Of a stretch of DNA of 64,000 nt, positions 1-64,000 are shown piece after piece. Source of the stretch: Paenibacillus protaetiae (GTDB lineage: Bacteria > Bacillota > Bacilli > Paenibacillales > Paenibacillaceae); NCBI RefSeq assembly GCF_004135365.1, contig NZ_CP035492.1, forward strand, positions 1,116,001 through 1,180,000, read 5' to 3'. The notes under the pieces were generated by a model. It was given only the letters and a program-made list of their open reading frames with translations, was not told where the DNA came from and made no database searches. Position 1 is the stretch's first letter, and every line of letters begins with the position of its first letter. The translations under genes were made by a program, and so were the position numbers.

Positions 1-56
1 TCATTACGGGAGCTTATATACCGGTTAACGGCGGAAACGTCATGCCGGCTATTTAA
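1..56 (+). CDS. C-terminal end of a short-chain dehydrogenase/reductase (5' partial)
   Basis: The window opens inside a reading frame (first full codon at 3) that gives ITGAYIPVNGGNVMPAI and then a TAA stop at 54-56. The T-G-x-Y-I-P-V-N-G-G pattern is the usual C-terminal signature of FabG-like SDR reductases, where it follows the last beta strand near the cofactor pocket. Only 17 residues are visible, so substrate and exact family cannot be given. It points the same way as cwlJ and the acyl-chain operon downstream, but 167 bases separate it from cwlJ. Confidence 0.6.
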   Translation, partial: ITGAYIPVNGGNVMPAI

Positions 57-223
57 TTCGAACTTGCGAATTAAAGCAACCCGTTCATCTTGATGCGGGG
101 GTTGCTGCAGCTGTGCTCTTGTTGCTGCTGGCTACACGGAGCAGTAAACGGCAATGATGGCCAAAGTCACACATCCGCTTCACCTACAATATGATGAGTC
201 TAGAAATCAAAAGAGGTGAGCCA

Positions 224-667
224 ATGGCAGTCGTAAAAGCCAGGAAACAGGATGTCGATATGTTGGCAAGGTTGCTCCGTGCTGAAGCCGAAACCGAAGG
301 CGAAATGGGCATGCTTCTAGTTGGAAATGTTGGCATTAACCGGATAAGAGGCAACTGCTCCGATTTTAAAGGAATCCGGACGATTCCCCAAATGATTAAC
401 CAGCCGCATGCGTTCGAAGCGCTGCAGCATAGTTTATACTATCAAGGCGCAAGGGACAGGGAGCGCCGGCTGGCGCAGCGGGCTGTCAATGGGGAGCGGA
501 ATTGGCCGGCCAAATTTTCCTTATGGTATTTCCGTCCGGGCTCGTTCGAAAATCCCGGACCATGTCCGCCAACCTGGTATAATCAGCCGTTCGCAGGACG
601 CTGGAAGAAGCACTGTTTTTATGAACCAACCGGAGAAGAATGTGAAAATGTATATAATACGTTTTAA
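224..667 (+). CDS. cwlJ: Spore cortex-lytic enzyme CwlJ (cell wall hydrolase)
   Basis: CwlJ degrades the muramic-lactam peptidoglycan of the spore cortex during germination and is held in the coat layers. The 147-residue product matches the short CwlJ type (about 142 residues, Hydrolase_2 domain only) and not SleB, because it has no signal peptide or peptidoglycan-binding domain. Recognisable blocks are the N-terminal LLRAEAE with the conserved glutamates, GNVGINR, NGERNWPAKFSLWYFRP and the terminal CENVYNTF. I chose ATG 224 over the upstream ATG 191 because it follows AGAGGTGAG at 212-220 and matches the known CwlJ N-terminus. CCTACAAT at 183-190 is one mismatch from a sigma-E -10 (CATACAAT), which would suit a mother-cell gene, but I see no good -35. 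GerQ, its usual partner, is not visible here. Confidence 0.95.
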   Translation: MAVVKARKQDVDMLARLLRAEAETEGEMGMLLVGNVGINRIRGNCSDFKGIRTIPQMINQPHAFEALQHSLYYQGARDRERRLAQRAVNGERNWPAKFSLWYFRPGSFENPGPCPPTWYNQPFAGRWKKHCFYEPTGEECENVYNTF

Positions 668-680
668 TAGCGATACAACG

Positions 681-705
681 AAAGCCGCCTATGAGGCGGC
701 TTTTG
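681..705 (+). terminator. Rho-independent terminator of cwlJ
   Basis: AAAGCCGCCT, loop ATG, AGGCGGCTTTT forms a short GC-rich hairpin followed by a T-rich tail 14 bases after the cwlJ stop codon. Confidence 0.85.
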
Positions 706-911
706 TTATTCCATGCAGGTGTATGAGCGCTAGACCAAACCACCTCTTTGAAGCTGACGGAGAGGTCATTGATTATTTGTTAACCTTTTATTATAAAAAT
801 AGGTTTACAATTAAAAAGCGCCGAATTATAATTCAAAACATTAGCTATGAACGTGATATACAACATTCATTGCTTGATTTCTACATAGGTCAACGTGCGC
901 CGGTGCAAGGG

Positions 912-919
912 CATATAAT
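912..919 (+). promoter_or_regulatory. Possible -10 element for the acyl-chain operon
   Basis: CATATAAT lies 22 bases before the ligase ATG. It contains TATAAT (sigma-A) and is one mismatch from the sigma-E -10 CATACAAT. No convincing -35 of either class sits at the right distance, so the sigma factor cannot be decided. The stretch 706-911 otherwise shows nothing I can name. Confidence 0.3.
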
Positions 920-941
920 CTAAACGAAGGTGTGACTGAAC

Positions 942-2423
942 ATGAATCTGGCAGTACCCATACTAAACCGTGCTTCGCGGGAACCGGACCGAATCGCTAT
1001 TTCACACGGGCAGAGGCAGCTTACCTATTCCCAGCTCATAGAACGGGCCCAAAAAATCGCTTATGGACTCCGGAAATCCGCCTCAACTCGTGATAAGATC
1101 GTAATCCTATCCGGCAACCGAATAGAGTTTGCTGAAGTTTTTATAGGCGCTGTATATGCCGGTTATGTGCCTGTTCTATTAGATCCTGCGTGGAATCCGC
1201 TCCAAGTAAACCAAATAATCCGGCAATGTCAGCCGAAAGCCATTTTTTGCGAGCAGCGCTTTACCGGGATGATAGCCGGGGAACACAGCCATATCGAACG
1301 TTTCGTTTTCCCTAATGAACAGCCCGGGAACTATGAGCAGTGGCTGACTGCATGCAAGCCCGATGCTGTTACGGAACGAGCCAGCGAAACTTTATTTATT
1401 GGTTTTACATCAGGGACGACAGGCGTTCCGAAAGGATATATGCGATCTCATGACTCCTGGATTCAAAGCTTTGAAGTAACCAACGCGGCTTTCCAGCTCG
1501 ATATAATGGAGCATGTATCGGCACCCGGCCCTTTTGTGCATTCCCTCTCGTTATTTGCGCTGGTGCAATCCTTGTACAGCGGTGCAACTTTTCATATTTT
1601 GCAAAAATTTGATGCCGCTCAAGTACTCGCGTTGTGCTCAGCGGTTCCGAATATGATTATGTTCGTCGTCCCCTCTATGATTGATTCGCTGCTGCAATCG
1701 GCTGTTCCCGGAACAACATCCATTCGCGCGTTAATTAGTTCAGGCGGGACATGGTCCAAGCAGTCGAAGCGACGATGCCGACAAGTATTTGCCGGTGCTA
1801 AGCTGTATGAATATTACGGCTCGTCCGAAGCGAGTTATATTAGTTACATGGATGTTACTGGGGAAGAGAAGGCCGGTTCCTTGGGAAGACCTTTCGATGG
1901 AGTGGAAATATCGATTCGGGACGAGCAGTTTCAGGAGGTGCCTGCGGGCACGACCGGTCAGTTGTACGTTCGCAGCGCTATGATTTTCGATGGCTACTAT
2001 CAGCTGCCCGATGAGACAAAAAACGTTTTTCAGGATGGCTGGCTTCGGACAGGCGACTACATGTATACCGATGGCGATCACTACCTTTATTTGGCCGGCC
2101 GTTCACAAAATATGATCAAAACAGGCGGCCTGAAGGTGTTCCCGGAAGAAGTGGAAGCGGTATTGCGGCGTATGCCAAATGTTCGGGAGGCCATGGTTTG
2201 CGGCACGCCTCACGATCATTGGGGAGAACAGGTAACGGCCATTATTCAATGGCGCGATGGACAGCCGTCCGCTTTAGAAGAAGTGAAGCGATTTTGCGCT
2301 AACCGTCTGCCCGGCTATAAGACGCCCAAAGAACTTATCACCGTGGATGAATTCATCTATACGAATAGCGGTAAAGTGGCGCGCCGCATCATGATAGATC
2401 ATATGAAAAGAGTGATATTATGA
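942..2423 (+). CDS. Acyl-CoA synthetase/ligase, class I adenylate-forming
   Basis: The 493-residue protein should activate a carboxylic acid as acyl-AMP and transfer it to CoA, supplying the primer or substrate for the enzymes downstream. The family motifs are intact: P-loop TSGTTGVPKG at about 156-165, YYGSSE at 291-296, TGD at 370-372, hinge region GRSQNMIKTGG at 387-396, and the C-terminal catalytic lysine in NSGK (K478). Translation starts at ATG 942 behind GAAGGTG. It overlaps the thiolase gene by four bases (ATGA), which implies coupling. Ligase followed by thiolase recalls the B. subtilis yhfT-yhfS pair. Chain-length preference cannot be read from the sequence. Confidence 0.88.
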   Translation: MNLAVPILNRASREPDRIAISHGQRQLTYSQLIERAQKIAYGLRKSASTRDKIVILSGNRIEFAEVFIGAVYAGYVPVLLDPAWNPLQVNQIIRQCQPKAIFCEQRFTGMIAGEHSHIERFVFPNEQPGNYEQWLTACKPDAVTERASETLFIGFTSGTTGVPKGYMRSHDSWIQSFEVTNAAFQLDIMEHVSAPGPFVHSLSLFALVQSLYSGATFHILQKFDAAQVLALCSAVPNMIMFVVPSMIDSLLQSAVPGTTSIRALISSGGTWSKQSKRRCRQVFAGAKLYEYYGSSEASYISYMDVTGEEKAGSLGRPFDGVEISIRDEQFQEVPAGTTGQLYVRSAMIFDGYYQLPDETKNVFQDGWLRTGDYMYTDGDHYLYLAGRSQNMIKTGGLKVFPEEVEAVLRRMPNVREAMVCGTPHDHWGEQVTAIIQWRDGQPSALEEVKRFCANRLPGYKTPKELITVDEFIYTNSGKVARRIMIDHMKRVIL

Positions 2424-3571
2424 CAGATGCGGTTATTGTCATGGCTGTACGAACACCGGTAGGCAAAATCGGGGGAGCGTTAAGCCGGTTTGAGCCGGAG
2501 GCGCTTCTCACTCCGCTTATTCGTCATATGATATCGGAAACGAACTTGCCTGGCGGCATGATTGATGATGTCATCATCGGAAATGTAGTAGGACCGGGAG
2601 GAAACCTTGCACGTGTTGCAGCTCTTGAAGCCGGGCTCCCCGTAACCGTACCTGGTGTAACGGTTGACCGACAGTGCGCTTCAGGTCTTGAAGCCATTAA
2701 CATGGCTGCCCGGCTTATCCAAAGCGGAGCCGGTGAAATATACTTGGCAGGCGGAGCCGAGAGCACAAGCCGTGCACCTTGGAAAATGTATAAGCCGCAG
2801 ACGCTGGCGGGAACCCCTCAAATATATACGCGTGCCCGCTTTACACCAAGCGCCTATGGCGATCCGGATATGGGGGCGGCAGCGGAAAATGTAGCCCGGG
2901 CTTTTGCGATCTCAAGGGAAGCACAGGATCTGTATGCTTTAGACAGCCATCAGAAAGCGGTTCGTTCGCGGGAAACAGGGCGGTTCCGGCGGGAAATTGT
3001 ACCGCTTCAAGCGGATGGAATTCAGATCACCGAAGATGAATGCCCAAGAGCAGATACAAGCTTGGAAAAACTGCAAAAGCTGCAGCCTGTGTTTCTTGAG
3101 CACGGCACCGTAACAGCCGGCAATGCTTGTCCCGTCAACGATGGAGCTGCGCTTGTCCTCATCATGTCGCGCGAGAAATGCAAGGAGCTGCATTTGACAC
3201 CTGTATTGCGGTTTGTAGATGCGCAAGCAGCAGGAGTAAATCCGCATTATTTAGGAATAGGTCCTGTTCCCGCTATTCGCCGCCTGCTAAATCGTTACCA
3301 GCTGACAGTGGACGACCTGGACATCGTGGAATTTAATGAAGCGTTCGCTTCGCAGGTGCTGGCCTCTTTGCAGCAGCTTCAGCTTTCAACCGATAAGGTT
3401 AATATCGGCGGGGGAGCCATCGCATTAGGCCACCCCTATGGTGCATCCGGCGCGATCTTAATTACGCGCTTATATTCGGAAATGCTGCGGAAACCCTTTA
3501 AACGCGGCATCGCTGCACTAGGTATCGGCGGGGGAATGGGGCTTGCAACCTTGGTGGAGGCAGTCCGATGA
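2420..3571 (+). CDS. Thiolase-family enzyme lacking the CxG cysteine
   Basis: This is a 383-residue thiolase-fold protein of the acetyl-CoA C-acetyltransferase type, which normally condenses or cleaves acyl-CoA thioesters. The acyl-accepting cysteine is present (DRQCASG, C86), as are NEAF (306-309) and the GHP histidine (H338). The C-terminal CxG motif, whose cysteine acts as the general acid/base in classical thiolases, reads A-L-G-I-G-G-G, so the expected Cys is Gly368. Condensing activity is therefore uncertain; the protein may work with altered chemistry, a partner or a dedicated substrate. It overlaps the ligase by four bases and the next gene by four bases. The cluster position resembles B. 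subtilis yhfS. Confidence 0.85.
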   Translation: MTDAVIVMAVRTPVGKIGGALSRFEPEALLTPLIRHMISETNLPGGMIDDVIIGNVVGPGGNLARVAALEAGLPVTVPGVTVDRQCASGLEAINMAARLIQSGAGEIYLAGGAESTSRAPWKMYKPQTLAGTPQIYTRARFTPSAYGDPDMGAAAENVARAFAISREAQDLYALDSHQKAVRSRETGRFRREIVPLQADGIQITEDECPRADTSLEKLQKLQPVFLEHGTVTAGNACPVNDGAALVLIMSREKCKELHLTPVLRFVDAQAAGVNPHYLGIGPVPAIRRLLNRYQLTVDDLDIVEFNEAFASQVLASLQQLQLSTDKVNIGGGAIALGHPYGASGAILITRLYSEMLRKPFKRGIAALGIGGGMGLATLVEAVR

Positions 3572-3948
3572 ACAAGATTACGTTCCCGTATCATCTCACC
3601 GCAGCATCTATTATTGCGTATGCACACAGCATCGAAGCTCCCTTACAGCGGATAGGAGAAGCATTGATCGCACCATCAACGATGCCGGTTGCTTTTTGGA
3701 AAATCGCGGATGCCCCTTGGCTTGATAAAGGAAAAACATTCCTTCACGGCAGCCAGTCATTTACATACAAGGCTCCCCTAAAAGCGGGCGCTCATCTTGT
3801 TTGCGAGTTAGAGCTGACCAAAACTGAAAAAAAGACCGGCAGAAGCAGAAATTTGATCCTGTATACCCATGTGCTTACATGCACTTGCGGTGGCGAACGG
3901 ATCGTAACAGCAGAAACGGTATTAATAGACGCAGGTGATCCATTATGA
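3568..3948 (+). CDS. FAS1-type (MaoC N-terminal-like) dehydratase subunit
   Basis: The 126-residue protein looks like the non-catalytic half of a hot-dog-fold (R)-hydroxyacyl dehydratase (MaoC_dehydrat_N/FAS1_DH type, compare mycobacterial HadA or HadC). I see no catalytic Asp-His pair; such subunits usually form the acyl-chain tunnel and pair with a MaoC subunit. The GSQSFTYKAPLKAGAHLV segment matches the central strands of the fold. ATG 3568 overlaps the thiolase stop, and the gene overlaps the catalytic MaoC gene by four bases, which suits a 1:1 complex. The family call rests on pattern and context and is less certain than for its neighbours. Confidence 0.7.
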   Translation: MNKITFPYHLTAASIIAYAHSIEAPLQRIGEALIAPSTMPVAFWKIADAPWLDKGKTFLHGSQSFTYKAPLKAGAHLVCELELTKTEKKTGRSRNLILYTHVLTCTCGGERIVTAETVLIDAGDPL

Positions 3949-4295
3949 AAAAAAAGATAACGGTAGAAGCGATCCGGCACTATGCCGATGCTTCCAAAGA
4001 TCCGGCCGCAATTCATATTGATCCTGATGCCGCAAGGAAAGCCGGGTTCGAGCGTCCCATTGCACAGGGCATGTATATTATGGGGTTGGCCCATTCCATG
4101 TATTTGAGCAGCAATCCGGCACAGTGGATCAAATCCGCTCGAATGACTTTTCTAAGTCCGCTTTTGTCGGAAACAGCCGTACACTTTAAATTTGAATCTA
4201 TGGGCGTAGATATCGAAGTTACGGTCACGGGTGAAAACGGTGAAGTTGCAGCGAGAGGATGTTTCTCGGTGGAAGGAGGTCCGGACAGTGAATAA
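3945..4295 (+). CDS. MaoC-like (R)-specific enoyl hydratase/3-hydroxyacyl dehydratase, catalytic subunit
   Basis: This 116-residue single hot-dog protein carries the hydratase-2 signature as SKDPAAIHID near its N-terminus. Asp19 and His24 keep the five-residue spacing of the catalytic dyad, although the usual glycine before the aspartate is lysine. PIAQGMYIMG follows in the position of the conserved H-G-M helix, but with Gln in place of His. With the preceding subunit it probably makes a HadAB-like heterodimer that interconverts 3-hydroxyacyl and trans-2-enoyl thioesters. It overlaps both neighbours (four bases upstream, eight downstream). Confidence 0.8.
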   Translation: MKKKITVEAIRHYADASKDPAAIHIDPDAARKAGFERPIAQGMYIMGLAHSMYLSSNPAQWIKSARMTFLSPLLSETAVHFKFESMGVDIEVTVTGENGEVAARGCFSVEGGPDSE

Positions 4296-5118
4296 GACCG
4301 TCGTCATTACCGGCGCCAGCAGAGGTATTGGACGCAGCGTCGCTCTGCAGCTTGCAGCAAGCGGATATCGGGTCGCTGTTAATGGCACGCAGCAATCCAG
4401 CATTAGCTTTGTCGTGGAGGAGATCCGGCAGCATGGGGGAGAAGCGTCGGGTTATTGTGCAAACGTGGCAGACCCTGCACAGGTTACAGCGATGATGGAT
4501 GCGGTTGTCATGAAATACGGCTCGATTGATGTTCTGATTCATAACGCCGGAATTGTGCAGGATCGCAAATGCATTCATATGTCGGACGAAGAATGGAAAT
4601 CTGTGATGGATGTCCATTTGAACGGCGCTTTTTATTGCATTCGGCGGGCGCTGCCTTATATGCCTGATCAAGGCGGCGACATTCTGTTGTTAACTTCAAC
4701 AGCCGGGTTGAATGGCTCTGTTGGACAGGTGAACTACAGCGCCGCCAAAGCCGGAATGCTGGGGATGGTGTGGACGCTGGCGGAGGAGCTCCGGCATCGC
4801 CATATCCGGATCAATGCCATTGCCCCTGCTGCTTTGACGGATATGACCCGCCCTGTCATCGAGCATTTGAAGGAAAAATATGCCCGCCGCCATGAACCGT
4901 TTCCAGCCTATTGGGAGATTGGCCATTCGGATGATGTTGCACATTTTATTCATATTTTGCTGGAGCAGGCCGATGAAGATTTGACAGGCGAAATATTCGG
5001 GATAAATGGCTCCATGGCGACGCAGTGGCAGAAACCATCAAGAGCCTGGTCGATGAACGATCCGGCGGCTTTTTTCAAGAATCGGAAAGAAAGGCAAGCC
5101 GAACTTCATATCCCGTGA
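4288..5118 (+). CDS. SDR-family 3-ketoacyl reductase (FabG-like)
   Basis: I start this gene at GTG 4288, seven bases after a perfect GGAAGGAGGT at 4271-4280, giving 276 residues; an ATG at 4231 in the same frame has no such site. The protein has the Rossmann motif TGASRGIG (8-15), NAG (86-88) and the catalytic set Ser137, Tyr150 and Lys154 (YSAAK). The C-terminus is longer than in FabG and includes a region ending in NGSMATQW before a basic tail. It should reduce a 3-ketoacyl thioester with NADPH. It overlaps the MaoC gene, so it belongs to the same transcript. Confidence 0.85.
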   Translation: MNKTVVITGASRGIGRSVALQLAASGYRVAVNGTQQSSISFVVEEIRQHGGEASGYCANVADPAQVTAMMDAVVMKYGSIDVLIHNAGIVQDRKCIHMSDEEWKSVMDVHLNGAFYCIRRALPYMPDQGGDILLLTSTAGLNGSVGQVNYSAAKAGMLGMVWTLAEELRHRHIRINAIAPAALTDMTRPVIEHLKEKYARRHEPFPAYWEIGHSDDVAHFIHILLEQADEDLTGEIFGINGSMATQWQKPSRAWSMNDPAAFFKNRKERQAELHIP

Positions 5119-5185
5119 CTTTGCTGCAGTCCATCATGGGCCGAGCTTAGCCTGACCATCTGACCATCTATGGAGGAAGAAGGAT

Positions 5186-6151
5186 ATGAATTGGAGCACA
5201 AGATTAACTGAATTACTGCATATCCAATATCCCATTATCCAAGGCGGACTTGCCTACTTGGGGTATGCAGAGCTTGCAGCAGCCGTGTCCCTTGCCGGCG
5301 GCCTGGGTCAGGTTACAGCGATGAGCCTTCCACATGCAGAACTGCTGCGGGAGGAAATTGCTCGCACCCGCGCCTTGACGGACAAACCGTTCGGAGTGAA
5401 TTTGGCTTTGGGCATGCATCATCATGACGTCAAAGACCGGCTGAATATAATCCTGGAGGAGCAAGTGCCGGTAGTGTCCATTACAGGCGGGGATCCGACG
5501 GAAGTGCTGAACAGGCTGGGGCCAACTAATGTAAAAACGTTAGTGCTCGTCTCCTCGCGCAGGCAAGCACAGAAAGCTGAACAGCTAGGCGCGTCAGCTG
5601 TTATTGCAGTTGGCCATGAAGGAGGCGGACACCTGGGACGTGCCGGTGTAGGAACGATGGTATTGGTCCCCAGCATAGTCGATGCGGTACAAATCCCCGT
5701 GATTGCCGCAGGCGGAATCGGAGATGGACGCGGATGGATGGCTGCCCATGCGCTTGGTGCAGAAGGGATTCTGATGGGAACCCGTTTTATCGCGACGCAG
5801 GAATGTGTCCATGCGTCTGACAGCTATAAACAGGCTTTGGTTAGAAGTTCAGAGTCAGACACAACTATTATAAAAGCATCCATCGGTTTTCCGGCAAGGG
5901 TGCTGCGAAATGGTTATGCGGACCATATATTAGCCGTGGAACGCGCTGCTCCGGATTATGAAGCGCTTAAGCACCTGATTAGCGGCGAGGCGAATAAACG
6001 CTGGGTTCATGACGGAATAGAAGAAGAAGGCTTTGGCTGGGCGGGGCAGGCGACTGGCTTTATTCAAGATATTCCCACGGTGTCCGAGCTGATGCATAGG
6101 ATGGTTAAAGAGGCGGAGCGAATCAAAAACCTTTGGAGAGGATTCGAGTGA
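5186..6151 (+). CDS. FMN-dependent nitronate monooxygenase/FabK-like enoyl reductase
   Basis: The 321-residue TIM-barrel flavoprotein has PIIQGG near residue 15, GHEGGGHLGR at 143-152 and the phosphate-binding AAGGIGDGRG followed by GAEGILMGTRF. These are shared by FabK enoyl-ACP reductases and nitronate monooxygenases, and sequence alone does not separate them. In this operon, after ligase, thiolase, dehydratase pair and ketoreductase, an enoyl-thioester reductase is the missing step, so the FabK-like role is favoured. ATG 5186 follows GGAGGAAGAAGG. A 67-base gap separates it from the reductase, with no terminator seen. Confidence 0.82.
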   Translation: MNWSTRLTELLHIQYPIIQGGLAYLGYAELAAAVSLAGGLGQVTAMSLPHAELLREEIARTRALTDKPFGVNLALGMHHHDVKDRLNIILEEQVPVVSITGGDPTEVLNRLGPTNVKTLVLVSSRRQAQKAEQLGASAVIAVGHEGGGHLGRAGVGTMVLVPSIVDAVQIPVIAAGGIGDGRGWMAAHALGAEGILMGTRFIATQECVHASDSYKQALVRSSESDTTIIKASIGFPARVLRNGYADHILAVERAAPDYEALKHLISGEANKRWVHDGIEEEGFGWAGQATGFIQDIPTVSELMHRMVKEAERIKNLWRGFE

Positions 6152-6221
6152 ATGGAACAGATGGATATATTGAACTATTGTAAGCCCTTCGTTTTATATG
6201 TCCAACTTTAACTAAGCTTGT

Positions 6222-6249
6222 TTGCGGCCTATTCTTGCAATGGTATAAT
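6222..6249 (+). promoter_or_regulatory. Sigma-A promoter with extended -10
   Basis: TTGCGG at 6222-6227 and TGGTATAAT at 6241-6249 (extended -10, perfect TATAAT at 6244-6249) are spaced by 16 bases and precede the small gene at 6285. Confidence 0.6.
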
Positions 6250-6284
6250 AACGCCAATCCGGAAATTGGAGGTCGTATTGGACA

Positions 6285-6524
6285 GTGGAAACAACAACCG
6301 AGCAGCAAATTGCCGAATGGATGGTTAACGAGATTAAATTTAGGGGTATTCTGCGCCAAGAAGAAGCGATTGCGCATGTGAAGGAGCATTTTGGCGAGCA
6401 GTATATCTTTGTGAACGAGAACGGAAATGTCTCGCTGGAGAAAGAGGTTAAGAAAGCTTTCCGCAAGCAGCATAAAGGCAAAGTCGCCTGGGACCGCGAC
6501 GGCTTCTTTTGGGCATGGACGTAG
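6285..6524 (+). CDS. Small conserved cytosolic protein, function unknown
   Basis: The 79-residue protein starts at GTG 6285, eleven bases after GGAGGT at 6268-6273, behind a good promoter. It is charged, without membrane segments or cysteines, and has a helical N-terminal half (EQQIAEWMVNEI) and a C-terminus ending in VAWDRDGFFWAWT. It resembles small Bacillales proteins of a DUF class with a winged-helix-like pattern (HVKEHFG... KKAFRK), but I do not recognise it firmly. It is monocistronic, with a terminator downstream. Confidence 0.65.
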   Translation: METTTEQQIAEWMVNEIKFRGILRQEEAIAHVKEHFGEQYIFVNENGNVSLEKEVKKAFRKQHKGKVAWDRDGFFWAWT

Positions 6525-6560
6525 GCGGCTGCCCCCGGTCTATAACGATAGTGCAAACCA

Positions 6561-6611
6561 AAAAAAGAACTGTACCGGCGTCATACGAGATGACGTTGGT
6601 GCAGTTCTTTT
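6561..6611 (+). terminator. Long terminator hairpin
   Basis: AAAGAACTGTACCGGCGTCAT and ATGACGTTGGTGCAGTTCTTT form a long imperfect stem around loop ACGAG, with A- and T-runs on both sides, so it can work in both directions between the small gene and tetR. The arm GAACTG(C/T)ACC recurs in the hairpin at 12137-12224. Confidence 0.75.
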
Positions 6612-6711
6612 ATTAGCGATACCGGACATCACTAAGCTCCTTAATTACGTGTCACATGATGATCAAACGATGCGAAATCGTTAAAAGGGGCAAAGCAGCC
6701 CTTTCGGTTGT

Positions 6712-7292
6712 TTATTTCTTCAGAATCCCCTCGAAAAAAACTTGGCAGGAGATCAGCAGATGGTCGCCAAAGCTCTCCTTCGTCGTCCCCATGACCCAAT
6801 TGAGCATAACGCCAAGGAACATTTGCAAAGCAATATGGGCCATCGTCTCAGCAGGGATCGTTGTCGTAAACTCACCGGACTGCTGGCCTTTTTCGAAGAT
6901 CGGAACCATACAGTCTATAACATAACAGAAACCTTCCTTGCTTTCCTCGATATTTTGCTGATTAGCCAGCATCCCTTGGATAGACAACAGCAGCATGCTG
7001 TGATGCTCGGCCATCGAATCGCCGAGTGTTTTAATTACCGCAAGAAAACGGGGGCATAAGGGCCGGGTTTATCCTTCAAATTGACTAGCTCATCTAACGC
7101 AATAATCTTATCAAGCTTCCCCCGGACTTCTTCTTTCGTTTTGAAATAGTTGAAAAAGGTGCCTTTAGCTACACCTGCAGCTTCTGTAATTTGAGCGACG
7201 GTGGTGGCTTCAAAGCCTTGTTCGGCAAACAAGCACATCGCCGCTTCAAGTATGCGGTTTTTGGTCTCGAGTTTTTTCTCTTCCCGTTTCAC
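6712..7292 (-). pseudogene. TetR-family repressor split by a one-base frameshift
   Basis: The N-terminal part (GTG 7292, eight bases after GGAGGA) holds a typical TetR helix-turn-helix ending in TFFNYFKTKEEV. The frame stops at about 7035. The ligand-binding half continues in another frame (LAVIKTLGDSMAEHHS onward) to a stop at 6712. One extra base around the A4/G5 runs at 7045-7054 would join them into a 193-residue protein. It diverges from the DHA2 exporter gene, which it most likely represses. If the frameshift is real the repressor is lost and the exporter should be derepressed; an assembly error is also possible. Confidence 0.85.
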
Positions 7293-7483
7293 AGCAATCA
7301 TCCTCCGTTATTGCCTACAGTATAGCATAACCGGTCGAAAAATGGGCCTGAACATTTAATGACCGACAGTTCAATTTTATTTAAAAAATGAAGCAAATCA
7401 CGGTCTTATTTTTCATATATATCGCAAGAAAACGCTTTATTATAAACGTTTTATTAAAGTTGACCATCGGTATAAAATTAAGT

Positions 7484-7511
7484 TGACCGCTGGTCATTTT
7501 ATAGCTATAAT
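7484..7511 (+). promoter_or_regulatory. Exporter promoter with overlapping palindromic operator
   Basis: TTGACC (7483-7488), a 17-base spacer and TATAAT (7506-7511) make a near-consensus sigma-A promoter. The perfect palindrome TGACCgctGGTCA at 7484-7496 overlaps the -35. Related TGACC(A/G) half-sites occur at about 7361 and 7461, and GACCGG faces the tetR promoter. This layout fits binding by the divergent TetR protein. Confidence 0.75.
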
Positions 7512-7544
7512 CCAGAAGAACGAAGTCAAGAATGGGGGATTCGA

Positions 7545-9014
7545 ATGACAAGTAATCAAGCAGTACCGGACGCAAGCACATTTACGATCAGGTCGATCAT
7601 TGCGCCGCTCATTGCCGTTATTGTCGGCTTATTTATGGTTATTCTGGACGGGACCGCGATGAACGTGGCATTAAGCGGGTTCATGAAGGAGTTCGGGAAG
7701 GAGCTGTCCGTTGTACAATGGACGACGACAGGTTATGCACTGGCGCAAGCGGCGGTTATTCCGCTGGCCGGCTGGCTGTCGGACCGTTTTGGGGCGAAAC
7801 GGATATTCCTCGTGTCTGTAGGGATGTTTACGGCCGGCTCCTTGCTTTGCGCTTTTGCCGGCAATATCGAGATGTTGATTTTATTTCGCGTTATTCAAGG
7901 TCTTGGCGGCGGCATGGTGATGCCCATTGCATTTGCAATCATTTATAAACTAAGCCCTCCTGAGAAGGTAGGCTCGGTGATGGGGATGCTGGGCATCCCG
8001 GTTCTGATCGCTCCAGTTTTGGGTCCGGTAGTTGCAGGCGCGCTGATCGATTACGCATCGTGGCACTGGATCTTCCTTATCAATATTCCGCTTGGCATCA
8101 TCGGGGTTATTGCCGGCATGCGGACGCTGCCAAACATCGAGCGCCAATCCGTGCAATCGCTGGATATACCGGGTATTATTTTTGGACCGCTTGCCTTTGC
8201 CGCCTTGTCTTATGGAGTAAGTGAAGGAGGAACGAGCTGGACGTCGGTTCAAACCTTGTCCGGCCTTATTGTCGGGGCAGCCGCTTTGCTTATTTTCATC
8301 TTTGTTGAGCTTCGCAGCAAGCAGCCGCTTCTTGAACTGCGGGTATTCCGTTCGAGAGATTTCAGTAAAGGGATTGTCGTCCAGTGGTTCACTCAAATTG
8401 CGCTAATGGGCACGTTCTTCCTCATTCCGATGCTGCTTATCCAAGTACAGGGACATACGGCGACAGAATCTGGCGTCATTATGCTTCCTCAAGCGATTGC
8501 TTCTGCGATCTTTATGCCAATTGGCGGACGCCTGTTTGACCGGATCGGGGCAAGGCCTCTTCTGGTAATCGGGTTAGGTATTGTTGGCGTCGCTTCATAC
8601 ATGCTGTCCAATATTTCCTCCGCTGACGGACTGTCGCTTATTCTGATCACTTCCGGGCTGTTTGGCGTGGGAATGGGACTTTCCATGATGCCGATGAATA
8701 CGTACCTGATTCAGGCATCTCCGCCTAGCCTGGTTGGACGCGTAACCTCGCTTACTTCGGCAGCTCAGCAGGTTATGACATCTTTTGCAATTGCAGGCCT
8801 CAGCACTTATTTGACTACAAAGATTAAAGATGCTTCTGCGCCGGGGCAGGCGCCTTCCGTAGATGCGTTGTATCATTCCTACGGCGAAACGTTCCTTGTT
8901 GTTGCCGGTATTGCCGTTGCAGGCGTATTGCTTGGCTTCCTGTTGCGCAAACCGGTCAGATCGCCGGGCGATGAAGGCCATGTCGCGGAAGCGCCGATGA
9001 TGATGGGGCACTAG
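7545..9014 (+). CDS. DHA2-family MFS drug exporter (14 TM, EmrB/LmrB-like)
   Basis: The 489-residue polytopic protein is a proton-coupled multidrug exporter of the DHA2 family. Visible signatures are the first helix motif LDGTAMNVAL, motif A GWLSDRFGAKR, motif B in LILFRVIQGLGGGMVMP and motif C LIAPVLGPVVAGALID, followed by the WHWIFLINIPLG block typical of the EmrB/QacA subfamily. Fourteen hydrophobic segments fit the length. It starts at ATG 7545 after GGGGGA, behind a strong promoter with a TetR-type operator. Substrates cannot be predicted. Confidence 0.92.
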   Translation: MTSNQAVPDASTFTIRSIIAPLIAVIVGLFMVILDGTAMNVALSGFMKEFGKELSVVQWTTTGYALAQAAVIPLAGWLSDRFGAKRIFLVSVGMFTAGSLLCAFAGNIEMLILFRVIQGLGGGMVMPIAFAIIYKLSPPEKVGSVMGMLGIPVLIAPVLGPVVAGALIDYASWHWIFLINIPLGIIGVIAGMRTLPNIERQSVQSLDIPGIIFGPLAFAALSYGVSEGGTSWTSVQTLSGLIVGAAALLIFIFVELRSKQPLLELRVFRSRDFSKGIVVQWFTQIALMGTFFLIPMLLIQVQGHTATESGVIMLPQAIASAIFMPIGGRLFDRIGARPLLVIGLGIVGVASYMLSNISSADGLSLILITSGLFGVGMGLSMMPMNTYLIQASPPSLVGRVTSLTSAAQQVMTSFAIAGLSTYLTTKIKDASAPGQAPSVDALYHSYGETFLVVAGIAVAGVLLGFLLRKPVRSPGDEGHVAEAPMMMGH

Positions 9015-9022
9015 TCGAAACG

Positions 9023-9069
9023 AAAAAAACCATCTGTTTCTGAGCAACTCAGAAACAGATGGTTTTTTT
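9023..9069 (+). terminator. Terminator after the exporter gene
   Basis: AAAAAACCATCTGTTTCTGAG, loop CAA and CTCAGAAACAGATGGTTTTTT form a perfect 21-bp stem with T-runs usable on both strands. Confidence 0.9.
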
Positions 9070-9162
9070 ACACAACTACTCCAATTTCCTTTCTCGGAAC
9101 GGGGGATAGCAATATAGCTGAACCTTGCCAGATAAAAGGACGGCTACGAATGAATAGACGAC

Positions 9163-9852
9163 TTAGTAATAACGCAAACCGTTGGACAGCCGATCTAATT
9201 CGTTCCAATCAAGAACAATAAAACTGCTGCGTTTTTTCGACAGGGTCCCAGAAACAGATAATTTTTGGATAAGCCGGTTAAGATGCCTTGGGGTAGTGCC
9301 AATTACAGATGCGATCTCCGGGATATTCTGTGATTGAATTTCTCTGCCGAAGTCATTAGATTGACGCGTCGTTAAAAGATAAATTGCAAATCTTTCTTCG
9401 ACAGAAGCGAGCAGGTTGATCCTAGAAGCAGATGTACATGTTTGGAGCTTATAGGATAGATGATGCAATAACTCATTTAAGAATCGACAATCGTTAAGTA
9501 AACTCTTTTCAACCGTCTGCTTATCGATGAAAATGAAGCAAGTGTCGGCTAAAGCTTTAACTTGCGATTGAATAGGCACTTTTTGAATAATTTCGATATC
9601 ACCAAATATGGAGAAAGGATAACAGAAGCGGAGCAGCAACGATTTTCCTGTCTCTACGCTTGTTGTTACTTTTGTCTGACCCTTTACTTGCAAGTAAATG
9701 CCGTCCAGGTCATCTCCTTCCTGTAAAATCAGCTCGTTTTTCTCATAAGTGCGAAGTTGAAGCGGAATTGAATCAATATCCGAAAACATTCGTTCTAACT
9801 GGAATTGGTTACAATAGGATTCGATCTGATCATTTTCAAAAGAAACTTTCAT
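9163..9852 (-). CDS. Crp/Fnr-family transcriptional regulator
   Basis: The 229-residue protein has an N-terminal cyclic-nucleotide-binding-type beta barrel (ILQEGDDLDGIYLQVKGQ... FGDIEII) and a C-terminal winged helix (IPEIASVIGTTPRHLNRLIQKL). It lacks the N-terminal cysteine cluster of Fnr, and the cAMP-binding RxS phosphate motif is not obvious, so the effector is unknown. The layout is YeiL-like. I prefer ATG 9852, which follows GGAGGTAACC; the ATG at 9864 overlaps that site. It diverges from the HAD phosphatase gene with 81 bases between them and may control it. Confidence 0.85.
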   Translation of the reverse strand: MKVSFENDQIESYCNQFQLERMFSDIDSIPLQLRTYEKNELILQEGDDLDGIYLQVKGQTKVTTSVETGKSLLLRFCYPFSIFGDIEIIQKVPIQSQVKALADTCFIFIDKQTVEKSLLNDCRFLNELLHHLSYKLQTCTSASRINLLASVEERFAIYLLTTRQSNDFGREIQSQNIPEIASVIGTTPRHLNRLIQKLSVSGTLSKKRSSFIVLDWNELDRLSNGLRYY

Positions 9853-9933
9853 GGTTACCTCCAAATATGGACATCGGTCCTTTTCATTTTAATTCATTTT
9901 GTTAAGATTAGAAAAACCGAAGGAGGAGTCGAA

Positions 9934-10719
9934 ATGAAATTCGTATTTGACTTGGATGGAACGATTTGCTTTCAAGGGAAGCCTTTAAGCGAACCCGTCA
10001 CAGATATACTAGATAAACTGAGAGAAGATGGTCATGAAGTCATTTTCGCTTCCGCCAGACCTATTCGTGATCTATTACCCGTATTGCCGGTACATATGCA
10101 TCAAGCGCCAATGGTCGGGGGAAATGGCGGCTTCGTATATAAGGACGGCCGTCATATTGCTTCCCATCGCTTGGAAGCTGCTGCAGCGGACCGTATTATT
10201 CATTTAATAAAGCAATATGAAGCCGATTATTTGGTCGATAGCTTATGGAATTATGCTTACTCCGGCAATTCGGAGCATCCCATTCGAAAAAATTTAGATC
10301 CGGAAAATCGAGCTAAAAATGTTTGTATTGACGATTTAGAAGAGATAGTTAAAGTCGTTATCTTGAACAGCCTGGATCAACAACGTCTCATGAGTGAATT
10401 AGAGAAGCTTCCAGTCAAAATGTACAAGCATGGCTCAGAAGAAATCATTGATATAAGTCCTGAAGGGGTTAATAAATGGAGCGGCCTTCAGTTGCTTGGC
10501 CTTCAGCCTGGCGAGTACATCGCCTTTGGCAATGATGCTAATGATATACCCATGTTTCAACAAGCGGCACGCTCGATATGTGTCGGTAATCACGCAGAAC
10601 TCATGGAATATGCAAGTGAACATGTAGAGAGCGAGGAGTCCAAGATCATCCAAAAATTAAACGAGATGATAGCTGAGTTTAGAAATGAGATAAAAGAGGG
10701 CTCTCTTAATCGAACTTAA
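9934..10719 (+). CDS. HAD-superfamily phosphatase (Cof type, subclass IIB)
   Basis: The 261-residue cytosolic enzyme should hydrolyse a phosphorylated metabolite, often a sugar phosphate, through an aspartyl-phosphate. It carries motif I DLDGT (Asp6 nucleophile, Asp8), motif II in FASARP around 39-43, Lys181 and motif III/IV GNDANDIPMF at 199-208. A type IIB cap lies between motifs II and III. I chose ATG 9934 because it follows AAGGAGGAG and starts directly at the catalytic strand; an ATG at 9805 would add an unrelated leader that crosses the divergent promoter. Confidence 0.88.
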   Translation: MKFVFDLDGTICFQGKPLSEPVTDILDKLREDGHEVIFASARPIRDLLPVLPVHMHQAPMVGGNGGFVYKDGRHIASHRLEAAAADRIIHLIKQYEADYLVDSLWNYAYSGNSEHPIRKNLDPENRAKNVCIDDLEEIVKVVILNSLDQQRLMSELEKLPVKMYKHGSEEIIDISPEGVNKWSGLQLLGLQPGEYIAFGNDANDIPMFQQAARSICVGNHAELMEYASEHVESEESKIIQKLNEMIAEFRNEIKEGSLNRT

Positions 10720-10730
10720 TAGCATTAGCG

Positions 10731-11141
10731 TTAGTTAATGCTAAGACGCAATTCCGCCATCATAGCCTCAGCTTGCTGTGGATCTTCGTTCAGCAGCTTC
10801 CTGTATGTCAGCATCCAATTGAGCGTTACAAGCATATGATCGTATTCTTCTTTTTTACGTTCGATCTCATTGATCTTCTGAACAATCCATTCGATTACTT
10901 CCTGGTTCGTGCGTGTGTTCGTATCATGGTCCTGCAAAATCGTCTTCATCTCAGCTATCGAGCATCCGATGCCTTGAAATTTCTTAATCAGCTTTAACCG
11001 CTCAATTGCTTTGTCTGAATAGTTGCGGTAATTATTTTTCTCTCGCTGAATATGGCTGCTGTCAAGCAAGCCTTCCTTCTCATAGAAACGAATGGTGTAA
11101 GGCGCTAACCCCATCAAATCTGCTAATTCTTGAATTTTCAT
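10731..11141 (-). CDS. MerR-family transcriptional regulator
   Basis: The 136-residue protein has an N-terminal winged helix (IQELADLMGLAPYTIRFYEKEGLL) and a long coiled coil (about 75-120) for dimerisation, as in AdhR/YraB-type MerR proteins that sense small organic or redox signals. No metal-binding cysteines are seen. It is divergent from the epimerase gene at 11239, whose promoter has the 19-base spacer that MerR proteins act on, so that gene is its probable target. Confidence 0.88.
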   Translation of the reverse strand: MKIQELADLMGLAPYTIRFYEKEGLLDSSHIQREKNNYRNYSDKAIERLKLIKKFQGIGCSIAEMKTILQDHDTNTRTNQEVIEWIVQKINEIERKKEEYDHMLVTLNWMLTYRKLLNEDPQQAEAMMAELRLSIN

Positions 11142-11163
11142 ATGGAACCAACCTCCGAAACGC

Positions 11164-11194
11164 TTGCCTTAAAGTTTACTTCATAGTTTAGACT
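11164..11194 (+). promoter_or_regulatory. MerR-type promoter with 19-base spacer
   Basis: TTGCCT at 11164-11169 and TAGACT at 11189-11194 are separated by 19 bases, the over-long spacing that MerR activators correct by DNA distortion. An imperfect dyad (AAAGTTTACTTCATAGTTT) fills the spacer. It reads toward the epimerase gene. Confidence 0.6.
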
Positions 11195-11238
11195 GGAGTC
11201 ATATCTTCGTCAAATGGTTAAGGAGGCGTAAAACGATT

Positions 11239-12069
11239 ATGCGTATATTCGTTACAGGGGCAGCAGGTTACATAGGTACTGCTGTTGTCCGCGAACTTAT
11301 CGGTGCAGGCCATCAGGTGGTTGGTTTAACCCGTTCAGAGAATGGTGTTCATGTATTAGAAAATTTGGGAGCTGAGGCGGCTCGCGGTGTTATTGAGGAT
11401 CTCGATTTGCTGCGCAGCTGCGCAGCCGCTTCAGACGGTGTTATTCACCTGGCATTTAACCACGATTTCTCTCATTTTGACGCGTCGTTAGCCACTGATC
11501 TTCGTGCCATCGAAGCTATGGGAGCCGGGCTTGCGGGTTCCGGCAAACCACTTGTTATGACAGCTCATGCGAATGGCAAATCATCGGAGGATGCAGCGCT
11601 TGCCTATATAGAACAAGGCGTGAGAGCATCGATCGTCTCGCTGGCACCTTCTGTTCATGGAGAAGGAGATAAAGGCTTCGTGCCGCAATTAATCCGGATC
11701 GCCCGGGAAAAAGGCTATTCGGCTTATATTGGAGACGGCGCCAACCGTTGGCCGGCGATTCATCGCTTGGATGCGGCCGTTTTGTTCCGTCTCGCTGTAG
11801 AATCTGCGCCTGCTGGCTCACGACTGGATGGCGTAGGCGACGAAGGCATTCCGTTCAGCGACATCGCCGGCGTCATCGGGCGTCACACGGGTGTGCCGGT
11901 AGTCAGCATTCCGCGTGAAGAGGCACAGGCGGCCTTCGGTTTTCTAGGCATGGTCGCGTCACTTGACTTAGCAAGATCCAATGAAGGGACGAAGGAACTG
12001 CTTGGCTGGAAGCCTGTCCAGCAAGGACTTCTCGCAGACCTGGAGCAAGGGCATTATTTCACAACATAA
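11239..12069 (+). CDS. NAD-dependent epimerase/dehydratase-family SDR
   Basis: The 276-residue extended SDR begins with the NAD(P)-binding motif VTGAAGYIGTAVVREL and continues with GVIHLAF, typical of atypical/extended SDRs related to nucleotide-sugar epimerases. The usual YxxxK catalytic motif is not obvious, so it may be an atypical SDR working as a reductase or NAD(P)H sensor. AGGAGG lies 12 bases before ATG 11239. It is probably activated by the divergent MerR protein. Substrate unknown. Confidence 0.82.
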   Translation: MRIFVTGAAGYIGTAVVRELIGAGHQVVGLTRSENGVHVLENLGAEAARGVIEDLDLLRSCAAASDGVIHLAFNHDFSHFDASLATDLRAIEAMGAGLAGSGKPLVMTAHANGKSSEDAALAYIEQGVRASIVSLAPSVHGEGDKGFVPQLIRIAREKGYSAYIGDGANRWPAIHRLDAAVLFRLAVESAPAGSRLDGVGDEGIPFSDIAGVIGRHTGVPVVSIPREEAQAAFGFLGMVASLDLARSNEGTKELLGWKPVQQGLLADLEQGHYFTT

Positions 12070-12136
12070 CGTCAAATCTATTCTGTAGATGACAGCCGAA
12101 ACCGCTATTGTATAACGTCGAGAACAGATTTCTTTT

Positions 12137-12224
12137 AAAAAACTGCCGCCGATATGAACTGCACCTCCAATGTTAGATTGTGTCTAACAATTGGGGTGCA
12201 GTTCACGATAGCGGTGGTTTTTTT
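12137..12224. repeat. Long inverted repeat/hairpin, terminator-like
   Basis: The region folds into a stem of about 40 base pairs. The inner arms (12155-12177 and 12183-12205) begin TGAACTGCACC and end GGTGCAGTTCA around a five-base loop. Outer pairing continues with ACTGCCGCC against GCGGTGG and A/T runs. It can terminate the epimerase transcript. The TG...CA ends and the arm shared with 6561-6611 also suggest a repeated element or a remnant of insertion-sequence ends. Confidence 0.7.
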
Positions 12225-12276
12225 GGATTGATCATTCCGATAGATATCAGGCATTAATAAACTATATTGTTGTTAT

Positions 12277-12305
12277 TTGACAAATAAGAACACTTGTTCT
12301 ATAAT
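12277..12305 (+). promoter_or_regulatory. Consensus sigma-A promoter with palindromic operator in the spacer
   Basis: TTGACA (12277-12282), exactly 17 bases, then TATAAT (12300-12305). The palindrome AGAACActTGTTCT fills 12287-12300. Its GAAC-N4-GTTC core matches the Gram-positive LexA (SOS) box core, though the flanks and one central position differ. A promoter this strong needs repression, so an operator here is likely; which protein binds is not known. Confidence 0.75.
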
Positions 12306-12353
12306 TGTGGAAAAATCTTATACAGGAAAAAACACATTAAATCAAAGGAGTCG

Positions 12354-13199
12354 ATGAACTTGAAGAAACTTGCTGGGAAAATCGCTCTCGTAACCGGAGG
12401 GAGCCGCGGAGCAGGAAAAGGGATCGCCGTTGAACTGGGGAAAGCCGGAGCTATCGTCTATGTGTCCGGAAGAAGTTTGCGAGGTTCGACTACAAACCAT
12501 TTTCCAGGCAGTATTGATGAAACTGTCGAAGAGATTGTACAACACGGCGGGCAGGCATACGCATGTCGCTGCGACCATACCAATGATGAGGAGACACAAG
12601 CTTTGATCGAGAGAATCCGACAAGAGCAAGGTTGCCTCCATATCCTTATTAATAACGTCTGGGGAATGCATGACTTGGAAGTAAATTTACAACCCAAACC
12701 TTTCTGGGAATATCCGCTGGACATGTGGGATGCTACGATTCAGAACGGCGTACGTGCACAAGTAGCGACTAATCATTATGCGATCCCGCTTATGCTGGAA
12801 GCTGATTCCGGTTTGATCGTACATACCACATTCCGGGACCAGGATAAGTATTTAGGCACGTTTTATTATGATCTTGCCAAAAATGCAATTAACCGCTCCG
12901 TGCTCGGATTAGCTCATGATCTCCAACATACTAATATAACGGCGGTAGCAGTCTCCCCTGGCTGGATGAGAACAGAACTGGTATTAAGGAACTTCAATAC
13001 TGACGAAGCGCATTGGAAGGAGATTGACGCTCTTAAACAAACGGAGTCGCCGTATTATGTCGGGCGGGCTGTGTCTGCCTTGGCAGGGGATGGGGAAGTG
13101 AACCGTAAAAACGGACTGGTACTACAAGTTGGTGATCTTGCTCAGGAATATGGATTCACCGATATAGATGGACGAATCATACCTCCTTTTCTAATATAG
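12354..13199 (+). CDS. Short-chain dehydrogenase/reductase
   Basis: The 281-residue SDR starts at ATG 12354 behind AAAGGAG. The cofactor motif is TGGSRGAGKG, near the N-terminus, and the catalytic Tyr/Lys pair is in YYDLAKNA. The NNAG position reads NNVWG, and the stretch expected to carry the catalytic serine reads VHTTFRDQDKYLGT, so a serine in the usual place is not evident. This longer form resembles DHRS1-like SDRs. It is monocistronic behind a consensus promoter with an operator-like palindrome. Substrate unknown. Confidence 0.82.
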   Translation: MNLKKLAGKIALVTGGSRGAGKGIAVELGKAGAIVYVSGRSLRGSTTNHFPGSIDETVEEIVQHGGQAYACRCDHTNDEETQALIERIRQEQGCLHILINNVWGMHDLEVNLQPKPFWEYPLDMWDATIQNGVRAQVATNHYAIPLMLEADSGLIVHTTFRDQDKYLGTFYYDLAKNAINRSVLGLAHDLQHTNITAVAVSPGWMRTELVLRNFNTDEAHWKEIDALKQTESPYYVGRAVSALAGDGEVNRKNGLVLQVGDLAQEYGFTDIDGRIIPPFLI

Positions 13200-13293
13200 C
13201 TGATGAAAGGGCTGCCGCGCGGCAGCTGCTCAACATGCAATAGATTTGAGCGATCTATCATTCAGATTGGGCGAGAAGAGCATGCATACATCG

Positions 13294-13318
13294 AAAGCCG
13301 CATAAATGCGGCTTTTTA
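13294..13318 (+). terminator. Terminator after the SDR gene
   Basis: AAAGCCGCAT, loop AA and ATGCGGCTTTTT form a short hairpin with a T-run. A second GC hairpin without a T-run (GCTGCCGCGCGGCAGC) lies at about 13210. From here to 13491 I see no gene. Confidence 0.85.
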
Positions 13319-13505
13319 TTTTTTGTATAGAAGTTCTTATTGTGTGATCATAACTGAAAGAATAAGGTTCTGAGGCAACACACTACCTATCATTAACCCA
13401 ATTTTCACATAAAATAGTTTTTAGTCTAGCCAATAGCAAACTATAGTCCATGCATAAAAAAAACAAATCACGTACACTGAACCATCTTATAGGGAGGTGT
13501 CGTAG

Positions 13506-14491
13506 TTGAGTTGTCCCAATATAAAAAAACGATGCAAAAGAAAAACTATTACTGTGTGTCATCCAAATAGAAAAAAAAGAAACGCCGCCAACGAGTTATT
13601 AAGAAAATAGTCATTTTAAAAAAGTGTCGCCCCCTTAAAGGACAGCAATTACTCCAAAGACTTGCGGTGGCTATTGCAGATGCCGGACCGCAGGGACTTG
13701 CAGGAGCACTTGGTCCCCAAGGAGCTGCCGGAATTGCTGGTGCGATTGGGGCGCTTGGGCCTCAAGGAATTGCAGGAGCACTTGGACCTCAAGGGCTTGC
13801 AGGACTTGTAGGTGCGATTGGAGCACTTGGACCTCAAGGAATTGCAGGAGCGCTTGGTCCCCAAGGAGCTGCCGGAATTGCCGGTGCGATTGGAGCGCTT
13901 GGACCTCAAGGGCTTGCAGGTGCGCTTGGTCCCCAAGGAGCAGCAGGGCTTGCAGGTGCGATTGGAGCACTTGGACCTCAAGGATTAGCAGGACTTGCAG
14001 GAGCACTTGGTGCAGCTGGATTGACGGGACCAGCAGGACCGACAGGGCCGATAGGACCGGCAGGCGGAGTATTAGGTTTTGCAGATTTTTTTGCCCTGAT
14101 GCCTCCTGATAATAGTGTAACTGTTGCTCCTGGCACGGACGTAAGTTTTCCGCAAGACGGTCCGGTTAGTGGAACTGCAATTACCCGTATAAATGCAAGT
14201 TCATTTGACTTGGCTGAAATTGGCACTTATCAAGTTTTATTTCAGGTCAATGCAAATGAAGCCGGTCAATTAATTTTAACACTAAATGGCTCTGACCTAT
14301 CCTATACGGTAGTTGGACGTGCAACAGGGACTTCTCAAATAGTAGGGACGGCCCTTGTGCAAACAACCGTCATTCATTCAGTACTCACAGTACGAAACCC
14401 TGCCGGTAACTCCACGGCACTTACTATCACTCCATTAGCTGGAGGAACAAGGCCGGATTCTGCACATCTTGTTATTATGAAGATTGCATAG
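13506..14491 (+). CDS. Collagen-like surface/exosporium-type protein, with a frameshift in an A8 tract
   Basis: The best start is TTG 13506, seven bases after GGGAGGTG. It gives a Cys/Lys/Arg-rich leader (SCPNIKKRCKRK...) that leaves frame after A8 at 13571-13578. One extra A joins it to the open frame ending at 14491, for 328 residues. The second part has a basic segment (KKIVILKKCRPLKGQQLLQRL), 42 Gly-X-Y triplets (13685-14062) and a C-terminal domain of about 140 residues resembling the BclA-type jelly-roll that trimerises exosporium fibres. Such proteins coat spores or cells. The uninterrupted part alone can be read from GTG 13667. The A8 tract could be a phase switch or a sequencing error. 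Confidence 0.8.
13685..14062 (+). repeat. Gly-X-Y collagen repeat with a 72-base higher-order unit
   Basis: Forty-two uninterrupted G-X-Y triplets are encoded. The first 32 form four copies of an eight-triplet unit (GPQ-GxA-GAL-GPQ-GxA-Gxx-GAI-GAL, 72 bases) at about 13685, 13757, 13829 and 13901, with a partial fifth. The DNA is nearly identical between copies, so copy number should vary easily. Gln and Ala dominate X and Y, and few Thr are present. Confidence 0.9.
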
Positions 14492-14504
14492 AGGAAAAGT
14501 TAAT

Positions 14505-14548
14505 CAGGGATATTCTCTAACAATCAGTCATAGAGAATATCCCTGTTT
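14505..14548 (+). terminator. Terminator after the collagen-like gene
   Basis: CAGGGATATTCTCTA (14505-14519) and TAGAGAATATCCCTG (14531-14545) form a perfect 15-bp stem followed by TTT. Confidence 0.75.
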
Positions 14549-14675
14549 GATAAATGGTACTGCCGGGATAGTTATACGTCCTTAAAAAATTAAAAGGACT
14601 TCATATAAACATATCGAATACCTCCATATGGAACCTTTAAGAGACATTCTGCCACGGGATAAGGAGAGTGACAAA

Positions 14676-15173
14676 TTGAACGTACAGTTAGAAAAGATTA
14701 CCGAAGACAAAATTAGCACCTTAAAACGACTCGTTGAATTGGCTGCTTATGATCTGTCAGAGCTAAGCGGCTCTAAGATTGACGAAAAAGGATCGTACAT
14801 TACGAACCTTAATCTTAGCGCTTGGGTCGATGATCCGAACTATGAACCCTATTTTATTCGGGCAGATATGGAATTAGCCGGGTTTGTTATCATTAAACAT
14901 TTAACAGAAGAAGACGTATATTATCTGAATCATTTTTTTATTTTGAGGAAGTTTAGAAGAAATAACATAGGCACGACAGCAGCAATTAGGACGTTTGATT
15001 TGTACGCAGGGAACTGGAGAGTGAGCGAATTTGATTGGAATAAGCCTGCGCAACTTTTTTGGAGAAAAGTAATAAAGGATTATACGCAAAATAATTACGT
15101 TGATATTAGGCGAACTGATAATAAAGGGCCTGCACAAGAGTTTTCCGGCCGTACCAAATACATAGGAAGTTAA
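14676..15173 (+). CDS. GNAT-family N-acetyltransferase, probable
   Basis: I start at TTG 14676, nine bases after AAGGAG (14661-14666), giving 165 residues; ATG 14628 has no ribosome binding site. The protein shows the GNAT core order: a strand ending FVIIKHL, the YYLNHFFIL strand, then FRRNNIGTTAA as a degenerate acetyl-CoA loop (usual R/QxxGxG/A), and an AQLFWRKVI helix near the C-terminus. The acceptor substrate is unknown. It is monocistronic and AT-rich compared with neighbours. Confidence 0.7.
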   Translation: MNVQLEKITEDKISTLKRLVELAAYDLSELSGSKIDEKGSYITNLNLSAWVDDPNYEPYFIRADMELAGFVIIKHLTEEDVYYLNHFFILRKFRRNNIGTTAAIRTFDLYAGNWRVSEFDWNKPAQLFWRKVIKDYTQNNYVDIRRTDNKGPAQEFSGRTKYIGS

Positions 15174-15181
15174 GAAATGAG

Positions 15182-15208
15182 AAGCCGCTATCCGAAGATA
15201 GCGGCTTT
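15182..15208 (+). terminator. Terminator after the GNAT gene
   Basis: GAAGCCGCTATC, loop CGAA and GATAGCGGCTTTTTT form a GC-rich hairpin with a T-run. Confidence 0.9.
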
Positions 15209-15329
15209 TTTAATTTTCAACCAGTAACACCAGCCTATACCTAACCTGGTTTATCCTCATACGTTATATGGTTAATGACCTCATTTTATTGCTTTGCATT
15301 CATTTACTCTTTTAGACAAGGGAGATGGA

Positions 15330-16691
15330 ATGGTGGCATCAACCACAGAGCTCACGGGACGAGTAATCTTTAAAGGCGACCCAGGATATGAAGCGGCACG
15401 TAAAAACTGGGATCCTCATACAGACAGATACCCCAAAGTGTTTGTCTTTGCTCAGAAGACGAAGGATGTTGCAAACGCCATAAGATGGGCAAGAGAAAAT
15501 AAGGTACCCATTCGCGCCAGAAGCGGAAGGCATGCCCTTGAGAAGGATCTGTCGCAAGTCAACGGCGGAATAGTTATTGATGTAAGCGGTCTCAAAACCA
15601 TTAAGCTGAATAAAAAAGGTGGTACGGTTGTTGTTGGAACAGGGAACCGCGTTGGGAAAATCGTCGATACCCTTGCCCGGCAAGGCTATATGGCTGGATT
15701 TGGCGACAGTCCTTCGGTCGGCATCGGCGGCATCACGCCTGGAGGCGGAATTGGACCTCTCCAACGAACAATTGGTCTTATCAGTGATAATTTGATTGGT
15801 CTTGAGATGGTAGATGCAAAAGGCAGAATCCTTAAAGCGAACAAAAAGAACCATTCCGATCTGCTGTGGGCATCACGCGGCGGCGGTGGCGGTAACTTTG
15901 GCGTGTATACCAAATATAAATTCAAAGTAAGGCGCTCTCCGGCTAATGCTACCGTATTTCAGTTCACTTGGCCATGGAACCAATTCGAAGAGGTCGTGAA
16001 AGCATGGCAGCGATGGGCTCCTTTCACCAGCACCAAACTGGGCAGCGAACTGTCGGTCGGTCCTAAAAAAGGCGGAAATGTGAGCATGTTAGGCATCTAT
16101 CTCGGTTCCAAAACAGAAGCTCTCCGTTTGTTAGAACCGATTACGAGCGTCGGAACGATAACCACCAAAGTCATACGCAACCTTCCGTATTTGGAAGCTA
16201 CCAAATTTATGCTAGCCCCCGATCCGGTTCTTACTCAAAAATTCAGCAACCAGTTTTCCAGCGGTTTTGGTAATAAACCGTTCCCGGACAAAGCATTTAA
16301 GTATATGCGGGAGTTTTTGGAGAAATCGGAGGGAGGTACCCCTGCAGGCTTCTTCTTCCTTAATTGGGGCGGCGCAATCAGGCGACTTGGACCTAGAGAC
16401 ACTGCTTTTTATTGGCGCAAACCGCAATATTACGTAGAGTGGAACAGTTCATGGGTTAAACCGTCTCATGCAGCTAGAAACATTGCGCTGGCCCGGAACA
16501 CTAGGAAGAAGCTGCAACCTTATATTGTAGGGTCGTATATCAACGTACCGGACCAAGGAATAAAATGCTCCGGTCCGGTTTATTATGGCAAGAACTACGC
16601 GAGACTTCGGAGAGTCAAAACGAAATACGATCCTCAGAATGTTTTCAACAACCCGCAAAGTATTAAACCACTTCATACGAAAAAGAGATAA
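15330..16691 (+). CDS. BBE-like FAD-linked oxidoreductase
   Basis: The 453-residue protein belongs to the PCMH/berberine-bridge-enzyme flavoproteins, which oxidise alcohols or sugars and reduce O2. The FAD-linking histidine is kept in RSGRH (His68), and the BBE C-terminal motif is YDPQNVFNNPQSI. The second flavin-binding cysteine, normally in C-x-x-V-G-x-G-G, is replaced by Ser127 (SPSVGIGG), so flavin attachment should be monocovalent. There is no signal peptide. The architecture matches B. subtilis CotQ/YvdP and YgaK-type proteins, so a spore-coat location is possible but inferred. ATG 15330 is preceded by AAGGGAG. Confidence 0.85.
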   Translation: MVASTTELTGRVIFKGDPGYEAARKNWDPHTDRYPKVFVFAQKTKDVANAIRWARENKVPIRARSGRHALEKDLSQVNGGIVIDVSGLKTIKLNKKGGTVVVGTGNRVGKIVDTLARQGYMAGFGDSPSVGIGGITPGGGIGPLQRTIGLISDNLIGLEMVDAKGRILKANKKNHSDLLWASRGGGGGNFGVYTKYKFKVRRSPANATVFQFTWPWNQFEEVVKAWQRWAPFTSTKLGSELSVGPKKGGNVSMLGIYLGSKTEALRLLEPITSVGTITTKVIRNLPYLEATKFMLAPDPVLTQKFSNQFSSGFGNKPFPDKAFKYMREFLEKSEGGTPAGFFFLNWGGAIRRLGPRDTAFYWRKPQYYVEWNSSWVKPSHAARNIALARNTRKKLQPYIVGSYINVPDQGIKCSGPVYYGKNYARLRRVKTKYDPQNVFNNPQSIKPLHTKKR

Positions 16692-16700
16692 AACGAATCC

Positions 16701-16733
16701 AATCCCGATGATCAACTGTTGATCATCGGGATT
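16701..16733. terminator. Hairpin between convergent genes
   Basis: AATCCCGATGATCAAC and its exact complement GTTGATCATCGGGATT abut almost without a loop just after the BBE-like gene. There is no strong T-run, so termination efficiency is uncertain. Confidence 0.6.
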
Positions 16734-16782
16734 GTCCTAGCCTCATTTCCCGGTCATTGGGCAGGAGCAAGCACTAAGGCTT

Positions 16783-19020
16783 TCAGGTTATCTTCCTGGT
16801 GTTTGTCCACCCAAGGAAAAAGGCCGTGTAATAAATGCCGTCTTGCTGCCATAAGTAGTACGTTTGGGTTTTGAACTTCAATTTATTGGTATCAGAATGA
16901 ATAGGCTCCGAATAAATATGATCGTTATCAGCATATGCGAAAATTTCGATACCATTGATCTCAAGTTTGCGTAGGAGCGACAACTTCTTCGTATCCACGA
17001 CAGGTGCTTTGCTCTGGTATAAGCTAACATAGTCATTCACTTCATAAACAGCGGAATCATAAGGAACGCGGTAAGAGCTCCATAAGGTGTCCGAGTCCGG
17101 TCTAATGGGGAATTCGGTGTTCTGATCGCCGGCTTGCAGCATAAGCGAATCAAAAAGTTTAAGACCATAATCTGGGATGTCGAACGGGAACTTCACGGGA
17201 AATCCAAGAATTGTCTTCGCCGCTCGCAAATCCGTCTCGTCATATAAAGGGAAAGAATTGCCTTCGCCCTTATAGTCTACATGTTGAACTTGGTCCGGCA
17301 AGGCATATGACCGCACGATTGGCGCCAGTTCGCCTTGCGAAAGATCGTCGCTAAAGTAATTAATCGAATACGTTACATCGTTATCCTGCCATACGAAACT
17401 TTTGGCCGTAGCAGGTTTTTGCTTATACCTGGGCATTTTATCCGTGTACATAACGCCATTAACATCGCCTACGATCAGGTCTTCCTGCTTGTAGGACGGC
17501 GCATGATCCGGCTCTTGGGAATAAGAAGCACCCCATAGTAGATTATGCTCCAGTAAAGTGCCTTTGCCTTTGGAAGCATACACCACGATATTTCGCTCAT
17601 CTGCTTGGCCAAAGTCCGATACAAAATTGATTGTTACGAATTCAATCAAGTCTGCTTTATTCCGCTTGCTGAAATTTTCATTCAATTCCACGTTTTTTAG
17701 GTGATATCCTTCGGGCAGATAGTCAGGCACTTTAAAGTCAAACGTTGAAAAATCGAGTGCCCGGTCCAGATTATTAAACCATTTGGACGAGGGAATCAAC
17801 CTGTCGATCTGAAAGGAGGAAACCGTATTCGTCTGCTTGGAACCCGCTGCTTGGGGAGCATTCGATTCAACATTCCCGTTGGTGAGCACAACTGCGCCTA
17901 AGACTAGAATCAATAAAATCGCTATCGCAGACAACCTGTATGAACCTTGTTTAAACTTCGCTATCATGGTAACTCTCCGTTTCATCTCATTCTTGTTGTT
18001 GAAGAAATAGGATAGATTAACCCGTGGAGATGAGCTTCGGGAAAATAAACGCGACAGCATAAGAAGCGTCATGCCGTACGACGAAGCTTCCCGCTCTCCC
18101 AATACCTCAAGCACAACCGCATCGCAGGCGATTTCCCTATCGGAAGCCATTTTTCGCCGGGCCAGCCAAACCAAAGGATTAAACCAATGCAGCCATACTG
18201 CTAACGTCCAAAAGGAATTGAACCATAAATCTTTGCGCTTATAATGCGCCAGCTCGTGCATAAGAATATGGGTCAACTGCAGGGAATCAGCAATTATAAC
18301 CATATCCTCCGGCAAATAAATTTTCGGCTTTGTCATTCCGTAGATGCAAGGGCTGCGTAAACAACTTGTCTCATAAACAGGAATGGTTTGTCTAATACCC
18401 AGTTTTTCACTGCACGCTTGATGAACAGAAAGTACCTCTTCGCTGTTGATCAGGCGGGAGAAGCTGACTTGTTTTCTGAACCTTAGTGTCACAATCAAGT
18501 AGTAAATAGCAAGTATTACTAACCCCCCAAGCCAGATAAATAAGCCGATTGCCAGTACAACTGTCCAACCCTGTTTTACCTCGCCGGTATGAGCGAGATG
18601 AGCTGAATGAACCGAAACAGGAACTTCAGACCGAGATGTGGATAAATCGGGAGGCGGGCTTTCTTCCGCGCCTTGTTGTAAGGTTACATTCGTTTCGTAG
18701 CCGGATTCGAAAGGGAAAGAGAGGAGGGAGTCGTTATCCTCTCCTTGCTTCATGGAACCGAAATTATAAGCAAGATGGCTATAATTGGTTGCCCAATTAT
18801 CTGCTATCGTTTCCGGCACCAGATTAAACAAACTGATAGAACTCGATGGACCAACAGGTACAAGCAGTTTAATTAATACAAGGAACCACAAGGCATGAAA
18901 TAATCTAGGTGTAAGCCGCAGATGAAACAACTTCCGAACACAGAGCAGCAGCAAAATGATTACCGCCGACGCCAACGATGCATGCAAGATAAGGGAGAAC
19001 ATCGTTTTCATGAATATCAT
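16783..19020 (-). CDS. BlaR1/MecR1-like M56 metallopeptidase sensor with DUF4367-like C-terminus
   Basis: The 745-residue membrane protein has four predicted transmembrane segments and the M56 zinc site HELAH (255-259) in a cytosolic loop, as in BlaR1, which cleaves its partner repressor on signal binding. Unlike BlaR1 the extracellular C-terminal part (about 390 onward) is not a penicillin-binding domain; it has repeats of the LPEGYHLKNVEL type resembling DUF4367. The signal is therefore probably not a beta-lactam. It overlaps blaI by four bases. Near the end the frame appears lost: shifting one base at about 16810-16821 gives WVDKHQEDNLKALVLAPAQ with a stop at 16754, a better-looking C-terminus. 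Confidence 0.85.
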   Translation of the reverse strand: MIFMKTMFSLILHASLASAVIILLLLCVRKLFHLRLTPRLFHALWFLVLIKLLVPVGPSSSISLFNLVPETIADNWATNYSHLAYNFGSMKQGEDNDSLLSFPFESGYETNVTLQQGAEESPPPDLSTSRSEVPVSVHSAHLAHTGEVKQGWTVVLAIGLFIWLGGLVILAIYYLIVTLRFRKQVSFSRLINSEEVLSVHQACSEKLGIRQTIPVYETSCLRSPCIYGMTKPKIYLPEDMVIIADSLQLTHILMHELAHYKRKDLWFNSFWTLAVWLHWFNPLVWLARRKMASDREIACDAVVLEVLGEREASSYGMTLLMLSRLFSRSSSPRVNLSYFFNNKNEMKRRVTMIAKFKQGSYRLSAIAILLILVLGAVVLTNGNVESNAPQAAGSKQTNTVSSFQIDRLIPSSKWFNNLDRALDFSTFDFKVPDYLPEGYHLKNVELNENFSKRNKADLIEFVTINFVSDFGQADERNIVVYASKGKGTLLEHNLLWGASYSQEPDHAPSYKQEDLIVGDVNGVMYTDKMPRYKQKPATAKSFVWQDNDVTYSINYFSDDLSQGELAPIVRSYALPDQVQHVDYKGEGNSFPLYDETDLRAAKTILGFPVKFPFDIPDYGLKLFDSLMLQAGDQNTEFPIRPDSDTLWSSYRVPYDSAVYEVNDYVSLYQSKAPVVDTKKLSLLRKLEINGIEIFAYADNDHIYSEPIHSDTNKLKFKTQTYYLWQQDGIYYTAFFLGWTNTRKIT

Positions 19021-19394
19021 GATTTCTTCTTCTTTTCCAGCAGTTGCTGCAGCTCCTCGATATCTTGCTCCGAGAGTGTTTCTTCCTCAAGAAATTTCGT
19101 AAAAAGCATGCCTACGGCCCCGTTATAAACTCTGTCTAGAAAGGATCGGTTCTCGGTCCGTAAGTATTCTTCTTGTGAAACCAACGAATAATAGAGATAA
19201 TTCCTGCCGGCCTTTTCGAAACGGATCGCATTCTTCTTGTGCAGGCGGTTAAGGAAGGTTTTGATCGTCTGATCCGTCCAGCTCATCTGTTCCGACAACT
19301 TCGAAATAATCTCATTAGCAGACAAAGGTTCCTTCTGCCATAGCAGCTTCATCACTTCGCATTCGGCTTCGGTTATGTGGGGAGAGTTGCTCAA
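19017..19394 (-). CDS. BlaI/MecI-family transcriptional repressor
   Basis: The 125-residue winged-helix repressor (ITEAECEVMKLLWQ... MSWTDQTIKTFLNRLHKKNAI) has the family's usual length and a C-terminal dimerisation helix rich in Glu and Lys. I start at TTG 19394, six bases after AAGGTG; GTG 19403 overlaps that site. It should repress itself and the downstream M56 sensor until cleaved. Two strong palindromic operators lie just upstream. Confidence 0.9.
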   Translation of the reverse strand: MSNSPHITEAECEVMKLLWQKEPLSANEIISKLSEQMSWTDQTIKTFLNRLHKKNAIRFEKAGRNYLYYSLVSQEEYLRTENRSFLDRVYNGAVGMLFTKFLEEETLSEQDIEELQQLLEKKKKS

Positions 19395-19420
19395 CTTTTT
19401 CACCTTTTTCTATTCGTTTT

Positions 19421-19462
19421 GTTTACAAGCGTAAACGTAATTTGTAGTTTACACTTGTAAAC
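19421..19462 (-). promoter_or_regulatory. Two BlaI-type operators upstream of blaI
   Basis: GTTTACAAGCGTAAAC (19421-19436) and GTTTACACTTGTAAAC (19447-19462) are palindromes centred 26 bases apart, with the TACA/TGTA core known for BlaI/MecI sites. A further half-site GTAAAC lies near 19476. They flank where the blaI promoter should be. Confidence 0.8.
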
Positions 19463-19606
19463 GCAGTGAGTCAAGCGTAAACTGTTCCCTTCAGTGAAGC
19501 GTATGGTTACGCAGGGCGGGGCAAATAAGCATGTTTGACGGGTTTGTTTAACTAATGAGCAGTATACCCCCAACATATGGTAGTATGAAGAGAGGGGGGC
19601 ATTCTT

Positions 19607-20152
19607 ATGTCGATCAGTAAAAGGAAACTCATCATTTCAGTTTCATTTGGTTTAAATGTAATTTTCATTGTGTGCTTATTTTTCTTGTATCACTTGTATC
19701 AAGAAAATACCGATATGAAAAAACGGGCGATCCTTCAATATGCTTTACAGCAAAATGAAGTGCTACTAGATTTAGAAACGGCACTTAACCATGAAGATAA
19801 CAAAGTCGATTATATTAATTCGCTAATCGGAGCGTATGCGAACATCTATCATAACTTTAATCTAACCAAAAACTATAATTCTGTTGGAGAGAAAGTGCAT
19901 TTCCCTGAAAATATAAATATTTTCAACAATCCGAAATCTTCGTCTCCTGTTGTCTATTCTTTAGATAATCGTGTAACAGGTGAATTCAACGAAGAAATGG
20001 ATCAGAAATTGAAACAATATATCTCTTATGTTTCGCAAGTCGTTAATACACTGGATATGCAGCATAAAATTAAAGGCAAAAGTTTAAGCGAGCAGTATAA
20101 AACATTAAACGAAGTTAGCGATCTAATCGATGGATTTAAATTAGAAAAGTAA
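19607..20152 (+). CDS. Membrane-anchored protein of unknown function
   Basis: The 181-residue protein starts at ATG 19607 behind GAGAGGGGGG. It has a short basic N-terminus, one transmembrane segment (about 9-30) and a soluble, mostly helical remainder facing outside. There is no lipobox and no recognised domain. Its base composition is clearly more AT-rich than the flanking genes. It stands alone with its own terminator. I do not recognise a family. Confidence 0.7.
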   Translation: MSISKRKLIISVSFGLNVIFIVCLFFLYHLYQENTDMKKRAILQYALQQNEVLLDLETALNHEDNKVDYINSLIGAYANIYHNFNLTKNYNSVGEKVHFPENINIFNNPKSSSPVVYSLDNRVTGEFNEEMDQKLKQYISYVSQVVNTLDMQHKIKGKSLSEQYKTLNEVSDLIDGFKLEK

Positions 20153-20221
20153 TTGAATCCGTTTATTACGCCAACGGGAGACATTCCCCGGGCTACCCTT
20201 AATAAACCTCTTAAAGCAGAA

Positions 20222-20252
20222 AGAGGTCAACCAGTAAAAACTGGCTGACCTT
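20222..20252 (+). terminator. Terminator-like hairpin
   Basis: AGAGGTCAACCAGT, loop AAAA and ACTGGCTGACCTT pair well, between the convergent genes ending at 20152 and 20286. Confidence 0.7.
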
Positions 20253-20285
20253 ATAATACGAAAGGGCAGACTAGCGGGGCGATCA

Positions 20286-21158
20286 TTACTTCTGGAATAA
20301 AGCCTTTCCTTGCTTTTCTAACCAATCCTCAAAATTCATAACTTCTGGGTGCCAATTACGCAGTAGGTTAAAATCCACTTCGTATCCTTCACCATTTAAC
20401 CATTCGTATAAATCGGCTAATGTTGCATTATTATTCCGAACAGTCTCAATTGGAAGATGAACATAGCTAATAGGTCGACCGGTTGCCTTAGCAATTGCTG
20501 CGGCGATATTGGGTGGAGTCAGTGCGTCACCGGCAACTTCGATAGTCTTTCCCAAAAATTCATCCGGATGCCCGAAGAAAATTTTTACGAAAACGCCAAT
20601 GTCTTCAACAGCAATAAGTTTGACAGGAACATCCGGTTTAGTCGCTTCTGTTAACGTACCATTTTGAATTCCAAACAATGGATTGGCGTAACTTTCCATG
20701 AAACCGGACGGTCTCAATATTGTTGCAGGCAGACCCAAATTTTTTATATATTTTTCGATTTCCCACTTGGCTAAATAACGAAAGCGAGCCTGTTTGTCTG
20801 CACCGCTAACCGATGAAAAAATGAAGTGGCGAACTACTGCAGCTTTCGCTGCATCGGCAACATTTTTACCCATTCGTATTTCTTTTTCGGTAGCTGCATC
20901 GTTCGGATTCCATTCAGGAGGCAGCACACTGAAAACTCCGTACACTCCTTGCATAGCTTCATCTAAAGAATTGCGATTCTCCATATCCCCCTGGAAAAGT
21001 TGCGCTCCAGCTTGAGCTATGATTTGGGCTGCTGGACTGGAGGGGTCCCGGGTTAATGCTCGCACTTGCCAGCCGTCTGCAAGCAACTGTCTCGTAGCTG
21101 CACGACCTTGTTGACCAGTAGCTCCAATCACTAAAATACTCCTATTTAAACCAGACAT
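20286..21158 (-). CDS. NmrA-like NAD(P)-binding protein
   Basis: The 290-residue atypical SDR has the N-terminal dinucleotide motif GATGQQGR and the NmrA-type continuation RQLLADGWQVRALTRD, with LRPSGFMES in the middle. Proteins of this family are NADPH-binding reductases or redox sensors. ATG 21158 follows AGGAGGAAGTTT; the in-frame ATG at 21209 lies upstream of that site. It is divergent from an HxlR-type regulator, a common pairing for stress-inducible reductases. Confidence 0.87.
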   Translation of the reverse strand: MSGLNRSILVIGATGQQGRAATRQLLADGWQVRALTRDPSSPAAQIIAQAGAQLFQGDMENRNSLDEAMQGVYGVFSVLPPEWNPNDAATEKEIRMGKNVADAAKAAVVRHFIFSSVSGADKQARFRYLAKWEIEKYIKNLGLPATILRPSGFMESYANPLFGIQNGTLTEATKPDVPVKLIAVEDIGVFVKIFFGHPDEFLGKTIEVAGDALTPPNIAAAIAKATGRPISYVHLPIETVRNNNATLADLYEWLNGEGYEVDFNLLRNWHPEVMNFEDWLEKQGKALFQK

Positions 21159-21303
21159 AAACTTCCTCCTAAATGAATTGGTTTGGGCGTGAGTAAAGCA
21201 ACATAGCATTTAATCAGCCCTGTTGAAATTGTAATTCATGCATTATAATTTTTTAAGGAGGCACTTTTTTTAGTTCTACTAACATAATGTAATTAACTTT
21301 ATT

Positions 21304-21684
21304 ATGAAAGAGTGTGATGACTTGAGGGGACATGATGAGCAAAAATGTTTTGTCGCGGTTAATGAGGCATTACAGGTGATTCATAATAAATGGGCATTCC
21401 AGGTCATTACTCAACTCTATTACAACCGCCAACGTTTCAATGAACTGAGACGAAATGTTGGCGATATAAGTGTAAAATCTTTAATCGATATTTTGCGGCA
21501 TTTGGAAAAATTGCAAATCGTTCATCGCGAAGTGTACCCTACAATACCTGCAAGCGTGGAATATTCGCTTACGGAAAAAGGCAGGGAATATAGAAAAATA
21601 CTGCTTCAAATGCGCGAGTGGGGAGAAAAATGGATGCTTGATTCTGAAGCGCAAGTAATTGAACAAACGGGAAACGATAACTGA
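21304..21684 (+). CDS. HxlR-family transcriptional regulator
   Basis: The 126-residue winged-helix protein has the HxlR pattern: a conserved cysteine near the N-terminus (QKCF), then LQVIHNKWAFQVI, RFNELRRNVGDIS, SLIDILRHLEK and YSLTEKGREY. HxlR regulators such as HypR and YodB often sense electrophiles or oxidants through that cysteine. It faces away from the NmrA gene and probably controls it. No good ribosome binding site lies next to ATG 21304. Confidence 0.88.
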   Translation: MKECDDLRGHDEQKCFVAVNEALQVIHNKWAFQVITQLYYNRQRFNELRRNVGDISVKSLIDILRHLEKLQIVHREVYPTIPASVEYSLTEKGREYRKILLQMREWGEKWMLDSEAQVIEQTGNDN

Positions 21685-22109
21685 ACATACACAGGGAGCA
21701 GGCTGTTCCCGTCCGCTTCATCAGCGAGTCCCTTGGAGCCAAGGTCACTGACGGGAGACAATAGCTGCCGGCGTTTATCGGCAAGCGTGTACGAACGCGC
21801 CTACTGGCGCTATTTTTTTAATTTCAAAATCCATTTTACACTTGTACATATTGCTAATGGTCAATTGATGATAGAATTAAAAGAGGACCAACACAGAGTT
21901 CCTGAAATCCCGTTATATCATTACGCCAAACGGGAGACGATAGTTGAATATCCAGAAAGAGGCTGCTGGTAGTGGCCGGCAGCTTCTTAAGTAACAGGTA
22001 GGAGTACGTAATAGAGAATCCTTTGTTAGGTTCTCCGTATAATAACTGGCGCAAAAATTTTGGTGTAAAGGAAGCTGGTAGTGAGCAATAACTTTTTTAA
22101 GTCGGCGAC
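21685..22109. other. Intergenic stretch without a confident gene
   Basis: A 79-codon frame at 21733-21972 has no ribosome binding site and no recognisable family. The stretch holds a GGGAGCAGGCTGTTCCC hairpin near 21694, a terminator-like hairpin at about 21957-21988 (AAGAGGCTGCTGG pairing with CCGGCAGCTTCTT) and two copies of a CGGGAGAC-A/G-ATAG motif (21750, 21929) also present near 20177. It looks like decayed DNA. Confidence 0.5.
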
Positions 22110-22460
22110 ATGGCAAGGCTTTATTTTCGCATTATTGTACAGATTGCAATTATAGTTATTACATTAATGGTGTCAGGTTGCCAAATAAATACGGATGAGT
22201 TACTCACCCAAAAAGACGTAATTAATGCCTTTGACCAACAAGGCTATCATCTAGTTGACCATCGACAAATGCCAATTACATTTAATGGCGCCGAATCGTT
22301 TGGCTATAAGCTAGGTGATGAGTGGATTTATATATTCATTTATAAATCATCTGATGAGCTTAAAAAGGGTGTCACAGAATATAACAAGATGAGGAAAAAA
22401 TCCTTCGCATGGATACCAGGTAAGGTATACGAATTTAATAACGTCGCCATACGAATTTAA
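22110..22460 (+). CDS. Small lipoprotein of unknown function
   Basis: The 116-residue product begins with a signal peptide ending in the lipobox V-S-G-C (Cys24), so it should be a membrane-anchored lipoprotein. The mature part (INTDELLTQKDVINAFDQQG...) has no family I recognise. The start is uncertain, as no clear ribosome binding site precedes ATG 22110. A 22-base tandem duplication at the 3' end changes the C-terminus from VAI to VAIRI. Confidence 0.65.
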   Translation: MARLYFRIIVQIAIIVITLMVSGCQINTDELLTQKDVINAFDQQGYHLVDHRQMPITFNGAESFGYKLGDEWIYIFIYKSSDELKKGVTEYNKMRKKSFAWIPGKVYEFNNVAIRI

Positions 22461-22470
22461 TAACGTCGCC
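22427..22470 (+). repeat. Perfect 22-base tandem duplication
   Basis: Two identical, directly adjacent copies starting ATACGAATTT and ending AACGTCGCC lie at 22427-22448 and 22449-22470, across the stop codon of the lipoprotein gene. Without the second copy the gene would stop at a TAA after VAI. Confidence 0.95.
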
Positions 22471-22617
22471 ATATAAGGCTTAAGTCGATTATCATACATT
22501 TGTATAAAATACGAGTTTTGTGAAAAAGTATGTATGCTAAAACCATGCTGTGCTTGTTCATACAGCTACAGCAAGCGGATGTTGCGCTTGCCTGCCTCAG
22601 CTATAAGTCCCTTGCCA

Positions 22618-23621
22618 TTACCATTCAAACGGAATCCCCGTCAACTGCTCCCCGGTCTTCCACAGCAGCCTGGCTGCTTCAGGATCTACTGCCCATGGGA
22701 ATACGCCGGTCGCTGTTGCGGCTGACGGATCTGCCAGTTCCGCAATATCAACATTTTCGCAGTAGACGCCTCCCATCCCTTCCAGCTGCACACCGGCTGC
22801 GCACCATACGGTTGTCGCCGCGCCTTCCTGCACCGTTTTACGCTCATCGTTCAGTACGGTATATCTTCTTGCGCCGCTTTCATCCAATGCCCCATCCCTT
22901 TCATTTCTTCATCGGATAAATATTGCGATAATCCGGTTACGATAGATCCGGGATGAACGGCAAATGCACGTACGCCATACTTTCGGCCGAGCCGGTCAAG
23001 CTCAACGGCAAATAGGATGTCCGCTGTTTTGGACTGGCCGTAAGCGGCCCACTTCTCATATTCCCTCCGCTCGTAATGAATATCGCCAAATTGAACCGCG
23101 CTCAAGCGGTAGGCGCGCGAAGACACGATAACCACTCTTGCTCCGTGCGCTTTCTTTAGCGCCGGCCATAACCGGGCGGTTAACTGAAACGGCCCCAAAT
23201 AATTGGTTGAAAAATGCAGCTCATACCCTCTTGCGTCCCTCAACAGCTGCGGAATGGCCATAATGCCTGCATTATGAATGAGCATATGAACCGGTTGGCC
23301 GGAGCGAATAATACGTTCGGCGAACGCGTCGATGGAGTTCGGATCGGCAAGATCCAGAAGCTCCAACTCAGCTCCGGGGATAGCAGATACAGCGGCTGCC
23401 GCTTTCTCTCGATTTCTAACGGGAATAATCACCTTGGCTCCGGCGGCTGCCAGCACACGTGAAGTTTCCAGACCAAGCCCGGAATGTCCTCCGGTAACGA
23501 TTGCTGTCTTGCCTGTCAAGTCAATTCCTCGCATCACCTCTTCTGCGGTAGTTCGCGGCCCAAACCCGGTCAAAAGAGCGGCTTGCGGTGTTGTTGTCGT
23601 ATAGGAGTTCGTCATTTTCAA
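22618..23621 (-). pseudogene. Retinol-dehydrogenase-like SDR split by a one-base frameshift
   Basis: The first frame (23621 to about 22851) holds the cofactor motif TGGHSGLG, HNAG and the catalytic Tyr/Lys of YGQSK in an SDR of the retinol dehydrogenase/WWOX-like group. It runs out in KAAQEDIPY. The last quarter (LDESGARRYTVLNDERK onward) continues in another frame to 22618. One extra base in the C4 tract at 22890-22893 (G4 on the coding strand) would give an intact 334-residue protein. It overlaps the MerR gene upstream by four bases and is its likely target. Confidence 0.85.
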
Positions 23622-23995
23622 TAGTCCTTTCGTTTTCCATCTTTAATCTCCTGGTAGTGCTCCAGCTTGTACCGGACGATCCGAAGCGTCTCATTCAACT
23701 CTTCCAGCTGCTGCTCGATTCGTATGCGATGCTCATCAAGCAGCTGATAACAGCCTTCATGGTCTTTGTGCGCATATTTTTGCACATATGCTTCCATTTG
23801 CTTAAGGGGCATTCTCGTATTGCGAAGCAATATTAGAAATTGAATGCTCCGGATGTCCGGCTCCGAGTACATCCGTGCTGCTCCCGCTCCGCGCTGCGGA
23901 GAATCAAGCAGTCCTATCTTTTCATAATAACGAAGCGTATCGGCCGATACGCCTGTCAGCTGCGCAGCTTCGGAGATGGTATACAGTCGCGACAT
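23618..23995 (-). CDS. MerR-family regulator of the adjacent SDR
   Basis: The 125-residue protein has the MerR winged helix (YTISEAAQLTGVSADTLRYYEKIGLL) followed by a dimerisation helix. One cysteine lies in the coiled-coil part (HEGCYQLL), as in AdhR-type regulators of aldehyde response in Bacillus. It is first in a two-gene operon with the SDR (four-base overlap) and is preceded by a textbook MerR promoter at 24048-24078, so autoregulation is likely. Confidence 0.9.
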   Translation of the reverse strand: MSRLYTISEAAQLTGVSADTLRYYEKIGLLDSPQRGAGAARMYSEPDIRSIQFLILLRNTRMPLKQMEAYVQKYAHKDHEGCYQLLDEHRIRIEQQLEELNETLRIVRYKLEHYQEIKDGKRKDY

Positions 23996-24047
23996 GATGA
24001 GGTCTCCTTTTCTTTAAAATGCGGTCTTATAAAATCCGGATAACTAG

Positions 24048-24078
24048 AGGGTAACCCTTGGAGCGCGCTCCAAGTCAA
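24048..24078 (-). promoter_or_regulatory. MerR-type promoter with perfect 18-base dyad
   Basis: On the minus strand TTGACT (24078-24073) and TACCCT (24053-24048) are separated by 19 bases. CTTGGAGCGCGCTCCAAG (24057-24074) is a perfect palindrome between them, which is the arrangement MerR activators need. Confidence 0.88.
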
Positions 24079-24164
24079 GCTATTGTTTTTCCCGCCTCAG
24101 ACGAATAATTCGATGTAAGGAATGGAATGATATACAAAAGTATCCAACAAAGGAGCTTTGCCCT

Positions 24165-25325
24165 GTGTCTATACATCTTGGGGAATCCAAAGGAAAAATT
24201 AATGTTTTACAGCTATTTATGATTTTCGCCCTGATGAACGGGCTGTTTGACCATGTCATTATTAACCCGATGCTGCTAGATGCTTCCGGACGCGATGCAT
24301 GGATCGCCGTATTGGTTACAGGCTTTTTCTTTGTCCTGTGGTCTTTTTTAATCGTATGGTTTATGCGAAGAACCGGGCAGCGCAAATGGCAAGAATGGTT
24401 GTCTACTACTACGCATCCTGTGGTGTCATGGATATTCATCGTACCGTTATGTGCCATTTTGTACTGCATCGGCGGTACGACGGTCATAAATACAGTGAAA
24501 TGGAACATAACCAACTATTTGCCTGCAACATCCGGATTCGCCTTATCGATTGCGCTTATTGCCATCTGTTTTGTGCTTGCTTTTTGGGGAATACGGGTAA
24601 TTGCGATATCCGGGGGAATTTTGCTGCCAATCGTTACGATGCTCGGCATATTCGTCAGCACCTTTAACACGCCGGAGAAGGATCACCGGTTATTGAAGCC
24701 GATACTCGAGCACGGCTGGGGACCTGTTGCTGACGGCATTCTGTATGCTGCCGGGGGATACGTCGAAATTATATTGGTCGTACTGCTGCAGCACCGCGTC
24801 TCGTCTAAGCTAAAGGTGTGGCAAATGCTGATTTTCGCCTTATTTACAATCGTCATCATGCTTGGTCCAATTACGGGAGCCATTATGGAATTTGGCCCGG
24901 TTGAGGCTTCCGAGCAAATGATTTCGCCTTACGAGCAGTGGCGTCTTGTCCGAATCGGGCAATATATCGAGCATGTCGATTTCTTCTCCATCTTCCAGTG
25001 GCTCTCGGGCGCTTGTGTACGGATAAGCGTTGCCGCTTATTTAATTGTCGATATTTTGCCGCTCACCAAAAAAAATTACCGTCTATGGGGCATCGCCCTT
25101 ATTATGGTGAGCTACATCGTCACCTCCATGCTTCCGATTAACGATTATAAGTTTTATCTATGGATGCTGCATTTCTATATGCCCGTATCTTTTGTGCTCT
25201 TATTTGGAATGTCGCTCGTGTGGATGGGGATCGCGCTATTCACCAAGCCATTACGAAAGGATGATAACAACAATGGCCAACGACAAAATAGTATGGTCGG
25301 AGCAGCTGATAAGGGAAACCTATAA
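24165..25325 (+). CDS. Germinant receptor B subunit (GerB family, locus 1)
   Basis: The 386-residue inner-membrane protein belongs to the GerAB/GerBB group of APC-fold transporters, whose pocket binds the nutrient germinant in spores. About ten hydrophobic segments are seen. Translation starts at GTG 24165 after AAAGGAG. Its C-terminus overlaps the A-subunit gene by 53 bases, and the locus runs B-A-C. The opening segment (NVLQLFMIFALMNGLF) differs clearly from the other three B subunits here, so this locus is the most divergent of the four. Confidence 0.85.
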   Translation: MSIHLGESKGKINVLQLFMIFALMNGLFDHVIINPMLLDASGRDAWIAVLVTGFFFVLWSFLIVWFMRRTGQRKWQEWLSTTTHPVVSWIFIVPLCAILYCIGGTTVINTVKWNITNYLPATSGFALSIALIAICFVLAFWGIRVIAISGGILLPIVTMLGIFVSTFNTPEKDHRLLKPILEHGWGPVADGILYAAGGYVEIILVVLLQHRVSSKLKVWQMLIFALFTIVIMLGPITGAIMEFGPVEASEQMISPYEQWRLVRIGQYIEHVDFFSIFQWLSGACVRISVAAYLIVDILPLTKKNYRLWGIALIMVSYIVTSMLPINDYKFYLWMLHFYMPVSFVLLFGMSLVWMGIALFTKPLRKDDNNNGQRQNSMVGAADKGNL

Positions 25326-26730
25326 AGAATCTTCCGATGTCATTATCGAAACATGCCGTTATGGAACAAACGGCGAGGATGCCGTCGTGTTGTTTTATGC
25401 TAACGGGTTATGCGACTCTAACGAAATCCGTAAAGTGGTTCAGCCGGAGCTTGCCCTTCATTTCGAGCAGAACGCAGGTGATAAGCTGTCGTTTAATTCG
25501 CTTGTGACCATGCTGACGCTTGCTCCGTTTGAAGAGAACTCTATGGGCGCTGTCGACCAGTTTTTGTTTGCCGGCGATTTGATACTTTTTTTCGTCAAAG
25601 AAAAAGCGCTTTACCATATGAGCATCAACAAACGTCCACAGCGGTCTCCGTCGGAATCCGCTACAGAAATCTCAATCCGCGGGCCAAAGGACGGCTTTAT
25701 CGAGGATGCGGTTACGAACGTTGCGATCATCCGGAAACGGATGCGTACCAATTCGCTTCATGTCAAAGCGTTTACAATCGGCACAAGGACACAAACTACA
25801 TTGTCACTGTTGTATTTAGCGGATGTGATCAATCCTAAAATATTGGATGAAGTCACGAAAAAACTCAACTCGATCGACCGTGACGGCATCTATACGATTG
25901 ATCAGCTTGACGAAGTGCTGACTGGTTCCAAAATTAAAATTTTACCGCTGCTGGAGTATACCGGCAGGCCGGATTTTGCTGTAAATGCGCTGCTCTCCGG
26001 CCGGTTTATTATTGTGTTGGACGGCAATCCGATGGTAGTCATTGGGCCTGCCGGGCTTACGCTTATATTGAAATCGCCGGAAGACATTCATTTCAACTAC
26101 TCGTATGTAACATTCGCCCGCCTCATTCGCGGGATCAGCTTGTTTTTCGCCATCTTTTTGCCGGGCATCTGGGTCGCGCTGATGGCTTTCCATCAGGACC
26201 AGATTCCGTTCCGCATTATGGCGACCGTTGCGATTTCGAGGCTGGGTCTTCCCTTCTCCTCACAAATCGAAATGTTTATTTTGCTCATGCTGCTTGAGAT
26301 TTTCCGCGAAGCAGGCATACGGCTGCCTAACGCCATCGGGCAAACGCTAACCTCTATCGGCGGCCTTATTATTGGCGACGCGGCCATTCGCGCCGGGCTG
26401 GTATCGCCGTCTGTCGTCGTTATCGGCGCAATTACGGCGGTATCCGGCGTAACGCTGGTAAACCAGTCGTTAAGCTCGGTGGTGAGCATTATGCGTTTAT
26501 TCTTTTTTATATTAGGCTGTTACCTCGGACTATACGGCGTCATCTTAGGAATTGTGCTGTTTATTTCCTATTTGGCCAGCCAAAAATCGTTTGGCGTCAG
26601 CTATCTTGCTCCGTTATCCCCATTCCGGTTCAAGGATGCGATAGCTTCATTCATGCGGTTGCCGTGGTTTATGATGAAAAAAAGGCCAAGCGGCATGATG
26701 CCTCAGGATAAAGACCGGTTAAGGAGTTGA
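25273..26730 (+). CDS. Germinant receptor A subunit (GerA family, locus 1)
   Basis: The 485-residue protein has a cytosolic N-terminal half of two subdomains, with the family motif RGPKDGF at about 136-142, and a membrane half starting near residue 285. A subunits form the receptor core with B and C in the spore inner membrane. ATG 25273 is chosen because it follows AAAGGA at 11 bases; ATG 25261 abuts that site. Compared with the other A subunits here it has IIRKRM for LIRRRI and PFSSQIEMFILLMLLEIF for the usual PFP-x-x-VE-x-x-(I/L)ME segment, so it belongs to a separate branch. Confidence 0.9.
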   Translation: MANDKIVWSEQLIRETYKESSDVIIETCRYGTNGEDAVVLFYANGLCDSNEIRKVVQPELALHFEQNAGDKLSFNSLVTMLTLAPFEENSMGAVDQFLFAGDLILFFVKEKALYHMSINKRPQRSPSESATEISIRGPKDGFIEDAVTNVAIIRKRMRTNSLHVKAFTIGTRTQTTLSLLYLADVINPKILDEVTKKLNSIDRDGIYTIDQLDEVLTGSKIKILPLLEYTGRPDFAVNALLSGRFIIVLDGNPMVVIGPAGLTLILKSPEDIHFNYSYVTFARLIRGISLFFAIFLPGIWVALMAFHQDQIPFRIMATVAISRLGLPFSSQIEMFILLMLLEIFREAGIRLPNAIGQTLTSIGGLIIGDAAIRAGLVSPSVVVIGAITAVSGVTLVNQSLSSVVSIMRLFFFILGCYLGLYGVILGIVLFISYLASQKSFGVSYLAPLSPFRFKDAIASFMRLPWFMMKKRPSGMMPQDKDRLRS

Positions 26731-26734
26731 AAGC

Positions 26735-27904
26735 ATGACGGTTCGCCTTCGGAATATCGGGATATGCTTCATATTGGCTTCGCTGCTCCTGCTGCCCGGA
26801 TGCGGGAACTCGCGCGACATTCAAAACTTGGCTTATGTGACCGCGCTTGGGATGGATTATGTGAACGGCAAATATATGTCTTACGTTCAGGTGCTGAACT
26901 TTACGAATATCGCCAAATCCGAAAACGTGGAGCTCGGCAAAAAAATTCCGATCTGGATTGGCGCCGCCGACGGAGAAACCGTATCCGGATCACTGGCGGA
27001 TATCACCACAACTTCGCAAATTCCGTTGTTCTGGGGACATCTTAAAGTCATCGTCGTGACAGAAAATATGATCAAACATGGCCTGAGGGATATCTATAGT
27101 ACGTTGAACCGGGGCCGAGATGTCCGTTACAATATTTTGGTTTACGGCACAAAAGAAGACATTCCGAAACTGCTGACGCAAACGTCGTTGTTTAACTTAT
27201 CACCACTCGATACGATTTTGTTTACAGGCGCACAGCTCGGCAGCCAAAAAACATATTTGCTGCCGCTCAAAGGGCATCGCGGCATTTCGAATATGAATGA
27301 AACCGGAAATCCCGGTTACTTGCCGTCCATTTCGCTCTCGCCCGAGAATTGGAGCGAAGATAAGAAATCGAAAGACATGTTTCAAATTTCAGGCGCATAT
27401 TTTTTCACCAAAACCAAGTATAAAAACTGGATGAGCCTGGGCGATTTGAAAGGAATACGCTGGATGAACCGCCACTTGGAGCAAACCCCGCTTCAAGTAC
27501 CCGCAGAAGGCCAATACAAAGCTGTATTGACCGTTGTTAATCCGCGTTCGAAAATAAAACCGATCGTAAAAGGCAGTGATGTGCAATTCGACATCCATTT
27601 AGATGTGAAGAGCACTTTAACCGAGTTGGTTGAGGATGTGCCGTTTGGCCAGCTGGAGAAGGAAGCGGCGCAGGCGATTGAGAAGGAAATTAGAGAAACG
27701 TATAAGAAGGCGCTGTCGAAGGAATGCGATCCCTTCCAGCTGGGCGAAGCGCTGTACCGCCAAAATCCATCGTTATACAACAAACTGAGCGCAAACGGGG
27801 AGACGTTTTTCTTGCAGCCCGATTCCTTGCGTCATGTAATCGCCACTGTTCATATTACAACGGTAGGCAAATATAAAGGCCATGTTCAGCGTCAAGTCAA
27901 GTAG
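26735..27904 (+). CDS. Germinant receptor C subunit lipoprotein (GerC family, locus 1)
   Basis: The 389-residue lipoprotein has a signal peptide ending L-L-P-G-C (Cys23) and is anchored outside the spore inner membrane. The rest fits the three-domain GerC fold, and it follows the A gene by four bases. Loci 2 to 4 have Trp after the lipidated Cys (CWN, CWD, CWS); here it is Gly (CGN), again marking this locus as divergent. A strong terminator follows. Confidence 0.88.
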   Translation: MTVRLRNIGICFILASLLLLPGCGNSRDIQNLAYVTALGMDYVNGKYMSYVQVLNFTNIAKSENVELGKKIPIWIGAADGETVSGSLADITTTSQIPLFWGHLKVIVVTENMIKHGLRDIYSTLNRGRDVRYNILVYGTKEDIPKLLTQTSLFNLSPLDTILFTGAQLGSQKTYLLPLKGHRGISNMNETGNPGYLPSISLSPENWSEDKKSKDMFQISGAYFFTKTKYKNWMSLGDLKGIRWMNRHLEQTPLQVPAEGQYKAVLTVVNPRSKIKPIVKGSDVQFDIHLDVKSTLTELVEDVPFGQLEKEAAQAIEKEIRETYKKALSKECDPFQLGEALYRQNPSLYNKLSANGETFFLQPDSLRHVIATVHITTVGKYKGHVQRQVK

Positions 27905-27907
27905 GCA

Positions 27908-27955
27908 AGAGAAAGAGGGAGAAGCCGCAGCAAAGCAGCTTCTCCCTCTTCTCTT
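27908..27955. terminator. Bidirectional terminator after receptor locus 1
   Basis: AGAGAAAGAGGGAGAAGC and GCTTCTCCCTCTTCTCT form a long stem between the convergent gerC and NlpC/P60 genes. Confidence 0.85.
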
Positions 27956-27965
27956 GTGCGCTTTG

Positions 27966-28586
27966 TTAATGGGCCGGACCGCCAAACAAAAAGCGGTATT
28001 CCCAAAATGTGCCCTGCAAATTTTCGATATGCACGCCGCCGGAAGCGGTCGAGTACGTATCCAGCATTTTACCGTTGCCCAAATAAATGCCGTCATGCGT
28101 AATCGGCTGCTTGGCCTTATCGAGGCCGGCGTAATCTTCTTTTTTGCCGCCGTGATGCGCCATAAAAAACACGATATCGCCTTCCTTCAATTGATCCAGA
28201 TTCGTTGTGGCGCCTCCCTGCTTCCGGACATATTCGCCTTGCGCCCTTGAATCCGAAGGCAAAGTAATGCCGTAACCTTCTTTAAATGCCTGCCTTACAA
28301 AATCCGAGCAATCAAATGTATCGGTTGTACTGCGGTTTGATCCAAATTCATAAGGCGTTCCAATGTATTTCAACCCGGCTTTGACAGCAGGATCCGTATA
28401 CGGAGACGATTGCAAAGGGGTAACCGTATTGCCGCCATCCGCTTCGTAGGGATGCACCGAAAGGCTGTTGGATGAATAGCCGCTGGCAGCCCCGGGCGGC
28501 TGATTATGATCAGGTGCAGGTTGATCGGACGCACAGCCGGCTGTCAGCAGCAAACCTGCAAGCAGCAGCATCTTAGTCGTTGGCAT
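27966..28586 (-). CDS. NlpC/P60-family lipoprotein (probable peptidoglycan endopeptidase)
   Basis: The 206-residue protein has a lipobox LTAGC (Cys18), a Pro/Ser-rich linker to about 60 and an NlpC/P60 domain. The catalytic Cys93 lies in DCSDFV, His164 in THDGIYLG, and a third polar residue is probably His186. Such enzymes cut D-gamma-glutamyl-meso-diaminopimelate bonds in peptidoglycan outside the membrane. AAGGAG precedes the ATG. It diverges from the cupin gene and lies next to a germinant receptor, but a role in germination is not shown. Confidence 0.88.
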   Translation of the reverse strand: MPTTKMLLLAGLLLTAGCASDQPAPDHNQPPGAASGYSSNSLSVHPYEADGGNTVTPLQSSPYTDPAVKAGLKYIGTPYEFGSNRSTTDTFDCSDFVRQAFKEGYGITLPSDSRAQGEYVRKQGGATTNLDQLKEGDIVFFMAHHGGKKEDYAGLDKAKQPITHDGIYLGNGKMLDTYSTASGGVHIENLQGTFWEYRFLFGGPAH

Positions 28587-28768
28587 CGTTAAGCTCCTTC
28601 AAGTTGGACTTGCAGCCGAATCCTCGCCTGCATCATGCTGTTAGGATGAACCAACGGCTTTCGTCTCATGCAGCCGATCATGCGATTCGTCTGAAATCCG
28701 TCAGTACCCATCCGGATGAACTGGGCATACAATGCATAAACGATGATCCTTACGAAGGAGGAACAACA

Positions 28769-29455
28769 GTGATTGATCCGATATTGCAATCGCCCGATTT
28801 AAAGCTAAGCGGGGATTCCAACGACACGGTTGCTTATAAACGCGATTCGATGAACTATATCACCCAGCTGTTTGGCGAGCAGCTGCCCGCGATACGGAAC
28901 GGCTTCTTTAATGTGCATTTAAATAAAAATATTATTGTACAGCCGCATTGGCATACGAATGTGACGGAAATGGTCATTCTGCTGCATGGCGAAGCGGTAA
29001 CGACGGTATTTAACCCCTTTACCCAAAAGCTGATGGCTTACCGGCTGAAACCCGGCCAGGCGTCTATTTTTCCAAAAGGCTGGTTTCACTGGATCGTAGC
29101 GCTGGCTGATCATACCCATTTGCTTACGATATTTGATGAACCTACGCCGGATATCGTATACGGATCGGACTTTTTGCGGTTTTTGCCGGAGCATATTGTC
29201 CATTTGGCTTATTGCGTCAACGAAGCGGATTATGCCAAAGCAGTTGCGCCCATTCAGGAATCGGTTATTTTAGGGCCTCCTCCCGGCTGCGAAGGAAAAG
29301 GCAAAACAGCGGCAGAACCTGCTGTAAATCATGCTGCTTTCCCTAATACAGCAAACGGATGGCAGCAGCCGATATGGTCGACTCCGCAAGCCAACTGGCA
29401 GCAGCGTACGCCTGAATTTCCCGGCCAGCTTGGTTTCGGCTGGTTTAACGGGTAA
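28769..29455 (+). CDS. Cupin-domain protein (germin-like, metal-binding)
   Basis: The 228-residue protein starts at GTG 28769, seven bases after AAGGAGG. A single cupin domain is clear: motif 1 HWHTNVTEMVILLHGEA supplies two His and a Glu, and motif 2 PKGWFHWIV supplies the third His. A Trp/Pro/Asn-rich tail (about 190-228) is low in complexity. Germin-like cupins in Bacillales include oxalate decarboxylases and spore-coat proteins, but this protein has one cupin, not two. Activity is unknown. The 182 bases between it and the divergent lipoprotein gene hold both promoters. Confidence 0.82.
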   Translation: MIDPILQSPDLKLSGDSNDTVAYKRDSMNYITQLFGEQLPAIRNGFFNVHLNKNIIVQPHWHTNVTEMVILLHGEAVTTVFNPFTQKLMAYRLKPGQASIFPKGWFHWIVALADHTHLLTIFDEPTPDIVYGSDFLRFLPEHIVHLAYCVNEADYAKAVAPIQESVILGPPPGCEGKGKTAAEPAVNHAAFPNTANGWQQPIWSTPQANWQQRTPEFPGQLGFGWFNG

Positions 29456-29470
29456 CTGGAGCAGCACGAC

Positions 29471-29521
29471 AAAAGAACAGCGAGCTGATCAAAAGGGATT
29501 TGATTAGCTCGCTGTTCTTTT
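29471..29521. terminator. Bidirectional terminator after the cupin gene
   Basis: AAAAGAACAGCGAGCTGATC and its near complement ending CTCGCTGTTCTTT make a 20-bp stem with A/T runs at both ends, serving the convergent cupin and IF-3-like genes. Confidence 0.9.
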
Positions 29522-29570
29522 TCTGCTGACGAAGCTGACGAAGTTAGATGCTTTGCACACATTTGCTTAA

Positions 29571-30062
29571 TCAAAGCGGCAAGAGCTTTACTGTAACTTG
29601 CTTGCCGCTTATTTGGATGCCGGTTTCCTTGCGGCCAGCTTGGGCCAAATCCGCAACCAGCTGTTCCAGCAGCTTGCGGGCAGGCTCCCCTTCCTTTTTC
29701 CCTTGAAGGCGGATAACCGGCTGTACGGCATTGCCGGACTGCAACAGCTTTTGCATTTGTGCCTTTTTGGTATCATAGTCATGTTCTTCGATGTAAGGTG
29801 TAAGGCGGATTTCCTTCACTTTAACGTCTCCCGCCCGATGCCGCTCTTCCCGCTTCTGCTGTGAAGCCTCTTGCTTCGCCATGCCGCGGAGGACAAGCTT
29901 GCATGGCGGGGGGCTGCTGAACAACGAGGTACAAACCAGATCCGCTTTGTGTGATTGGGCCATAGCAAGCGCATCCGCTGTCGGCATAATGCCGAGGTCT
30001 TCCCCTTCCAATCCGGTAAGCTGCACCTCTTTTGCTTTTATTTTATTATTCATCATTAACAT
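29571..30062 (-). CDS. Divergent translation initiation factor IF-3 paralogue
   Basis: The 163-residue protein has both IF-3 domains. The N-domain reads NKIKAKEVQLTGLEGEDLGI with the ALAMA and PPPC positions kept. The C-domain opens with VKEIRLTPYIEEHDYDTK, the classic ribosome-binding strand. It differs from housekeeping IF-3: the usual KPPVCRIMDYGKF region is PPPCKLVLRGMAK, and the C-domain is shortened. It lies outside the usual infC-rpmI-rplT operon, so it is most likely a second copy used under special conditions, perhaps as a ribosome-associated factor. The start has GGAGGG seven bases upstream. Confidence 0.82.
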   Translation of the reverse strand: MLMMNNKIKAKEVQLTGLEGEDLGIMPTADALAMAQSHKADLVCTSLFSSPPPCKLVLRGMAKQEASQQKREERHRAGDVKVKEIRLTPYIEEHDYDTKKAQMQKLLQSGNAVQPVIRLQGKKEGEPARKLLEQLVADLAQAGRKETGIQISGKQVTVKLLPL

Positions 30063-30126
30063 CTGATTCCCTCCGGCTCTTTGATCGCATCGACTACGAT
30101 CGGTTTTTTAATATTTTGTAAAGAAG

Positions 30127-30155
30127 TTGTATTGCACAACTTGTTCTTGTACAAT
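30127..30155 (+). promoter_or_regulatory. Sigma-A-like promoter for the acyltransferase gene
   Basis: TTGTAT (30127-30132), 17 bases, TACAAT (30150-30155). Transcription would start near 30162, downstream of the ATG at 30081, which argues against that ATG as the start. Confidence 0.6.
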
Positions 30156-30209
30156 TATGGACTAACCCCTGATCAAATACCATTTGCTGGTAAAAAGGAG
30201 GAGAATACA

Positions 30210-31412
30210 CTGATCGAAACAAACCGGAAATCGGCGCTCCCTGCCGCGAATGCCAAACCGGAAAGGCTTTCCGAGCTGTCTGTTTTGCGCGGGTTCGCGA
30301 TTATCGGCGTGCTGTCTGTTCATGCAACGTCGCTGGCGACCGTCAATATGGCGCAGAGCCAGCTGTACTGGGTTTACAATTTCTTAAACATTTTTATGAA
30401 GTTCGGCACGACAACTTTTATTTTTTTAAGCAGTTTTGTATTGTTTTACAACTATTATAACCGGCCGGTTACCCGTGAGGTAATCCGCTCATTTTACCGG
30501 AAACGGCTGCTTTATATTATTTTGCCTTATGTACTGTTCTCGCTGTTTTATTTCGCTTATCAGCACGTCCATTACTACGCCGCGCGTTCCTGGCCGGACA
30601 CATGGCATGCGCTCGTTATGCAGCTGCTGCAAGGGAAAGCTTATTACCATCTTTATTTTATTTTTATTAATGTGCAATTTTATGTGCTGTTCCCTTTTGT
30701 GCTGCTGTTGTTTCAGAAAGCCAAAAAACTGGCAGCGTGGGCAGTGCCGATCGGTTTTGCGGTCGAGTGGGCATTCGTATGGTTTAACCGGCTGCATCCG
30801 CTGCAAAATAAAGGGAGCTGGTCGCTTTCTTATTTCTCCTATTTTATGCTGGGCGCTTGCATCGGCATTTATTATCCAAAGCTGAAAGGCTGGCTGTCCT
30901 TCCGGATCTCCCGGCCGCATCCGCTGCAAATCGCGGGCTGGATATTGCTTTGGGCCGTTTGGCTTGCGGCCGGTCTCGCACATGTTTATATATGGCATCA
31001 AGCAAGGCTGCATGGTACGGTTTACGCTTCGCTGCTGTATGAACTGCTTTGGAATGTGCATACGATTGCTTGCACGCTCGTCTTGTTCCAACTGTCCAGC
31101 TGGCTGTACCGGACAAGACCGCTGCTTGCCCGCAGCTTCACCTCGCTTGGCTCCGTTTCTTTCGGCGTATATTTGATTCATCCGATTGTGCTTACCATCT
31201 ATTGGAACTATGCGCCGCAGCATGGCGGCAGCACGATGTTCCATGCGCTGTACGCCGGCGGTTTCCTTGCGGCTTTGGCCGTCTCCTGGCTAATCGTTGC
31301 ATCGGCAACGCGTTTCCTTCCGTTTGCCTGGGTGCTGTTCGGACAAGCCCCGCGCCGCCGTACGGCGCTGGAGCCGGAACCGGGGAGCGGGCTTTATACC
31401 GGAACCGGATAA
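30210..31412 (+). CDS. Acyltransferase-3 family membrane protein, probable CTG start
   Basis: The 400-residue protein with about ten transmembrane segments belongs to the OafA/YrhL-type acyltransferases that O-acylate cell-surface sugars or polymers. The N-terminal RGFAIIGVLSVHA carries the conserved Arg and His, and SFGVYLIHP marks the last third. A perfect AAGGAGG (30195-30201) sits eight bases before CTG 30210, and no in-frame ATG, GTG or TTG lies between the promoter and that codon, so a CTG start is the best reading. A paralogue lies at 49248-50297. Confidence 0.83.
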   Translation: MIETNRKSALPAANAKPERLSELSVLRGFAIIGVLSVHATSLATVNMAQSQLYWVYNFLNIFMKFGTTTFIFLSSFVLFYNYYNRPVTREVIRSFYRKRLLYIILPYVLFSLFYFAYQHVHYYAARSWPDTWHALVMQLLQGKAYYHLYFIFINVQFYVLFPFVLLLFQKAKKLAAWAVPIGFAVEWAFVWFNRLHPLQNKGSWSLSYFSYFMLGACIGIYYPKLKGWLSFRISRPHPLQIAGWILLWAVWLAAGLAHVYIWHQARLHGTVYASLLYELLWNVHTIACTLVLFQLSSWLYRTRPLLARSFTSLGSVSFGVYLIHPIVLTIYWNYAPQHGGSTMFHALYAGGFLAALAVSWLIVASATRFLPFAWVLFGQAPRRRTALEPEPGSGLYTGTG

Positions 31413-31418
31413 AAGCAG

Positions 31419-31451
31419 CCATACGCCCCCGTCCCTAAGACGGAGGCGTAT
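31419..31451. terminator. Hairpin between convergent genes
   Basis: CCATACGCCCCCGTC and GACGGAGGCGTATGG pair across a short loop; no strong T-run follows. Confidence 0.65.
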
Positions 31452-31460
31452 GGAAGGTCA

Positions 31461-32042
31461 TTATTGGACAGCAGCGCTGTTCCAGGTGGCTTCGATAAGC
31501 TGCTTGATTCTATCATCCGTTAATGTTAAATGGCGGTTGAGGTGGCCTTTCACTACATAGACGAAAGATCCGTAATGCATTTGAACCAATAGATGCGGAT
31601 CCATCTCGATAAACAGCTTGGCTTCGATTGCTTCCGCATACAATTGGCCGAGCGGGCCGCACCAGCCGCCTTCATACGCTTCGCGTTTCGACTCGTCATA
31701 AATATACGGGGAGAACGAATATTGCTCGATAAACTGGAAGCCTTCCGGATACCGGAGCGAAAGCCGGATCATATTCTCCCAAGCCCGCTCCAGCCGGGTG
31801 CGGATCGGCTCGTCAGTGTAAAAGCCGTTCAGCACCGTTTCCCCGTTAAACGTCACGATGGCTTTATACAGCTCATTAATGATCGCTTCTTTGCTTTCGA
31901 AGTAATGATAAATGCTTCCGGTTGAAACGCCGGATTTTTTGGCGATCAAAGCCATGGAAGTCGCCTGCAGCTCTTTTTCGATCAGCAGCGATAAGGTCGT
32001 TTGCAGAATCGCCTGCTGTACTTTGTTATATTTTTCAAACAT
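31461..32042 (-). CDS. TetR-family transcriptional regulator
   Basis: The 193-residue protein has a TetR helix-turn-helix near its N-terminus (MALIAKKSGVSTGSIYHYFESKEAII) and a helical ligand domain. I start at ATG 32042 because GGAGGT lies seven bases upstream; the open frame continues upstream but without a site. It follows the SDR gene on the same strand. A shared motif upstream of both genes suggests it regulates the SDR and itself. Confidence 0.88.
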   Translation of the reverse strand: MFEKYNKVQQAILQTTLSLLIEKELQATSMALIAKKSGVSTGSIYHYFESKEAIINELYKAIVTFNGETVLNGFYTDEPIRTRLERAWENMIRLSLRYPEGFQFIEQYSFSPYIYDESKREAYEGGWCGPLGQLYAEAIEAKLFIEMDPHLLVQMHYGSFVYVVKGHLNRHLTLTDDRIKQLIEATWNSAAVQ

Positions 32043-32090
32043 ATAGCTTACCTCCAACTGAACATCATCGCTCCAAAAACGGCGAAAAAA

Positions 32091-32110
32091 TCGAATGTTC
32101 ATTCCATTGT
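32091..32110 (-). promoter_or_regulatory. Putative TetR operator upstream of tetR
   Basis: The plus strand reads TCGAATGTTCATTCCATTGT. The same pattern, CGAA(C/T)GTTCATTC(C/T)A, occurs at 33029-33044 upstream of the SDR gene. Confidence 0.55.
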
Positions 32111-32163
32111 AGGAAACCTGTATGCCCTTGTCAAACCAATCCAACATATCTTCAACCGGCGGA

Positions 32164-32981
32164 TTACAGGTTTGCTTTCGCAATCGTCTCCAAATATTGT
32201 TCGATCGGCATCGAATTCCGCATCTTCATTAAAGCGTGTCCGGCGTCCCCGACCACATTACGGAACGTGTTGATTTCTCTGGTCGCCAATTTGTCAATAA
32301 CTTCAACAATTAATTGGGGATCATCCAGCTCCGACCGGTCCGCAGATTTCATCCGGTGTTTCACTTTGGCGATAAGCTCATCGTACACTTTAATTTTCTC
32401 GTCCGTATTCCATACCACTTTATCGGCAAATTGATTACCGGATGATCCGCCCTGTTCAACTAATCTCAGTTCAATATTAAACGGCTTCAGTTCGTAATAC
32501 AGCCCTTCGGTCAGCCCTTCCAGCGCAAATTTGGACATGTTGTACAACGAGCCAAGAGGCAGTGCAGTCGTAAGGCCCATAAAGGAACTGATATTGATGA
32601 ACATCCCCCGCCATTCTCCCGGAAATGCGGCAAAAATTTACGGATAACGTTAATCGGGCCGCGTGTATTAACCGCAAACTGCCAATCAATGTCATGCTCC
32701 TTCGCAAGCTCCAGCGGTCCGTACGTTCCCATGCCCGCATTATTCACGACGACATCGACTTTGCCGAATGCTTCAATCGCTTGGCGGACAGCTGCTTCTG
32801 TCTGCTTCACATCCGTTACATCATGCTGGAACAGACGGATATTCGGATATGCCGCCAGCTCCGTATCTAGTTCGGGCTTGCGCATCGTTGCCGCTACGTT
32901 CCATCCCTTTTTTGCAAAATGGATAGCCGTCAGTTTGCCTAATCCGGAGCTTGTGCCGGTAATAAATATCGTTTGAGCCAT
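32164..32981 (-). pseudogene. SDR oxidoreductase split by a one-base frameshift
   Basis: The N-terminal frame (32981 to about 32610) has ITGTSSGLG, NNAG and a normal start behind GGAGGA. It ends in CSSISVPLWAL after a G5 run. The rest, MFINISSFMGLTTALPLGSLYNMSKFALEG with the catalytic Ser and the Tyr/Lys of YNMSK, is in another frame and ends at 32164. One extra base in the run at 32605-32609 would restore a 272-residue classical SDR of the type often found under TetR control. Confidence 0.87.
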
Positions 32982-33028
32982 TTGAATTCCTCCAGTGGAT
33001 ATAAAATATTCCGTCCCATCATTTCGAC

Positions 33029-33050
33029 CGAACGTTCATTCTAATTATGG
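33029..33050 (-). promoter_or_regulatory. Putative TetR operator upstream of the SDR gene
   Basis: CGAACGTTCATTCTAATTAT (33029-33048) contains the palindrome GAACGTTC and matches the motif at 32091. It lies about 50 bases before the SDR start codon. Confidence 0.55.
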
Positions 33051-33093
33051 GATACCCGTCATCCCTTTGTCAAATTCAATTTATTAACAGCGC

Positions 33094-33648
33094 TTACCGG
33101 CGGTACGCTTTCTCATGATAACGCAATATCGGTTTAAACAATTGCTCCCCGTCCTCCGGCAGCGGATTTGATGCGTCCAAACTTAAAGCCAGCGCCCGGT
33201 ACGTCTCCGGCACCCAAATATAAGCATGGACATAATCCGTGGGCTTAAACCCGGCTTTTACCCAGAAACGCATGCGATTCGCGTTGTCAGCGGAATCATC
33301 CGCTTCCGCTTCAATCACAATGCCGCGGCACTTTTTCACGTGCTCCGCCCACCTGCGCATATCCGCCATGCAAGCCATGCCGATCCCTTGGCCGCGGTTT
33401 TCCCGCCTTACGGCAAAATAGTCGATCACAAGCACGCCCGCGTTCGGGTCCGCAGCCGTTAACGCCATTGCCGCCGCCTCGCTGCCGATATCGTCCAGCC
33501 ATACATGCAGTTCGCAAAGCTTGCGTTCAAACATGCGCTTTACAATCGCATCCTTTTTCCTTCCATGTTCGGGAAATGCGGCTTCATATACCGGTTTCGC
33601 TTTTGCCCATAATGTTTCATCCCATTGGTCTGTAAGGATATGTTTCAT
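33094..33648 (-). CDS. GNAT-family N-acetyltransferase
   Basis: The 184-residue protein shows the GNAT core: a strand with VLVIDYFAVRRENRGQGIG, where R-x-x-x-R-G-Q-G-I-G binds the acetyl-CoA pyrophosphate, then a helix, VIEAEADD and MRFWVKAGFKPTDY. I prefer ATG 33648, about ten bases after AGGAG, to the longer frame from 33714. It lies directly downstream of receptor locus 2 on the same strand (73 bases after gerB), but a functional link is not evident. Confidence 0.85.
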   Translation of the reverse strand: MKHILTDQWDETLWAKAKPVYEAAFPEHGRKKDAIVKRMFERKLCELHVWLDDIGSEAAAMALTAADPNAGVLVIDYFAVRRENRGQGIGMACMADMRRWAEHVKKCRGIVIEAEADDSADNANRMRFWVKAGFKPTDYVHAYIWVPETYRALALSLDASNPLPEDGEQLFKPILRYHEKAYRR

Positions 33649-33721
33649 CTGGTTTGGCTCTCCTGTCCCGTTTCGATAACAACAGTATAAGGCACATCGG
33701 TCCCGTATTTCCAAACCATGC

Positions 33722-34819
33722 TTATGAAGATGCGTTCCTGTCCTTCATTTTGCCGATCGTCCATAACACAATGGGGATGACGAGGCCAAAAAACATGGAG
33801 TAATACGGCCATTCTTCCAGCGACCTGACCGTAACTGCCGTATTCGGCCATACGATGGTGGATACGACAAACCCAATCAAGGATATCGGAAGAAGAAGCG
33901 GCTTGTTGCTTTTAATCCGGAATAGGCTGGCATAACTCGCGGATATCACATAAAGCAGCAACGCCAAACGAAAAAAAATCGCGATGTACCATAACACGGC
34001 GACCACCACTTCAAATCGCTCGTAAAAATCCGCAATGCTGATCGTACGGACCGCAAAGTAAGTCGGATACGATAAGTTTTCCACTACCCCTTCGCTTAGA
34101 ACCGCAATGCAGACAAAGGTCATAAATAAAAACATGGCTCCGCTCATCATCGAAGCTTTCATCACGGCGGATTTCCACTTGTCCGGTTCTTTAAAGTGAT
34201 GGGCGATAAACAAAAAGATTACGCTTTCGGCATAAGGAAACCCGATGGTCAAAATAGAGGCATGGACAATCGGTTTCCAGCCATTTTCCATAACCGGCTT
34301 AATATTGTCCAGATGAGTTGTCGGAATTAACGAGAAGAAACCAAGCGCAAATAACAGGAGCACTAACGAAAATAAAACTTCCGCCGCTCGGCCCCCCGTA
34401 GATATTCCGCAGCGCACGATGTAGTTAACGGCAATAATCATAAGAGCGACAATCGCTTCCGGAGGCGTTTCCGGAATGATGGAATTCGCTACAAAATCGG
34501 CCAGATCTCTTAAAACGATGGAATAAATAAGAAAGGGGTAAGCCGTTGCAAACAACCCGACAAACCAGATGCCGCCTTGTTTTCCCAGCAGCTGTTCCAA
34601 GTGGGCAGCTACGCTTTTCCCTTTCAGCTGGGATGCTATGCCGGCATGCAGCAGCACGATGAGCACTTGAATGCATAATGTGAAAAGGATGGCGATCCAG
34701 GCATCCTGCTGCGCATAACTGGACAATGTAGCCGGCAGCACCAGAAAAGCGCTGCCAAGCTGGTACATAATAAACCAGATGGAAGCTTGCCTGCTTGTAA
34801 TTAGCTCTTTCGCGTTCAT
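33722..34819 (-). CDS. Germinant receptor B subunit (GerB family, locus 2)
   Basis: The 365-residue APC-like membrane protein of about ten segments begins SRQASIWFIMYQLGSAFLV, the usual GerB opening. It is the last gene of locus 2 (A-C-D-B), eleven bases after the small D gene. As in other receptors, the B subunit probably holds the germinant-binding pocket. Its specificity cannot be deduced. Confidence 0.9.
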   Translation of the reverse strand: MNAKELITSRQASIWFIMYQLGSAFLVLPATLSSYAQQDAWIAILFTLCIQVLIVLLHAGIASQLKGKSVAAHLEQLLGKQGGIWFVGLFATAYPFLIYSIVLRDLADFVANSIIPETPPEAIVALMIIAVNYIVRCGISTGGRAAEVLFSLVLLLFALGFFSLIPTTHLDNIKPVMENGWKPIVHASILTIGFPYAESVIFLFIAHHFKEPDKWKSAVMKASMMSGAMFLFMTFVCIAVLSEGVVENLSYPTYFAVRTISIADFYERFEVVVAVLWYIAIFFRLALLLYVISASYASLFRIKSNKPLLLPISLIGFVVSTIVWPNTAVTVRSLEEWPYYSMFFGLVIPIVLWTIGKMKDRNASS

Positions 34820-34830
34820 GCCCGCACCCC

Positions 34831-35067
34831 CTATCGGAGTAGATTGGATATCATTTGGCCAAACGGTCCGATCACCCTCATGATCGCCAAAAGTGGGCTC
34901 GGAAGCGGAACATGCAACTGCAGCAGCAGCAGCAATACAAATCCGATGCTGAATAAACCGGCGCTAAAGGCCATTTCTCGAAACGCTTTTGCCTTAACCA
35001 GCAGCCGGCATTCCGCCGCTTCCGCAATAAGGACAATCAGCATAATAAGCAGCAGCACAGCCGTCAC
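34831..35067 (-). CDS. Small two-TM germinant-receptor D-type protein (locus 2)
   Basis: The 78-residue protein has two hydrophobic segments (about 3-15 and 34-50) separated by a charged loop (ECRLLVKAKAFREM). Its gene overlaps gerC by four bases, so it is translated with the receptor. Small D-type genes of this size occur in some Bacillus and relatives' ger operons, and their products modulate receptor function. I recognise no sequence family, so the call rests on size, topology and position. Confidence 0.75.
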   Translation of the reverse strand: MTAVLLLIMLIVLIAEAAECRLLVKAKAFREMAFSAGLFSIGFVLLLLLQLHVPLPSPLLAIMRVIGPFGQMISNLLR

Positions 35068-36278
35068 CTCCTTCTTTGCTCCTCTATCGTTTCATGCATA
35101 GGGCTTGTCAATTTTCCGAAATAGCGGATTGTATAGTCAATAGACACGTCCGTCTTCAACTCATTTTGAAAAATATCATGCCAGTCCTGCTGCCAGCTTC
35201 TCCATAACTTCGGATACTTCCGGTGGAACGCTTCTCCGAAGCCGTAGACGTCGGTCCCTTTCGATTGCGAGCTTGCTATACTGCTCATGATAATTTTTTC
35301 CAGCTGTTTCTTCGCAAGTTGCTCCATTTGCTTAATTACGTTCTCATCCGTCAAATCCGCCTTGCAATGGACTTCGCCCAAGTTCGCTTGTATCCGGACC
35401 TTCAAATGCATCACCGGTTTGCCGTTCTCCACGCGGGGTTCATATTTTGTTTTTGCTTCATGCACTTCCACCAGAAACAATTTATCCGAATCCGGGCATT
35501 TCACCCGGCCTACCGTATTGGATACCTTATTGGTAATATAGCTGTACCCTTTGCTGTCCTGTTCATTTAGCCAGCCTACGAGCCGTTCATCACGAAACAG
35601 GCCGATTCCCGTATATTTATATTCTGCCAAGGAAGCGGGCTGTTTTACATTATCGGAGGATTCCCCTTTTTTCACGTCGCCTACGATTGTGACGCCGGTT
35701 AATACCGGGTCCCATCCGTCCTTTGTCAGCCTCTGAATCATATCGGTGACATTAACGGCAGCCGTGGGCGCCCATACTTTTTCCGACATTTTTAAAGAAC
35801 GGTATAAATCCATAGCGGTCAACGTTTCCATCGGCGTTACGATCGACAGGATCTCTTTTGCTTTGAAACCGCGCGCAACCGCCATGTAGAAGTCCGGACG
35901 GATTTCATGGTCCCGAAACAGGAAGTCCAGCGTCTCTCGTATGCCCTTTCTGGCAATCGCATCATTCAATATCAAGATGCGCAAATGCGCAATATACATG
36001 CGCCTGGGCGCGTTGGTTGTAATTTTGCGAAGCGCTTCAAATAAGGTTGGAGCCGAGGAGCTGAACACGATAGACGGAGATCGTTCTGATCCCCGGTTTT
36101 TGGACATTTGCGAAGGATCCGCTACCTGTACCGTTATTTCGTAGTTTCCTTGTTCCGTCAAGTCGATTCCCATAGCTAGCACGACCGACAGGTCATTAAT
36201 TTCAGTCCGGTTCCAGCAGCCCGTTAAGCAGGTGAAGAGCAAGGATGCAATTCCGATCTTTTGGATGATGGATGCCAA
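35064..36278 (-). CDS. Germinant receptor C subunit lipoprotein (GerC family, locus 2)
   Basis: The 404-residue lipoprotein has a signal peptide ending C-L-T-G-C (Cys21) followed by Trp, as in typical GerC proteins. The family pattern continues with INDLSVVLAMGIDL and GFGEAFHRKYPKLW near the C-terminus. It follows the A gene by six bases and overlaps the D gene. Confidence 0.92.
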   Translation of the reverse strand: MASIIQKIGIASLLFTCLTGCWNRTEINDLSVVLAMGIDLTEQGNYEITVQVADPSQMSKNRGSERSPSIVFSSSAPTLFEALRKITTNAPRRMYIAHLRILILNDAIARKGIRETLDFLFRDHEIRPDFYMAVARGFKAKEILSIVTPMETLTAMDLYRSLKMSEKVWAPTAAVNVTDMIQRLTKDGWDPVLTGVTIVGDVKKGESSDNVKQPASLAEYKYTGIGLFRDERLVGWLNEQDSKGYSYITNKVSNTVGRVKCPDSDKLFLVEVHEAKTKYEPRVENGKPVMHLKVRIQANLGEVHCKADLTDENVIKQMEQLAKKQLEKIIMSSIASSQSKGTDVYGFGEAFHRKYPKLWRSWQQDWHDIFQNELKTDVSIDYTIRYFGKLTSPMHETIEEQRRR

Positions 36279-36284
36279 CGCGTA

Positions 36285-37721
36285 CTACCCCCGCTTTTGT
36301 GAGTTCATCAATGACAGGCCGGAAATACGGAACAGCGTATCCTTTTTTCCGTTCTGAGCGTGTGAGCCGGTATAAGGGTTGCCAAATGACTTTAGGCTGC
36401 ACAAATGCACAATTAACAGCAGCACACCGATGGTAAGGCCGTAAGCGCCGAAAGAAGCGGCTAATCCCATAAACAGAAACCGGATCATCCGAATCGGGAT
36501 GGACATCGAATAAGCCGGAATAACGAAGCTGGATATCGCCGTAATGGATACGATAATAACCATAACCGCCGACACGATTGTGGCTTCAACAGCCGCTTGT
36601 CCCACGACAATGGTGCCAACGATGGACATCGCCTGGCCGACTGTTCGGGGCATCCGTATTCCTGCTTCCCGTAAAATTTCAAAGGTGATCTCCATAATCA
36701 GCGCTTCAACAAAAGCCGGGAACGGAATGCCTTCCCGCTGCGCCGCCAGACTGAGCAGCAGCTGCGTAGGCAGCATGTCCTGATGAAACGTCGTTAATGC
36801 AATGTAGACGGATGGCGCCAGCAGGCATATGCACAGCGAAATATACCGAAGCCACAGCACCAAACGGCTGAACACAACGGACTGGCTCCTATCTTCGGCA
36901 GAAGCAAGGAAATCGGTGAAAAATGCCGGTGCAAACAATACGAACGGCGTATTGTCGGTAACAAAAGCGATCCGGCCGGCCATAATAGCCCGGGCAATCG
37001 AATCCGGACGATCCGTATTATAGATCGTGGGGAAGATCGACTTTGGCTGGTCCGCCAGTAAAATTTCCTCCAAATATTCGCTTTCCAGCACATGGTGCTG
37101 CTTGGAATTTCTTAATTTGTCCAGCATTTGCTGAACGAGCGCAGCATCCGCTTTGCCTTCCAAATAAACAACGGTCACATCCGTCTTGGACGGGTGCCCG
37201 ACTTTGATGGATACGACACGAAGATTAGGATCTTTAATTCTCCGGCGGATTAAAGTCGTGTTCGTGCGCATCGTTTCGTTAAACGAATCACGCGGGCCGC
37301 GGACAACCGTCTGAATCTGGGATTCCGTTATGCTGCGCTCTTCCCAGCCCGGAAGCGGAATGGCCAGCCCCAGTTTATGCCCGTTGATGAGCAGCAGCAC
37401 GGAACCGTCCATCAGCTGATCCAGCGACTGGCGGAACGAATAAATGAACTTGACATCAATGGACTCCAGAATCGATTCTTTTATTTCCGCGAGTGTAATA
37501 TGTTCCCCTTGGATACGGTTAAGCAATGGAGTGATCACACTTTGCTGCAGCTGGACATTATCGACCATTCCGTCCAAATACACGACAGCCGCTTGTTGAT
37601 GGCCGGCCGAAATGACCGCTTCGCGAATAATCAGATCCGAGCTGTTGCCCATAGCCGCACGGTATCGGTCTATATTCGGCTGCAGTTCCGCTGCAAAGTC
37701 GGATTGTTGTTGGCCGCTCAT
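36285..37721 (-). CDS. Germinant receptor A subunit (GerA family, locus 2)
   Basis: The 478-residue protein has the GerA N-terminal subdomains (VVRGPRDSFNE and TNTTLIRRRI near 145-165) and a membrane half with the signature PFPAFVEALIME and FEILREAGIRMPR. ATG 37721 follows AGGGAGGG; the TTG one codon earlier is too close to it. It is the first gene of locus 2. No clear sigma-G promoter could be assigned upstream. Confidence 0.92.
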   Translation of the reverse strand: MSGQQQSDFAAELQPNIDRYRAAMGNSSDLIIREAVISAGHQQAAVVYLDGMVDNVQLQQSVITPLLNRIQGEHITLAEIKESILESIDVKFIYSFRQSLDQLMDGSVLLLINGHKLGLAIPLPGWEERSITESQIQTVVRGPRDSFNETMRTNTTLIRRRIKDPNLRVVSIKVGHPSKTDVTVVYLEGKADAALVQQMLDKLRNSKQHHVLESEYLEEILLADQPKSIFPTIYNTDRPDSIARAIMAGRIAFVTDNTPFVLFAPAFFTDFLASAEDRSQSVVFSRLVLWLRYISLCICLLAPSVYIALTTFHQDMLPTQLLLSLAAQREGIPFPAFVEALIMEITFEILREAGIRMPRTVGQAMSIVGTIVVGQAAVEATIVSAVMVIIVSITAISSFVIPAYSMSIPIRMIRFLFMGLAASFGAYGLTIGVLLLIVHLCSLKSFGNPYTGSHAQNGKKDTLFRISGLSLMNSQKRG

Positions 37722-37848
37722 CAAATCCCTCCCTTTCCATAAACATACTTTTCCCTATTTGCATAAAATCATGTGTAACCCAGAGACCGTTCAGGCCGCC
37801 TTAGCAGCCGATTGCCGAAGCGGCAAACCGGACAATCCCGTCATGAAA

Positions 37849-37883
37849 ACGGCGGCGCCGGGGAATAGTCCCGGCGCCGCCGT
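37849..37883 (-). terminator. Terminator of the GNAT gene
   Basis: ACGGCGGCGCCGGG and CCCGGCGCCGCCGT form a 14-bp all-GC stem followed, on the minus strand, by TTTTC. Confidence 0.85.
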
Positions 37884-37917
37884 CTGGTTCTTATAGTATC
37901 CGAATCTGCCTGTTCCG

Positions 37918-38394
37918 TTACAAGTAACGAATATACCAAGCGTCGCACGCAAAATGCTCTGAACCGGCCAGCGGTTCGTTCAGCGGCTCAAACTGGTGTT
38001 TGGCATAAAAGCGGTTGGCAGCTTGCATATTTTGCAAAGTTTCCAAATAACATGCTCGGTAATGCCGGCTGGCAAATGCCAGCGCCTCATCCAGCAGCGC
38101 AGCGGCTATTCCCGTCCCCCTCGCTTCCGGGAGCAAATACATTTTTTGCAGCTCGCAAATGCCTTGCTCCGGATCTCCGAACTCCGCGATGCCGCAGCCT
38201 CCCCATAACGTTCCTTCATCGCTGCAGGCGATCCAATAGGCGCGGCCTTCTTCCGCGTAATAATCGGACAGATGGCTTAAGCTTTCATCTTCCCATGCCA
38301 GCCCGGAGCGGTTGCCTCCGAACTCGATCAGACATTGCCGGATCACGGATTCGATCGCGCTGTTATCGTCCGCTTTAATCATTCGAATGTTCAT
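37918..38394 (-). CDS. GNAT-family N-acetyltransferase
   Basis: The 158-residue protein is a single GNAT domain: IRMIKADDNSAIESVIR at the start, LQKMYLLPEARGTGIAAALL with the R-G-T-G-I acetyl-CoA loop, and CYLETLQNMQAANRFYAKHQFEPL. This pattern is close to the common family with the L-E-T-x-x-x-M-x-x-A block. Substrate unknown. It lies alone between receptor loci 2 and 3. Confidence 0.88.
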   Translation of the reverse strand: MNIRMIKADDNSAIESVIRQCLIEFGGNRSGLAWEDESLSHLSDYYAEEGRAYWIACSDEGTLWGGCGIAEFGDPEQGICELQKMYLLPEARGTGIAAALLDEALAFASRHYRACYLETLQNMQAANRFYAKHQFEPLNEPLAGSEHFACDAWYIRYL

Positions 38395-38467
38395 CTTGCT
38401 GCCCCCACATTAACCATATTCTCTCTTCTATTCTACCTGAATCGGGCACATTGGTTAAGTAGAATCG

Positions 38468-40249
38468 TTACTGCGCGCGATCATCTAACGGATAAAAAAT
38501 AAGGTTGATCGGAAAGGCCGAACCAGCAGGAGGGCTGAATTCAATGTCCAGGCTGTCTTCACGCCCTGTTGTTTTATCCAGCAGGATCATGCCGTCGAAA
38601 GCTGTTAACACGCCGGAATCGGGTGTCATCCGGATATCGCCGTTTATTTTGAACGGACCGCGGAAAGCGCCGCCTTTGGCCAGCAGCAAAACAGCCATTT
38701 TGCGCGGCTTGTCAGCATGAATGTGATAGACGGTGCCGTAGTTGGCCGAATCGGTAACCGTTACGGCACGCATCGGGTCATATCCTTGCTGGAAGGTGTC
38801 ATCCTGTCCGTCGCCGATGGCGAGGCGCATCGGTTTCGCGAGGCCGGCTGACGACAAATCTACCTTCCAATCGAAGCCGGTAATCGGGAAGGTGCCGCGG
38901 ATATGACCTGCAAAATCCAGCTTCGGCAAATCCAGCATCGCGTCTGACACCGTATCGGCAACCGCAAACGTAAATTGCACCTTACCGTTTGTTTCTACAT
39001 CGTAGATGAGGTTAGCCCCTTGCGCAGGATAAAAGTCCGGAAACTGCTTGTATACAATCGTGTCACCGGCAGCAATCTCGAACGTTTCGTCTATAGGGTC
39101 ATGCAGCATAAAATCAACCGTAGCTTCGCTGCCCATCAGCTGGGCGTATATCGTCGGATAAACTTTGCCTTTATTCGTCGTTCTTACCGTCACCGGGTGA
39201 TCCGTTTCATTGGTCGCCAATATGGCGAAAGACACTTTATGGTCCATACCGTTCAAATGATCGGCATATAACCGCGCTTTTCCTTCCACCGTATCCTGGT
39301 ATAAAATGCCGGGCTGTACGAACGTTTCCGGACTATCGCTGACAAGCAGCGAACGCGACTTGTCTTCCGTAACGGTTTTGGCTACTTTAGGCAAATCCAA
39401 ATAATTGCCGTACAAAGTGGGCCAGTCCGTCTTAATATAGCCGCCAATCGGCTTCGTATAGATCGGATATTCCACCTGACTCAAATATACCGTGTTTTCA
39501 ATCACGATATTTCGCGTATACGGCGCGCTTTTGCTGCCGCTTTTGTCCGTTACCGTTAAAGTTACCGGATAAGTGCCCGGTGTAAAAAAAGCATCCGATT
39601 TGCCTTGCCATTCATACGTTAAACCTTCGGCATCCGGGTCGTAGCTCAAATCTACGTATTTCACCGGTTCGCCGATCCTGTAGCTGGGCTTGGCAAATGT
39701 AAATTTGGCGACAGGGCTTGAGTTATTCAGCTCCGGATTGTATACGCCTGCCGGCTTCGGAACGTACAGCACGTCGATCCGTCTCAATTCGTTATTATAG
39801 GTATACTTTGCGCCCATATAATCCGACAGCCACGTTAATTTAATTAATAAATGCCCGTTTACAATGACAGCCACCTGGTCTAACGGTATCATTGCTCCAT
39901 TCACATAGGCCAGCTGAGTCGTCAAATCAAGCAAAATGCTGTACTTTGGCGTCTCCATATGAATTTGCCGGGTTTCTCCGTCCCACTGCACCTGCATGCC
40001 GAACGTATCGCCAAGAAACTTGGCGGGAACGAACGTTTTGCCGTCTTTAATCGTAGCAGCCGCCTCCAGCTTGACCTGCTCTCCATTCACAAACGCTTCT
40101 TGCTTGTCCAAATAAAACACGACATAACTGGAGGAAGAAGCAATCGCCGCCGGCTGCTCCGCCGCATTGGCCATGGTGCCGAATGAAGCGAATAAGGCTG
40201 CCATTGCAATCAGCAGCCACTTTCTCATTATGGATTGGTTTCTGTTCAT
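38468..40249 (-). CDS. Secreted copper-amine-oxidase N-terminal-domain protein with PKD-like domain
   Basis: The 593-residue protein has a signal peptide (cleavage near ANAAEQ, about 30), then a Cu_amine_oxidN1-type domain (about 40-165; VFYLDKQEAFVNGEQVKLEAA, FVPAKFLGDTFGMQVQWD), common in Paenibacillus wall proteins and not catalytic. A PKD-like region follows (about 180-250; TYEWQGKSDAFFTPGTYPVTLTVTD), then a beta-rich part. ATG 40249 follows AAGGAG by six bases. It is probably a cell-surface protein with an unknown ligand. Confidence 0.82.
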   Translation of the reverse strand: MNRNQSIMRKWLLIAMAALFASFGTMANAAEQPAAIASSSSYVVFYLDKQEAFVNGEQVKLEAAATIKDGKTFVPAKFLGDTFGMQVQWDGETRQIHMETPKYSILLDLTTQLAYVNGAMIPLDQVAVIVNGHLLIKLTWLSDYMGAKYTYNNELRRIDVLYVPKPAGVYNPELNNSSPVAKFTFAKPSYRIGEPVKYVDLSYDPDAEGLTYEWQGKSDAFFTPGTYPVTLTVTDKSGSKSAPYTRNIVIENTVYLSQVEYPIYTKPIGGYIKTDWPTLYGNYLDLPKVAKTVTEDKSRSLLVSDSPETFVQPGILYQDTVEGKARLYADHLNGMDHKVSFAILATNETDHPVTVRTTNKGKVYPTIYAQLMGSEATVDFMLHDPIDETFEIAAGDTIVYKQFPDFYPAQGANLIYDVETNGKVQFTFAVADTVSDAMLDLPKLDFAGHIRGTFPITGFDWKVDLSSAGLAKPMRLAIGDGQDDTFQQGYDPMRAVTVTDSANYGTVYHIHADKPRKMAVLLLAKGGAFRGPFKINGDIRMTPDSGVLTAFDGMILLDKTTGREDSLDIEFSPPAGSAFPINLIFYPLDDRAQ

Positions 40250-40341
40250 GTTCTGCTCCTTATCCAACTATTTGGTTATATGGAACGGACTTCCTAATCC
40301 GTTCTCACCTATAAACGCCCGAATATTGGAAAAAGTTGCGT

Positions 40342-41550
40342 TTAGGAACCGGCTTGCTCCTTATTTAATCTGCGCACTTTCAAATCCGACCGCGTAATGT
40401 GGAAATTGGCATCTACATGAATTTTGGCTTGAGAGAATGCCTGATCCCAATTCTTCACTTTTTTAAACTGTTTGTTATGGCGGCGGTAATACTGCTGGCC
40501 GAAGCCGAATACGTCCGCTTTTTCATTTTTCTGCACAGACCGGATTGCAGATTCGAGCTGCTTCTCCAAATATTGGGATGCACGTTCTTCCAATTCGGCA
40601 AATCCTTTTACTTTATCAAGCGGAATATTTTCATCCAGGCTGGAAACGATTCCTTCCACATCCACCTTCAGAGAGATTTCAAAACGTTCCCCTTTCTTCC
40701 GGATATGCGTTTTCGTATGGGTATGGTCCACTTCCAGCGACACAAATGTATTCGGCTGGTCAAGTGGCACCGTTAACGATGTCGAATCTAATTTATTTTG
40801 GATAATGTTAATGGCTCTCGTCTGCTCGATGTTCAAATAACCAACCAGCTTTTGATCTTTGAATACGGCTGCCCCCAAAATTTTCACATTGGCATGAGGG
40901 TTGATTTCTTTAAGCTCATCCATGGTCTGGCCGGCTTTCGGGTCTCCGGTGAGCGTCACTGCGCCTAGTGTCAGCGCATATCCTTCCGTTAAGGTCGACC
41001 GGGAGATTTGATAGAGACGGCTTTCCGGGATGCCGCCCCACACGCGATAAAAGTTTTGGACCTGCGACTGGATTTTGCTGCTTGCATATTGTTCGCCCGG
41101 ATATAACGTCTTAAGCAGATCGGCTGCCGGCACGCCCTTTGCAATGAGAATAATGACATCTTCCCGTACATACCGCGAACGCTGGATGATGTCGATAAAC
41201 TTGTCCAAGCCGTTACGCGCAAGCTTCTCGTCAATAATAATGACGCGAATATGGGAAGTAATCAGTATCCGTTCTGATTTTTCGTTAATCCGGTAAGTGG
41301 CTTCCTCAATCGTATTGCCCTCGCTCGTGAAGACAACGGTTGTCCCTTGGCCTTTGCTTTCATTGGAGCCGTTGCCCTCGGCGGAGTTGATTAGCTCATA
41401 GGTCACTTTCATCGGTTTTTTAGTCCCCGGCTCGAACGCGACGCCGGTAAGCAGGACGGAACGGTTCAGCTCGATCAAATCCCAGCAGCCTGCCGTCAAT
41501 ACGACCATCGCTGCAATCATACCGGCGCATAGCCATTGTTTTACTTTCAT
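40342..41550 (-). CDS. Germinant receptor C subunit lipoprotein (GerC family, locus 3)
   Basis: The 402-residue lipoprotein has a lipobox V-L-T-A-G-C (Cys22) followed by Trp-Asp, then the GerC pattern IELNRSVLLTGVAF and, near the C-terminus, ADVFGFGQQYYRRHNKQF. It overlaps the A gene by four bases and ends locus 3 (D-B-A-C). Confidence 0.92.
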   Translation of the reverse strand: MKVKQWLCAGMIAAMVVLTAGCWDLIELNRSVLLTGVAFEPGTKKPMKVTYELINSAEGNGSNESKGQGTTVVFTSEGNTIEEATYRINEKSERILITSHIRVIIIDEKLARNGLDKFIDIIQRSRYVREDVIILIAKGVPAADLLKTLYPGEQYASSKIQSQVQNFYRVWGGIPESRLYQISRSTLTEGYALTLGAVTLTGDPKAGQTMDELKEINPHANVKILGAAVFKDQKLVGYLNIEQTRAINIIQNKLDSTSLTVPLDQPNTFVSLEVDHTHTKTHIRKKGERFEISLKVDVEGIVSSLDENIPLDKVKGFAELEERASQYLEKQLESAIRSVQKNEKADVFGFGQQYYRRHNKQFKKVKNWDQAFSQAKIHVDANFHITRSDLKVRRLNKEQAGS

Positions 41551-42950
41551 GAAGCCTTCCTCCTTGCCGGCTGGGAAAATAGCGGCAGATACGGCACGCC
41601 AAATGTTTCAATTCTGGACAGATGGATCAGCATAAACGCAATGCCGCAAACGACGCCAAATAATCCCAGTACGGAGCTGAGTATAATTAGCATATGGCGG
41701 AACAGCCGGATGTTCGAACCAAATGTATAAACCGGAGCGACATAACCCGAAATGGCCGTAAAAGCGACCACAATGACGTTAATGTTAGAGACAAGCCCTG
41801 CTTGTACGACAGCTTCGCCTAATACAACCGCGCCGGCAATGGCAATGGAAGGGCCGATAATGCGCGGCATGCGGGTGCTCGCTTCCCGCAAAACTTCAAA
41901 TGTAAATTCCATCAGAATTACTTCCACTACGGTCGGGAAGGGGATGCCCTCCCTTTGCGCCGCTATGCTGGCAAGCAGCGACGTTGGAATGAGCTCCTGA
42001 TGAAAGCAGGTGATCGCCACGTAAAAAGCCGGCAAGCATAACGAAAGCATAAACGCAACGTATCTCATCAAGCGAATGACTGCGCCAAACATGAACCATT
42101 GATATTGATCCTCCGGCGATTTGAAAAAATCGCTTAACACGGCAGGAACCGTCAGCACAAACGGGCTTCCGTCCACTATAACGGCAACCCGGTGGTCAAG
42201 CAGGCAGGAGCAAACCGAATCCGGACGTTCGCTGTTATACGTAGTCGGAAACAATAAAAAACCTTTGGGGCTGAACAGCTTTTCCATATTCCCCGAGTCA
42301 AATATGCCAATCATATTGCTGTTGCAAAGCTTGTCCCGGATTTGCTGCACAACATTCGATTCCACTTCCCCGTCTAAATAAGCCAAATAAAGATGCGTTT
42401 TCGTTTTGGAGCCAATGACATGCTTCTCAAAACGCAAGCTTTCATTATTAATGCGTCTGCGGATCAAGCTGATATTAGTCGTTGCCGATTCCGAGAAAGC
42501 TTCCTTCGGGCCTCTAACCACGTTCTGGGTCGAAGGCTCGTCAACAGCCCGTGAAGTCAGCTGCTTGACATGCAGCAGCAAAATATCGGGGCTGCCTTCA
42601 AGCAGCAGCGCGGCATCGCCTTGGAGCAGCATAGCGGCCAACTGGCTGCGGTCTTGAATGATTTGCCCGGCAACCGCGCTCAAATAGGTTCTTTTAATGT
42701 AATCCAGCTTGTTGTCCGATACATTAAAATCCATGGATTGATCGGCTGCCGTAATGGGCTTGAGCACATTATCCATAACGTATTCGGAATTGGTCATCGT
42801 ATCCAAATAACATAACAGCGCGTATTCTCCGCGAATATTGAGCGGATTCATAATGAGATCTACGCTGTTTCCGAATGCTTGCTGCATCATCGTTTGCACA
42901 TAAGCCAGCGAATAATTGCCGCCTTGCGGCTGTCCTGTTGCGGCAGTCAT
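41547..42950 (-). CDS. Germinant receptor A subunit (GerA family, locus 3)
   Basis: The 467-residue protein has NVVRGPKEAFSES and TNISLIRRRI in the cytosolic half, and PFPTVVEVILMEFTFEVLRE and FGVPYLPLF in the membrane half, all standard for GerA. It overlaps the B and C genes by four bases on each side, implying translational coupling of all subunits. Confidence 0.93.
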   Translation of the reverse strand: MTAATGQPQGGNYSLAYVQTMMQQAFGNSVDLIMNPLNIRGEYALLCYLDTMTNSEYVMDNVLKPITAADQSMDFNVSDNKLDYIKRTYLSAVAGQIIQDRSQLAAMLLQGDAALLLEGSPDILLLHVKQLTSRAVDEPSTQNVVRGPKEAFSESATTNISLIRRRINNESLRFEKHVIGSKTKTHLYLAYLDGEVESNVVQQIRDKLCNSNMIGIFDSGNMEKLFSPKGFLLFPTTYNSERPDSVCSCLLDHRVAVIVDGSPFVLTVPAVLSDFFKSPEDQYQWFMFGAVIRLMRYVAFMLSLCLPAFYVAITCFHQELIPTSLLASIAAQREGIPFPTVVEVILMEFTFEVLREASTRMPRIIGPSIAIAGAVVLGEAVVQAGLVSNINVIVVAFTAISGYVAPVYTFGSNIRLFRHMLIILSSVLGLFGVVCGIAFMLIHLSRIETFGVPYLPLFSQPARRKAS

Positions 42951-44056
42951 GTTGTTGCGCGCCCCTTTCGGTACCGGATTTTGTACACCAGAATCGTGAT
43001 CGAGGGGATGACCAGCTGCAGCGGGATGTGCAGCCAGTAAATAACATACTTAAGGCCTTCTTCCACATGCTCGGCCGTGTTTTTCGTTACGAGAATGGAG
43101 GAGGCGCCAATGAGCAAAGCAAGCGGCAGCTGAAAATTTTGGGAACGCCTATGGAATAAAAAGGAGGCGCCGCGTGCGCCTGCGTATATAAAAACAGAGC
43201 ATTTGATCAGCACGCCGAAAATAATCATAAGCGCGACCAGCGCGTCCATCCGGGTAATGAAATCAAACAAGTTAATAAGTCTGGCTGCATCCAGCAAGGC
43301 AAAAACCGAAAATCGCTGGTTCTCGATGCCCAGCGCATAAATTTGGAGCAAGTCGGAGAACGTCAGCACCGCAGCTGTGCTGAGTAATGCGATTAAACCG
43401 ATTTTCCGAAATTGCTTGGCATCCCCGATCTTTGGAAATAACGCCAGAAACACAATCATTTCCCCATACGGATACCAGATCGAATTTGTAAAAGCGGACT
43501 TGACCACCGGCCCCATGCCTTGCGATAAAACGGGAAATATCCGTTCAATATCAATTGATCTGCTGAAATAGAGCATAATGCCAAGAGCAAAGAAAAAAAG
43601 CATCACCATGCACGCAACCATAACGGCCAGCCTCCCAATGACCCGTACCCCTCCGGCCGCCGCATAAACGCTGAGCAATACAAAAACCGCTGCCAATACA
43701 TGCGTCGGGGTATCATGAAGCAGAGAGGTTAGCACCAGCTCCAGCATATCTCTCACGTTTCGCGTCGCGATATAGATGAAATAAGTCACATAGCAGGCAA
43801 TAAGCAGGCTGCCGACCCAGTTCCCCCATGCCCGAATGAATAAAGCATATAAACTTTTATTTTTCCCCAGCGAAATCATCCCGGCAAAAAGCAGAAACAG
43901 CAGGACGGAAGGAAGTAAAGCAGTCAAATCAACCATCCATGTGTCATAGACAACTTTGGGCGTACCGAAAATAATGGACGTTCCGAGGAGAAAAGCAAAC
44001 AGTAACGCAAACGTATGGAGCGCGTTCAGCTTGGAGGTCATCGGTACAGGAGTCAC
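42947..44056 (-). CDS. Germinant receptor B subunit (GerB family, locus 3)
   Basis: The 369-residue APC-like protein has about ten membrane segments (opening LNALHTFALLFAFLLGTSIIF). It overlaps the small D gene upstream and the A gene downstream by four bases each. It should form the nutrient-binding subunit of this receptor. Confidence 0.92.
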   Translation of the reverse strand: MTPVPMTSKLNALHTFALLFAFLLGTSIIFGTPKVVYDTWMVDLTALLPSVLLFLLFAGMISLGKNKSLYALFIRAWGNWVGSLLIACYVTYFIYIATRNVRDMLELVLTSLLHDTPTHVLAAVFVLLSVYAAAGGVRVIGRLAVMVACMVMLFFFALGIMLYFSRSIDIERIFPVLSQGMGPVVKSAFTNSIWYPYGEMIVFLALFPKIGDAKQFRKIGLIALLSTAAVLTFSDLLQIYALGIENQRFSVFALLDAARLINLFDFITRMDALVALMIIFGVLIKCSVFIYAGARGASFLFHRRSQNFQLPLALLIGASSILVTKNTAEHVEEGLKYVIYWLHIPLQLVIPSITILVYKIRYRKGRATT

Positions 44057-44298
44057 TCCTTCTCTTTTTTATGTTGCTTTAGCTTGGCATGGATAAACGG
44101 CATAATATTCATGTCTTTCCATAGGGCAGCCACAAGGCTGAAGGCAATCAGGTAGATCGCAGGCTGGCCCATGAAATACGGAAACTTCCCGATTTCCTTG
44201 AACGATTCCCAGAAGGATTGTTTATAGACAAGCATGTCCATGCCAGCCATTAAAGCGAGAATGAAGATGATAAAAAAGGAAATTCCTGCTGTTGTCAA
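44053..44298 (-). CDS. Small two-TM germinant-receptor D-type protein (locus 3)
   Basis: The 81-residue protein has two hydrophobic segments (about 5-22 and 47-60) and a Lys-rich cytosolic tail. TTG 44298 follows GGGGGGAG. The gene is first in the locus and overlaps gerB by four bases. It shows little visible similarity to the locus 2 D protein beyond topology, so naming rests on position. Confidence 0.72.
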   Translation of the reverse strand: MTTAGISFFIIFILALMAGMDMLVYKQSFWESFKEIGKFPYFMGQPAIYLIAFSLVAALWKDMNIMPFIHAKLKQHKKEKE

Positions 44299-44372
44299 TG
44301 CGCTCCCCCCTGACTTTATCCATAGTTTGCATTGGATGTGCTGGAAATATGTGCACCTGTGCCGGGATAAAT

Positions 44373-44403
44373 AAAAAATCGCCTTCCGGGAAGGCGATTT
44401 TTT
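44373..44403 (-). terminator. Terminator of the Asp-box protein gene region
   Basis: AAAAAATCGCCTTCC and GGAAGGCGATTTTTT form a perfect 15-bp stem with T-runs on both strands, between the 3' end of the gene at 44442 and the start of locus 3. Confidence 0.92.
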
Positions 44404-44441
44404 ACTGCAGCTTATGATGTTGTCAAGCGAAGCGGCTCCGT

Positions 44442-45557
44442 CTACCGTGCCGGAATGGTCAGCACATTGGTCCAGCTTTTGCCGCCGTCTTTCGTCCGGT
44501 ATACCGCCGGCTGTGTGATGCTTGTATCCGCCATCCAGCCGCTAGTCTGGCTGGTAAACGAAATGATGCTTTGGAAGCCCGGAACCGCCGGAAGATTGGT
44601 CCAGCTTTTGCCGCTGTCAAGCGAACGGCCAACCCCAATGACGCCTCCGGCCGGCGAGTAGCCTGCCAATACGGCCGCTCCGTCAATCAGCTCCAAATTG
44701 CCGGGATGTCCGCCGGGAGAAGCGGGGCCTTCACTGGCAATTCCTTGCGCACCGCCTGGAGCGGGTCCGCCCCCGGCAGTTGACTGGCTGATCACTTTAC
44801 GCCAGTCAGCGCCGTTATCGGCAGATGCATAAACCGAATAAGACTGCTGCGACATTCCGGCGCCGCCGTTAAACGCCGCCCATACTTCTCTTCCTTTGAC
44901 TGCCAGCTGGCCTCCCGTTACTTCATCGGATTTAACCGACAACTTCATCGTCCATGACTTTCCGCCATTAGCCGTCTCGTACAGCTTGTAGCCAAAGCCC
45001 GGCACGACTACCAGTGTCCAGCCGTTGTTTGTATCCTGAAAATCCGCATACCGCGTATTTGGAGGCGTCGGGATTTGAGTCCAGCTCTTCCCTCCGTCCG
45101 ACGTCCGGTAAGCGAACGCAAAGTTATAGCCAAACCCGTTGTTCGCATCTTTAAAATCGACGTGAAGCAGCTTCAGGTCACCCGTTTTTATTTTCGTAAA
45201 CGTGCTTCCCCCGTCCTTCGTATAAATCAGCGCGTTAGGCCCGACTGCATCGGATTTGGCAAGCGCCCAGCCTGTCGTATTATTGATAAAATCCAGCTCG
45301 GAAAACTGCCAGGTGCCTTTATAAATCGGCTGCCAGCTGCTTCCGGCATCCGAGGTGCCTACGATAAAGCCGTTGCCGGCGGCACGGCCCGTCGTGCTGC
45401 TCAGAAATTGGATGGCGCTGAAATGATAACTGTCTCCTCCGGCAGGCGTGCCGCTGAATAAGCCGGCAGGCGATGCAGCCGATTGAGACATAGGGACTGC
45501 TGCTGTAACTGCAGCAGCCATTGCGGTTGCTGCGATGATGACTTTCCACTTCTTCAT
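44442..45557 (-). CDS. Secreted beta-propeller protein with Asp-box (BNR) repeats
   Basis: The 371-residue protein has a signal peptide (about 1-27) and at least six Asp-box motifs of the form S/T-x-D-x-G-x-x-W (SDAGSSW, SDGGKSW, ANGGKSW, ADNGADW, LDSGKSW, KDGGKSW), plus KDGGSTF. This marks a sialidase-like/Ycf48-like propeller. No catalytic residues of sialidases are evident. A Gly/Pro-rich insert lies near 260-285. ATG 45557 follows GGAGGG by eight bases. It is probably a surface or extracellular binding protein. Confidence 0.83.
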   Translation of the reverse strand: MKKWKVIIAATAMAAAVTAAVPMSQSAASPAGLFSGTPAGGDSYHFSAIQFLSSTTGRAAGNGFIVGTSDAGSSWQPIYKGTWQFSELDFINNTTGWALAKSDAVGPNALIYTKDGGSTFTKIKTGDLKLLHVDFKDANNGFGYNFAFAYRTSDGGKSWTQIPTPPNTRYADFQDTNNGWTLVVVPGFGYKLYETANGGKSWTMKLSVKSDEVTGGQLAVKGREVWAAFNGGAGMSQQSYSVYASADNGADWRKVISQSTAGGGPAPGGAQGIASEGPASPGGHPGNLELIDGAAVLAGYSPAGGVIGVGRSLDSGKSWTNLPAVPGFQSIISFTSQTSGWMADTSITQPAVYRTKDGGKSWTNVLTIPAR

Positions 45558-46002
45558 CTTGTAATCCCTCCATTGTTCGTCTTGGCAGATCAGCTTGATA
45601 TAGCTATACCCTAAAAACGAAAAGCTGCAGAATTTTGTTGCGTAACTCAACTAAATTCCATGAATATCCTTAAATGCATCCGGGTCGTAAAGTGCCTCCT
45701 TGTTCCTGGCAGCCGCACAGCTTAAAAATGTTTTTCTGATACAAAACGGGGCCGGTCCCGCTTGCGCGCATGCCCTTCAACTAGGAGCGTTTGTCAGCCT
45801 TCCTCCATTGGTGTTGTTTTTGCTTTTCTGCAGATGGATAACCTCAGAAGTACTGTTTGGCCATATCCGCAAGCTGTAATGACTAAATCCGCTTACGAGC
45901 CTAATGGCTGGAGCGGATTTTTTGTTCTTGTATAAGGTATTTTCGTTATGGTATAGTACCAATTAACCAAACATCCTACGTTTGATTGAAGAGGTGAATC
46001 TT
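45558..46002. other. Intergenic region upstream of gntR
   Basis: No gene is supported here. A hairpin AAATCCGCT...AGCGGATTT followed by TTTTT lies at 45887-45924 on the plus strand with no gene before it, so it may be an attenuator or a leftover terminator. The GntR promoter follows at 45928-45961. Confidence 0.6.
45928..45961 (+). promoter_or_regulatory. gntR promoter with overlapping palindromic operator
   Basis: TTGTAT (45928-45933), 18 bases, TATAGT (45952-45957). The perfect palindrome TGGTAtagTACCA (45949-45961) covers the -10, the expected place for FadR/GntR autorepression. Confidence 0.72.
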
Positions 46003-46671
46003 TTGCTGCAAAAAACCAATCGTCTTACGCTTGTCGAACAAGTCGCCCACCAGCTGGAGGCGTTAATTGAATCGGGAAACTGGGAGGTCGGCAAACGAAT
46101 TCCGCCTGAACCCGAGCTGATGGAACAGCTTGCAGTCAGCCGCAATACGCTTCGTGAAGCCATCCGTGCACTGACCCATGCCGGCCTGTTGACTACCAGG
46201 CAAGGCGACGGCACATACGTGTCTGCATCAAGCGCATTAGGGCCGATGCTTCAAAAACGTATATCGCGCACCGATGCGCTGGAGACACTGGAAGTACGCC
46301 AAGCGCTGGAGCGGGAAGCGGCTTACCTCGCTGCGCAGCGCCGTTCAGAGCAGGATCTGCTCGATATGCGGCGCTGTCTGGAAGAGAGGCAGGCTGCGAT
46401 TCATGACCGGAATGATGAAGGATATGCCTATTGGGACGTACGTTTCCACATGGCGGTCGTGGCGGCAGCCGGCAACAGGCTGCTTCAAGATTTGTACAGC
46501 CATATTACCGAAGGGATGCGCGCGGCTGTTCTGGAAGTATACGGATTAAACAATTCCGACTACTTCGAGCATACGCATGAACTGCTGTATCAAGCCATAG
46601 CAGACCAGCATGCGGAGAAAGCGGTTGAAGCAGTTCAGCTCTACATCAATGAATCGAAAAAACATCTATAG
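46003..46671 (+). CDS. GntR/FadR-family transcriptional regulator
   Basis: The 222-residue protein has an N-terminal GntR winged helix (LMEQLAVSRNTLREAIRALTHAGLLTTRQGDGTYV) and a C-terminal FCD helical effector domain with the metal/ligand His residues in FHMAVVAAAGN and FEHTHELL. I start at TTG 46003, six bases after GAGGTG; TTG 45982 lies before that site. It precedes an MFS transporter gene by 20 bases and probably regulates it in response to the transported compound. Confidence 0.9.
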   Translation: MLQKTNRLTLVEQVAHQLEALIESGNWEVGKRIPPEPELMEQLAVSRNTLREAIRALTHAGLLTTRQGDGTYVSASSALGPMLQKRISRTDALETLEVRQALEREAAYLAAQRRSEQDLLDMRRCLEERQAAIHDRNDEGYAYWDVRFHMAVVAAAGNRLLQDLYSHITEGMRAAVLEVYGLNNSDYFEHTHELLYQAIADQHAEKAVEAVQLYINESKKHL

Positions 46672-46691
46672 ATTGTACCGGAGGAGAAACC

Positions 46692-47894
46692 ATGCACCCA
46701 TTACAACGAGAGGCGGCCGGGCCAGACACGCAGAAACAAGCCGGCGCCTTGTTCTTGATGCTCAGCATCATGCTCATTGCTTCCAACATGCGGGCACCGC
46801 TTACTTCTGTAGGCCCGCTTATCTCTGACATTAAAGCCGACACCGGCATGAGCAGCTCGCTGGCCGGCCTGATTACAACCGTCCCGCTGCTAGCATTTGC
46901 GCTGCTGTCTCCTTTTGCCCCGCGGATCGCGCAAAAATACGGCACGGAACGCACGATCTTGTATGCCATGATTGCGCTCGTTATCGGGACGGTGTGCCGC
47001 TTTGCGCCAGGAACGCCGGCCCTGTTCGGCGGAACGGTCATTATCGGCCTGGCCATTGCCTTATTTAATGTATTGCTGCCAAGCCTGGTCAAACGCGATT
47101 TTGCCCGCCAGGCCGGCCTTGCGACCGGCTTATATTCCGTATCCATGAATCTGTGCGGCGCTTTAGCTTCCGGCATCAGCGTCCCGCTCGCGCAAAACGC
47201 CGGGCTTGGCTGGCGGGGAGCGATCGGCTGCTGGCTCATCTTGGCTGCTGCCGCATTCCTGTTATGGCTGCCGCGGATGAGCCGCCCTGCTTTATCCGTG
47301 TCCGTTTCGCAGCGCAATACCGGCGGATTATGGCGGTCGCCTCTTGCTTGGCAAGTAACCGCCTTTATGGGGCTGCAGTCGCTGATCTTCTATATTCTTG
47401 TCGCATGGCTGCCGGAAATTCTTGCAAGCCGAGGTCTCAGTGCGGATACAGCAGGCTGGATGCTGTCGCTTCTCCAGTTTTCCATGCTGCCGTTTACGTT
47501 TATCGTACCGATCATTGCAGGCAAAATGCACAACCAGCGTGTGCTGGTCATCGTCACAGCAGCCTTATACGTATTCAGCTTGCTAGGTTTTATGTTCAGC
47601 AGCACAACGCTTATCCCGGTCTGGTCCGTACTGATCGGCATTGCCGGCGCTTTTTCCTTCAGCCTCGCGATGATCTTTTTCAACTTGCGCACCAAAACAG
47701 CGCAAGAAGCGGCGCAGCTGTCAGGAATGGCGCAGTCGGTTGGCTATCTGCTCGCCGCGCTTGGCCCGCTGCTATTTGGCCTGCTTCATGATGCAGCCCA
47801 TAACTGGAGCGCTCCGCTCCTTATTCTTATTGCGGCAAGCCTGCTCATCTTTATCTTCGGCATGGGAGCCGCACGCAACCGCTACGTCCGGTAA
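46692..47894 (+). CDS. MFS transporter, CynX/NimT type
   Basis: The 400-residue 12-TM transporter starts behind CCGGAGGAG. NMRAPLTSVGPLI at the first helix and the loop PRIAQKYGTERT fit the CynX/NimT (cyanate, 2-nitroimidazole) family of the MFS, also found as YycB in B. subtilis. It is the second gene of the gntR operon. The substrate is unknown. Confidence 0.88.
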   Translation: MHPLQREAAGPDTQKQAGALFLMLSIMLIASNMRAPLTSVGPLISDIKADTGMSSSLAGLITTVPLLAFALLSPFAPRIAQKYGTERTILYAMIALVIGTVCRFAPGTPALFGGTVIIGLAIALFNVLLPSLVKRDFARQAGLATGLYSVSMNLCGALASGISVPLAQNAGLGWRGAIGCWLILAAAAFLLWLPRMSRPALSVSVSQRNTGGLWRSPLAWQVTAFMGLQSLIFYILVAWLPEILASRGLSADTAGWMLSLLQFSMLPFTFIVPIIAGKMHNQRVLVIVTAALYVFSLLGFMFSSTTLIPVWSVLIGIAGAFSFSLAMIFFNLRTKTAQEAAQLSGMAQSVGYLLAALGPLLFGLLHDAAHNWSAPLLILIAASLLIFIFGMGAARNRYVR

Positions 47895-47941
47895 ACGGGA
47901 CGGAGAACAGACAGACAGCCGCCCCTGCTAGCAACACCAAC

Positions 47942-47999
47942 AAAAACGTTCGCCCTGCAAACCGTTCCATTCGGATTGGTTTGCAGGGCGAACGTTTTT
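47942..47999. terminator. Bidirectional terminator
   Basis: AAAAACGTTCGCCCTGCAAA and TTTGCAGGGCGAACGTTTTT form a 20-bp-plus perfect stem between the convergent MFS and aldolase genes. Confidence 0.93.
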
Positions 48000-48008
48000 A
48001 ATGCCGGA

Positions 48009-49109
48009 TTAACGTGAAAGTTTGGATAATTTTTCGCCAAGAAGCTGGAACGCTTTCTGAACATCCGCTTTAGGCGCAAGACTGTACCGGTCGCCAATGC
48101 TGACCTCATAATAACATTGCCGTTCGCCGAGCTCCCGCGCATACGACGACAGCCCTACCCCTGTCTCGCTGCAAACCTCGGCCAGTACAGCTTCCGTCTG
48201 TTCCTTGCCATATTGAATATGGACATGGAACATATTGGACACCGGCACTTCTGGACGTGTACTCACGCCTTCGATTTCATTATACAAGGACGCCAGTTCA
48301 ACGGCTTGCTCATAATAAAGCGCCATCTTTCCGATCCGTTCATTAAAATAATGCTCCGAGCTTACAATATACGGATACAGGCTGATCAAATCGCCGCCAT
48401 GCCGTCTTTTCCACACCTTCGACTGCTCGGTAAACGGCGTTTCCCCCGCCAGAACCGCACCGGCGATGCCGCCGATTCCTTTATAAAAGGACACGTATAC
48501 GCTATCGAACAATTCGCATATTTCGGCAGCCGATTTGCCGTAATACGGCGTCACCTCAAACAAACGCGCTCCGTCCAAATGCAGCTTGATGCCATTCGCT
48601 CTGCAATAAGCGGACAGCTCCGCCAGTTCCTCGAAGCTTGGCAGCTGGCCGCCGATTTCACGCTGCGGCAGCTCCAGCAGCAGGCAAGCAATAGGCTCTT
48701 GCAGCTGCTTCACATCTTCCAGCGTAATTAGCCGGTCTTTGTCCGCCAGCAATACCGGCTCCAGCCGATGCAGCTGGCGCAAGCCGTCCTGCTCATGAAT
48801 TTCCAGATGGCAAAGCGGATGATACGCCACCTTCGGGTTGCCTGCCTCATCGCTCCATAGGCGAAGCGCAATTTGCTGCGCCATGGTGCCGCTAGGGAAA
48901 AATACCGCCGAAGGCTTGCCTAAATAAGCAGCCATGCGCTGCTCGAACTGTTCGATAACCGCCCCTTTCCCGTACATGTCGCTGTCCGTACTGCCGTCGA
49001 TCTGCTCGAATACGTTCTTCAACACTTGCATATTCCGTTTGCCGTGGCCGGCCAGCGGGTACGGGCTGGCATTAAAAACTTCCGTTAAGGACTTCTTATG
49101 TTCACTCAT
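48009..49109 (-). CDS. Low-specificity threonine aldolase-like PLP enzyme
   Basis: The 366-residue fold-type I PLP protein matches the beta-eliminating lyase/threonine aldolase family, which cleaves L-threonine or related beta-hydroxy amino acids to glycine and an aldehyde. SGT (73-75) binds the cofactor phosphate, Asp179 in LHLDGARL pairs with the PLP nitrogen, and Lys210 in SFYKGIGG should form the Schiff base. ATG 49109 is nine bases after GGAG. It is a single-gene unit. Confidence 0.87.
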   Translation of the reverse strand: MSEHKKSLTEVFNASPYPLAGHGKRNMQVLKNVFEQIDGSTDSDMYGKGAVIEQFEQRMAAYLGKPSAVFFPSGTMAQQIALRLWSDEAGNPKVAYHPLCHLEIHEQDGLRQLHRLEPVLLADKDRLITLEDVKQLQEPIACLLLELPQREIGGQLPSFEELAELSAYCRANGIKLHLDGARLFEVTPYYGKSAAEICELFDSVYVSFYKGIGGIAGAVLAGETPFTEQSKVWKRRHGGDLISLYPYIVSSEHYFNERIGKMALYYEQAVELASLYNEIEGVSTRPEVPVSNMFHVHIQYGKEQTEAVLAEVCSETGVGLSSYARELGERQCYYEVSIGDRYSLAPKADVQKAFQLLGEKLSKLSR

Positions 49110-49196
49110 CGAATTAATCTCCAATCACTGCTTGTATAGTCTCACTAAACAAGTTTACACAATAAACGCCGGCAAGGACAATCCGTTGCCTCGATA

Positions 49197-49240
49197 TAAA
49201 AAAGGCGTTGTTTTATGCCTAGGCATAAAACAACACCTCC
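49197..49240 (-). terminator. Terminator of the acyltransferase gene
   Basis: GGCGTTGTTTTATGCC and GGCATAAAACAACACC pair almost perfectly around TA; the minus strand continues with TTTTTT. Confidence 0.88.
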
Positions 49241-49247
49241 CTCCCCT

Positions 49248-50297
49248 TTATCTTCCCCATACCATCCAAGACCATTTTATACGTTTCGTATACCGCACAA
49301 TCAGCCAGGAAGCTGCTACCAGCAAAATATACGTAATGAGGTTGTACGGATGATAATACATATTTTGCGGAGACGGATCGGCCAATTGCCGCCAGATGGT
49401 GAGCAGCATCGGGTGAATCAAATAAACGCCAAACGAGATCGCGCCAAATTCGAGCACAGCCCGAACGGCTCCGGATAAGCGTTCACAGACGATTTTACCC
49501 GACCAGATTAAGCTGACTCCCATTACAACGGCGTATACATTGTACAAAATCACATAAGCGGGCGGCCAGTAATGCGCGCCTTCTTCCGCTGAAAGCAGCA
49601 TCAGAATATACATGAACCCGATGGCTGCGCCTAATCCCATGGTCCACCATACTTGCCGCCAGCAGGCGGCAAACCATTCATAATGCATGCCGATTGCCGC
49701 TCCGGTGCAGAACACAAGGGAGTAATTCGGCATCAGCGCTGAAAAATGGTCAATCGGCTTCACCCAATGGTGGATAAAATAAAAGACGCCCTGCACGATA
49801 AGCCCTAAAGCCAGCACGGCCAGCCCATTCAGCTTGAGCAGGCGAACAAGGGTCATCAGTATCGGGAACACCACATAAAACTGAATGACAATGACCATAA
49901 AATAAAGATGGTAGCCGGATTTGCCCCAAACCAGCATTTCCCAAAACTTGCCTGCGTCAACATGCACCTGATGCGTTGCAATAAGCTGATTCCCCGCATA
50001 ATAAAGGACAGACCATAACAGATAAGGCACTAAAATAAACTGAATCCGCTTTTTATAAAAAGCAGCTGCCTGCTTAAGGCTCCAATCGTCATGATAGCGG
50101 TAAAACAACACCAGCCCGTTCATCATTAAAAATACAGGCACGGCAAACATGCTCAATTGGTTGGCCGCGATGTAGACCGGCGCGGACAAGCTTCCCCACG
50201 GCACTAGCGTGCGTGCGTTTGCCGTCGTGTGAATCAGCAAAACAGCCAACATCGCAACGGCTCGAACAAAGTTAAGTTCTACAATATTTTTTTTCAT
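49248..50297 (-). CDS. Acyltransferase-3 family membrane protein
   Basis: The 349-residue protein of about ten membrane segments has the family's N-terminal LNFVRAVAMLAVLLIHT with conserved Arg and His, and ISFGVYLIHPMLL toward the C-terminus. It is clearly related to the protein at 30210-31412 (shared GKSGYHLYFM / GKAYYHLYFI and FGVYLIHP). It probably O-acylates a surface glycan. It lies 130 bases after receptor locus 4 on the same strand. Confidence 0.88.
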   Translation of the reverse strand: MKKNIVELNFVRAVAMLAVLLIHTTANARTLVPWGSLSAPVYIAANQLSMFAVPVFLMMNGLVLFYRYHDDWSLKQAAAFYKKRIQFILVPYLLWSVLYYAGNQLIATHQVHVDAGKFWEMLVWGKSGYHLYFMVIVIQFYVVFPILMTLVRLLKLNGLAVLALGLIVQGVFYFIHHWVKPIDHFSALMPNYSLVFCTGAAIGMHYEWFAACWRQVWWTMGLGAAIGFMYILMLLSAEEGAHYWPPAYVILYNVYAVVMGVSLIWSGKIVCERLSGAVRAVLEFGAISFGVYLIHPMLLTIWRQLADPSPQNMYYHPYNLITYILLVAASWLIVRYTKRIKWSWMVWGR

Positions 50298-50426
50298 ATC
50301 TCGGCCTTAGCAACCGGCCTTCTCTCCCCAATCCCTATTCCAGAATACATTCGGACAAGCTATTTCCGATTTTATCACGGTTAATCGGGAAGGACTATAT
50401 TTATTTCCATGTGATCGGGGCTATGC

Positions 50427-50570
50427 TCATCCGTTCTTGCTCCGCTTAGAACGGTGCCGGAGCCAGCTGACCGGCGCCATTATGCAAGCCGCACACAGCA
50501 GCGTAAGCTGAAGCCGCCAAGGATGGTGGAGAAATTCGGACGACTCCCACGGAAACAGAAACTCAATCAT
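50427..50570 (-). CDS. Very small one-TM protein after gerB (D-type candidate, locus 4)
   Basis: ATG 50570 overlaps the end of gerB and sits eight bases after a perfect GGAGG, giving a 47-residue product. It starts MIEFLFPWESSEFLHHPW, has one hydrophobic segment (about 20-36, LQLTLLCAACIMAPVSWL) and a basic tail ending RSKRSKNG. It is shorter than usual D-type proteins (about 70-80 residues, two TM), so it may be a reduced version or a different accessory peptide. Coding is supported by the ribosome binding site, the overlap and the membrane-then-basic layout. Confidence 0.65.
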   Translation of the reverse strand: MIEFLFPWESSEFLHHPWRLQLTLLCAACIMAPVSWLRHRSKRSKNG

Positions 50571-51663
50571 GCTGAGCGCTCCTCCTCTTTTGCTTTACAC
50601 AAGCCATTAGAAATAATACCGCCGGCAAATATAAAAACAACGGAAGCCACAGCCGCTGGGGCAGCACGGTCGTCGCTACTTCCAAATGTCCGTTAAAGCT
50701 GACAACCATCGTCATCGAGACGAAAAAAGCAACGACGACAGACGTCAAAATAATCGCTTTATCCCCCGCAGCCGCCAGCAGCTTGCGGATACAGTAGACA
50801 GCTGCAAACAAATGAAGCGTCAGCTTTGTAAAAGCAGTCAAGGTCAAATAACTTACTCCGATAGCGTCCAAATTTTCCAGCAGGTCCACGACATTGGACA
50901 ACTTCAATAGCGCAAACGACGGATACATCATTTGCTGAAATACGTGCTCGCCCATCCCTGTAATAGCCAGCACATCAAGCAGCGTGATGCATAAGCCCGA
51001 CAAAATGCACGCTCCCGCCACTGTAAACGGCAGCTGCTTCTTTTGGGCGACAAATCCCCAAAACATCGCAAATTCAATGCTTTCCCCGTAGGTTTGCATA
51101 AGGCCTGACGGCCATACCGTCTGCCAAACCTTGCCCCACCCTTCACCAAGCACAGGAAGCAAATTCGGTAAATGGATTCTTCCAGAGAAAAAGAGCAGCA
51201 CGATTTCCAGCAGCAGCGACAGCAGGATTAATGGAAAAAAGAATCCGCTCATCCGCGCAAGCACTTCATAACCGCTAAACAGGACATAGAGAATGACAAG
51301 CAGAAACGTGATGGCAATTAACCAGTTTGGCGTGCCATGCAAAATTGTAATTGGGAATAAAAACCGGATGTCGCTTACAATTCTGGCCGAGTCATAGAGG
51401 AACACAAGCGGAAACAGCCATGCAAGCGGAATACCGATCCATTTGCCCAGCAGCGCGGGACACCATTCCACCAGGGATAGTCCGCCGCTTAAATGAAAGA
51501 TGCTCCAATATAGCAGCACAATGCACATCCCTAACACGGAGCTGATCAGCGTAGAAATCCAAGCATTTCTCCCCGCATCGGCCGCGAAACCAAAAATAAT
51601 TGTACTGCCCAGCTGAAATACCGTCATCAAGGTGAATATTTGATACTTTGAAACATGGATCAT
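50563..51663 (-). CDS. Germinant receptor B subunit (GerB family, locus 4)
   Basis: The 366-residue APC-like protein begins VSKYQIFTLMTVFQLGSTIIFGF, as usual for GerB, with about ten segments. ATG 51663 is preferred because GAGGAG lies eight bases upstream; GTG 51672 falls before it. It follows gerC by five bases. Gene order in this locus is A-C-B followed by the small gene. Confidence 0.92.
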   Translation of the reverse strand: MIHVSKYQIFTLMTVFQLGSTIIFGFAADAGRNAWISTLISSVLGMCIVLLYWSIFHLSGGLSLVEWCPALLGKWIGIPLAWLFPLVFLYDSARIVSDIRFLFPITILHGTPNWLIAITFLLVILYVLFSGYEVLARMSGFFFPLILLSLLLEIVLLFFSGRIHLPNLLPVLGEGWGKVWQTVWPSGLMQTYGESIEFAMFWGFVAQKKQLPFTVAGACILSGLCITLLDVLAITGMGEHVFQQMMYPSFALLKLSNVVDLLENLDAIGVSYLTLTAFTKLTLHLFAAVYCIRKLLAAAGDKAIILTSVVVAFFVSMTMVVSFNGHLEVATTVLPQRLWLPLFLYLPAVLFLMACVKQKRRSAQHD

Positions 51664-51668
51664 ATCGT

Positions 51669-52844
51669 TCACTCCTCAGGATGAATAGCTTCATTCGTTA
51701 AGCCGGAGCGAATAATTCGGCCTTTCACCATTATTTCCGGCTCGATCGCAGGAAACATCTCCTCCCACTGCTTCTTGAAGACATGGTTCCAAGCTTTGGG
51801 ATACCGCCTGTATACGGATTGTCCATATCCATAAATATCGCTTTTAAATTGCTGCTGCACTTTGGCGCTGGATTCCTTGATCCTTAATTTAACCGCTTCT
51901 TCTACTTGCTTTTGAATGAGAGCTTCGCCTTCGTCGCTGTCCAGATCAATGCTTGATGTATTTTCATATATATTTTCATTCAGACGGATCACGAGTGTAA
52001 TTCCGACCTTGCCGCCTTCTATCGTGACATGCCGTTTCACATGTACACGTTCCAGTTCAGCGCTTATTTTTCCCGGCTCATTCGGAATATCAATTGTAAT
52101 AATGCCTTTATGGATCTGATTTTTAACCCACAGCACGCCGCGTGCGTCTTTATCGCTTAGCTGGCCGATCATTTTCTCTCCTTTAAAGACCGCAATGCCT
52201 TTAACCGCTATATTCGTATTGGAATCATCTCCGCCCTGCTGAGAAGGCGTTATACTGACCAATGGCGTGTACGGTTCGACGCCGTCTGACATAACCAGAT
52301 TAAGAAAGTCGATCACCCGCATGCTCGGTATCAAATTTTGAGCCATCTCCGATTTCAATACCTCGGAAGACAATTTTTCATATTTAGGCTTGAAATTTAA
52401 TATATCAAGCGCCGATGTTTCCGAAACCGCAATGTAGCTGATGAGCTGCGCCTGCCTGTATCGTTCGAAAAAGTCAATGACCCGGGTTACGCCGCTTTTG
52501 GCAAGACTGTTGCCGATAATAAGCACCCGGCTGTGGGAATAAGTAATTTGCCGCGGCAGTTTCTTCTGCAGCGCTCTCGTTATATCCATAATGGTATCCC
52601 CCTCTTGGGATACCACCCAACCGGCGGAGCTTACCAGCTTGCTTTCTCCTCCGCCTTGCGCAGAACCGGTTCCAAACAGCCGCGGAATGGCAAGCAGCAG
52701 CGACAGCCGGATCTTCCCCTCTTCTGTAAGATCAAGTCCGGATGCCGTTACAATGGCAATTTCGTTCACTTCTATTTCGCTCCAGCAGGAGCTGAGCAAA
52801 ACGGACATCATGACGGCTATTAATAAGACAGCAGTTTTTTTCAT
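51669..52844 (-). CDS. Germinant receptor C subunit lipoprotein (GerC family, locus 4)
   Basis: The 391-residue lipoprotein has a signal peptide ending L-L-S-S-C (Cys20) followed by Trp-Ser, then IEVNEIAIVTASGLDL and, near the C-terminus, DIYGYGQSVYRRYPKAW, all GerC features. It starts 21 bases after the A gene ends. Confidence 0.93.
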   Translation of the reverse strand: MKKTAVLLIAVMMSVLLSSCWSEIEVNEIAIVTASGLDLTEEGKIRLSLLLAIPRLFGTGSAQGGGESKLVSSAGWVVSQEGDTIMDITRALQKKLPRQITYSHSRVLIIGNSLAKSGVTRVIDFFERYRQAQLISYIAVSETSALDILNFKPKYEKLSSEVLKSEMAQNLIPSMRVIDFLNLVMSDGVEPYTPLVSITPSQQGGDDSNTNIAVKGIAVFKGEKMIGQLSDKDARGVLWVKNQIHKGIITIDIPNEPGKISAELERVHVKRHVTIEGGKVGITLVIRLNENIYENTSSIDLDSDEGEALIQKQVEEAVKLRIKESSAKVQQQFKSDIYGYGQSVYRRYPKAWNHVFKKQWEEMFPAIEPEIMVKGRIIRSGLTNEAIHPEE

Positions 52845-52865
52845 TGCGGCTTCCTTTCTGCTTGC

Positions 52866-54386
52866 TTATACAGGCGGCTCGGGTCGGGGCGGCAGCTTAA
52901 CCATCCGCCTCCGGTTTACTTTACCCGTAGCTGCCGGCCGCTTCGTCATATGCGTCCACGGCGCACGGACGAATACGTCTTTCAGATCGCTGACGTGAAG
53001 CGGCGACAGCGGCGTAAGATAAGGGACGCCAAAAGAACGAAGCTTGCACAAATGGGCCAGAAGCAGCAGCAAGCCGAGAAAGATGCCATATAACCCCAGC
53101 ATTCCGGCCATCAGCATCAGCGGGAAGCGAAGCATCCGGATGGCCAATCCTTGATTGTACAGCGGAAAAATAAACGAGGCGATGCCGGTAAAAGAGACGA
53201 CGATAATTAAGGTGGCGGATACGATTCCGGCTTGCACCGCCGCCTGCCCGATAACCAAAGCGCCAACGATGCTGACCGCTTGTCCGGCCGGCCTTGGCAA
53301 CCGGATGCCCGCTTCCCGGAGCGCCTCGAAGGCCGCTTCCATCAGAAGCGCTTCGACCAATGCGGGAAACGGTACATTCTCTCGGGATGACGCAATGCTG
53401 AGCAGCAAGGTAGTAGGAATCATCTCCTGATGGAACGTCGACACCGCGATAAAAATAGAAGGGAACGTTAATGCGCAAAAGGTCAATATTAACCGCAGCC
53501 AGCGCATAATCGTCGAGACAATAAAATTCTGGTAATAATCTTCGTTTGCTTGCAGCACGTCGGTAATTAAAGAAGGCGCAATAAGCACGAACGGCGTATT
53601 GTCGACGATGATGGCCGCCCGGCCTTCCAGAATTGAAGCCGCAACCCGGTCCGGCCGTTCCGTGCTGATCATTTGCGGAAATATTGTAAAATGGCTGTCG
53701 CATATCATTTCTTCGATATAGCCGCTTTCCAATACAGCATCCATGTCTATTCGGCTGATTCTTGATTTGATCTCATCCACGAGGCCCGGCATCACAATCG
53801 AGTCCAAATAAACGATAGCCAGCTCCGTCCGGGAGATCCGGCCGACTTGCATTGGCTCCATCTTTAAATCCGCGGTGGGCAGCCTTCTCCGGATCAGGGT
53901 CGTATTCACCCGCAAGTTTTCAATAAACCCGTCTCTCGGCCCCCGGATAACCGCTTCCGTAATCGGCTCTTCAACCGCGCGCTGCTCCCACTTTTTCAAA
54001 TAAGCGAGGTGAATTTGCGGCACTCCGCTTATAAGCACGGCAGTCGCGCCTTTGCATACCGCCGTTGTGGCATCTTCGATATGATCCGTTGTTTCGAATT
54101 GATCGGCGTGGGCAATCGCATGAAGAGGGAGTTCAAGCTGGGCGTCACGTCCCGGATTGGCAAACAGCTCGCTCTGTGACATCAAAGGCTTGATCAGCTC
54201 CGATTCAATGCGCATATCGTCAACCAGACCATCCAAATAGACCGCTACAGCTATTTCCTGATTGCCCGAACAAATCGTCCGGCACACAATATCCGAGCAG
54301 CGGTCAAACTTCTCCTTCAATAAGAAGAGATCATGCTCTAATTCACCTGTTAACGTGATGCCGGTTTGATGAACGGCAGGCTCCAC
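52866..54386 (-). CDS. Germinant receptor A subunit (GerA family, locus 4)
   Basis: The 506-residue protein has AVIRGPRDGFIEN and VNTTLIRRRL in the cytosolic half, and PFPALVEALLMEAAFEALRE and FGVPYLTPL in the membrane half. GTG 54386 follows GGAGGAGGAG. A Pro/Arg-rich tail (RRRMVKLPPRPEPPV) extends past the usual end. It is the first gene of locus 4. Confidence 0.93.
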   Translation of the reverse strand: MEPAVHQTGITLTGELEHDLFLLKEKFDRCSDIVCRTICSGNQEIAVAVYLDGLVDDMRIESELIKPLMSQSELFANPGRDAQLELPLHAIAHADQFETTDHIEDATTAVCKGATAVLISGVPQIHLAYLKKWEQRAVEEPITEAVIRGPRDGFIENLRVNTTLIRRRLPTADLKMEPMQVGRISRTELAIVYLDSIVMPGLVDEIKSRISRIDMDAVLESGYIEEMICDSHFTIFPQMISTERPDRVAASILEGRAAIIVDNTPFVLIAPSLITDVLQANEDYYQNFIVSTIMRWLRLILTFCALTFPSIFIAVSTFHQEMIPTTLLLSIASSRENVPFPALVEALLMEAAFEALREAGIRLPRPAGQAVSIVGALVIGQAAVQAGIVSATLIIVVSFTGIASFIFPLYNQGLAIRMLRFPLMLMAGMLGLYGIFLGLLLLLAHLCKLRSFGVPYLTPLSPLHVSDLKDVFVRAPWTHMTKRPAATGKVNRRRMVKLPPRPEPPV

Positions 54387-54480
54387 AGCTGCTCCTCCTC
54401 CGCTTGCAAGTCACCCTATTTTTCCCGCAACTATTAAAAACATTCCAAATCTGCGCGATGAATGCATGCAAGCGGGCGCA

Positions 54481-54513
54481 AAAAAAACAGCCGGACCCGA
54501 AGGAACGGCTGTT
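54481..54513 (-). terminator. Terminator of the porphyrinogen oxidase gene
   Basis: AAACAGCCG and CGGCTGTTT pair around a 12-base loop; the minus strand ends in eight T residues. Confidence 0.88.
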
Positions 54514-54557
54514 TAACGGCAGCTTGACGGCTGCTTGATAGCTTTAAAACTTCTTCT

Positions 54558-55973
54558 TTAAGCACGGACCTGCTCGGTTTGCTGCTGACGCATCGAGTGA
54601 ATGATCGCTTCGGCTGTCTGTTGGCCGTTTGCGATACAGTCAGGAATGCCTACGCCGTAATACGAGCAGCCGGCCAGCATAATGCCCGGATAACGTTCAG
54701 CCAGCTTGTTCTCCAGCGACTTCACAATTTCATGATGCCGGATATGGTAATTAGGCATGGCATCTCTCCAAGGCGTTACTTGCACCGTTACAGGCTCGGC
54801 TGTAATGCCAAGGCTGAGCTGAATGTCGCGCAGCGCCGTTTGTACCAGCTGCTCCGCCGTATAATGCTTCAGCTCGCTGTAACGCGGGTTGGAGCTTTTG
54901 TAGAACAGCCGCACCAGCAGCTTATGTTCTTTGGACGTATGCGTCCATTTGCGGCTTGTCCATGTGCAGGCATCGCAAGCCAGCCCGCTGTGATCTGCCG
55001 TAATAAAACCTGTGCCGTCGTTCGGCAGCTCGCTGTCCGGAATGTCAAAACCGGCATATACGCTAATGAGCGAGCTGTTCTTCAGCTGGCTGAAATCCGT
55101 ATCCAGCTCCTTATCCTGCAGCATCCGTTGAGCAGCTGTATAGTCGGTGCTGAGCACAACATAATCCGCATTAAGCGCCTCATCTCCCGCTATGGATAAG
55201 CGGTATCGTCCTTCGGACCGGGAAATTCGCTCCAGCTTGGCCGATTTGCGGATCTCAACCTCCGCAAGCCGCTTTTCCAGCGTATCAATTAAAGCGGAGA
55301 CGCCGTCTCCGAACGAGATAAACTTGGCGTTTCCTGCACTTTTGTACTTCTGTTTATTTTCAGACAGCCCCTTTAATAGGCTGCCGTATTCGTTTTTGTA
55401 GGTTAATAAGTACGGAAGGGTAGAAGCGATCGTCAAATCATGAAGCTTGCCGGAATAAACACCGGATAATACCGGCGCAATTTGCCTTTCGACAATTTCC
55501 TTGCCCAGGCAGCTCTCCAGGAACAAGCCGATGGAATCGTTAAAGGTAAAGTTATGCTCCGGCGTATAATAATCTTTGAGCGCTTCTACTTTGCCTTCGG
55601 CCGAGATCAAAGTGCTTTCCGCCAAGGATTGAAGACTAAGCGGGATGCCGAACACGGAATCCTCAGGAATTTTTTTCAATCCGCCGTCGATATAAATATA
55701 GGATTTGCCCGTTGCGTTATACACAACTTCTCCGGTTAACCCCATATCCTCGATAAAAGGAGCGACGTTCTCCTTGCGCGCCACAATGGAATCGGCGCCT
55801 GTTTCCATCGTAAAACCCCCATCCTGCACAGTTGCGATTTTGCCGCCCAGGCGCGGCGACGCTTCCAGCACTACAACACGGGCCGCCAGTCCGCCAGAAG
55901 CCAGCTCCCGCTGCAAATAATACGCCGTAGAAAGCCCCGTTATACCGCCTCCGGCTATTGCTATCGTTTTCAC
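54558..55973 (-). CDS. hemY: Coproporphyrinogen III/protoporphyrinogen oxidase (HemY/CgoX)
   Basis: The 471-residue FAD enzyme oxidises coproporphyrinogen III to coproporphyrin III in the Gram-positive heme pathway. The N-terminal dinucleotide motif GGGITGLSTAYYL, then LEASPRLGGKI, ADSI and the C-terminal GCSYYGVGIPDCIANGQ with FAD contacts are characteristic. It is alone here, without the hemE and hemH genes it usually follows in Bacillus. No transmembrane segment is seen, as expected for the soluble Bacillus type. Confidence 0.92.
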   Translation of the reverse strand: MKTIAIAGGGITGLSTAYYLQRELASGGLAARVVVLEASPRLGGKIATVQDGGFTMETGADSIVARKENVAPFIEDMGLTGEVVYNATGKSYIYIDGGLKKIPEDSVFGIPLSLQSLAESTLISAEGKVEALKDYYTPEHNFTFNDSIGLFLESCLGKEIVERQIAPVLSGVYSGKLHDLTIASTLPYLLTYKNEYGSLLKGLSENKQKYKSAGNAKFISFGDGVSALIDTLEKRLAEVEIRKSAKLERISRSEGRYRLSIAGDEALNADYVVLSTDYTAAQRMLQDKELDTDFSQLKNSSLISVYAGFDIPDSELPNDGTGFITADHSGLACDACTWTSRKWTHTSKEHKLLVRLFYKSSNPRYSELKHYTAEQLVQTALRDIQLSLGITAEPVTVQVTPWRDAMPNYHIRHHEIVKSLENKLAERYPGIMLAGCSYYGVGIPDCIANGQQTAEAIIHSMRQQQTEQVRA

Positions 55974-56052
55974 ATCAATTACCCCTTTTTATTCCAGATC
56001 GCGATCATGGCATAAGCTCGTTCTAGTATACCAAGAAGCAGGCCTTACGGAC

Positions 56053-56089
56053 AAAAAAAGCCCGGAACATCTGCAAGATGCTGTGGGCT
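56053..56089 (-). terminator. Terminator of the GT2-LABN-merR operon
   Basis: AGCCC...CATCT, loop, AGATG...GGGCT is an interrupted stem, followed on the minus strand by seven T residues just after the merR stop. Confidence 0.75.
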
Positions 56090-56107
56090 CTATCCGATGC
56101 AAGGGAT

Positions 56108-56563
56108 TTATTCCGTACCGCTTTGTTTATTGGCAGCGCATAGGAGGCGGTCAATTTCACCCTGCACCCGCTTTTTTATACTGCTCATTTCTTGCCGGTA
56201 TTGCTCAATTTTTTCAAGCCTGTGCTCGATCAGCTCAAGCTTTTTATCCATAATGCCTTTTAACTCCACCAGCTGTTTAATTTTCTGTTCGTAATCATTT
56301 GCGCTAATTAACAGCTGATGATGATCTCGCAAGTTTTCGCGAAACGACAAAAAGTTCTGTATCTCCTGCAAAGAAAAGCCGAGAACGTCACGCGCATTCG
56401 TAATTTCCTTTAGCTTGTTAATATGCATGCGGGTATAAAGCCTTGCGCCTCCCCTGCTTCGTTCCGGAGGAGAGATCAGCCCGATTTCTTCATAATAGCG
56501 AACCGTTCTTTTCGTTAGCTGGCATTCCCGGGCAACATCATCAATTTTAAACTTCTCGATCAC
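56108..56563 (-). CDS. MerR-family transcriptional regulator
   Basis: The 151-residue protein has the MerR helix-turn-helix (FKIDDVARECQLTKRTVRYYEEIGLI) with RGGARLYT, then a long coiled coil (about 70-130). GTG 56563 follows AAAGGAGG by five bases; longer frames lack a site. It is the third gene after GT2 and the LABN protein, 58 bases downstream, so it may control that operon. Confidence 0.88.
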   Translation of the reverse strand: MIEKFKIDDVARECQLTKRTVRYYEEIGLISPPERSRGGARLYTRMHINKLKEITNARDVLGFSLQEIQNFLSFRENLRDHHQLLISANDYEQKIKQLVELKGIMDKKLELIEHRLEKIEQYRQEMSSIKKRVQGEIDRLLCAANKQSGTE

Positions 56564-56621
56564 GCGGTCCTCCTTTCCTTCCGAAGACACGTCCTCGACA
56601 TGCTCCAATCGACATCCCGGC

Positions 56622-56918
56622 TTATCCAGACACATTCATTTTATTGGCTTTCTCATTATTTCTCATAATAACCAGATTGCGTGCGTATATAAAAATGCCT
56701 GGCACCTGACCGATAATAAACACGGGATCTTTACGGTAAATGGCATAAATGGATAAAATGGTGCTGCCCATAATGCTAAAGCTCCAAAACGATTTCGTAA
56801 CAATACTTTGCTTTGCTTTTTCACTGGCAATCCACTGCAGCACGAACCTTCCGGTAAACATAATTTGCCCGACCATGCCAATGGCCACCCAAATCAGTTC
56901 TTTTACGTGAGCGTTCAT
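56622..56918 (-). CDS. Lipid-A-disaccharide-synthase N-terminal-domain (LABN) membrane protein
   Basis: The 98-residue protein has three membrane segments and the LABN signature: MVGQIMFTGRFVLQWIASEKAKQS, SFWSFSIMGS and IGQVPGIFIYARN. In lipid-A bacteria this is a domain of LpxB; as a stand-alone protein next to GT2 enzymes it is thought to help transfer lipid-linked sugars. It begins one base after the GT2 stop codon. Its precise role in a Gram-positive is unknown. Confidence 0.88.
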   Translation of the reverse strand: MNAHVKELIWVAIGMVGQIMFTGRFVLQWIASEKAKQSIVTKSFWSFSIMGSTILSIYAIYRKDPVFIIGQVPGIFIYARNLVIMRNNEKANKMNVSG

Positions 56919-56919
56919 A

Positions 56920-57633
56920 TTATCTCACTTCTTCCCTAACTTGATAGCGAATCATTCGTTTGCGCAGCCAGCCGATGACGATAGCATCCATCAATCCGAC
57001 AAAAGCGCGGTTTAATACGCCGTATTTGGACTTGCCGTACATCCGCTCACGATGCCGGACAGGCACTTCCGTCACTTTAAAGCCGTTCATGCGGGCAATT
57101 GTCGGCAAAAAGCGGTGGAACCCTTCAAATAAGAAAAAGGTTTCAGCTACTTCCCGTTTAAACACTTTCATCGGACAGCCGGTATCTTGAATATTGTCGC
57201 CGGTAATCCAGTTCCGCACGCCGTTGCCCACTTTGGAGGAAATTTTCTTCACCAGCGTATCGCGGCGCTTGACCCGCATTCCGTTGGCGAAATCGTAGTT
57301 CTCCATATATTTCATCAAAATTAAAATATCACCGGGGTCGGTTTGCAAATCTCCGTCGATAGAAGCAATGTATTTGCCTTCCGCCCGTTTAATGCCACAA
57401 TAGATAGCGGCCGTTTGTCCGCAGTTCCGCTCGAAGTGGATTCCTTTCACAGCAGGGTCCTTTGCCGCAAGCTCGTTAATGATATTGGCGCTGCCGTCCG
57501 TACTGCCGTCGTTGACAAGTACGATTTCATAGCTTTCGATATGGCCTTTCAGCGCAGCCGTAATCGCCTCGTGCAGATGATACAAATTTTCTTTCTCGTT
57601 ATAAATCGGAACCACAACGGATAATTCAACCAT
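56920..57633 (-). CDS. GT2 glycosyltransferase (DPM1/ArnC-like)
   Basis: The 237-residue enzyme has VVPIYNEKENL, VLVNDGSTDGS, the DxD motif IDGDLQTDP and the QDTGCPMKVF block typical of polyprenyl-phosphate glycosyltransferases. There is no C-terminal TM pair, only a basic tail, so membrane association is probably peripheral. With the LABN protein it may build or flip an undecaprenyl-phosphate-linked sugar used to modify the cell surface. AAAGGAG precedes ATG 57633. Confidence 0.9.
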   Translation of the reverse strand: MVELSVVVPIYNEKENLYHLHEAITAALKGHIESYEIVLVNDGSTDGSANIINELAAKDPAVKGIHFERNCGQTAAIYCGIKRAEGKYIASIDGDLQTDPGDILILMKYMENYDFANGMRVKRRDTLVKKISSKVGNGVRNWITGDNIQDTGCPMKVFKREVAETFFLFEGFHRFLPTIARMNGFKVTEVPVRHRERMYGKSKYGVLNRAFVGLMDAIVIGWLRKRMIRYQVREEVR

Positions 57634-57734
57634 GCTTTTTCTCCTTTATTTCATATGGTATGAAGGGATGTGTTGTTGTTTTTAACCCCAATGTAAAGCG
57701 TTTTTGCCGCCGATCAAGCTTTTTCACACCATTA

Positions 57735-57769
57735 AGCATAATCACATCACACGTTAACGTCAACGTTAA
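57735..57769 (-). promoter_or_regulatory. Promoter and palindromic operator of the GT2 operon
   Basis: On the minus strand TTGACG (57763-57758), 17 bases, TATGCT (57740-57735). The perfect palindrome TTAACGTcaACGTTAA (57754-57769) overlaps the -35. The AT-rich stretch 57770-57860 holds nothing else I recognise. Confidence 0.65.
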
Positions 57770-57949
57770 TTTTAATAATTATCATAATTTGCATATCTTG
57801 CAGCAAATAGGCGAAAAAATCATAAAATTTAAACGAATTTAATAGATTATAAGTTTATGAGCGGACATCACGCTTTATAACCAGTTTCTCTTTCCGAAAC
57901 GGCCGATATACCTCGGTGTTTATAAAGCTTGCAAGCCGGAGGGCATAAC

Positions 57950-57982
57950 AAAAAGGCCAAAACCATTGCTGGTTTTGGCCTT
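57950..57982 (-). terminator. Terminator of the SLH protein gene
   Basis: AAGGCCAAAACCA, loop TTGC and TGGTTTTGGCCTT, followed on the minus strand by TTTTT. Confidence 0.92.
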
Positions 57983-57997
57983 TGTAGAACATTCGGA

Positions 57998-60900
57998 TTA
58001 TTGCTGGATAAACGCAGCGGCAATTTGAGCAATTTCCGCGCGGGTAGTCGACTGCTTGGGATAAAGTTTCCCATCGGCGTTTCCTTGCACAACACCCGCC
58101 GCATACAATGCCTGAACCGCTTCGCGCGCCCAAGCCGAAATCGAATCGCTGTCCGTAAAGGCAAAGCCTGGTGCTGATCCGTTTGCTGCCGGCAGCTTGT
58201 CTTTGACCGCCCTGTACAAGAGGACGAATGCTTCTTCGCGGGTAATCGGCTGGTCCGGCCGGAAGCTTCCGTCTTCAAAGCCGGAAATAATGCCTTCCTG
58301 CGCCAGCGCGTCGATGTAATTATGGTACCAGGCATCCGGGGCAATATCGTTAAAGGCACTTGTCTCCTTCCCGCTGCCGAGTCCGAGTACTCTGAACAAT
58401 ACGGCGGAATATTCCGCTCTTGTCATCAATTGGTCCGGCTTAAAGGTGCCGTCAGGCATACCGGTCAAAATGCCGGCGCTGGCCAGCTTGTTGATCGCAT
58501 CCGCAGCCCAGTGCCCTTGTACATCCGTAAAGGCAGGGGAGTCGCCCGGTGCAGCTCCCGGATTTTCCGGTTCAGCCGGGGTGGATGGTGTTGACGGTTG
58601 CGACGGGGTATGGTCACTATCTTCCGGCTTCGCAGTGACGACCACTTGCGCTTCGCCGCTGCCGTAGCCGTCAGCGCTGATTGCCGTAATGACAGCCGTT
58701 CCTGCCTTAATCGGACGAACCTTGCCATCTGCATCTACTGCAGCGACGGCTGTATCTGAACTGCTCCATGTTACGGCTGTGCTGCCTTCTTCATCTGCGG
58801 GTTCCACTACAGCATGAAGCTGTGCTGTCCGGCCGCCTTCCGTCAGCGGTAACGAGCTTGTGTTAAGGGTTACTTTGGTCACATCCAGCTGGTATACGCC
58901 TACTCTTCCGCCCACTTCATAAGCAACGAGCAGCAGCGGCAATCCGGTAGGGCTTTCAGCTGCAGGAATAAAATCAATGCCTTCCGGTCCAGAGAATGTA
59001 TCCAGATTGAGCCGGCCGTCCTTATCTTCAAACTTGCGCGAGTTCGTATAGTTTGCAAATACCGGCTGTTCAGGGTCTGTCACGTCATAAGTCATTATGC
59101 CGCTGGTGCGCTCCAGCCCGATAAAAGCGAATGTATGATTGCCGACGACGCCGGTTTCTATGCCCTCAGGCTCCGGCCCTTTCTTTTTACTTCTGGCGTC
59201 CATCTCATTGTCATCATTGCTGACGTTGAAATGCTCCGCATCGCGCTCGCCCGTAATGACTTCAAAGTCACTGCCGCTGTCATAAACTTGCTTCAGCGAA
59301 TCAGCATTCCAGACCGAGAAGGAGCGCCCTCCAAGCAAGTAAATGCTGTCATTGCCCCGGTCCGTCAGTCCTTCATCGCTGTCATATTTCGTCGTGTTTT
59401 TCAAGAAGTTATAAGCATCCGAGGCTGGATCCAGCCCGCCTTTTAGATCTTTAATTTTGGCGATGTTCGTCAAAATCGGATCTTCCGCAGGCCATTCCGT
59501 TGCGTCGCCTTCATTGGCCGTCAGCAAATAATGTTCGCCGTTAACGGAATAATACGCAACGCCATCCGGCATATAAGCGCCGTAGAACGGAGCTGTCTCA
59601 AAATTAATGATGCCGTCAGCCTGCAAGTCCAGCGCGTTTTCCGGCTTGCTGAAATCTTTGTAGCCGAGACTGCCGACCGAAACGACCGATCGGGATGGGA
59701 TATCAATTTTAGCAATCGCATTGTTTTCCTGTAGTGTTACATAAGCGGACTTATTATCGCTTGAAACGGCAATATATTCCGGCTCAAAATCTTTAAACGC
59801 TTCTTCCGGGCTCCCTTGACCAGTGTATACGCCGTCTACCACTTGTCCGCGAATATGCACATCTTGTGCAATGACGGATGTTTGGTCAAAATACACTTGC
59901 GTAGACTCGCCGGTTTGCGTATCCACGATCGTTACGCTGCCCGGAGCGTCTTCCTCCAGCACGCCCGTACGAGGCTCGGCTTCATCGGCCGTCAGCACGT
60001 AACGTCCGTCGGAGGTCGTCGTAATCATATCCGGCTGAACGCCCGCCGTGTACGATGCCTTTAAATCCCCTTCATAATCCAGCGCCAAAATTTTGCCTTT
60101 CACAGCCGGATCGGCAGCTTGTACAGCTGCATAAACCCGCTTGGTTGCGTAGTCGACAACAACGCTTGTCAAATCGCCGAACGTAAAACCTCCCGTCTCG
60201 GACAGTTGTTTAACCGGTACGCTTTTTTCCTTCTCCAGCTGTCCGTTATCCGTGTCCAGGCTGACAATATCTAGGCTTGGCGGATTGGCAGAACCGTTCA
60301 CCAAATAAAATTTTTGATTTTCTTTATTATATTTTACAATTTCGGCAACGCCGCCATCCGGATTCGTGGTACCGACGGCATATTCGGCGATTTTCGTAAT
60401 GTTTAGTGTATCTTTGAAGCTTTGAATGGCAGCGCGGCTTATGTTCAGATCAAACGATTTGGTCACTTGGATGGAAGAATCTTCGGCGTCCGTTGCAGTA
60501 ACCGTTACCTTAACATTGGACGCTTCTGCTGTTGGCGTACCGCTGATGATGCCGCCGCTCGTGATGGACAATCCCTCCGGCAGCCCGTCCGCTTCATACG
60601 TATACGAGCCGTATCCGCCAACCGTTTCCATTACTGCTTCATAGGTCTGGTTCACGTAACCGGAAGGCAATGACGGTGTCACAATAGACAGCCATACGCC
60701 GTCTTCGCCGTCATGCGGTTCGTACGTTGCAAGCTTGTCCGGAGCCGGTTTTTCATAATCAATTTGTTCGAAATCCTGCTTGTTATTGTCCGTATCCTGG
60801 AAGCTGGTGCGGCGAACCGCTTTTTTCTTGGAGGTGCCTTCCGCCGAACCGGATGGAGAGGCTGTCTCGTAGCCATCTATTTTACTGCCCGGATCATTGC

Positions 60901-61495
60901 TGCCTGTACCTAGCATGTCGACATATCCCGCAGGCTTCGGCTCTGCTGCGAATGGATTTTTAAGACTGTTATCCAGCGGAGTCTGGTTGCTCATCAGCAC
61001 AACCTTTAACCCTTTATTATTGATATATTGATCCCACTGCTGATCGCCTCTGCCCATCAAATCCAATGTTGGCGCAGCGGCTCCTGTCGGATGGGCAACT
61101 ACAAGATAAGACGACTTCGCTTTAATGACGCCTGTAAGCTTCAGCATGCTCCAGCTGCCTGTCGCGCCGGTTTTGTAATCACTGCCCGGATCCGCATATT
61201 GGATCGACCAGCCATTAAGATCCACGTCTTCATCCGTCGGATTATACAGCTCGATAAAACCGTTCGTGGCATACGTATCATCAGCCCGTTTTAATCCGCC
61301 GCCGTAAACCTGGTTAATGATAATGTGCGGAACGCTGACATTGTATATGCCATCCGTATCGTAGGGTACGCCCAACTGAGGCGCTGACGGTGCTTCTCCC
61401 TCTGCCGCTGCCGCTATACCAGTAAGCATCGTACCGACAGAAAGCTGCACAGCCATCGCGACCGACACGATTTTTTTCGTTTTTGCCGATTTCAA
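57998..61495 (-). CDS. SLH-anchored choice-of-anchor I protein with LTD domain
   Basis: The 1165-residue secreted protein has a signal peptide (about 1-31), a lamin-tail domain (about 50-215; VPHIIINQVYGGG, GFIELYNPTDEDVDLNGWSIQY), a putative Ig-like segment (about 265-350), a choice-of-anchor I beta-propeller (about 370-890; DGRYVLTADEAEPRTG, GPEGIDFIPA), a Big_2 domain (about 895-970) and three SLH domains (about 989-1033, 1048-1095, 1112-1160) that bind pyruvylated wall polymer. Similar proteins occur near alkaline phosphatases and nucleases, so a phosphate-scavenging role is possible. It is transcribed alone. Confidence 0.9.
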   Translation of the reverse strand: MKSAKTKKIVSVAMAVQLSVGTMLTGIAAAAEGEAPSAPQLGVPYDTDGIYNVSVPHIIINQVYGGGLKRADDTYATNGFIELYNPTDEDVDLNGWSIQYADPGSDYKTGATGSWSMLKLTGVIKAKSSYLVVAHPTGAAAPTLDLMGRGDQQWDQYINNKGLKVVLMSNQTPLDNSLKNPFAAEPKPAGYVDMLGTGSNDPGSKIDGYETASPSGSAEGTSKKKAVRRTSFQDTDNNKQDFEQIDYEKPAPDKLATYEPHDGEDGVWLSIVTPSLPSGYVNQTYEAVMETVGGYGSYTYEADGLPEGLSITSGGIISGTPTAEASNVKVTVTATDAEDSSIQVTKSFDLNISRAAIQSFKDTLNITKIAEYAVGTTNPDGGVAEIVKYNKENQKFYLVNGSANPPSLDIVSLDTDNGQLEKEKSVPVKQLSETGGFTFGDLTSVVVDYATKRVYAAVQAADPAVKGKILALDYEGDLKASYTAGVQPDMITTTSDGRYVLTADEAEPRTGVLEEDAPGSVTIVDTQTGESTQVYFDQTSVIAQDVHIRGQVVDGVYTGQGSPEEAFKDFEPEYIAVSSDNKSAYVTLQENNAIAKIDIPSRSVVSVGSLGYKDFSKPENALDLQADGIINFETAPFYGAYMPDGVAYYSVNGEHYLLTANEGDATEWPAEDPILTNIAKIKDLKGGLDPASDAYNFLKNTTKYDSDEGLTDRGNDSIYLLGGRSFSVWNADSLKQVYDSGSDFEVITGERDAEHFNVSNDDNEMDARSKKKGPEPEGIETGVVGNHTFAFIGLERTSGIMTYDVTDPEQPVFANYTNSRKFEDKDGRLNLDTFSGPEGIDFIPAAESPTGLPLLLVAYEVGGRVGVYQLDVTKVTLNTSSLPLTEGGRTAQLHAVVEPADEEGSTAVTWSSSDTAVAAVDADGKVRPIKAGTAVITAISADGYGSGEAQVVVTAKPEDSDHTPSQPSTPSTPAEPENPGAAPGDSPAFTDVQGHWAADAINKLASAGILTGMPDGTFKPDQLMTRAEYSAVLFRVLGLGSGKETSAFNDIAPDAWYHNYIDALAQEGIISGFEDGSFRPDQPITREEAFVLLYRAVKDKLPAANGSAPGFAFTDSDSISAWAREAVQALYAAGVVQGNADGKLYPKQSTTRAEIAQIAAAFIQQ

Positions 61496-61679
61496 GTTTC
61501 AATCACTCCTTCATTCGTTTGATTTATAGTGTAGTTTAAGGAGAAATTGTTTGTCCTTTGTTAACACAGGCGTTAATTTTTAGTAAAATTTAACATTTAT
61601 TTGGGTGTATCAAGCAATAAGACCTGCTTCCAAAGCCAGAGCATATCCGATGAAATGCAATTCCCCTCCTTGAAACGTT

Positions 61680-61714
61680 AGAACCGGTCCCCCCTATCGG
61701 GAGAACCGGTTCTA
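61680..61714. terminator. Hairpin downstream of the DJ-1-like gene
   Basis: AGAACCGGT and ACCGGTTCT pair around an inner CCC/GGG stem. It lies just after the stop of the gene at 61732 but lacks a clear T-run. Confidence 0.5.
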
Positions 61715-61731
61715 CTTATCATGGAGATTAC

Positions 61732-62301
61732 CTATTCGATTGCAGCCGTATAATACGGGTAATCCATCATTGCTTGTATTTGGCGGGCGGCCGACGAACC
61801 ATATAACCGTTCAACAAAAAACAAACCCAAATCAATTGATGCCGACACGCCGCCGCCTGTAAATATATGGCCGTCCTGTACATATCTTTCCCGGCTTACC
61901 TGCCCGCAATAAGGCTCCAGCAAGTCGTAGGCGCTGGAATTGGTCGTCGCCGTCTTGCCGGCCAGAAAACCTGCAGCCCCAAGCAGCAGCGCCCCTGTAC
62001 AGACGGATACTTTGTAAGGCGCATTCGCTGCGGTCTGAAGCCATGCAACAAAAGCCTCGTCGAACCGGAGCTGCCTCGTGGCCATACCGCCGGGCACAAA
62101 TACAACATCGTAGCCGGACAAGTCCGGAAGCACTTCGTCCATCTGCAGCTTAAGCCCTTTGTCGTCCGTAATCTGCGGTTTATCCGAGCAAAACGCCCAC
62201 GATAATTCAGCCTGCAATATACGAAGCCGCGTTACCGCATCATAAAACCCGATAAAATCCAGCGTCGTCATTCCGTCGAACAATACAAATGCAACCTTCA
62301 T
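61732..62301 (-). CDS. DJ-1/PfpI-family protein (isonitrile-hydratase-like)
   Basis: The 189-residue single-domain protein has the DJ-1/PfpI nucleophile elbow VSVCTGALLLGAAG (Cys101) and the VVFVPGG strand, followed by GKTATTNSSAYDLL as in isocyanide hydratase-type members. Its catalytic partners are probably Asp17 and Thr102. ATG 62301 is preceded by AGGTGG; the open frame upstream has no site. Its reaction could be isonitrile hydration, glyoxalase-III-like or unknown. Confidence 0.82.
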   Translation of the reverse strand: MKVAFVLFDGMTTLDFIGFYDAVTRLRILQAELSWAFCSDKPQITDDKGLKLQMDEVLPDLSGYDVVFVPGGMATRQLRFDEAFVAWLQTAANAPYKVSVCTGALLLGAAGFLAGKTATTNSSAYDLLEPYCGQVSRERYVQDGHIFTGGGVSASIDLGLFFVERLYGSSAARQIQAMMDYPYYTAAIE

Positions 62302-62330
62302 CCCAGCCACCTGACCTTTCTTCGAATGAA

Positions 62331-62370
62331 ATAAAAAAAGTATTTGACCGTTAGTTCGGTCAAATACTTT
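62331..62370 (-). terminator. Terminator after the GH3 gene
   Basis: AAAGTATTTGACCG and CGGTCAAATACTTT form a perfect 14-bp stem around TTAGTT. The minus strand continues with a run of T residues. Confidence 0.82.
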
Positions 62371-62499
62371 CGCCCAGGCGTACGGCAATTAGACATATGT
62401 GCTCCCCCGCGGTATTCCGCGTTACGCCAGTTACACATACCAAATATTTACTTCTATTATAGGCGGGGAACCGTCTCCGCATCAATAGGGATTTAAAAG

Positions 62500-64000
62500 T
62501 TATTTTACAAGCCGGAAGGTTTGAACCGCAGTATCGCGGCTGTTCGGCCCGACATGCACCTCAAAGAGCCCTGCATCGCTTGCAAAAGTCAAATCGGAAT
62601 GATAATAACGAAGCTGTTCCTCTGTCAGCGTGAATTGTACATCGGCCGATTCGCCAGGCTCCAGCTTCAGCTTGCGATAGCCTTTCAGCTCTTTTAACGG
62701 ACGAACCACTTCACCGGCCAAATCACGAACGTAAAGCTGAACCACTTCTTCACCGGCCGTCTTTCCCGCGTTGGTCACCTGCACCGATACCGTCAGCTTG
62801 TCCGTCTCGCCCATCTCGGCTGCGGAGATCGCCAGATCGCCATATGCGAACTCCGTATAGCTAAGCCCAAAGCCAAAAGGAAATAAAGGCGCGTTAGGAA
62901 TATCCAAATATTTCGAGACATACCGCTGGTCTGCATTCGCCGGCGTAAGCGGACGGCCCGTATTGTATGAATTATAATATACCGGAACCTGTCCGACCGA
63001 ATAAGGGAATGACATCGTCAGACGCCCGGCCGGATTCACGCTGCCGTACAGCACATCGGCTATCGCATTGCCGCCTTCCGTGCCCGGATACCACGCTTCC
63101 AGCACCGCATCCGCAACATCAATAATGCCGTGAAGATCAAGCGGACGTCCGTTAAACAAGACGGCGACAACCGGTTTGCCCAGCTGCTGCAGCCGGTATG
63201 CCAGCTGCAGCTGTACTTCCGGCAGGCGTATATCCGACCGGCTGCCGGCTTCTCCGCTCATCTCGGAAGCTTCGCCCAGCGCGAGCACAATTACATCCGC
63301 GTCTTGTGCAGCGAGGATCGCTTGCTGCGCCTGCGCTTCAGTGCCGCTTGTAATGCCGCAGCCCTCTGCAACGGCGATGCGGGAAACATCCGTTTTGCCG
63401 GCCAGCCCGGCGAACAGCTGAACCGCTTCATCTTGGGAGCCCCATATCGACCACGGCCCCAACACATCTCCGCTTTGCGCGAATGGGCCGATCAGCGCTA
63501 TTTTCTGCTCCGCCCGCAGCGGCAGCACGTTTTCATTTTTAAGCAAAACGCATGACTTGGCCGCTATTTCCCGTGCCGCTTGGCGGTGCTCATCGCATAA
63601 AATGATTTCCTTCTCGCGCTGCTCGTCCGCACCTCGGAACGGGTTGTCGAACAAGCCAAGCTTGTCCTTCAGCTGCAGTACGCGCAGCACCGATTCATTG
63701 ATCCATTCCTCATCCACTTGGCCGGATTGCACAAGCTCCTTTAACGACTGAGCGTAACAAGAACTCATCATTTCCATATCGACGCCCGCTGCAATCGCTT
63801 TGTGCGCCGCTTCCGCGTTATCCTCCGCTGCGCCGTGCGGAATCATTTCCTGAACAGCGCCCCAGTCCGAAATCAGGACGCCGTCGAATCCCCATTCCTC
63901 ACGAAGCAAATCGCGCATCAGCTTGCGGTTTCCGGTAGCCGGAATGCCGTCGACAACGTTAAACGAAGTCATGACGAGCTCGCAGCCTTCCTCCAGCGCC
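62500..64000 (-). CDS. Glycoside hydrolase family 3 beta-glucosidase-like enzyme (5' end outside window)
   Basis: The visible 500 residues cover the end of the GH3 TIM barrel, with MTSFNVVDGIPATGN and the catalytic nucleophile Asp in VLISDWGAV. The alpha/beta sandwich follows (KIALIGPFAQSGDV, VIVLALGEASEMSGEAGSRSDI with the likely acid/base Glu) and then the C-terminal fibronectin-III-like domain (VTNAGKTAGEEVVQLYVRD). The frame is open to the window end, upstream of the ATG at 63972, so the true start is outside. It probably hydrolyses beta-linked oligosaccharides in the cytosol. Confidence 0.92.
   Translation of the reverse strand, partial: ALEEGCELVMTSFNVVDGIPATGNRKLMRDLLREEWGFDGVLISDWGAVQEMIPHGAAEDNAEAAHKAIAAGVDMEMMSSCYAQSLKELVQSGQVDEEWINESVLRVLQLKDKLGLFDNPFRGADEQREKEIILCDEHRQAAREIAAKSCVLLKNENVLPLRAEQKIALIGPFAQSGDVLGPWSIWGSQDEAVQLFAGLAGKTDVSRIAVAEGCGITSGTEAQAQQAILAAQDADVIVLALGEASEMSGEAGSRSDIRLPEVQLQLAYRLQQLGKPVVAVLFNGRPLDLHGIIDVADAVLEAWYPGTEGGNAIADVLYGSVNPAGRLTMSFPYSVGQVPVYYNSYNTGRPLTPANADQRYVSKYLDIPNAPLFPFGFGLSYTEFAYGDLAISAAEMGETDKLTVSVQVTNAGKTAGEEVVQLYVRDLAGEVVRPLKELKGYRKLKLEPGESADVQFTLTEEQLRYYHSDLTFASDAGLFEVHVGPNSRDTAVQTFRLVK

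Follow-up and report, generated by a model that had tools for sequence, protein, structure and literature searches.

The window analysed here is a 64,000-nucleotide stretch of the Paenibacillus protaetiae genome (contig NZ_CP035492.1), and its positions 942-6151 are filled by six co-directional open reading frames on the forward strand. In order, these encode an AMP-forming acyl-CoA ligase resembling YhfT/PRK07638 (942-2423), a thiolase resembling YhfS/PRK06690 (2420-3571), two dehydratase halves termed DHa (3568-3948) and DHb (3945-4295), an SDR beta-ketoacyl reductase (KR, 4288-5118) and a FabK-like FMN enoyl reductase (ER, 5186-6151). The Pfam families represented are AMP-binding, Thiolase_N/C, FAS1_DH_region, MaoC, adh_short and NMO, and together with NCBIfam matches they bear out the six-gene operon proposed in the initial annotation. 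The gene overlap described there applies to four junctions: 4 bp each for ligase/thiolase, thiolase/DHa and DHa/DHb, and 8 bp for DHb/KR when the homologue-supported GTG start at 4288 is taken in place of 4231, the start in the ORF list. KR and ER, however, are separated by a gap of 67 bp.

Judged by family matches only, the enzyme set for reverse beta-oxidation is complete in the operon, and no open reading frame for an ACP or a KAS lies among its genes between 942 and 6151, as had been noted earlier. This gene content supports a predicted CoA-linked, reductive chain-extension set that would work without a carrier protein. Reverse beta-oxidation usually employs an S-type FadB and an acyl-CoA dehydrogenase set. 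The operon likewise combines ligase, thiolase, KR, hydratase and ER, presumably acting on CoA thioesters, but differs in its R-type, FAS-like hydratase and KR, its FabK-like ER and its biotin operator. DHa and DHb are both of hot-dog type; by family and alignment, DHa (FAS1_DH_region) looks non-catalytic and DHb (MaoC-type, with D-x4-H) appears to be the catalytic hydratase half. The proposed likeness to mycobacterial HadAB holds at the domain level, as two hot-dog halves of which one carries D-x4-H, but the scores of 24.2 bits for HadA (cut-off 180) and 26.5 bits for HadB (cut-off 203) lie far below those families, and the operon has no ACP gene. TIGR03151 (FabK) is the top-scoring family for the ER, yet with 284 bits against a cut-off of 453. 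The best PDB match is FabK 7l00; six of the 21 PDB matches are named enoyl reductases, and most others are nitronate monooxygenases or 2-nitropropane dioxygenases.

Upstream of the operon lies a gene of the Hydrolase_2/SleB-CwlJ type, so that the cwlJ neighbour reported initially is present, but the two are separated by an intrinsic-terminator-like hairpin with a T-rich tail on the forward strand (677-708; fold -22 kcal/mol, z -6.24), and the neighbour is not conserved. None of 200 shuffles of the stretch 672-712 folded equally well; the hairpin had escaped a simple terminator scan. Overlooked in the initial annotation was a predicted operator of the biotin repressor BirA at 777-810, TTGTTAACC-N16-GGTTTACAA, a near-perfect match to the consensus. 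The search pattern, TTGTWAACN{14,18}GKTWACAA, follows the general consensus for BirA operators. This is the sole match in the whole 4.23-Mb genome, where the control, the same pattern reversed, likewise had one match on each strand. The operator sits over the -35 element of a sigma-70/A-like promoter on the forward strand (804-832, TTTACA-17-TATAAT, 11 of 12 positions), the -35 falling within its right half. This promoter is the best of nine candidates in a region where 7.5 such sites are expected by chance, and the weight is therefore on the overlap of promoter and operator rather than on the match alone.

Operators precede 12 of 15 Paenibacillaceae operons, that of the host included, where 0.01 would be expected. 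At up to two mismatches none was detected at the remaining three (L057-L059), nor at any of the three loci of a looser group (L062-L064). Among other Bacillales, 2 of 19 loci had an operator at up to one mismatch and 9 of 19 at up to two. The bioY gene of the host has its own operator with one mismatch. The helix-turn-helix domain of the host BirA matches TIGR00122 (E 4.8e-13) but reaches 51 bits against the family cut-off of 70, which was exceeded in none of 14 genomes and in two of 14 controls. In two genomes (G109 and G133) birA lies about 0.3 kb from the bioY of the operon, on the opposite strand. From the operator and its position, the operon of the host strain would be under BirA repression, and the evidence favours a shortage of biotin as its signal.

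The host is a biotin auxotroph by gene content. A search of the genome for bioB gave two weak matches, the best with E 5.4e-8 and none above the cut-off, and bioD and bioW had no match. The combination of a biotin-sensor-type switch with a host unable to make biotin indicates that the operon probably has a role in biotin shortage. In the genome sample, bioB was found in 0 of 11 family genomes with a close operon versus 77 of the other 137 genomes (Fisher 2e-4, uncorrected for kinship). More widely, 33 of the 47 named carriers of the module that were searched had bioB, and the module is thus not confined to auxotrophs.

The initial annotation had suggested a search for the same gene order in Paenibacillaceae; counting that of the host, 15 such operons were compared, and three of these (L061, L090 and L092) lack part of the enzyme set. 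A FabK-like ER is present in 12 of the 15 units, and MDR-family oxidoreductases occur beside some units elsewhere, which supports the reductive direction. In several relatives the unit contains the biotin transporter gene bioY, in some with a whole ECF module: three loci (L055, L060 and L091) have the order operator-bioY-Lig-Thl-DHa-DHb-KR-ecfA-ecfA'-ecfT-ER, and in L058 the same gene order was found with no operator detected. These units share the BioY, EcfA and EcfT genes with BioMNY/ECF biotin transporter operons, whereas the operon in the window has no transporter gene; the only bioY of the host is about 0.2 Mb away, well beyond 8 kb.

The association with BioY extends far outside the family. 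Thiolases were sampled by scanning with a pattern built on those of the operons, from which the best 80 of at least 575 were taken, and rates of adjacency from these best rows are accordingly not unbiased; spurious frames among the gene calls in high-GC loci were left out. These 80 named loci belong to Bacillota, Actinomycetota, Pseudomonadota and Cyanobacteriota; in 49 of them BioY lay no more than 5 kb from the thiolase, and it was adjacent (8-kb limit) in 56 of the 93 rows of the thiolase tree. Adjacent BioY, ligase and thiolase genes were seen in Bacillales, rhizobia, Azospirillum, actinobacteria and one cyanobacterium, Azospirillum having an annotated EcfA-EcfT-BioY-AMP-binding-thiolase arrangement. 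The linkage also extends to phyla in which other regulators are used, and this favours a transported substrate over a starvation response alone. Many distant carriers have the ligase and thiolase only; carriers of this pair include Staphylococcus, rhizobia and actinobacteria. The two genes form the constant core, as the activation and extension of an imported acid would require. Two Rhizobium plasmid sets have a thioesterase in addition, with an SDR nearby.

The ligase-thiolase pair has a known counterpart. The BirA regulon was reportedly studied by Rodionov in 2002, and the gene order in Bacillus subtilis is bioY-yhfT-yhfS. BirA control of the yhfT-yhfS pair is known: in an extract of PMC6391492, BirA and biotin repress the yhfS-yhfT promoter of S. 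aureus, an E. coli reporter being half-repressed at 10 nM biotin, gel shifts are also given, and the genes are called putative homologues with no function stated there. The operon in the window resembles the yhfS-yhfT of Staphylococcus aureus as a BirA-linked ligase and thiolase pair, but has four more enzymes that complete a reductive cycle, and its scores fall below the PRK07638 and PRK06690 cut-offs. Among the matches listed from literature on the BirA regulon and yhfT-yhfS, biotin salvage, biotin-independent fatty-acid synthesis and thiolase motifs, the extracts did not describe the full pathway or the thiolase cysteine replacement detailed below, and no such enzymes were found in extracts of a 2026 paper on biotin-related antibiotics (PMC13336041).

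The thiolase (AlphaFold pLDDT 91.6) scores 434 bits for PRK06690, whose cut-off is 498, and the general model TIGR01930 scores higher. C86, N306 and H338 are kept, but the cysteine of the CxG motif is replaced by G368, so the protein departs from the canonical thiolase. The alignment comprised 93 loci and the window, 94 in all, of which the partial L122 was dropped to leave 93 (73 members and 20 outgroup sequences); L165, ligase-linked and outside the family, was counted in the outgroup, and L088 and L053, both in the tree, are from the same assembly. No member (0/73) has a cysteine at the CxG site, 368, and 70 of 73 have one at 237, in another loop (GNAC), a signature shared by the protein of the window. 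All 20 outgroup thiolases show the reverse, with the CxG cysteine and none at 237. As they form one fully supported clade, the replacement was probably one event, and a Fisher value for this contrast does not amount to a test on independent events. Nine members (eight Nocardiaceae and Nigerium) carry a cysteine immediately before the canonical site, at 367; N306 (of NEAF) is found in 64 of 73 members and threonine in nine, the same nine in the alignment rows inspected. According to an extract of PMC7682436, the second catalytic cysteine of SCP2-thiolases is supplied by HDCF instead of CxG. The thiolase of the window has likewise lost this cysteine from CxG, but differs in keeping NEAF and in placing its conserved cysteine in the GNAC loop.

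For the ligase (AlphaFold pLDDT 90.9), PRK07638 is the best family with 393 of the 518 bits of the equivalog cut-off, and a long-chain fatty-acid ligase is the second-best NCBIfam family. Fold comparison places MatB and MenE nearest, sharing about 25% identity with it, and ranks a mycobacterial fatty-acyl-CoA synthetase 26th. The lysine of an SG-x-K motif is present in 38 of 41 family members and in none of five other host ligases; the position is T270 in the protein of the window, threonine also in L052 and arginine in L100. Malonate activation of the MatB kind was considered and rejected: malonyl-CoA synthetase is closest in PDB sequence and fold, but with about 25% identity.

We are confident that the operon is part of biotin homeostasis. 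Its probable role is to carry the cell through biotin shortage, perhaps by repair of damaged scavenged biotin, rather than to make a spore lipid. The mechanism we prefer, to which we give a probability of roughly 40%, is a BirA-repressed scavenging operon for two-carbon re-elongation of shortened biotin. At low biotin, BirA would come off its site at 777-810 and transcription of the operon would start. The acid entering through BioY would be bisnorbiotin or tetranorbiotin, that is, biotin with a valeryl side chain shortened by beta-oxidation; the ligase would convert it to a CoA thioester and the thiolase would add two carbons from acetyl-CoA. Reduction by the SDR, dehydration by the DHa/DHb pair and a second reduction by the FabK-like enzyme would follow, and one or two turns could yield biotinyl-CoA, from which hydrolysis would release usable biotin. 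That flux runs towards elongation is inferred here, and the identity of the substrate even more so. An extract of PMC9106636 reports human serum levels of bisnorbiotin comparable in range to those of biotin. Counting against re-elongation are the threonine at the ligase motif and the long-chain family ranked second, the missing operators and the partial enzyme sets (3/15 each), the reduction to ligase and thiolase in many distant carriers, the distance of the host bioY, bioB in 33 of 47 named carriers, the BirA domain below its cut-off and the absence of a BioR-type box from four rhizobial loci.

The main rival is biotin-sparing acyl synthesis, in which shortage disables acetyl-CoA carboxylase and BirA derepression allows membrane lipids to be supplied by a malonyl-CoA-independent route that extends acyl-CoA using acetyl-CoA, while scavenged fatty acids are activated by the ligase. 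It would use the same signal and enzymes, and a full cycle lacking ACP and KAS, the strong link to biotin control, the many auxotrophs among carriers, and the fatty-acyl models and rank-26 fold match of the ligase all suit it. We nevertheless hold it to be unlikely: it has no need of the BioY linkage seen across phyla, conservation centres on ligase and thiolase and not on the reductive enzymes, the ligase is closest in fold to enzymes for small acids (at only the identity given above), and the family motif lysine is absent from the five other host ligases, though also from that of the window. Marginally less likely is salvage by the same CoA chemistry of another imported biotin vitamer, such as an amide, an ester or a form with longer or branched side chains, in place of bisnorbiotin. 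The linkage evidence is the same, and an adenine deaminase-like amidohydrolase within the unit in all three loci of the L062-L064 group would suit amide processing, but a thiolase and an enoyl reductase imply carbon-chain lengthening and the operon in the window has no amidohydrolase.

Synthesis of pimelate for de novo biotin was the first idea once the operator had been seen: pimeloyl-CoA would be reached from malonyl-CoA in two turns or from glutaryl-CoA in one, BirA control and the bioB-bearing carriers are in keeping with it, and an extract of PMC6593275 reports 74 gut species with no known pimeloyl source. It fell on the absent bioB, for a biotin-ring precursor would be useless to a host lacking bioB above the cut-off, bioD and bioW and to its sampled close-operon kin; such a product is unlikely, and pimelate in particular very improbable, failing for the host unless ring-forming enzymes of another kind exist. 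The sporulation-specific lipid or polyketide initially proposed is scarcely credible, since the cwlJ-type gene upstream and a CwlJ-like match in Metabacillus (L094), about 1.7 kb past the downstream end of its unit and the only one in L052-L064 and L088-L167 and hence none in other Paenibacillaceae loci there, are set against the hairpin, the sigma-A-like promoter, the BirA operator, the BioY linkage in relatives and pair carriers such as Staphylococcus, rhizobia and actinobacteria.

As far as the extracts of earlier work go, the operon brings the missing steps for a functionally obscure BirA-regulon ligase-thiolase pair into one unit, which makes a direct test possible. We put forward, more tentatively than re-elongation itself, a vitamin-repair pathway with BioY import of side-chain-shortened biotin, CoA-linked two-carbon rebuilding, a thiolase with a relocated second catalytic cysteine and the BirA-controlled yhfT-yhfS pair as its widespread core. 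If re-elongation is the right reading, the thiolase would be a natural test of moving the Claisen base within the thiolase fold. Soil-dwelling and host-associated biotin auxotrophs would then possess a vitamin source that has gone unrecognised, and predictions of auxotrophy that give the salvaged vitamers as desthiobiotin, DAPA and KAPA only, as in the extract of PMC6593275, would need revising.

Six co-directional open reading frames occupy 942–6151 of the window, and profile searches against Pfam and NCBIfam recovered the six families named in the initial annotation: an AMP-forming CoA ligase (942–2423), a thiolase (2420–3571), a FAS1_DH-type dehydratase half (DHa, 3568–3948), a MaoC dehydratase half (DHb, 3945–4295), an SDR ketoreductase (KR, 4288–5118) and a FabK/NMO-family flavoprotein (ER, 5186–6151). 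The ligase/thiolase, thiolase/DHa and DHa/DHb junctions overlap by 4 bp and DHb/KR by 8 bp, while 67 bp separate KR from ER. DHb and 13/13 aligned relatives hold the D-x4-H hydratase motif; DHa lacks it and, like 13/13 relatives, has kept H-x-x-Q instead. KR carries YxxxK. The top family for the flavoprotein was FabK (284 bits against a cut-off of 453) and its closest PDB relative is FabK 7l00, with six of 21 PDB matches named enoyl reductases and the majority of the remainder labelled as nitronate monooxygenase or 2-nitropropane dioxygenase. The ligase family conserves an SG-x-K motif (K in 38/41), in which the window ligase has Thr and which none of five other host ligases shares; AlphaFold models of ligase and thiolase are confident (pLDDT 90.9 and 91.6). 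CoA, as first proposed, is the likely carrier. The operon is real, but its initial label as a sporulation-associated unit was mistaken, and it likely belongs to the biotin regulon.

A hairpin with a T-rich tail (677–708; −22 kcal/mol, z −6.2) directly follows the cwlJ-type gene, and at 777–810 a pattern match revealed TTGTTAACC-N16-GGTTTACAA, which fits the Firmicutes operator consensus of the biotin repressor BirA. This is the sole match to TTGTWAACN{14,18}GKTWACAA in the 4.23-Mb host genome, found on both strands because the pattern is palindromic; the pattern read backwards also matched once per strand, so that one match per genome could arise by chance and position is what counts. The highest-scoring sigma-70-type promoter in this stretch (TTTACA-17-TATAAT, 804–832) has its −35 within the right half of the predicted operator, which would give a repressor a place to act, and a one-mismatch copy lies immediately upstream of the only host bioY, a biotin ECF transporter gene. 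In a zone starting 350 bp before the first gene and ending 60 bp inside it, an operator with no more than one mismatch was present in 12 of 15 distinct Paenibacillaceae operons (the host and loci L052–L061 and L089–L092) against 0.01 expected from dinucleotide shuffles; in this zone it was not found at L057, L058, L059 or the three looser operons described below. Other Bacillales had it in 2/19 at one mismatch and 9/19 at two (0.19 expected). Two studies describe S. aureus BirA as binding the yhfS-yhfT promoter and repressing these genes (PMC6391492; PMC7235819), and a review states that this control operates in both B. subtilis and S. aureus (PMC11089781).

Among 148 sampled family genomes, 14 encoded a thiolase orthologue (E 1e-100 or better), 11 in a close operon (identity 71% or more, host counted) and three in a looser one (62–63%; L062–L064). 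Neighbourhood comparison across Paenibacillaceae found all six enzymes in 12/15 operons, counting L053 with a two-frame ligase; within the stretches compared, ER was not found at L090, nor ER and both dehydratase halves at L061, nor these and KR at L092. The divided ligase frame belongs to Paenibacillus sacheonensis (L053:9487–10981 and L088:8510–10001, one assembly) and may reflect sequencing error or decay.

Three operons (L055, L060, L091) are arranged operator-bioY-ligase-thiolase-DHa-DHb-KR-ecfA-ecfA'-ecfT-ER, and L058 shares the gene order although no operator was detected there; Pfam confirmed its BioY and CbiQ/EcfT domains. In two genomes (G109, G133) the opposite strand carries a BirA-type HTH match at a distance of about 0.3 kb from the operon's bioY. 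The looser unit reads bioY-ecfA-ecfA'-ecfT-amidohydrolase-ligase-thiolase-KR. Among 80 named loci, the best 80 of at least 575 thiolases in a collection scan, 49 had BioY no more than 5 kb away from the thiolase, and 59 had a related ligase no more than 1 kb away; these loci range from Bacillota to Sinorhizobium, Streptomyces, Nocardia, Rhodococcus, Arthrobacter and Leptolyngbya. Public annotation of an Azospirillum lipoferum plasmid (EcfA-EcfT-BioY-AMP-binding-thiolase) agrees with the scan, and two Rhizobium plasmids have thioesterase-ligase-thiolase with zinc-ADH and SDR genes nearby and no BioY in the stretch. Member genomes without adjacent BioY encoded it elsewhere in 9/10 cases, a comparison that says little since 15/20 genomes with outgroup thiolases also did.

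Several neighbours vary. An adenine deaminase-like amidohydrolase, which might act on biotin amides or a cyclic ureide, separates ecfT and ligase in all three looser loci (L062:10743–12461, L063:5670–7397, L064:5783–7522), where an EryCIII/UDPGT-like glycosyltransferase follows the ketoreductase (L062:5924–7147, L063:11054–12307, L064:11093–12319). MDR-family (zinc-ADH-like) oxidoreductases, directly upstream of the looser unit in L062 and L064, adjoin the module at L062:15693–16676, L064:1605–2588, L103:11565–12533, L171:4540–5508 and L172:4540–5508; no FabK-like gene was seen in these five loci, and the oxidoreductases are possible non-orthologous enoyl reductases. In Staphylococcus cornubiensis and S. 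intermedius an ORF of about 139 aa follows ligase-thiolase (L104:11067–11486; L105:11067); that of L104 had no Pfam match, and the ORF, hot-dog-like by eye, is perhaps a dehydratase half. Apart from the host's own gene, the loci examined gave a single CwlJ-like match (L094:14392–14883, 49% identity to the window protein), which lies about 1.7 kb downstream of a bioY-ligase-thiolase unit in Metabacillus iocasae. Downstream of the operon and a DUF6953 gene, a TetR-type fragment (7035–7301) and an EmrB/DHA2-type MFS transporter (7545–9011) are an ordinary efflux pair.

The window thiolase retains nucleophile C86, N306 of NEAF and H338, with Gly for the CxG cysteine. In an alignment of 93 thiolases, all 73 module members have Gly, Ser or Ala there and 70 have a cysteine at 237, the exceptions with Ser being both Marinococcus and Domibacillus; the 20 outgroup thiolases have Ser at 237 and the usual CxG cysteine. 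By Zoogloea numbering (S247), C237 presumably points into the active site. Three plasmid-borne thiolases of Azospirillum and Rhizobium fit the swap. It is less clear-cut in nine actinobacterial members, eight Nocardiaceae and Nigerium (L138, L139, L142, L143, L146, L149, L152, L154, L158), whose C237, Thr for N306 and cysteine immediately preceding the canonical CxG position appear to form a third active-site arrangement. Because the outgroup is a single fully supported clade, the swap is likely one old event, retained since. The CxG cysteine (C378) is the proton-abstracting base in Zoogloea thiolase (PMC3406046); SCP2-thiolases have likewise lost it, theirs coming from HDCF (PMC7682436).

Profile searches of the host genome gave two weak bioB matches (best E 5.4e-8), neither of which passed the family cut-off, while bioD and bioW had no match. 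No close-operon genome (0/11) had bioB above cut-off versus 77/137 others, uncorrected for kinship; in a wider set 33/47 carriers had it. On this gene content, the host's operon is unlikely to contribute to making biotin de novo, and nonetheless looks to be under a biotin switch.

On the best reading, the ligase would convert an imported acid to its CoA thioester and the thiolase would add two carbons from acetyl-CoA, with ketoreduction, dehydration and enoyl reduction following. This two-carbon extension, the biotin control, BioY adjacency in relatives and the lack of biotin synthesis suggest side-chain-shortened biotin (bisnorbiotin) as substrate, to which we give a probability of roughly 0.4. 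A less probable alternative is that biotin shortage induces malonyl-CoA-independent acyl synthesis; it would involve identical genes and signal, and the fatty-acyl ligase models among the ligase's best NCBIfam matches agree with it. As for rebuilding of shortened biotin, bisnorbiotin is a genuine vitamer, reported at 21–591 pmol/l in human serum versus 140–356 pmol/l biotin (PMC9106636), and salvage variants recorded for gut bacteria in another study are desthiobiotin, DAPA and KAPA (PMC6593275). The literature searched, largely outside subscription journals and partly as excerpts, described neither the full operon, nor bacterial bisnorbiotin salvage, nor the moved cysteine. Ligase and thiolase are the two constant members; we infer that they provide the steps beyond the supply of type II fatty-acid synthesis, which would account for the remaining steps being dispensable.
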